DNA of 21,622 bases from a virus. A program made the position numbers and the translations under genes. The notes beneath the pieces were generated by a model. That model saw only the letters and a list, made by a program, of their open reading frames with translations, made no database searches and had not been told where the DNA came from. Where the stretch lies: the IMG/VR virus record IMGVR_UViG_3300001533_003139, positions 1-21,622 of that record; one strand, 5' to 3'. Numbering within the stretch: position 1 is the first letter of the stretch; each line of letters opens with the position of its first letter. Below are positions 1 through 21,622 of this stretch, one piece after another.

Positions 1-270
1 ACCTGCTCTATTGATATAGAAATTTAGTCTAGACATAGCTTGTTTTAGGTTTTCACTTGCCGATGCTAGAGCGTCGGCTATTTTACTAGCTGATTGAGAG
101 AAGAGTCCTTTAGCTGGTTCCCATTTTGTTTTTACTTTTCCACTCCATTTTTTTTCATCTAGACTATCATCTTCATCTTCATCAAAATCATCATCAGAAT
201 ATTCATCCCAATCTATTTCAATCTCTTTATTGTCATCATCTAAATATGCACTTATTCTTTCTAAAATAAT
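1..270 (-). CDS. DUF3175-type protein, partial (runs off left edge)
   Basis: The minus strand stays open from base 270 to the window edge (90 codons). It encodes a short head, a very acidic stretch (DEYSDDDFDEDEDD), then KKWSGKV, a GLFSQSASKIADALA segment and finally QAMSRLNFYINRAG. The last parts match the characteristic core of the DUF3175 family (KWSxxV, AMSxLxFYINRAG), whose function is unknown; the remaining C-terminus lies outside the window. The start is odd. The frame follows the stop codon of the upstream gene directly and has no ATG, GTG or TTG before a late internal ATG. The best candidate is an ATT at 268-270, giving (M)IILERI, which resembles the N-termini of other genes here (MNILERI, MGILDRI). 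Alternatives are a mutated start or reinitiation after the upstream stop. The family call is firm; the 5' end is not. Confidence 0.75.
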   Translation of the reverse strand, partial: MILERISAYLDDDNKEIEIDWDEYSDDDFDEDEDDSLDEKKWSGKVKTKWEPAKGLFSQSASKIADALASASENLKQAMSRLNFYINRAG

Positions 271-273
271 GGT

Positions 274-477
274 TTATGACCCGTTCTTTTCATGTGTCCA
301 TTCTTTCTCGATCTCAGAAAAGAACTTCTTTTTGTCTGCATCTGATAGTTCTGTGGGCGAACTTATTTTCCACTTTTCTAATTTCTTTCTGAAGAATTCC
401 TGATATTTACTATCATCTTCCTGTTCGTCTATATCACCCAAAAAGAAGTTAATTCTTTCTTCTATAGTTTTCTCCAT
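274..477 (-). CDS. small conserved T4-like phage protein of unknown function
   Basis: This gene encodes a 67-residue charged, soluble protein. The start is well supported by a perfect AGGAGG SD (485-490, minus strand) seven bases before the ATG. The centre reads like KWKISSPTELSDADKKKFF followed by EIEKEW. I recognise this pattern as a recurring small protein of T4-like phages (xSPxELSxxxKKxFFxxIxxxW), usually found near virion genes, but I know no assigned function. There are no membrane segments, cysteines or signal peptide. A late-promoter word lies upstream at 510-517. The DUF3175-type gene follows in the same frame after only the stop codon, so the two are probably co-transcribed and perhaps translationally coupled. 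Confidence 0.8.
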   Translation of the reverse strand: MEKTIEERINFFLGDIDEQEDDSKYQEFFRKKLEKWKISSPTELSDADKKKFFSEIEKEWTHEKNGS

Positions 478-509
478 ATTAATTCCTCCTCTTTTCTCTT
501 TCTATATTG

Positions 510-517
510 TATTTATA
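510..517 (-). promoter_or_regulatory. T4-type late promoter word for the 477-274 gene
   Basis: TATAAATA on the minus strand matches the T4 late-promoter consensus exactly. Transcription would start near 504, leaving a short leader with the AGGAGG SD at 485-490 before the ATG at 477. An 8-base AT word can occur by chance in DNA this AT-rich; its position is the supporting evidence. Confidence 0.55.
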
Positions 518-602
518 TCAATCTATAGTTTGTATAGTTTGAAACCTGATTTTTTAATTAACGTAAGATATACATAGAACTAAACCTGTATTAAGAAATA
601 AC

Positions 603-621
603 ATGTCCATGTCGTGGACAT
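603..621. promoter_or_regulatory. 7-bp inverted repeat (ATGTCCA / TGGACAT)
   Basis: ATGTCCA (603-609) and TGGACAT (615-621) form a perfect 7-bp stem with a 5-base loop, readable on either strand. It lies just past the terminator-like hairpin at 628-666 when read on the minus strand. It shares the TGGACA/TGTCCA word with that hairpin, so the two structures could compete. It could be a second hairpin of a tandem terminator or a protein-binding palindrome upstream of the 477 gene. Confidence 0.5.
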
Positions 622-627
622 ATATTA

Positions 628-666
628 AAAACGTGTCCATTTTTTGGGGATTTATAGACACGTTTT
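628..666 (-). terminator. rho-independent terminator after the homing endonuclease gene
   Basis: Read on the minus strand, AAAACGTGTC (666-657) pairs perfectly over 10 bp with GACACGTTTT (637-628), with a 19-base loop. A T-rich tail (TTTTTAAT) follows. It lies about 30 bases past the stop codon of the 2308-695 gene, the expected place for its terminator. On the plus strand the stem is also followed by four T, so it may work both ways, but no plus-strand gene enters it. Confidence 0.7.
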
Positions 667-694
667 AGTTAGGATGGTAAAGGTCAAGAGTCTA

Positions 695-2308
695 TTAATA
701 TAGATTCATAACGAATTTATCACTTCCACAATCCCAAATTCGCTTCCATCCATTTTTACTCATTATATCGAATTCAGTTCCTTCACCAAGATTTTTTATT
801 TTATCTTTTCTAAAATTGAATCTATGATATCTTACCATTTCGTTATTTCGATAATACCAATAATTAGGTTTTGTTGGTCCTATTTTTTTAAATCCAATTT
901 TTTCGTAGGATTTACCATCGTTCCATCTTCTATCAGAGAATGAATATATGGATTTGGGTCTATATTTTTCTATAAAGTGTTTCAGACATCTACTCTGAAT
1001 ACCAGGAATGTTACAAGAAGAGCAGAATCTATTTAACTCCCATATATTTTCATTGAAATTTTTCATTCCTTTAGCTATATTCGGTCTTGAAAATGTCATT
1101 ACAGAAACTATTTCATCTTTATATATGGCAGCAAATTTTATGTTAGATCCCTGATATCCCTGTATATGATATTTATTGATAAAATCCTTCGCACTTTTTG
1201 TATCAATTTCTACTATTTTACATTTTCTAGCATATATCTTATTAGTTTCAAGACCCAGAATATATTTTAGCCTACTCTTTACAATTTCTTGTTTATTTAT
1301 CCATTCATCTTCAAATATAGTGATTAATCTATATCCTTCTTTATTACATAATCTTAATTTATTAATATGATAATTTTTATCTTTTTTATCATCACCATGC
1401 CAATAAAGCCCACAATATTCTATAGCTATCTTTTTCTCTGGAATCACAATATCCAATTCTTTAGGATATATAATTTTTCTATTATTTGTTGATGCTTTTA
1501 AACCTAGAGATACTATATATCTATATATTTCTTTTTCATCCCTTGATATCTTATTATTGCATTCTCCGCATCTTATTCCTTGCTGCCAATCATTCCATCG
1601 TATGTAATGTATATGTCCACGAGGACATATAAATTTGATTTTTGTCTTACTATTTTTTATGTTTTTAGACAGAACAATATAATCTTCACTTTCAAATTCT
1701 CTTTTTACATGATCTATAGTTATCATATTTTGATTTGTGCAATATGGACAACCATGCCCACTTTTAAAATCTTGAAATTTTATTTTATGTGCATGACCAT
1801 TAGGGCATATATATTCCAATTTTGTTTTATATGCGGCATCATACTCATCTTCATTTGTAATCAATTTATATCCCCTTTCGTCAAAATTTTTCTTTACCTC
1901 AGTATATGGTATTACTTTCTGTTTATTGGAACATCGAAAACATCTCCGTCCTTTTCTCCAATTTTGCCATAAAATAGATCCGTTATGCCCTTGTGGGCAG
2001 ATATATTTTATTTTTTCTGTCTTAATTTTGAAATAAGGATACTCTTCTTCCGTGGGATAGATTAATTTATATCCTTCATTCAAAAAGGAATTGTATATTG
2101 TTTTATATTGTGTCTTTCCTCTTAATTTTTTGCATATATGACATTCATAATCTTCTTTTATGAATTCATACCATCTTACATGATATCTATGACCATTTGG
2201 GCAGATAAAATTAAATATCGTTTTAGATACACCTTTATATTCATTTTCTTTTGTGAGTAATTTATAATTTTTACTTTCAAACTTATCTTTCACATTTTTA
2301 TAGTCCAT
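695..2308 (-). CDS. free-standing Vsr-like homing endonuclease with four zinc modules
   Basis: The product is 537 residues. An earlier in-frame ATG at 2524 is rejected because the ATG at 2306-2308 has an AAGGAG SD seven bases upstream, and the added N-terminus would be antisense to the phosphatase gene. Residues ~15-250 hold four similar modules, each ending CPxGH-W/F-CxxC (cysteines near 36/56/59, 104/123/126, 168/187/190, 228/247/250). They are presumably zinc-ribbon DNA-binding units. Residues ~255-350 hold the nuclease: KELDIVIPEKK, AIEYCGLYWHG, YHINK, ITIFEDEW. Candidate catalytic residues are E284, D286, E297, H304 and H314, as in the EDxHD/Vsr-like family of phage homing endonucleases. 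The C-terminal ~180 residues (SVMTFSRP, ELNRFCS, FSDRRW, IWDCG) match a domain common in phage intergenic homing endonucleases. It is expected to cut an allele lacking the gene and spread by repair. Confidence 0.88.
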   Translation of the reverse strand: MDYKNVKDKFESKNYKLLTKENEYKGVSKTIFNFICPNGHRYHVRWYEFIKEDYECHICKKLRGKTQYKTIYNSFLNEGYKLIYPTEEEYPYFKIKTEKIKYICPQGHNGSILWQNWRKGRRCFRCSNKQKVIPYTEVKKNFDERGYKLITNEDEYDAAYKTKLEYICPNGHAHKIKFQDFKSGHGCPYCTNQNMITIDHVKREFESEDYIVLSKNIKNSKTKIKFICPRGHIHYIRWNDWQQGIRCGECNNKISRDEKEIYRYIVSLGLKASTNNRKIIYPKELDIVIPEKKIAIEYCGLYWHGDDKKDKNYHINKLRLCNKEGYRLITIFEDEWINKQEIVKSRLKYILGLETNKIYARKCKIVEIDTKSAKDFINKYHIQGYQGSNIKFAAIYKDEIVSVMTFSRPNIAKGMKNFNENIWELNRFCSSCNIPGIQSRCLKHFIEKYRPKSIYSFSDRRWNDGKSYEKIGFKKIGPTKPNYWYYRNNEMVRYHRFNFRKDKIKNLGEGTEFDIMSKNGWKRIWDCGSDKFVMNLY

Positions 2309-2321
2309 TTTTTTCTCCTTA

Positions 2322-2329
2322 TATAAATA
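2322..2329 (+). promoter_or_regulatory. T4-type late promoter word for the plus-strand operon
   Basis: TATAAATAG on the plus strand is an exact T4 late-promoter match. Transcription would start near 2336, about 60 bases before the TTG start at 2397, and would read the long operon to 15664. The word sits immediately behind the SD of the divergent homing endonuclease gene, so the two 5' regions overlap. Confidence 0.6.
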
Positions 2330-2358
2330 GTAATAGAGTTGTCCATATCTTATACTCT

Positions 2359-2366
2359 TATTTATG
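2359..2366 (-). promoter_or_regulatory. possible late promoter word for the homing endonuclease
   Basis: CATAAATA on the minus strand differs from the T4 late consensus at the first base. It lies 50 bases upstream of the ATG at 2308 and would give a ~45-base leader. The same variant occurs at 18822-18829 in front of the tRNA. The evidence is weak, from position and similarity only. Confidence 0.3.
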
Positions 2367-2396
2367 TCAAACTTATGGAATGGGGGTAATATATTT

Positions 2397-3074
2397 TTGC
2401 GACTTTCAACTTTTATAATAATTAACGAACTTGCATCTATATATGGAAAGGGAATTACATTTGTCGATATTGATGAAACTATATTCCATACTTTTGCAAA
2501 GATATTTGTTAGAGATACTAGCACAGGGGAAATAATAAGAAAATTATCTAATCAAGAATTTAATACATATGAGCTTAAGCCAAGTGAAGAATATGATTTT
2601 GGTGAATTCAGAGATGCTAAATTTTTTCAGAAAACATCTATACCTATTCCAAAAACAGTAAACAGATTAAAGAGAATGTTGAAAAATATAGATAGAAGGG
2701 ATTCGGATATAGTATTTCTTACAGCGAGGGGTAGATTTGATAGCAAAAAAGATTTTCTAGATACATTCCAAAAATACGGAATACCTATGGATAGAATAGT
2801 AGTTGAATTTAGTAGTGGTGGTGGATCAATAGCAGAATATAAAAAATCAACTGTTATGAAATACTTACGAACTGGTAAGTATCGGAGAGTACGATTAATA
2901 GATGATGACATGTCAAATTTGAGAGCATTTTTAAAGATAGAAAATAGTTTGCCTGACGAGATCATAGAGAAAGTAAAGAATAGATACAATATAACTACGG
3001 AGGAGAGCATACCAGTAATAGAATTCTTCGCTTTACATATTGATCAAAATGGTAATCTTAGGAGGGTCAAATAA
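2397..3074 (+). CDS. HAD-superfamily phosphatase
   Basis: The product is about 225 residues. I prefer the TTG at 2397 over the ATG at 2364. A GGGGG SD-like run (2382-2386) lies ten bases before it, and the resulting N-terminus MRLSTFI matches the MRLxxFI/YI starts of the genes at 3673 and 14369. HAD motifs are complete: FVDIDET (D24, D26; motif I), FLTARG (T109; motif II), a lysine in YKKSTVMKYL (motif III) and RLIDDD (D169-D171; motif IV). This predicts a Mg-dependent phosphoester hydrolase of the 5'-nucleotidase or polynucleotide-phosphatase type. The substrate cannot be read from sequence. It is the first gene of the long plus-strand late operon. Its stop overlaps the next start (TAATG). 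If the ATG is used instead, 11 residues are added. Confidence 0.8.
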   Translation: MRLSTFIIINELASIYGKGITFVDIDETIFHTFAKIFVRDTSTGEIIRKLSNQEFNTYELKPSEEYDFGEFRDAKFFQKTSIPIPKTVNRLKRMLKNIDRRDSDIVFLTARGRFDSKKDFLDTFQKYGIPMDRIVVEFSSGGGSIAEYKKSTVMKYLRTGKYRRVRLIDDDMSNLRAFLKIENSLPDEIIEKVKNRYNITTEESIPVIEFFALHIDQNGNLRRVK

Positions 3075-3253
3075 TGATACCTAAACCTAATTATTCTTGG
3101 TCAGAAGTTGTCAAATTGCTTGAAGATAACTTAAAATATCTGGATAAAAAAAGTAATGATATTATGCATGATCATGAAAAAGATATAATCAAGGAAAAAT
3201 TTAAAGAGGCAGTAAGATCTATAGAAAAGAAACATGGAAGAATTATACGATAA
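3074..3253 (+). CDS. small charged protein, unknown function
   Basis: The product is 59 residues. The ATG overlaps the phosphatase stop (TAATG) and has a strong AGGAGGG SD ending about eight bases upstream. The sequence starts MIPKPNYSWSEVVKLLEDNL and continues as a lysine- and glutamate-rich helix-forming chain ending KKHGRIIR. No known domain, cysteine pair or membrane segment is visible. The frame is open only between tight neighbours; the last 20 bases overlap the next gene in another frame. The coupled start, good SD and protein-like composition make it a real gene rather than a gap. Function is unknown. Confidence 0.75.
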   Translation: MIPKPNYSWSEVVKLLEDNLKYLDKKSNDIMHDHEKDIIKEKFKEAVRSIEKKHGRIIR

Positions 3254-3686
3254 TAAAGTTCCATTTAAAGTAGTTCAATTGTTCATTGAAAATACAAATA
3301 AAATTTTCGAGAATAGTAACAAAACAGTTGATCAATGTAGTGTAGAACTGAAAGATATGACAAAATCTTTAACAGAAACGCTAAATATAATAAATAGAAA
3401 TCCATCAAATCAAGATATAGAAGATAAATTAGATATAATCAATAGCAAAGTTCTATCAATGATCACGGTAATAAAAACCGTGTCTTTAATATTAGGTTTA
3501 TGCATGGCAGCTGCTATATTTGGTTCACAGTTATTATTTGGACATAATTATGAAAAAATAGTAGAGAAAATAGAGGCTGATCACAGGATCGATCAATCAT
3601 CATGTGCTCAATCTGAAATAAAGATGTTAAATGAAAAGGTGAATAGATTAATGAATGAACTGAGAGAGAAAAATGAGACTGAATAA
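3234..3686 (+). CDS. single-pass membrane coiled-coil protein
   Basis: The product is 150 residues. Residues ~1-75 are helical and hydrophilic with heptad-like spacing (TKSLTETLNIINRN). One strongly hydrophobic stretch follows at ~76-103 (VSLILGLCMAAAIFG), then a charged helix to the C-terminus (KMLNEKVNRLMNELREKNE), again coiled-coil-like. There is no cleavable signal peptide. The SD is weak (GAAAAG), so translation is probably coupled to the overlapping upstream gene; the next gene overlaps by 14 bases. The shape (helix, one membrane span, helix) would suit an inner-membrane anchor or a holin-like or infection-time membrane protein, but nothing identifies it. Confidence 0.7.
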   Translation: MEELYDNKVPFKVVQLFIENTNKIFENSNKTVDQCSVELKDMTKSLTETLNIINRNPSNQDIEDKLDIINSKVLSMITVIKTVSLILGLCMAAAIFGSQLLFGHNYEKIVEKIEADHRIDQSSCAQSEIKMLNEKVNRLMNELREKNETE

Positions 3687-4236
3687 CTTCATAGAAAATA
3701 ATAGAGAATATCCATCTTTTGAGGGATGGCTGTATTTCCTTCAGAATAATAGGATAGATGAAGTATCCGATGCTACATTTCAGAGCATAGAAAAGTTAGG
3801 AAAAAAAGTTGGATTCAAAATAAAAAAGTCAAACACGATCTTTGATTATATCAAGATAGCTGGTAAAGAATTTGAGACAATATTAAGATTAGCGTCCTTA
3901 TATTTAATGACTGATATTTCTGATAAATCATCAAGAAAAGAATTGATGGCTGATATTAAGAATGAAATAAAGAAGACAAACAAGAAAGAATTAATGGCAT
4001 TTATAATGCAGATGGATAAGAATTTACTACATCTTACAGGACTACCCAGACATGTATTATCATCTATATTCGGAATAGAAATTGGGACATATAATCAATG
4101 GTTGGATGATATATCTTATATTGAAAAAGAAATAAAACAGATAAAAATAGTTTTGTCTAGAATGCCTGGAACCGAAAGGGAAATAGATATAATAAATAAA
4201 TTTGATAAATCCTTTCATGACTTAATAAAAGTATGA
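3673..4236 (+). CDS. uncharacterised helical phage protein with MRLxxFI leader
   Basis: The product is 187 residues; I do not recognise the family. It begins MRLNNFIENNREYPSFEGW, one of several similar leaders in this operon. It is predicted mostly alpha-helical with lysine-rich segments (KNEIKKTNKKELMAFIMQ). It has no cysteine pairs, membrane span or catalytic motif. The SD is a GAGAG run just before the ATG, within the end of the preceding gene. It ends with an ATGA overlap with the zinc-ribbon gene, so the two are translationally coupled. It could be a structural or cargo protein of the head, judged only by context and leader. Confidence 0.65.
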   Translation: MRLNNFIENNREYPSFEGWLYFLQNNRIDEVSDATFQSIEKLGKKVGFKIKKSNTIFDYIKIAGKEFETILRLASLYLMTDISDKSSRKELMADIKNEIKKTNKKELMAFIMQMDKNLLHLTGLPRHVLSSIFGIEIGTYNQWLDDISYIEKEIKQIKIVLSRMPGTEREIDIINKFDKSFHDLIKV

Positions 4237-4451
4237 GTATAATAGAAAAAATAGATAATATTCTTAAACAAGAGCAAACACTTACGACTGGTATACAGTC
4301 GTATGTGGGTATAAGCGCTCCATACGCAAAAAGACAGCGAAGTGTATATACATGTCCATATTGTGGATATAAAAGTGCAATAAAGATAGGAGACGGAATT
4401 GCATATTGTGAAAAATGCCATAGGAAATTTAGTATAGGAGATAATAAATAA
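4233..4451 (+). CDS. small zinc-ribbon protein
   Basis: The product is 72 residues. The first part starts MSIIEKIDNILKQ, similar to other leaders here. The second half is a zinc ribbon: YTCPYCGYK, then a 17-residue loop, then YCEKCHRKF. That gives four cysteines in two CxxC knuckles, enough to bind one zinc ion. Such mini-ribbons bind nucleic acid or act as protein-docking modules; the partner is unknown. It overlaps the genes on both sides (ATGA at the start, TAATG at the end), so its expression is tied to the DHH phosphoesterase that follows, and they may act together. Confidence 0.75.
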   Translation: MSIIEKIDNILKQEQTLTTGIQSYVGISAPYAKRQRSVYTCPYCGYKSAIKIGDGIAYCEKCHRKFSIGDNK

Positions 4452-5866
4452 TGAATATTTTAGAAAGAATATCCTCTTTTGAGTCCGAAGTACATAAGGT
4501 ACTTGTTGAATCTGGTATTAGAAATATAAAAGATCTATCAAAAAAATATAAAGTAGCTGAAATTTATTTTCATAAAGATCTAGACGGTGTTACAACAGCT
4601 GTTGGGATGAAGGAGTATTTGAGGGGATATGGAATAAAAACTATAGATGCCCATACTATTCAATATGGTGGTGAAGAATATGCAATACCAACACCAAGGG
4701 CTAAAACTTTAGCAGTATTAGTTGATTTTGCTCATGGTAAGCCGGTAATGCATATCCATACTGATCACCATGAAGGTCAGGTAGGATACGATCCTAAAAA
4801 TACAAGTATATCATTTGTAAAATCACCATCAAATGCAGCATTTTTATCACAGGTGTTATCACCAAGAGATTTATTTCCACCAGAAGATGCTAAGTTGATA
4901 AGCATGGTTGATTCAGCTCAATTTTATGCATATGGTGTTTCCCCCGATGAAGTAATGAGAGCTGCATTTAAGGTAAGTGATAAAATAGATGTTTCAAAAA
5001 ATAAACAAGCTATGGGACTTGTCGTAAATAAGCTTCTATTGTCTTATAAGAATAAGAGTAATTTTCTATCAGATTTAGTAATGAAATCAAGACCTTCTCT
5101 AGTATCTATGTATAACGTGATTAGAAAATTAGCCAAGGATAATGGATACTCACCACCAGAGGAAATAGAAGCTGCTCATGCTGGCTACGAGGAAACAGAG
5201 AAAGAAAGATTTAAAGAAGGAAAAGATATAAAAATGGTTGGTAATACCATAGTTCAATATGGCGGTGGTTCAATGCGCGGGACTGGTGCATATGATAGAT
5301 ATACACCATTTAAGTTACATCCAGAAGCCCATTTTTATTGTATAGCATGGCCTGTAGGTCTAATTCAATTATCTAAAAATCCATTTAAAGGCGAAAGTCC
5401 ATATCATCTTGGAAAGATATGTGACAAAGTTATGAATAAGTATAAGGGATATCTTCAAAATATAGATGTTCCATTAGATAGAATAAAATGGATATTCGAG
5501 AGAGACATAGAGAAGAAAGGCAGTAGTAAATCAATGGGATTTACATGGAACGACTTGATCGCTTTATATGATAAGAATATAAAAGGTATAGGTAGAGAAA
5601 AATGGAAGGGAAAATTTATGAAGGACACAATAAAAGATATAACTAATAAGAAATATAGTCAATTATCAGATAAACAGAAAAATGTTTTAAGTAAAATTAC
5701 TGTATCAGCTTGGGATATTATCAAGGCTGGTAGTGGTGGTCATAAAGATATATCCAATATTAGTGGATTAAATTTTATTCCAGGAAAGGGTGTATATATA
5801 AAACTTATGAAAAAAATTCAGGATGATATCGCTGATGAAATGAAAGATAAAAGTCTTAAGAGTTAA
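4451..5866 (+). CDS. DHH-family phosphoesterase
   Basis: The product is 471 residues. The N-terminal DHH domain has its metal-binding motifs: FHKDLDGVTTAVG (41-51), VLVDFAHG (D92), HIHTDHHEG (D105-H107) and MVDSAQFY (D154). The C-terminus has GSGGHKDISNISG near residues 427-440, which matches the GGGHxxAxG substrate-binding motif of DHHA1 domains. This architecture is shared by RecJ-like nucleases, oligoribonucleases (NrnA) and cyclic dinucleotide phosphodiesterases. All are Mn/Mg-dependent and act on phosphodiester bonds of DNA, nanoRNA or cyclic dinucleotides. The ~200 residues between the domains are unlike any subgroup I can name, so the substrate is open. The start MNILERI overlaps the zinc-ribbon stop. 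A gap with a promoter follows it. Confidence 0.82.
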   Translation: MNILERISSFESEVHKVLVESGIRNIKDLSKKYKVAEIYFHKDLDGVTTAVGMKEYLRGYGIKTIDAHTIQYGGEEYAIPTPRAKTLAVLVDFAHGKPVMHIHTDHHEGQVGYDPKNTSISFVKSPSNAAFLSQVLSPRDLFPPEDAKLISMVDSAQFYAYGVSPDEVMRAAFKVSDKIDVSKNKQAMGLVVNKLLLSYKNKSNFLSDLVMKSRPSLVSMYNVIRKLAKDNGYSPPEEIEAAHAGYEETEKERFKEGKDIKMVGNTIVQYGGGSMRGTGAYDRYTPFKLHPEAHFYCIAWPVGLIQLSKNPFKGESPYHLGKICDKVMNKYKGYLQNIDVPLDRIKWIFERDIEKKGSSKSMGFTWNDLIALYDKNIKGIGREKWKGKFMKDTIKDITNKKYSQLSDKQKNVLSKITVSAWDIIKAGSGGHKDISNISGLNFIPGKGVYIKLMKKIQDDIADEMKDKSLKS

Positions 5867-5875
5867 GAAATATTA

Positions 5876-5903
5876 TTTACAAATCACTATAAGTCACTAT
5901 AAT
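5876..5903 (+). promoter_or_regulatory. sigma70-like promoter with doubled TCACTATAA word
   Basis: TTTACA (5876-5881) and TATAAT (5898-5903) are separated by 16 bases, a good sigma70 match, in the 77-base gap before the giant glycosyltransferase. TCACTATAA occurs twice, one helical turn apart (5884-5892 and 5894-5902); the second copy overlaps the -10 box. The repeat could be an operator. No exact T4 late word is present here, so this gene may also be transcribed outside the late programme. Confidence 0.5.
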
Positions 5904-5943
5904 ATAATGTAATATATATGTAAGTAAAAGGAGGATTAAAATT

Positions 5944-8900
5944 GTGCTTGTTGATGAAATTATAGGCCATACTGCATTTATCAATTTTTCAGGATATGCA
6001 AACCACGCAAGAAATTTTTTTACTGAACTTAATAAATTAATACCAACTAGAATTAGGAACTTTTCTCATACACCAGATATTTCACATCTGACTGCAGAAC
6101 AGCGCGATATGATAATAGAGCAGTCATGGAAAGTACCACCATGGAAAATAGGAACTCCGTGGATGAGAATACCTGGTAAGAAATATCTTAATATCATTTT
6201 AATGGAATCCCATCACTACTATTATTATGATAGTTATGATGATCCAACCATAGCATATAATGTATGGGAAAGTACCAGACAATTACCACAGTTTTTTAAT
6301 AGACTTCTTGATTTTAATCAATTATGGGTTCCGTCTGAATGGCAGAAAGAAGTAACCATAGAACAGGGATATCCAGAAGACAAAATAAAAGTTGTTCATG
6401 AAGGAATTGATGGTAGTTTATTTTATCCTGATAGTGTTGATACACCACCTTCAGAATATCAAAATGATAAATTCAAGTTTATATATTTCGGTCGATGGGA
6501 TTATAGAAAATCCACAACTGAATGTATTAGAGCTTTCTTAAATGAGTTCAAGAAAGATGAACCAGTCGAATTGATATTATCAGCTGATAATTCATATCCT
6601 GTTGATGGTTATAGTTCTACAGAAGAAAGACTGCATAAGTATAATCTGGATGATCCTAGAATACAGATCATCCATTTTCCACCATTTACCGAATATATAA
6701 AATATTTGAGACTTGGAAATGTATTTTTAAGTTGCGCAAGATCAGAAGGTTGGAATCTTCCCCTTTGTGAAGCTATGGCTTGTGGTATTCCAACTATATG
6801 CTCTAATTATGGTGCTCAGTTAGAGTTCGCTAAAGATATATCTCATCTAGTAGATATAAAAGGAATGAAGGATGCTCAACAAATATATCATCTATCAGAG
6901 TGCCCAGGTCAATTTGCAGAACCTGATTTTGAACATTTACAGCATGTAATGAGAGATGTATATGAAAATTACGATGTTTATAAAGACAAAGCATTAAGAG
7001 ATTCTTACAAGATAAGAAGTGATTTTTCATGGAAGAAAGCTGCTAAAAAAGCTTATGAATTAATAGATCAGTTGGATGTTCATACATGGTCAACTAATCC
7101 TAAAGAAGCGATAAAAACATCATGGATGATAGATGAAAAGAAACCAAAAGTTATTATAGATAGCCGTGAAAAATTAGGAAGATGTTTTTGTAATATAAAA
7201 GATTTAAAAAGTGGTACAAGCATTTATGCAACTAATTTTGATCTTCAAAAGGGATCTTCTGTATGGATGGCACCAGGAGTATCCCCAAAAGAAGTATCTG
7301 GATTAATTATTGAGATAACAGATGAGAATGGAAAATTGATACACAAAAATAGTGTCAAATATGATAATGATGTTGACTATAAGGAATCTGAATTTGTATA
7401 TAAAAAGCCAGAGAAAAGAGATAATTGGTTTAAAAATTATCATGAAGATGTAAGAAAATTAGATGGTAGAATTGATTTATATGAAAAGGATGATTTTAAG
7501 GGATCCACAGTTCTTGATATAGGATGTAATTCAGGTCAGATATCATTCCAGGCAAGAAAATGGGGAGCTAAAGAAGTAACGGGTATTGATTACGATAAAG
7601 CCGCCATTGATACTGCAATGAAAAATAATAATGATCTAGATGTATTTTTCTATGTTGATGATATTGATAATCCTTTATTTTGGTCATCTATACCAGACTA
7701 TGATGTAGTGTTATATCTATCAATAATAGGAACACCAGAATTAGAAAATCCATATGGCGGCCTTTCTAAAGCTTGTATGAAAACAAATAAGGTTATGTAT
7801 TTTGAAGGACATGGACTACATGAATATTCAGAATATATGAATTTTTTGCTGAAATTTACCGACTTTTCTGAAATTGTTTATAAGGGTGTTGTCCAAAATA
7901 ATGATAGACCTTTTATAAGATGTAGTAGAAAGATATACAATATGGATGAAGCTTTACTCAAGCTTGTTGATGTATCTAAAAGACATAATAAGATTGCAAT
8001 TGTTGGAAAGCCCCATGTAGGTAAAACATATATGAGGAAAAAAATCCAGGATATGCCGGAATTTAAAGATTTTGTAATTGTCGATGATCTTGGTGAAGTA
8101 AGTGAAAATAATGATGGTTATAATTCACTTGGTGATGAATATATAAAACCATTTGGTGATAATAGATATCCAGAATGGCCTTTTATTTCAGAAGATCAGA
8201 GGAAGAAAGTAAATGAATATGATAAAATTATAATGTTTGATTATAGATCTCTTATGCATATTGAGAATTTTGATGTTGTCTTTAACATGATAACTGATAT
8301 GAAAAGTAGCCATTTTGAGAATTATAAAAATAATTATACTCTTTATTATAGAAACCCACCTTTTGTAAATACTGAGAATATAAAGGAATTTTATACTGTA
8401 TATAATGAAGTAAATGAAATATCAGTGGAACCACAACCACATATAGAATTAGAATCACAACCACATATAGAGCCAATTGATATACAAGAAATTCCAAATA
8501 CGAATAATATTCAATTTAACGTTCATTTTATAGATGGTCCTTTCCTAGAGATCAAAATGAATGAAAGTGATAATGAAGATTATGATGTCTATTTTATTGA
8601 TAACGATATCGGTGAAGTAATTTTTAAAACTAAGATAAAACCGAATATGTGGACACGATCTAATAGGAAATATTATACTAATTGGAGAATAGAAGTCAGA
8701 AAGAATGATAATCTTATATTTGAGCATAATATGGATCTGTATGATAAACGAGTATTGATAACTATAGATAGTAAATCAATAGGTGATAACATTGCGTGGA
8801 TGCCATATGTAGAGGAGTTTAGAAAGAAATGGAATTGTAATGTGATACTTTCTACATTTTTCAATCATTTATTTGAAACTGAATATCCCCATATACAGTT

Positions 8901-10308
8901 TATCTCTCCTGGAAATGTAGTGCGTAATATATATGCTCAGTATTTGATTGGATGTTTTGATAATGACTATGATAGAAATAAAAATAATTGGAGATTAATT
9001 CCACTACAGCAAGTTTCCTCTGATATTTTAGGATTGGAATATAAGGAAATAAAGACAAGGGTTACGAGAGGTGGTATTTCGTCTTCAGTAAAAGAGTTCA
9101 CAGCTTTTGATCTATCTACCCAAAAGAACAAAAAAATTAATATGTCACTTCCTGAATTCTGGACTAAAATATATAATGAAAATATGTTAGAATGGCGGGG
9201 AGAAGAATCAAAGAGTGGAGAAGGATCTGAAAAAGATAATGCGGATACAAAAATTAACTTAATAAAAAGTATAATAGAAGAAAATCAAATATCAAGTATA
9301 CTAGATCTGGGATGTGGTGATATATATTGGATGCAAAAGATATTGGATAACTTTCAAGGTAATTATTTAGGAATAGATGTAGCTCAAGATGTTGTTGATG
9401 AAAATATTAAGAAATACGAAAGCCATAAAAATATCGAATTTGATTGTCTAGATATAACTAGTGAAGGCGGCCAGAAAGCTTTTAGAAAAAGATACGGAGA
9501 CAGAAATTTTGATATGATTATTGGCCTCGACATTTTAGGCCATCTATTAAATGATGAGGTAGATTTATTCGTTAATTTTATATGTTCAATAAATCCAGAA
9601 TTGGTTTTCTTAACTAATAGAGAATCAAAAGAAGGAAGGTTATATCTCACGGGTCCAAAAACAAGATCAGAGGGAATCGATATAAATTATCATCCTGTAT
9701 TCAAAGAAAATTTTGAAATATTAGATAAATATGATCATGGTAGTATACCAGATGATAAATTTAATCTATATAAATTCATAGGCAATTCTGAAGATTTTAA
9801 GAAACCATCATCAGCTTTAGGAAAATATGTAACTATTTCAGAACATTCGACACTTAGATGTAAGTATTGGAATTATTTAGGTGGATGGCAAACTGTTGTA
9901 GACTATCTAAACGAGAATGGATATAAAGTTATTGTTGTAAGCAAAGAAAATACAAAACTGAAAAATGTTATCGCTAGAACTGGTAGAATTTTAAGAGAGA
10001 CACTTGCAACTATTCGTGATTCAGATTTTTTTATTGGTGTTTCTAGTGGACCCGCTTGGTTAGCTTGGGCATTAGATGTTCCTGTAATATTAATATCTGG
10101 ATGTACAGAGAGATGGAATGAATTTTCAGATGCAATACGAATAATTAATGAAGATGTATGCCATGGGTGTATTAATGATTCTAGATATCCTTTTGATAGA
10201 GGAAATTGGAATTGGTGCCCGAAAAATAAAAGCTTTGAATGTACAAGAAGTATATCACCGGAAATAGTAATAAGAGAAATTGATAAACTAATAGAAAAAA
10301 TATCATAA
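5944..10308 (+). CDS. giant fused glycosyltransferase / methyltransferase / O-heptosyltransferase
   Basis: The product is 1454 residues. The start is GTG, with AAAGGAGG nine bases upstream. Domains in order: GT4-like glycosyltransferase (~1-380; SEGWNLPLCEAMACG with E268-x7-E276); a linker; SAM methyltransferase 1 (~500-660; VLDIGCNSG at 523); a P-loop segment (~680-820; GKPHVGKT at 688); a QPHIE linker; then a split GT9-type domain. Its first part (~858-1040; SIGDNIAWMPYVEEFRKKW, SDILGLEYKEIK) and last part (~1294-1454; SGPAWLAWALDVPVILISG, GNWNWCPKNK) match TibC/BAHTCr autotransporter O-heptosyltransferases. Four cysteines (1406, 1409, 1425, 1433) fit their iron finger. A second methyltransferase (~1041-1293; ILDLGCGD) sits inside that domain. 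It probably builds and transfers a decorated sugar to protein in the cytoplasm; target unknown. A fibre gene follows directly. Confidence 0.85.
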   Translation: MLVDEIIGHTAFINFSGYANHARNFFTELNKLIPTRIRNFSHTPDISHLTAEQRDMIIEQSWKVPPWKIGTPWMRIPGKKYLNIILMESHHYYYYDSYDDPTIAYNVWESTRQLPQFFNRLLDFNQLWVPSEWQKEVTIEQGYPEDKIKVVHEGIDGSLFYPDSVDTPPSEYQNDKFKFIYFGRWDYRKSTTECIRAFLNEFKKDEPVELILSADNSYPVDGYSSTEERLHKYNLDDPRIQIIHFPPFTEYIKYLRLGNVFLSCARSEGWNLPLCEAMACGIPTICSNYGAQLEFAKDISHLVDIKGMKDAQQIYHLSECPGQFAEPDFEHLQHVMRDVYENYDVYKDKALRDSYKIRSDFSWKKAAKKAYELIDQLDVHTWSTNPKEAIKTSWMIDEKKPKVIIDSREKLGRCFCNIKDLKSGTSIYATNFDLQKGSSVWMAPGVSPKEVSGLIIEITDENGKLIHKNSVKYDNDVDYKESEFVYKKPEKRDNWFKNYHEDVRKLDGRIDLYEKDDFKGSTVLDIGCNSGQISFQARKWGAKEVTGIDYDKAAIDTAMKNNNDLDVFFYVDDIDNPLFWSSIPDYDVVLYLSIIGTPELENPYGGLSKACMKTNKVMYFEGHGLHEYSEYMNFLLKFTDFSEIVYKGVVQNNDRPFIRCSRKIYNMDEALLKLVDVSKRHNKIAIVGKPHVGKTYMRKKIQDMPEFKDFVIVDDLGEVSENNDGYNSLGDEYIKPFGDNRYPEWPFISEDQRKKVNEYDKIIMFDYRSLMHIENFDVVFNMITDMKSSHFENYKNNYTLYYRNPPFVNTENIKEFYTVYNEVNEISVEPQPHIELESQPHIEPIDIQEIPNTNNIQFNVHFIDGPFLEIKMNESDNEDYDVYFIDNDIGEVIFKTKIKPNMWTRSNRKYYTNWRIEVRKNDNLIFEHNMDLYDKRVLITIDSKSIGDNIAWMPYVEEFRKKWNCNVILSTFFNHLFETEYPHIQFISPGNVVRNIYAQYLIGCFDNDYDRNKNNWRLIPLQQVSSDILGLEYKEIKTRVTRGGISSSVKEFTAFDLSTQKNKKINMSLPEFWTKIYNENMLEWRGEESKSGEGSEKDNADTKINLIKSIIEENQISSILDLGCGDIYWMQKILDNFQGNYLGIDVAQDVVDENIKKYESHKNIEFDCLDITSEGGQKAFRKRYGDRNFDMIIGLDILGHLLNDEVDLFVNFICSINPELVFLTNRESKEGRLYLTGPKTRSEGIDINYHPVFKENFEILDKYDHGSIPDDKFNLYKFIGNSEDFKKPSSALGKYVTISEHSTLRCKYWNYLGGWQTVVDYLNENGYKVIVVSKENTKLKNVIARTGRILRETLATIRDSDFFIGVSSGPAWLAWALDVPVILISGCTERWNEFSDAIRIINEDVCHGCINDSRYPFDRGNWNWCPKNKSFECTRSISPEIVIREIDKLIEKIS

Positions 10309-10311
10309 TTA

Positions 10312-10319
10312 TATAAATA
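10312..10319 (+). promoter_or_regulatory. T4-type late promoter word before the fibre/portal genes
   Basis: TATAAATA is an exact T4 late consensus. It lies 40 bases before the ATG of the collar fibre gene, with an ATGGAGT SD between. Expected transcription start is near 10326. It would give the fibre, portal and downstream genes their own late transcript. Confidence 0.6.
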
Positions 10320-10358
10320 TATTATAGAACGTAAATCTATAATATGGAGTATTAAAAT

Positions 10359-10976
10359 ATGGAATACCATGGTATCGATCTTCAAGGGGAAGTATATGTT
10401 AATAGTGTAGCATCACTACCAGCATGGAATGCAGGTTATGAAAGAAGATTAATATATGTATCAACTGAAAATACATTGTTTATAGGATCTAATAGCAAAT
10501 GGGAACCAGTAAACTTTGTTAGATCTGGAGATGAACCAAATGTTCCTAGAGCTGGTATGATATGGAATACAACCGCTAATGATGTTAAGATTAGAAATCA
10601 GGCAAATACTAGTTGGGTGGTTTTTCCCTTTCCAGCGGAAACAAAAATGTATTTTTATCAAAATACAGCGCCAATAGGATGGTCTATTGTTAGTGTTACC
10701 GATAAATTACTAGCTGTAAAAGGTGGATCTGCAGCTTATAATACTACAGGTGGTAGCACTGCTGGAACATGGACACAACCTTCACATGTTCATGCAACAC
10801 AAGGCCATGTATTTAGTGGAGATCGTTGGGGTGGTGGAAGAAAGGGGGGAAATAATACTTATACAAGTAACACGGGGGGAGGAGGATCTCATAGTCATGG
10901 TAATACAGGTGGATCAGCTACTGCTAGTACATGGAGACCTTATGCTGCAGTTGGAATAATAGCCGAAAAGGATTAA
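10359..10976 (+). CDS. tail-collar-type fibre protein
   Basis: The product is 205 residues. The ATG is preceded by an ATGGAGT SD. Residues 1-51 form an N-terminal cassette (MEYHGIDLQGEVYV, SLPAW, RRLIYV, FIGSNSKW) shared with the proteins at 18885, 19518 and 20437. A short middle part (RAGMIWNTTANDVKIRN) resembles fibre shaft repeats. The C-terminal half matches phage tail-collar tips: APIGW, KLLAVKGG, THVH-like SHVHATQGH, GGSHSHGN and the terminal STWRPYAAVGII. Collar tips trimerise, often bind metal through HxH pairs and contact the receptor. The cassette is presumably the virion anchor. It follows the giant glycosyltransferase and precedes the portal operon, which supports a structural role. 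Confidence 0.85.
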   Translation: MEYHGIDLQGEVYVNSVASLPAWNAGYERRLIYVSTENTLFIGSNSKWEPVNFVRSGDEPNVPRAGMIWNTTANDVKIRNQANTSWVVFPFPAETKMYFYQNTAPIGWSIVSVTDKLLAVKGGSAAYNTTGGSTAGTWTQPSHVHATQGHVFSGDRWGGGRKGGNNTYTSNTGGGGSHSHGNTGGSATASTWRPYAAVGIIAEKD

Positions 10977-10978
10977 GA

Positions 10979-11335
10979 ATGGAAGGAACTTGTAGTTATA
11001 AAGACTGTAAAATATATAAGAAACTAAAATTGAAATCTCCTGATGAATGTCCTAACTATGTAGAATCATGGTGGGCAGAAGATGGAAAGGATCCTAAGCT
11101 AATAAGAGATTGTCTTCCTAAACGATTACTTTTAATGATGCAGGATTTCCATGAAAGAATGATAGGTATGCAGAGTGATATTGAAAAAATGAGAAATGAG
11201 GCTATCTGGTCACAGGCAGCTAGTATAGTAAAAAATAATGTTGATATACAAAAATTTGTAGAAGCAAGATCTGAAATAATAAATAAGTTGAAAGATGCTG
11301 AAAGTATAGAACTTCTAGAGGAGCAAAATAATTAA
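10979..11335 (+). CDS. conserved Cys-containing protein upstream of portal
   Basis: The product is 118 residues. I choose the ATG at 10979 because AAAAGGA stands seven bases before it; an in-frame ATG at 10931 lies inside the fibre gene. The N-terminus is cysteine-rich (TCSYKDCKIYKK, DECPNYVESWW, IRDCLPKR) and could bind a metal ion. The rest is a helical, charged chain (MQSDIEKMRNEAIW) with coiled-coil character. The stop overlaps the portal start (TAATG), so translation is coupled. I recognise no family name. Its position suggests a role in packaging or head assembly, but this is inference. Confidence 0.7.
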   Translation: MEGTCSYKDCKIYKKLKLKSPDECPNYVESWWAEDGKDPKLIRDCLPKRLLLMMQDFHERMIGMQSDIEKMRNEAIWSQAASIVKNNVDIQKFVEARSEIINKLKDAESIELLEEQNN

Positions 11336-12903
11336 TGGGAATTCTTGATAGAATCTATGATAATAGAATAGATGAAGCTTTAAAAGCCTTCATAAACAAG
11401 GGTTTGGTAAAACCAAAAGATGAGGGTGGGGAAGGCATGGAAGATGTACAGGCATTAGGGTATACCCATCTTGGTTTATCAAGTTTCAATAAATTTTATA
11501 GTACTCAAATTAATAAATTCTTTGAAAGTGAAAGAGAAAAAATTAAGGCTTATCGGAGAATGGCTGATATGCCAGAAATTGCTGATTGTATAGAAGATGC
11601 TACTAATGAATCTACGCAAGAAAACGATGATGGTGATATTCTAGAACTTAGAATTATAGATCAAGATATGAGCGATAATGAAAACATCAGCAAAATTTTA
11701 TATAATGAATTTAATGATCTATTTTATAATAGGATAAAGATACAAGACAAACTATGGGATTTTTTCAGGTCCTATCTGATAGATGGTAGATTATATTATG
11801 AGAGAATAATTAATGAGAACCATCCAAGCGATGGTATTAAAGGTATTAAAAAACTTCCATCAGAAACTATGGACTTTGAGTATGATATTTCAACAGGTAA
11901 TATAACATGCTACTATCAGTTTTTGAGTGAAAAACCTAAGAAACCGTCAAGTAAGGAACAAGCAAAATTAGATAAAAATGTTATTGTATTTGAGCCGGAA
12001 CAAATAGGTTTTGTAAATTATGGCCAATTTGGGCCGACAAAACATCAAATATTTGGTTATCTAGAAAAAGCAAAAGTTCCATATAATCAATTAAAACTTC
12101 TTGAAACATCAGTAATAATTTATCGTATAGTAAGATCACCGGAAAGATTGGTGTTCAAAATAGATACTGGTAATATGCCTAGAGACAAAGCCATGAAATT
12201 TGTCGAAAAGATCAAAGATAAATTTCTTAGAAAACAGACATATGATCCATCAACAGGATCTCTTACACGTGAACCTGAAGTTCTCTCAATTCTAGAAAAT
12301 TTCTATTTACCACAATCAGGAGATGGAAGAGGTTCTTCAATAGAAAGTGTAGGTGGGGATTCTAAAGGATTCACCGAACTTGACGATATATACTATTTTG
12401 CGAGAAAGCTATATAGATCCCTAAAATATCCTTTGTCTAGAGTATCAGCATCACAAGAACATAGAGAATCGGAAACGATATTCGGTGGGTCTAGAGCGGA
12501 TGAGATTTCTAGAGATGAAATAAAATGGGCTAGATTTTTAGAAAGACAGCAAAATAAGTTTTGTGATGAATTTCTAAATCTATTTCTATTGCATCTTAAT
12601 TTCAAAGGATTAAAAAAGAACTATTCTCTTGATAGATCAAAAATAAAAGTAGTAATGAATGATCCATCATACTATAAAGATTCTCAAGAGCAGTCTTTTC
12701 TAGAACAAAGGTTTTCTAACTATAATGCTTTATCATCTAATCCAGAATTTCCTAAAACATATCTTATGAAAAAATATTTAGGATTAACAGATGAAGATCT
12801 TCAAGAAATCAAAGATGGTTTTGCTGATGACAAAAAGATTTTCCCATCTGGTAATGATGATGCCCAAGATTGGGCAGAAATGGGAATGGGAATGGGTCGA
12901 TAA
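11335..12903 (+). CDS. portal protein, T4 gp20-like
   Basis: The product is 522 residues, almost the length of T4 gp20 (524). The N-terminal third contains YRRMADMPEIADCIEDATNE, then LFYNRIKIQDKLWDFFRSYL and DGRLYYERII, typical of T4-type portals. The centre has ETSVIIYRIVRSPERLVFKID followed by GNMPRDKAMKF, and later DDIYYFARKLYRSLKYPLSR, which are the most diagnostic segments (clip and crown region). Twelve subunits form the ring at the head vertex through which DNA is packaged and the tail attached. The acidic C-terminus ends WAEMGMGMGR. The start overlaps the upstream stop, and the next gene begins right after the TAA. No terminase, protease or major capsid gene lies in this window. Confidence 0.93.
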   Translation: MGILDRIYDNRIDEALKAFINKGLVKPKDEGGEGMEDVQALGYTHLGLSSFNKFYSTQINKFFESEREKIKAYRRMADMPEIADCIEDATNESTQENDDGDILELRIIDQDMSDNENISKILYNEFNDLFYNRIKIQDKLWDFFRSYLIDGRLYYERIINENHPSDGIKGIKKLPSETMDFEYDISTGNITCYYQFLSEKPKKPSSKEQAKLDKNVIVFEPEQIGFVNYGQFGPTKHQIFGYLEKAKVPYNQLKLLETSVIIYRIVRSPERLVFKIDTGNMPRDKAMKFVEKIKDKFLRKQTYDPSTGSLTREPEVLSILENFYLPQSGDGRGSSIESVGGDSKGFTELDDIYYFARKLYRSLKYPLSRVSASQEHRESETIFGGSRADEISRDEIKWARFLERQQNKFCDEFLNLFLLHLNFKGLKKNYSLDRSKIKVVMNDPSYYKDSQEQSFLEQRFSNYNALSSNPEFPKTYLMKKYLGLTDEDLQEIKDGFADDKKIFPSGNDDAQDWAEMGMGMGR

Positions 12904-13914
12904 ATGTCATTTGGAAATTATATAACAGAAGTTAGAAAATCTGAAATAGAAATGAGTAATATTTTATATCTTATAAGAAAAAATTGTGGTCCATATCTTA
13001 AGCAGTTAAGAAATTCACCAGACTTTCTTTGGAGAGGAAGATACAATGCACCCACCGAAGTTATGACCGAAATAGTTCCAATAAAAAATAGAGAACCTAA
13101 AGATACACCTGTAGATGTTCATAATATGCTTGATGATATATTCATGGATAAATGGAAATGGCGTGCTAGAAGTGATTCAGTAGTATTTTGTTATGGTAGT
13201 AAATCTCAAGTTAAAAGCTATGGTTCTCCTAATTTAGTATTTCCAATAGGTAATTTTTCATTTTTATGGCATCCCACAATTGATGATCTATATATGTATT
13301 TAAAAGAACATACAAACCTTATTGATGGTTATTCTGGTGATCCCTATGATTATGATTATAATTATGGTCCTTATTCAGGTAATGGCCACTGGGAATGGAA
13401 TGGGTATATTGTGGATACTACTAGAGATTGTGAAGAAGCAGCTGAGGATACTTTTAATAATAGTTATTATCAACATCGATGTGATGATGAAGCTAGAAAA
13501 TCGTGTATCCAGCTTGATATTTTCCAAAGTGAAGATGAATGCTACGAAGACGCTTTCGAGAAATGTAAAGGATATTCTATTAATGATATACTTAGAGATA
13601 TAGAACTGGAACGTGAATGGGCACCAGACGTTCCCATTGAGGATTTTAATGTAGATAAAGATAAAGAAACCCTAGAAGATATAATATCTGGTTATAGAAA
13701 TAAAAATTTGAGCGCTGCTATTAAGAGCGAACATGAAATAATGGTTAGATGTAAAAGTTATTATTTAATAAATCCCTTTCTGTTAAATATTTTTAGCACA
13801 AAAATGGAATTTGAATTTAGAAAAATGTTCTTGAAAGGTAAAATGGATATTTACCCACCTATGTATGGAGACGTTGGAACTATCATGTGGAAGCCAAAAG
13901 TAAGAAAAGAATAA
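12904..13914 (+). CDS. putative ADP-ribosyltransferase-fold protein, possibly capsid cargo
   Basis: The product is 336 residues; the ATG follows the portal stop directly. Residues 41-46 read FLWRGR. The next part (TPVDVHNMLDDIF, SVVFCYGSKSQVKSYG, LVFPIGNFSFLW) matches an uncharacterised family in T4-like phages. Near the end SEHEIMVRCKSYYLI (275-289) contains an E-H-E pair before a hydrophobic strand. R44, S99/S101 and E276-x-E278 fit the R-S-E layout of NAD-dependent mono-ADP-ribosyltransferases such as T4 Alt. A divergent insert (~140-270) is acidic and contains five cysteines. The leader MSFGNYITEVR resembles the capsid-targeting leader of T4 Alt and internal proteins (EFIxEAR type). If correct, it would be packaged and injected to modify host proteins. 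The ART call is motif-level only. Confidence 0.5.
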   Translation: MSFGNYITEVRKSEIEMSNILYLIRKNCGPYLKQLRNSPDFLWRGRYNAPTEVMTEIVPIKNREPKDTPVDVHNMLDDIFMDKWKWRARSDSVVFCYGSKSQVKSYGSPNLVFPIGNFSFLWHPTIDDLYMYLKEHTNLIDGYSGDPYDYDYNYGPYSGNGHWEWNGYIVDTTRDCEEAAEDTFNNSYYQHRCDDEARKSCIQLDIFQSEDECYEDAFEKCKGYSINDILRDIELEREWAPDVPIEDFNVDKDKETLEDIISGYRNKNLSAAIKSEHEIMVRCKSYYLINPFLLNIFSTKMEFEFRKMFLKGKMDIYPPMYGDVGTIMWKPKVRKE

Positions 13915-14222
13915 TGCTAATAAGAAAATTTTTACAACCATATAAAGGATTACATCAAGGAAATTGGATAGAGACATCTCAACATAAAGGGATATATATA
14001 ACATCTATATCCAGCAGCAAATCCATAATAGCTACTTATGTAAATAAGCAGAAAAAATATGTCACTATAGATTCCTCTGATATGATTAAAATAAGCATAA
14101 ATAAGGATAGAAAGCTTTTTGATTTTGCTAGAAAACATGTTCTATGGAGAGATTATTATGCCAAAAGTAAATTTAAGAGTAAGACTAAACAAAGCGGATC
14201 CACTTCCATCAAAAAGGAATGA
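13914..14222 (+). CDS. small basic protein, unknown function
   Basis: The product is 102 residues. I prefer the ATG at 13914, which overlaps the upstream stop (TAATG), over an in-frame ATG at 13887 inside the preceding gene. The sequence has a compact beta-rich look in its first half (HKGIYITSISSSKSIIATYV, KYVTIDSSDMIKI) and a lysine/arginine-rich tail. The beta pattern could be a small SH3-like fold, but no family is recognised. The next gene starts inside its last 65 bases in another frame. Location after the portal suggests head or neck function by context only. Confidence 0.65.
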   Translation: MLIRKFLQPYKGLHQGNWIETSQHKGIYITSISSSKSIIATYVNKQKKYVTIDSSDMIKISINKDRKLFDFARKHVLWRDYYAKSKFKSKTKQSGSTSIKKE

Positions 14223-14352
14223 TCCAAAATTCATATTAGGAAAAGAGAAAGATCCAAAAGATAAGCGAAAGGAAAATCTTTCTAAACGAAAGAGATTAGC
14301 TGAATCTCCAAAACAGGGTATTGATCTATTTTCATTAGAAAAGAAAATCTAA
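14158..14352 (+). CDS. small very basic protein
   Basis: The product is 64 residues. The ATG at 14158 has a GGAGAG SD eight bases upstream; an earlier in-frame ATG at 14119 has none. The chain is rich in lysine and arginine (KVNLRVRLNKADPLPSKR, EKDPKDKRKENLSKRKR) and is probably largely disordered. Such composition suits a DNA-condensing head protein or a scaffold-like peptide, but no family is visible. It overlaps the preceding gene by 65 bases in another frame, a large overlap. The good SD supports both genes. Confidence 0.6.
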   Translation: MPKVNLRVRLNKADPLPSKRNDPKFILGKEKDPKDKRKENLSKRKRLAESPKQGIDLFSLEKKI

Positions 14353-14368
14353 GAATCGAGGAAAAAAG

Positions 14369-14992
14369 ATGAGACTGGATGAATATATAAAATCAAATAG
14401 AGACACAGATTATGTTTTAGATGAAAGCATTTCACAATGGGCCACAAAAGCTGCAAGTCTACTTAATATGGTTGTAAATAAATCAAGTAGAGAATTTACG
14501 AAATTATGTCAGGATTATTGGGGAAGACTTGTGGATATTCTTCATTCATATCAATTAGAGCAAGACGCATTAAAAATAATCAATAAGAGATTAGGTGCTA
14601 ATTTCAGATCTTTGGATCAGATAAGTAACACGTCTATAAAGAAAATTCCAATGAAAGAAGATGTAGATATGATATCAGAAGATATTTCTCATTGGTGGCA
14701 AGTAGTGAAAGATAATGCATTTCCATCATTAACTATATTTGCGGCTCTTCAGATATGCTTTGAACTTGATAAACTATTAAGCAACGCTAAAGATTTTGGA
14801 TTAGAAAAAATTATTTTATATGGATCAATGTGGGTATTTTTGATAAGTGGTTATTATATAAAATCATGGTATAAATGGAAAAAAGAAAATCCAGAAGAAT
14901 ATAAAGCTGAAAAAGAGAAAAGGAAAAGTGGAGAGGAACCATGGAGATCTAAATCTCTAAAATCAGTAAGATCATCAAAAATACTATCTTAA
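14369..14992 (+). CDS. membrane protein with MRLxxYI leader, unknown function
   Basis: The product is 207 residues; the start is supported by a GAGG SD. It opens MRLDEYIKSNRDTDYV, one of the recurring leaders here. A soluble helical part (~20-110) is followed by two hydrophobic stretches, ~119-138 (FPSLTIFAALQICFELDKLL) and ~147-169 (IILYGSMWVFLISGYYI), then a strongly basic tail (KEKRKSGEEPWRSKS). The second stretch is a convincing membrane span; the first is weaker. A hairpin of two spans with a cytoplasmic basic tail is possible. No family is recognised. A membrane protein among head genes might serve at infection or lysis, but nothing shows this. Confidence 0.65.
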   Translation: MRLDEYIKSNRDTDYVLDESISQWATKAASLLNMVVNKSSREFTKLCQDYWGRLVDILHSYQLEQDALKIINKRLGANFRSLDQISNTSIKKIPMKEDVDMISEDISHWWQVVKDNAFPSLTIFAALQICFELDKLLSNAKDFGLEKIILYGSMWVFLISGYYIKSWYKWKKENPEEYKAEKEKRKSGEEPWRSKSLKSVRSSKILS

Positions 14993-15006
14993 TAGAGGAA
15001 TATTAA

Positions 15007-15312
15007 ATGAGTGAAATTACGGAAAAATATTTGACTGAAAAAAGCGACGAGCCTCATAGTGTCAAGCGGGTACAAGGAATTGTGTACAAGGATTCTGGAC
15101 TTTACAATGATTATAGATTTGAATATAAAGAAATAGACCATTTTGCTTCTGATCTTCAGAAAGGTGTAAGAAAACAGGCAGATGAGTTCGCTCGTTTTAA
15201 AGAATCATTTTTATCTAATCCAGAAAAATTGAGAAAACTTAAATCTATAAGCAGAGATTTAAGGAAATTAGCTAACAAAAAAGAGTTTAAAGATATAATG
15301 GGATGGCGATAG
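15007..15312 (+). CDS. small charged helical protein, unknown function
   Basis: The product is 101 residues, with an AGAGGA SD before the ATG. The composition is highly charged. The second half (GVRKQADEFARFKESF, LRKLKSISRDLRKLANKKEF) should be helical and ends with MGWR. There are no cysteines or membrane segments. I see no family signature. It lies 14 bases after the membrane-protein gene and 4 bases before the ferritin-like gene, so it belongs to the same transcript. Confidence 0.65.
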   Translation: MSEITEKYLTEKSDEPHSVKRVQGIVYKDSGLYNDYRFEYKEIDHFASDLQKGVRKQADEFARFKESFLSNPEKLRKLKSISRDLRKLANKKEFKDIMGWR

Positions 15313-15316
15313 AAAA

Positions 15317-15664
15317 ATGAATATCGATAAAAGGATAGATCTATATTTGAGTAATCAATTAGCCGAAAAAAAGATAAATGAAATTCTATCTAAGATTCCT
15401 GTAGATATAAATGTCTCAAAGTCCAGAAAGGATCTAGAAATGCTAAGAGCAGCTATTATCGCTGAATATGATGCTGTTAATCTTTACGAACAGTTTGCTG
15501 ATCAGACTGAAAATATAAAAATCAAGAATGTTCTTTTAGATATAGCACAGGAAGAAAAGGTTCATATTGGTGAGTTTGAGGCTTTATTGAGAATATTGGA
15601 TGATGAACATGCAGAAAGTGAAATAGAAGGTAAAAGTGAAGTAGAAAATATAAGTGGACACTAA
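15317..15664 (+). CDS. ferritin-like (rubrerythrin/encapsulated-ferritin type) protein
   Basis: The product is 115 residues. The core (~38-95) is a two-helix ferritin-like hairpin: LRAAIIAEYDAVNLYEQFAD, then LLDIAQEEKVHIGEFEALL. E50, E58, E80 and H83 fit the di-iron ligand pattern E...ExxH. This matches the short ferritin-like proteins known as cargo of, or fused to, encapsulins, which are HK97-fold shells related to phage capsids. They oxidise and store iron and need dimerisation to build the di-iron site. The leader MNIDKRIDLYLSNQ resembles others in this operon, and the acidic C-terminus could be a docking tail. It is the last gene of the plus-strand head operon. In a phage head it might load iron or protect against oxidants; this is inference. 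Confidence 0.78.
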   Translation: MNIDKRIDLYLSNQLAEKKINEILSKIPVDINVSKSRKDLEMLRAAIIAEYDAVNLYEQFADQTENIKIKNVLLDIAQEEKVHIGEFEALLRILDDEHAESEIEGKSEVENISGH

Positions 15665-15673
15665 ATTAAGATC

Positions 15674-15844
15674 ATGGATAAAGGCACTTACATGGAGATT
15701 TGTAGGTGTGATTGTGGTTTAAACATCGACAGGGACTTAAATGCTTCAATTAATCTTGAACATTATGGATTAGATAAACTCAAACATACCGCCAGTTCGG
15801 CGGGAATTAAAGCCAATGAAGCAGGAAGAAAACATGGAGTTTAG
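15674..15844 (+). pseudogene. tnpB: 3' remnant of an IS605-family tnpB (OrfB)
   Basis: A 56-residue frame starts only ten bases after the ferritin-like gene. It contains CRCDCGLNIDRDLNASINL, the last zinc knuckle and final catalytic aspartate region of TnpB (consensus CxxCG...DRDxNAAxN). It then has KHTASSAGIKANEAGRKHGV, the usual TnpB C-terminal tail. The rest of TnpB (~350 residues, with the other RuvC acidic residues) is absent, as is any tnpA. It is therefore a degraded or decapitated insertion-sequence remnant. The ATG at 15674 is chosen only as the first in-frame codon. In intact elements this 3' segment together with the right end encodes the omega (guide) RNA. Confidence 0.82.
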
Positions 15845-15859
15845 CTTATGCTAAATTTC
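15836..15859 (+). terminator. hairpin at tnpB end: IS right-end hairpin and/or operon terminator
   Basis: TTTAGC-TTAT-GCTAAA (15840-15855) is a perfect 6-bp hairpin. It extends to 10 bp with wobble pairs down to 15836/15859. It overlaps the tnpB stop codon and is followed after a short spacer by a TTTTTT run (15867-15872). Subterminal hairpins are typical of IS200/IS605 right ends, and the T-run would also allow weak termination of the plus-strand operon. I cannot separate the two roles. The rest of the gap to 15941 shows nothing else. Confidence 0.45.
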
Positions 15860-15941
15860 TATAAGTTTTTTAGAACGGAAAGGTAATATGATATTTATTG
15901 ATAATGTGTTAATAACCCATTTATAAGAAAAGAAATATATT

Positions 15942-16835
15942 TCAAATAAGTTTTAATTTAGAAACATTTAAATTATCACCCTCTTTCAATGGAATTTCAT
16001 CTACATTAAACTTTTCTTTATCGTAATATCTTATACGTTTAAGAGAATGATCATCTAGATATTTTACAGAATCGGCAATATCAAATATTGTAGCTCCCTC
16101 CGCCTTGTCGGCATGTTTTCTAAGTGATCTGCCTATTGATTGTAATACTCTTATTTTACTCTTGAATGGTGATGCCAGTATAATATATTTTAAATTAGGA
16201 ATATTTATTCCTAACTGAAAAATACCATAGGTAGCGATAAGAATAATATCTTTTCTTTGCATACATTCTTTTCTCCAATATTCTCTTATCTCGGCATTAT
16301 CTCTACCTGATAAAAATACAATTTTTTTAGATTTTCCAGAAACAGATTCAAGAAAATCTTTCAAATATTCACCTTCCTTTTCTACTTTTCCTACTAATAT
16401 CAATATGTTATGATCCACCATTACAGTTAATTTGTCTATCAAATCCAATCTAAATTTATTTTCAAAAACACTATCTTTTACTGTATCATATGTTCCATCA
16501 TAATACTGATCATACTTAATACTTATAGATTTTATATTGCATTTACTGATATATCCCTTTTCAGCTAATGTTCCAGATGAATATTCTCTTAAAATAGGTC
16601 CTAGATATGATTTTATATTCCACATATCTAGCTTAGAAGTTGGTAGAGTTCCAGTATATCCTAAACGATAAATAGAATTGGAACATTTTTTCAATATAGT
16701 TGAAATTGCATGGCTGCGGGCGCCGTGACAATTTGAGACCACAATTCCGTTAGCTATATAATTATTATTTTTTCTTACATGTAGATTATATACAATTTCA
16801 GGTCTCTCTATTTCTTTTCTTTCTATCATTTTCAT
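15942..16835 (-). CDS. uvsW: C-terminal intein segment plus C-terminal half of UvsW-like helicase
   Basis: The product is 297 residues. Residues 1-35 are an intein C-terminal segment (VYNLHVRKNNNYIANG, then IVVSN) ending in the conserved Asn, followed by Cys36 as the +1 nucleophile. From Cys36 the protein is a helicase: CHGARSHAI (rest of motif II), GYTGTLPTSKLD (motif III), IATYGIFQLGINIPN (motif V) and QSIGRSLRKHADK (motif VI). It ends like T4 UvsW (YDKEKFNVDEIPL). The frame differs from the upstream gene; in-frame stops lie only a few codons before the ATG at 16833-16835, so it must start there or be reached by a frameshift. The start MKMIERKEI resembles starts of natural split-intein C-halves. 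The SD is poor (GAGA). Spliced to the N-half it gives ~481 residues, close to T4 UvsW (about 500). Confidence 0.85.
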   Translation of the reverse strand: MKMIERKEIERPEIVYNLHVRKNNNYIANGIVVSNCHGARSHAISTILKKCSNSIYRLGYTGTLPTSKLDMWNIKSYLGPILREYSSGTLAEKGYISKCNIKSISIKYDQYYDGTYDTVKDSVFENKFRLDLIDKLTVMVDHNILILVGKVEKEGEYLKDFLESVSGKSKKIVFLSGRDNAEIREYWRKECMQRKDIILIATYGIFQLGINIPNLKYIILASPFKSKIRVLQSIGRSLRKHADKAEGATIFDIADSVKYLDDHSLKRIRYYDKEKFNVDEIPLKEGDNLNVSKLKLI

Positions 16836-17796
16836 AATTCGATCTCATTTTTAGAAGGTTTATTCTATCCCTTTCTGTTAGTAAGGAAAAATCTATATCA
16901 TTCCATTTTTCTATAAAATATCTTTCGTCAATAATGAAGAACGTATATCCTTCATTTTCACACCATTCCTTTAATGATTTAATTTTTATAATAAATTTCT
17001 TATCATTCTGATGTTTTAGGGGTTTTATTTCTATTACTTCTTTTAAAATATCATTGGAGAAATCGGTCAAATAAACCTTTGTTTTTCCGTTAAAATTATA
17101 TAACAATCTGATTCTTTCATAATCAAAATCTGGATTCAATATATAGAATGCTGCTTCCCAAGACGAGCGGAATTTTTTATCTCCGATTCTAGATGTCCAG
17201 TGTGTTCTAGAATTATGTATATGTGGTGTAAATTCTCCGTTCAGGATTTTATCTTTCATTTTTCTTGATAGTATATGTTTAGCTTTATCTGGATATTCCT
17301 TTCCATACATAGAATTTCCTTTGCCCGTCCTATCCTTTGACATCTTTTCTAGTCTCTTATCTGTTTCTTTTGTGAGCCCTTTGTTCCAAGGTATCTGGAC
17401 GCCTTTTTTACCTTTGTTCCAAGGGGGTCCTGTATTCAAATTTTTTCTTAATCTCTCACCATATAATTTCTGTGATTCTATCCCTCCTTTCCTTGAAGCA
17501 ATCCACTTTAAAGAAATGATATTATCATCGAAGCTGAGTTCATCTGCTCTTATAAATCCCCTTTCAGTTAAAAATTTATGATTTCCTGTAATTTCTATCT
17601 CTTTTCCATTGTCAAATTTTATTCTATACATTTTCTCATTTGAAGATATTTTCAAATTCTCAAATCTTTTTTCTACAATATCATATTCGACTTCCTTTTT
17701 ATAGATATTATAGCTTTTTATAATATCACCTTTCTTTATATTTTTTATCTTTTTTCTGCTATTTTTTGTTGTTATCAAAGTTTCCCCATCGAGGCA
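16731..17796 (-). mobile_element. intein with homing endonuclease in helicase motif II, frame-broken (split?)
   Basis: The element runs from the Cys220 codon of the upstream gene (17796-17794) to the Asn35 codon of the downstream gene (16733-16731). It separates DE from CH of the DECH box, a typical choice of a highly conserved site. Its length of 1066 bases is not a multiple of three. The two parts are in different frames with a 38-base overlap (16798-16835). The break lies between the endonuclease and the C-terminal splicing blocks, the position where natural split inteins are divided. It is either a trans-splicing split intein or a cis intein disabled by one indel. Confidence 0.82.
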
Positions 17797-18453
17797 TTCA
17801 TCAATTATAACACCATCATATAACTTAAGTTTTTTATGTTCATTACTCAAAGTTTGCCATGTTGATACAACTATTGTAGATTCAAATTCCTTATACATTC
17901 CATATACTCTACCTATATCATATTTAATTCCATAATTCGTCATGTCATCATAGAACTGCTCTACAAGACTGATAGTAGGAACTATTATTATACACCTCTT
18001 TATAACATTATTTTCCAATAATGTTTTTATTACATATGATATGATCAAGCTCTTTCCGCTGGCTGTTGCTATTCTCAGAATACCTCTAGAATGTTTTAGT
18101 GATTCTTCTATACAGTCTTTTTGGTAGTCATAAGGATATAAGGATAAATCATATCGGGGAATAAGTGAGTATCCTTTGAATAAAGCTGATACTTCGGGAT
18201 CAATTTGATAGGGAACTTCTGGATAATTTTTCTTATGAAATTTTAGCCAGTCTATAAGAAGTCCATATGGTAATGTTCTAGCTTTATCGCTAAATAATGA
18301 TATTTTACCGTCCCATACACCAGCCTTAAATTTTGGCATATGATAATATCCATCAACATTAGTTGTAAAGTAATCCTTTAGGTTTTTCAGATATTCGCGG
18401 TCTGGTGTATCTATTTGTAGCTTTATATTACTTACCTTTTTTATGATTATCAT
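16798..18453 (-). CDS. uvsW: N-terminal half of UvsW-like helicase plus intein N-segment with homing endonuclease
   Basis: The product is 551 residues. The SD is AGGTGA, and the ATG comes one base after the preceding gene's stop. Residues 1-219 are the N-half of a superfamily 2 helicase like T4 UvsW, which branch-migrates and unwinds recombination and replication intermediates. Walker A is ATASGKS (129-135), motif Ia is IIVPTISLVEQF, and Walker B is DGVIIDE (213-219). The chain then becomes an intein at Cys220: block A CLDGETLITT and block B GKEIEITGNHKFL with T289-x-x-H292. Residues ~340-400 are NUMOD3 DNA-binding repeats (GPPWNKGKKG, IPWNKGLTKE, GNSMYGKEYPDKAK). Residues ~417-515 are a PD-(D/E)xK/Vsr-like nuclease (RSSWEAAF E433, TDF D464, VIEIK E475/K477). 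The frame ends 38 bases into the next gene. Confidence 0.88.
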   Translation of the reverse strand: MIIIKKVSNIKLQIDTPDREYLKNLKDYFTTNVDGYYHMPKFKAGVWDGKISLFSDKARTLPYGLLIDWLKFHKKNYPEVPYQIDPEVSALFKGYSLIPRYDLSLYPYDYQKDCIEESLKHSRGILRIATASGKSLIISYVIKTLLENNVIKRCIIIVPTISLVEQFYDDMTNYGIKYDIGRVYGMYKEFESTIVVSTWQTLSNEHKKLKLYDGVIIDECLDGETLITTKNSRKKIKNIKKGDIIKSYNIYKKEVEYDIVEKRFENLKISSNEKMYRIKFDNGKEIEITGNHKFLTERGFIRADELSFDDNIISLKWIASRKGGIESQKLYGERLRKNLNTGPPWNKGKKGVQIPWNKGLTKETDKRLEKMSKDRTGKGNSMYGKEYPDKAKHILSRKMKDKILNGEFTPHIHNSRTHWTSRIGDKKFRSSWEAAFYILNPDFDYERIRLLYNFNGKTKVYLTDFSNDILKEVIEIKPLKHQNDKKFIIKIKSLKEWCENEGYTFFIIDERYFIEKWNDIDFSLLTERDRINLLKMRSNYENDRKKRNRET

Positions 18454-18726
18454 TTAAATGAATTCACCTAGTATATTATTTATCTCTTTTTCTAGTTTGT
18501 TTTTTTCTAGATAGATTGAATGGAAGGTATTACGGACAGATACAGCCGCTTCAATAATATTATCTATATCTGGAATATTCCACCATGATCCTATTGCTAT
18601 AATTTCTATATCTTCAAGACCCCGTAGTTGATATGGATGATTTACCCATACTGCATCTCGTGGGGATAATTTATTCCGCCCCAAATAATCTTTATATTCA
18701 TAATAATTAGCAATAATGTATTTCAT
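18454..18726 (-). CDS. small protein between tRNA-Cys and uvsW, unknown function
   Basis: The product is 90 residues from the ATG at 18724-18726. The frame is open further upstream to 18837, but that extension would translate through the tRNA gene, so I reject it. The protein reads MKYIIANYYEYKDYLGRNK, then SPRDAVWVNHPYQLRGLEDI and an amphipathic C-terminal helix (YLEKNKLEKEINNIL). The middle part recalls uncharacterised phage proteins, but I cannot name a family or function. The SD is weak (GGAA about a dozen bases upstream). The next gene, uvsW, starts one base after its stop, so the two are coupled. Confidence 0.65.
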   Translation of the reverse strand: MKYIIANYYEYKDYLGRNKLSPRDAVWVNHPYQLRGLEDIEIIAIGSWWNIPDIDNIIEAAVSVRNTFHSIYLEKNKLEKEINNILGEFI

Positions 18727-18744
18727 ACATTCAATTCCATTTAG

Positions 18745-18813
18745 AGGCAACGCCCGGAGTCGAACCGGAACAATGGCTTTGCAGGCCACCGCCTCACCGT
18801 GAGGAGCATTGCC
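18745..18813 (-). tRNA. tRNA-Cys (GCA)
   Basis: Read on the minus strand, the 7-bp acceptor stem GGCAATG/CGTTGCC (one G-T pair) encloses a 4-bp D stem (CCTC/GAGG). It also encloses an anticodon stem GTGGC/GCCAT with loop CTGCAAA (anticodon GCA) and a T arm TCCGG-TTCGACT-CCGGG. The discriminator is T, as in tRNA-Cys, and CCA is not encoded. Total length is 69 bases. The D loop is short (5 bases) and position 8 is C instead of the nearly invariant T, so it may be slightly degenerate. A late-promoter-like word ends nine bases upstream. Confidence 0.78.
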
Positions 18814-18821
18814 TATAAATT

Positions 18822-18829
18822 TATTTATG
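18822..18829 (-). promoter_or_regulatory. late-promoter-like word before tRNA-Cys and uvsW
   Basis: CATAAATA on the minus strand is one base off the T4 late consensus. The predicted start (near 18815) falls almost exactly at the first base of the tRNA at 18813. T4 uvsW is itself a late-expressed gene, which fits. Confidence 0.4.
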
Positions 18830-18868
18830 TATACCATTATTTTTAATCTATGTAAATGGTCTTCTTAA

Positions 18869-18876
18869 TATAAATA
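18869..18876 (+). promoter_or_regulatory. T4-type late promoter word for the 18885 gene
   Basis: TATAAATA is an exact T4 late consensus and ends only eight bases before the ATG at 18885. The transcript would start about 0-3 bases before the ATG, and no SD is visible. The mRNA would therefore be leaderless or nearly so. It is divergent from the minus-strand promoter at 18822-18829. Confidence 0.55.
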
Positions 18877-18884
18877 CTTATAAG

Positions 18885-19484
18885 ATGGATTTTTATGGCA
18901 TAGAATCTGAGGGTAGAGTTTATATTCAATGTGTATCTGAATTACCAGTATGGTCGTCTGACGATGAGGGTAGAATACTACTATGCCTATCTGATAATAA
19001 CGTATATTCAGGAACTAATGCAAAATGGCAATGTATATCTCTTGGTGGTACATCAGGCACATCAGGATCTTCTGGAACAAGTGGAACATCTGGAACAAGT
19101 GGAAGTTCAGGCACTTCTGGAGAATTACCACCTATACCATGTCCTAGCGATGCTACTTGTAATTCAGAATGTATGACATGTTATAGAGTAAATGTCTCTG
19201 ATCTTAGTGGAACCTGCGGACCGAATGCCTGTACTGATTTCAATGGTAGTCCTTATGTTAGTAATTCTAGTGATTGTTACTGGACTGCAACGTATACAGG
19301 TATTGATTACAACTTTTATTGTGACAGTGGGTATTGGTATTTTGAAATTTTAGATGGTACTACAGTATGTGCTAGATGGCGAGCACCAACCGTAGAGGAA
19401 TCGGATTGCCCACCATCTGAAGGATATTCTTGGGTAGAAGGATCTTGTGGAGAAGGGTCAATTACTGTTGAATTGTGCAGTTAG
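18885..19484 (+). CDS. modular (G-T/S-S)n protein with Cys-rich C-terminal domain
   Basis: The product is 199 residues. Residues 1-53 are the shared N-terminal cassette (MDFYGIESEGRVYIQ, SELPVWSSDDEGRI, YSGTNAKWQCIS). Residues ~55-79 are a Gly-Thr/Ser-Ser triplet linker. The rest is a cysteine-rich domain with 13 cysteines (CPSDATCNSECMTCYRV, ARWRAPTVEESDCPP, ending ELCS). Disulfides or metal binding are possible. No signal peptide is present, so it is more likely a virion appendage protein assembled in the cytoplasm than a secreted one. It heads a cluster of paralogues; the next gene begins 33 bases later. Cassette and triplets are shared with the collar fibre family, which supports a tail or head decoration role. 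Function is otherwise unknown. Confidence 0.75.
   Translation: MDFYGIESEGRVYIQCVSELPVWSSDDEGRILLCLSDNNVYSGTNAKWQCISLGGTSGTSGSSGTSGTSGTSGSSGTSGELPPIPCPSDATCNSECMTCYRVNVSDLSGTCGPNACTDFNGSPYVSNSSDCYWTATYTGIDYNFYCDSGYWYFEILDGTTVCARWRAPTVEESDCPPSEGYSWVEGSCGEGSITVELCS
19047..19121 (+). repeat. 9-bp-period array coding GTS/GSS triplets
   Basis: This is about 25 codons of Gly-(Thr/Ser)-Ser. Glycine falls in every third position, so the protein has G-X-Y periodicity as in collagen but without proline. Codons vary (ACA/ACT, TCA/TCT/AGT), so the array is not a recent perfect expansion. Confidence 0.9.
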
Positions 19485-19517
19485 CTTATATCGCAAGCAC
19501 ATAAGATAAGGTAGAGT

Positions 19518-20432
19518 ATGAAATATTACAATGTAGATTTACAAGGAAAACTTTATATTGAAAGGTTGGAAACTTTGCCTGTATGGACATCTGATGATGA
19601 AGGAAGACTTGTATATGATAAAGAGACTGATGAAATTTATTTCGGATCTAATACGTCATGGCTTTGTATTGGAAGATTAAATGTAGGTTCATCAGGGACA
19701 TCTGGATCCTCTGGGTCTTCTGGTTCTTCAGGATCAAGTGGAACAAGCGGAACAAGTATTGTCGGGTCAGAATGGGAAACAAAATTAGATTCTACTTATT
19801 GGGAATATCAATTCCGATTTACCTGGACAGGATCTGCATGGTTGTTAGATCCTATCTACAGTTTTGGATCAATATGGAATGAATCAGCAGAAGGATGGTG
19901 GGTAGATTATAGGCCAACAAAAGCTAGAATAAGTTTCACAGGTACAGTTACAAAAATAGAAATAAAGGCATCGGAACAAACATTGGGCGAAGTTGATAAT
20001 CCTACATCTCCGCAAGAAATAAACCTTACTTATCCAGAGCCACCATTATCACAAGACCCAACGCATATTTATGTTTATTCAACCGAAGCGATTTCGATAA
20101 CCAATATTGAATTTTATGTAGCTTTACCTGGAGCTATATCTTCAGGGAGTAGTGGAACAAGTAGAACAAGTGGAACAAGTGGTACTTCTGGTACATCTGG
20201 AAGTAGTGGTACATCTGGAAGTAGTGGCACATCAGGCACATCAGGCACATCTGGATCCTCTGGAACTTCAGGCACAAGTGGTACATCAGGCACATCTGGA
20301 TCCTCTGGAACTTCAGGCACAAGTGGAACAAGTGGTACATCTGGATCCTCTGGAACTTCAGGCACAAGTGGTGGCTCATCTGGGACGTCTGGAACGTCAG
20401 GTACTAGTGGTACATCAGGGACATCAGGATAA
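19518..20432 (+). CDS. modular fibre-like protein with long (G-T/S-S)n C-terminal array
   Basis: The product is 304 residues. The start has an AAGGTAGAG SD. Residues 1-55 are the shared cassette (MKYYNVDLQGKLYIERLETL, PVWTSDDEGRLVY, YFGSNTSWLCIG). A short triplet linker (~57-80) follows. Then comes a beta-rich domain (~82-208) with many aromatic residues (YWEYQFRFTWTGSAW, WWVDYRPTKARISFTG, IYVYSTEAISITNIEF); it looks like a jelly-roll or carbohydrate-binding fold, but I cannot assign it. The C-terminal ~95 residues are almost pure Gly-Thr/Ser-Ser triplets, ending the protein. A long unstructured or collagen-like tail at the C-terminus is unusual for a fibre. The end of this gene and the start of the next are part of a 96-bp direct repeat. 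Confidence 0.75.
   Translation: MKYYNVDLQGKLYIERLETLPVWTSDDEGRLVYDKETDEIYFGSNTSWLCIGRLNVGSSGTSGSSGSSGSSGSSGTSGTSIVGSEWETKLDSTYWEYQFRFTWTGSAWLLDPIYSFGSIWNESAEGWWVDYRPTKARISFTGTVTKIEIKASEQTLGEVDNPTSPQEINLTYPEPPLSQDPTHIYVYSTEAISITNIEFYVALPGAISSGSSGTSRTSGTSGTSGTSGSSGTSGSSGTSGTSGTSGSSGTSGTSGTSGTSGSSGTSGTSGTSGTSGSSGTSGTSGGSSGTSGTSGTSGTSGTSG
19686..19757 (+). repeat. first GTS/GSS triplet array of the 19518 gene
   Basis: About 24 codons of Gly-(Thr/Ser)-Ser link the N-terminal cassette to the beta-rich middle domain. Composition and period are as in the other arrays, rich in GSS here. Confidence 0.9.
20145..20429 (+). repeat. long GTS/GSS triplet array with 45-bp higher-order repeats
   Basis: This is about 95 codons of Gly-(Thr/Ser)-Ser with minor interruptions (one Arg for Gly, one extra Gly). 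A 35-base block beginning ACATCTGGATCCTCTGG recurs exactly at 20247, 20292 and 20337. That is a 45-base (15-codon) spacing and points to recent unequal duplication inside the array. Reading frames on the opposite strand here are artefacts of the repeat. Confidence 0.9.
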
Positions 20433-20503
20433 AAATATGAAATATTACGGAATAACTTCTAAATCTAAGATATTCATTGAAAAGTTAGAAACATTACCAG
20501 CAT
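20408..20503 (+). repeat. 96-bp direct repeat, copy 1
   Basis: Identical to 20688-20783. It contains the last triplet codons of one gene, its TAA, the spacer, and the ATG with the first 22 codons of the next gene, ending at CCAGCAT. Confidence 0.93.
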
Positions 20504-20712
20504 TTGAAAAGTTAGAAACATTACCAGCATGGTCATCTGACGATGAAGGTAGATTGGTATATATAACATCAGAAGGTAAAACATATGGTGCAACTGATGA
20601 AGGATGGGAAGATCTAGAATTATTCTATACTTCTGGAACATCAGGCACAAGTGGAACATCTGGATCGAGTGGAACATCTGGATCCTCTGGTACATCAGGG
20701 ACATCAGGATAA
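20437..20712 (+). CDS. short cassette + (G-T/S-S)n protein without C-terminal domain
   Basis: The product is 91 residues. The N-terminal cassette (MKYYGITSKSKIFIEKLETL, AWSSDDEGRLVYITSEGK) contains an extra nine residues because EKLETLPAF/W is duplicated in tandem. After LELFYTS the protein consists only of Gly-Thr/Ser-Ser triplets and stops; it lacks the C-terminal domain expected in this family. The stop and the following start lie inside the second copy of the 96-bp repeat. The spacer before its ATG is only four bases, with a weak AGGA SD. It may be a functional short form, a remnant of a recombined gene, or a product of misassembly across repeats. Confidence 0.6.
   Translation: MKYYGITSKSKIFIEKLETLPAFEKLETLPAWSSDDEGRLVYITSEGKTYGATDEGWEDLELFYTSGTSGTSGTSGSSGTSGSSGTSGTSG
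20477..20530 (+). repeat. 27-bp perfect tandem duplication
   Basis: TTGAAAAGTTAGAAACATTA plus CCAGCAT occurs twice in a row (20477-20503 and 20504-20530), duplicating nine codons in frame. The first unit ends at exactly the same base as the 96-bp repeat. Confidence 0.93.
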
Positions 20713-20783
20713 AAATATGAAATATTACGGAATAACTTCTAAATCTAAGATATTCATTGAAAAGTTAGAAACATTACCAGCAT
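20688..20783 (+). repeat. 96-bp direct repeat, copy 2
   Basis: Identical to 20408-20503, offset by 280 bases. Its right edge (CCAGCAT) joins an unrelated continuation out of frame, marking a recombination or assembly junction. Confidence 0.93.

Positions 20784-21622: not shown

What the first reader, a model, noticed from the sequence alone, without database searches (positions are those of the whole stretch)
16731..17796. Apparent split intein with homing endonuclease inside UvsW helicase motif II
Seen: Cys220 block A, TxxH block B, NUMOD3 and PD-(D/E)xK nuclease in one frame; the C-terminal blocks F/G, Asn and Cys+1 in another gene with its own ATG and a 38-base overlap. The C-segment is 35 residues long and starts MKMIERKEI, like known split-intein C-halves. 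Known: phage genes fractured by split inteins together with homing endonucleases have been described from metagenomes. Here the endonuclease is fused to the N-half and the two genes overlap, an intermediate between a cis intein and a fully fractured gene. The insertion splits DE from CH in the essential DECH box, so no helicase can form without splicing.
Basis: partly seen in the sequence, partly recalled or inferred. Interest (0 to 1): 0.78.

Follow-up and report, generated by a model that had tools for sequence, protein, structure and literature searches.

The report
Phage helicase gene fractured by split intein
A T4-like phage repair helicase is encoded in two overlapping genes whose protein products most likely stitch themselves together through a split intein, with the intein's mobile DNA-cutting enzyme fused to one half; the two-gene split recurs in cultured phages, so it is not a sequencing error.

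Summary
The refuting indel is very unlikely. Cultured Salmonella (S16, STP4-a, SEA1, CF-SP2) and Proteus (PM2) phages carry a homologous split intein at the same DE|C site, with the nuclease ORF overlapping the IntC ORF by the same 38 nt. In 75 of 79 distinct junctions the nuclease ORF runs over the IntC start codon. All invariant splicing residues are present. Close relatives lack the intein.

About 73 distinct UvsW loci have three ORFs (IntN | nuclease | IntC). The window alone has the nuclease fused to IntN, lacking the nuclease's ~100-residue N-terminal part, its start and any late promoter: a derived fusion, not a step from cis to split. Terminase genes of cultured phages (JK32, TB34, G2494, Thanatos-2) show the same fused layout.

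This is a new variant of the known "fractured gene" kind. The best by-product is an allelic pair (L149 vs L150/L151): the same intein is cis without, and split with, an 885-bp nuclease insertion. Splicing and cleavage are inferred, not shown.

The parts
17797..18453 (-). UvsW N-terminal extein (residues 1-219 of ORF1), ends ...VIIDE
   Evidence: Pfam UvsW_N, ResIII, DEAD; coordinates
17503..17796 (-). IntN, residues 220-317: Cys1 (17796-17794), block B T-G-N-H at 17589-17578
   Evidence: HMM of the UvsW split-intein family; C1, T289, N291 and H292 invariant in 63/63
16801..17502 (-). Fused endonuclease, residues 318-551: two PWNKG NUMOD3-type motifs (17427-17371), RSSWEA, DF, EIKP catalytic motifs (17169-17020)
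   Evidence: Alignment with free-standing relatives; AlphaFold model pLDDT 86; nearest PDB folds TnsA and I-Bth0305I
16798..16835 (-). 38-nt overlap: end of nuclease ORF (stop TGA 16800-16798) and start of IntC ORF (ATG 16835-16833)
   Evidence: Same 38-nt overlap in S16, STP4-a, SEA1, CF-SP2, PM2, L085, L174
16731..16835 (-). IntC, residues 1-35 of ORF2: blocks F and G, terminal Asn (16733-16731)
   Evidence: Pfam Intein_splicing reaching profile end; N25, Y26 and N35 invariant in 63/63
15942..16730 (-). UvsW C-terminal extein (Cys+1 ... 262 aa, incl. stop)
   Evidence: Pfam Helicase_C; phrog_9690, phrog_16

Best explanation
This is a fractured uvsW gene. A Cys1/Asn/Cys+1 (class 1) split intein sits between DE and C of helicase motif II. 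ORF1 makes UvsW-N-IntN-nuclease; ORF2, starting at an ATG inside the end of ORF1, makes IntC-UvsW-C, probably by translation coupled to the end of ORF1. The halves associate and trans-splice to a 481-residue helicase, releasing IntC and an IntN-nuclease fusion. The nuclease (NUMOD3 + TnsA/Vsr-like PD-(D/E)xK) would cut intein-less uvsW alleles so that the insert is copied in. Shown by sequence: gene layout, intact splicing residues, intact nuclease motifs, empty sites, recurrence. Inferred: splicing, coupling, cleavage, homing. The IntN-nuclease fusion is most likely a derived state: a deletion removed the nuclease's own start and N-terminal part from a three-ORF ancestor.
For: Layout and residues. 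Same split and same 38-nt overlap in independently sequenced cultured phages of two genera. 73 distinct three-ORF UvsW loci in IMG/VR and isolates, plus 12 split without a recognised nuclease and 8 cis. IntC ATG inside the nuclease ORF in 75 of 79 distinct junctions. Empty sites in 53-58% identical helicases. IntN 56% identical to S16 while HelN/HelC are only 30-34%, as expected of a horizontally moving element. Window groups with three-ORF loci L127/L132 (91/90 support). Window lacks the ~100-aa nuclease N-terminus and start that L127, L132, L143 have. TATAAATA just after IntN in 19 of 63 loci vs about 4 expected, absent in window.
Against: No protein or read data. The window sequence is one metagenomic contig, so the internal deletion or fusion could be an assembly fault, although the split itself cannot easily be. 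Window has NNN rather than NHN in block F (15 of 63 have N there). No strong Shine-Dalgarno precedes the ORF2 ATG. No nuclease target or activity was tested. The grouping with L127/L132 is not above the strict support threshold.
Confidence: 0.88

Rival explanations
1. One-base indel (sequencing or assembly) splits an ordinary cis intein carrying its endonuclease in one frame.
For: The two frames are one base apart and the overlap is A-rich, as an indel would look.
Against: Five cultured phages and dozens of contigs have the same split with a start ATG at the same intein position and overlaps of 4-50 nt in two different frame classes (61 in one, 16 in the other of 79); exactly 38 nt recurs. The ORF2 frame has a TGA just upstream of its ATG.
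Confidence: 0.03
2. The halves are joined by programmed +1 frameshifting inside the overlap, so that the intein splices in cis.
For: ORF2 lies in the +1 frame of ORF1, as in 61 of 79 junctions.
Against: 16 junctions are in the other frame class; a start ATG is kept at the IntC border; no common slippery motif seen; three-ORF relatives have an IntN stop long before the overlap.
Confidence: 0.04
3. The fusion of IntN to the nuclease is an assembly artefact or a decaying nuclease; the phage really has, or recently had, three ORFs or an inactive nuclease.
For: No other UvsW locus among about 94 distinct ones is fused; the N-terminal nuclease part and start are gone.
Against: Frame is open through 551 aa, catalytic motifs E, D, ExK and both NUMOD3-type motifs intact. 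The same fusion exists in terminase of cultured phages. L174 also has a short nuclease with overlap intact.
Confidence: 0.2
4. The gene is simply in pieces: the two helicase parts work by association, without splicing.
For: Known for phage Aeh1 NrdA and T4 topoisomerase (PMC2988022).
Against: All splicing residues are invariant in 63 loci and the break falls between the Walker B acidic pair and the next motif residue, which association would have to restore with the intein parts still attached.
Confidence: 0.05

Closest known systems
Split UvsW of cultured Gelderlandvirus (Salmonella phages S16, STP4-a, SEA1, CF-SP2) and Bragavirus (Proteus phage PM2)
   Same: Same gene, same DE|C site, homologous IntN (52-56%), nuclease (35-37%) and IntC (51-54%), same 38-nt overlap
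   Different: Nuclease is a separate ORF with a zinc-finger-like N-terminus; annotated only as 'DNA helicase' pieces and 'hypothetical protein'
Fractured genes with split inteins and Vsr-like homing endonucleases (Dassa et al. 2009, doi 10.1093/nar/gkp095; cited in PMC7090010 and PMC10448857; text not held, described from own knowledge)
   Same: Conserved phage enzyme broken by a split intein with an endonuclease gene between the halves
   Different: Here the endonuclease is fused to IntN; whether UvsW is among their enzymes could not be checked
Fractured TerL of Krischvirus JK32/TB34/G2494 and Shewanella phage Thanatos-2 (AceL-TerL/GOS-TerL-like)
   Same: Terminase N-part + short IntN + homologous nuclease fused in one ~580-aa ORF overlapping the IntC-TerL-C ORF by 20 or 13 nt, also at DE|C
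   Different: Atypical split (IntN ~30 aa, IntC ~105 aa); different host gene
Cis mini-inteins at the same UvsW site (L150, L151, L166, L183, L189) and cis intein with a different insert in L026
   Same: Same insertion site, homologous intein halves for the mini-inteins
   Different: One continuous ORF, no TnsA-like nuclease
I-Bth0305I and TnsA
   Same: Nearest solved folds to the nuclease model (Foldseek prob 0.85 and 1.00, E 0.06 and 0.01)
   Different: No significant sequence match in PDB; E-values weak

Membership tests
Class 1 split intein | Cys1, block B T/N/H, C-terminal Asn, Cys/Ser/Thr +1 | tested here: met
   C220, T289, N291, H292, N35 and C36 present; invariant in 63 loci
Class 1 split intein | Halves encoded by separate genes, not one frame | tested here: met
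   Two ORFs, 38-nt overlap; same in cultured phages
Class 1 split intein | Trans-splicing activity | not testable with these tools
   Needs expression
Fractured gene (split intein + endonuclease between halves) | Conserved enzyme interrupted at a conserved motif with empty-site relatives | tested here: met
   Motif II of UvsW; empty sites L008-L018
Fractured gene (split intein + endonuclease between halves) | Endonuclease gene lies between the halves | tested here: met
   Nuclease 17502-16801 between IntN and IntC
Fractured gene (split intein + endonuclease between halves) | Endonuclease is free-standing | tested here: not met
   Fused to IntN in the window; free-standing in all 73 distinct relatives with this nuclease
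PD-(D/E)xK, TnsA-like nuclease | E...D...ExK motif and restriction-endonuclease-like fold | tested here: met
   SWE, DF, EIK conserved; model nearest to TnsA; ExR in S16/PM2
Homing endonuclease | Cuts the intein-less allele and drives its conversion | not testable with these tools
   Only sporadic distribution and higher intein than extein identity support it
UvsW helicase | UvsW N-domain and SF2 helicase motifs across both halves | tested here: met
   UvsW_N 3e-11, ResIII 3e-15, Helicase_C 2e-6; phrog_16

The most novel reading that the evidence does not exclude
The IntN-nuclease fusion is a working composite: the nuclease is made only with UvsW, is freed as an IntN-nuclease by trans-splicing, and the UvsW allele series (cis mini-intein, split without nuclease, three ORFs, fused two ORFs) shows repeated, reversible switching between cis and split inteins by gain and loss of an overlapping nuclease gene.
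Probability: 0.35. Interest if true: 0.72.

Novelty: new variant of a known kind. Interest (0 to 1): 0.52.

Why it matters
It places a large, largely unannotated split-intein family in one phage gene, including cultured Salmonella and Proteus phages that can be tested directly. The same intein allele exists as cis mini-intein, split, split with a free nuclease and split with a fused nuclease. At least five cis/split changes are needed on the tree, and one near-identical pair differs by a single 885-bp nuclease insertion flanked by TTTTTATG. That makes the question of how split inteins arise, and whether they revert, directly testable. The halves are also candidate new trans-splicing tools (Cys+1, Ser-Asn end like Npu DnaE; the Npu comparison is from my own knowledge).

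Tried and rejected
Indel artefact: rejected by independent genomes with the same overlap. Shine-Dalgarno relic AAAGGAGG in the fused linker as an internal nuclease start: rejected, no in-frame start follows it at usable distance and the codons encode the conserved RKGG of the nuclease. A second fused UvsW locus: sought among 80 further nuclease loci, none found. T4 late promoter for the window's nuclease: none. Sequence search of PDB with the nuclease: nothing. Literature: no held paper joins split intein and UvsW; Dassa 2009 is not held. The bacterial and archaeal genome collection gave one distant relative, on a Nitrosarchaeum contig.

Full report
What is there. On the minus strand the window encodes ORF1 (18453..16798, 551 aa) and ORF2 (16835..15942, 297 aa), overlapping by 38 nt in different frames. 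ORF1 is UvsW-N (1-219, ending VIIDE), IntN (Cys1 = residue 220, TGNH block B) and a NUMOD3 plus TnsA-like nuclease. ORF2 is a 35-residue IntC ending in Asn, then Cys+1 and the rest of UvsW. The stated intein limits 16731-17796 are exact.

Not an indel. A tblastn search of phage isolates found the same arrangement in Salmonella phages S16, STP4-a, SEA1, CF-SP2 and others (Gelderlandvirus) and in Proteus phage PM2 (Bragavirus): UvsW-N–IntN, nuclease, IntC–UvsW-C. Their nuclease ORF overlaps the IntC ORF by 38 nt, as in the window, and the nuclease stop lies in the same ACCTGA that encodes the intein's RPE/KPE/KPD. Across 79 distinct junctions, 75 have the IntC ATG inside the nuclease ORF, with overlaps of up to 50 nt.

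How widespread. A survey with intein, nuclease and extein profiles gave, at this one UvsW site and counting distinct IntN sequences: 73 with IntN | nuclease | IntC, 12 split without a recognised nuclease, 8 cis without nuclease, and 1 with IntN–nuclease fused, the window. Lak megaphages (code 15) have the three-piece form in a related helicase. PHROGs already holds the pieces as separate families without naming the intein.

Splicing competence. In 63 dereplicated inteins Cys1, block B Thr/Asn/His, and IntC Asn17, Asn25, Tyr26 and Asn35 are invariant, and the window has all of them. The penultimate residue is Ser in 50 of 63. Joined exteins give 481 residues and align without a gap at the junction to intein-less helicases that are 53-58% identical. 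In 29 intein-less relatives the residue after DE is Cys in 14, Val in 10, Ala in 3 and Thr in 2, so the cysteine is needed by the intein rather than by the helicase.

Nuclease. The window's nuclease domain aligns with 32 relatives; RSSWE, DF and ExK are conserved. The model (pLDDT 86) is nearest in the PDB to TnsA and to the homing endonuclease I-Bth0305I, with weak E-values (0.01 and 0.06), and in viral models to the PM2 nuclease and to a 583-aa protein, which by length matches the fused terminase ORF of phage JK32 (identity inferred).

The fusion. Relatives L127, L132, L138 and L143 end IntN, then often carry a T4-late-promoter-like TATAAATA (19 of 63 loci, about 4 expected), a new start and about 100 residues before the segment that aligns with window residue 318 (IASRKGG). 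The window lacks all of that and reads through. It groups with L127/L132, both three-ORF (support 91/90). In-frame starts in the linker lack a ribosome site. The layout has a precedent: terminase of Krischvirus JK32, TB34, G2494 and Shewanella phage Thanatos-2 fuses TerL-N, a short IntN and the same nuclease family in one ORF that overlaps the IntC–TerL-C ORF, while HY03 has three ORFs. AceL-TerL and GOS-TerL are known atypical split inteins with short IntN (PMC11766414).

Mobility. IntN is 52-56% identical to S16/PM2 but the helicase parts only 30-34%. The closest helicase relatives mostly lack the intein. This fits horizontal movement; cleavage is untested.

Evolution. L149 (split, with nuclease) and L150/L151/L153/L155 (cis mini-intein) share about 95% identical DNA on the IntN side; the difference at the break is an 885-bp insertion between copies of TTTTTATG, whose ATG is the IntC start. 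At least five cis/split changes are needed on the tree, direction unknown.

Limits. No read data, no expression data, one contig for the fused form, Dassa 2009 not readable here. Novelty of UvsW as a fractured gene in print is therefore unsettled; no held paper mentions it.

Noticed in passing
L149:470-1371 versus L150:443-459 (also L151, L153, L155): Near-identical intein alleles: cis mini-intein versus split by an 885-bp nuclease insertion flanked by TTTTTATG, the ATG becoming the IntC start.
   Followed up: partly
L265:2448-5020, L271: Same nuclease family breaks UvsW at another place (before the P-IVISTWQ motif) with only partial Hint-like pieces on either side and DEAH instead of DECH.
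   Followed up: no
L024:2830-3782: A different intein with a long insert, in frame, in motif I (ATA|CHAKGD...THN|SGKS) of UvsW.
   Followed up: no
L026:3131-4061: A cis intein with another kind of insert at the same DE|C site, in one ORF.
   Followed up: no
L285, L286, L287, L289 (JK32, G2494, TB34, Thanatos-2): Terminase large subunit fractured with TerL-N, short IntN and nuclease fused in one ORF; annotated as two terminases.
   Followed up: partly
L290:469-3444 (Campylobacter phage WX1): PhoH-like ATPase fractured at VIVDE|C with the same nuclease family in between.
   Followed up: no
63 UvsW-type inteins, just after IntN: T4-late-promoter-like TATAAATA in 19 of 63 loci against about 4 expected, as if the nuclease brings its own promoter.
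   Followed up: partly
window 695-2524 (-): Second endonuclease gene, phrog_559 HNH/homing endonuclease with zinc-ribbon repeats and a Vsr/MTES-like part.
   Followed up: no
window 15674-15844 (+): 56-aa ORF matching the C-terminal TNB domain of TnpB/Cas12f-like proteins, below the Pfam cut-off; probably a remnant.
   Followed up: no
window 18744-18813 (-): tRNA-Cys (GCA) lies inside a 127-aa ORF (18454-18837) immediately upstream of uvsW.
   Followed up: no
window 18885-21622 (+): Successive proteins with a common N-terminus and long SGTSGTSGSSG collagen-like low-complexity tails.
   Followed up: no
window 5944-10308 (+): 1454-aa ORF combining glycosyltransferase and methyltransferase domains.
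   Followed up: no
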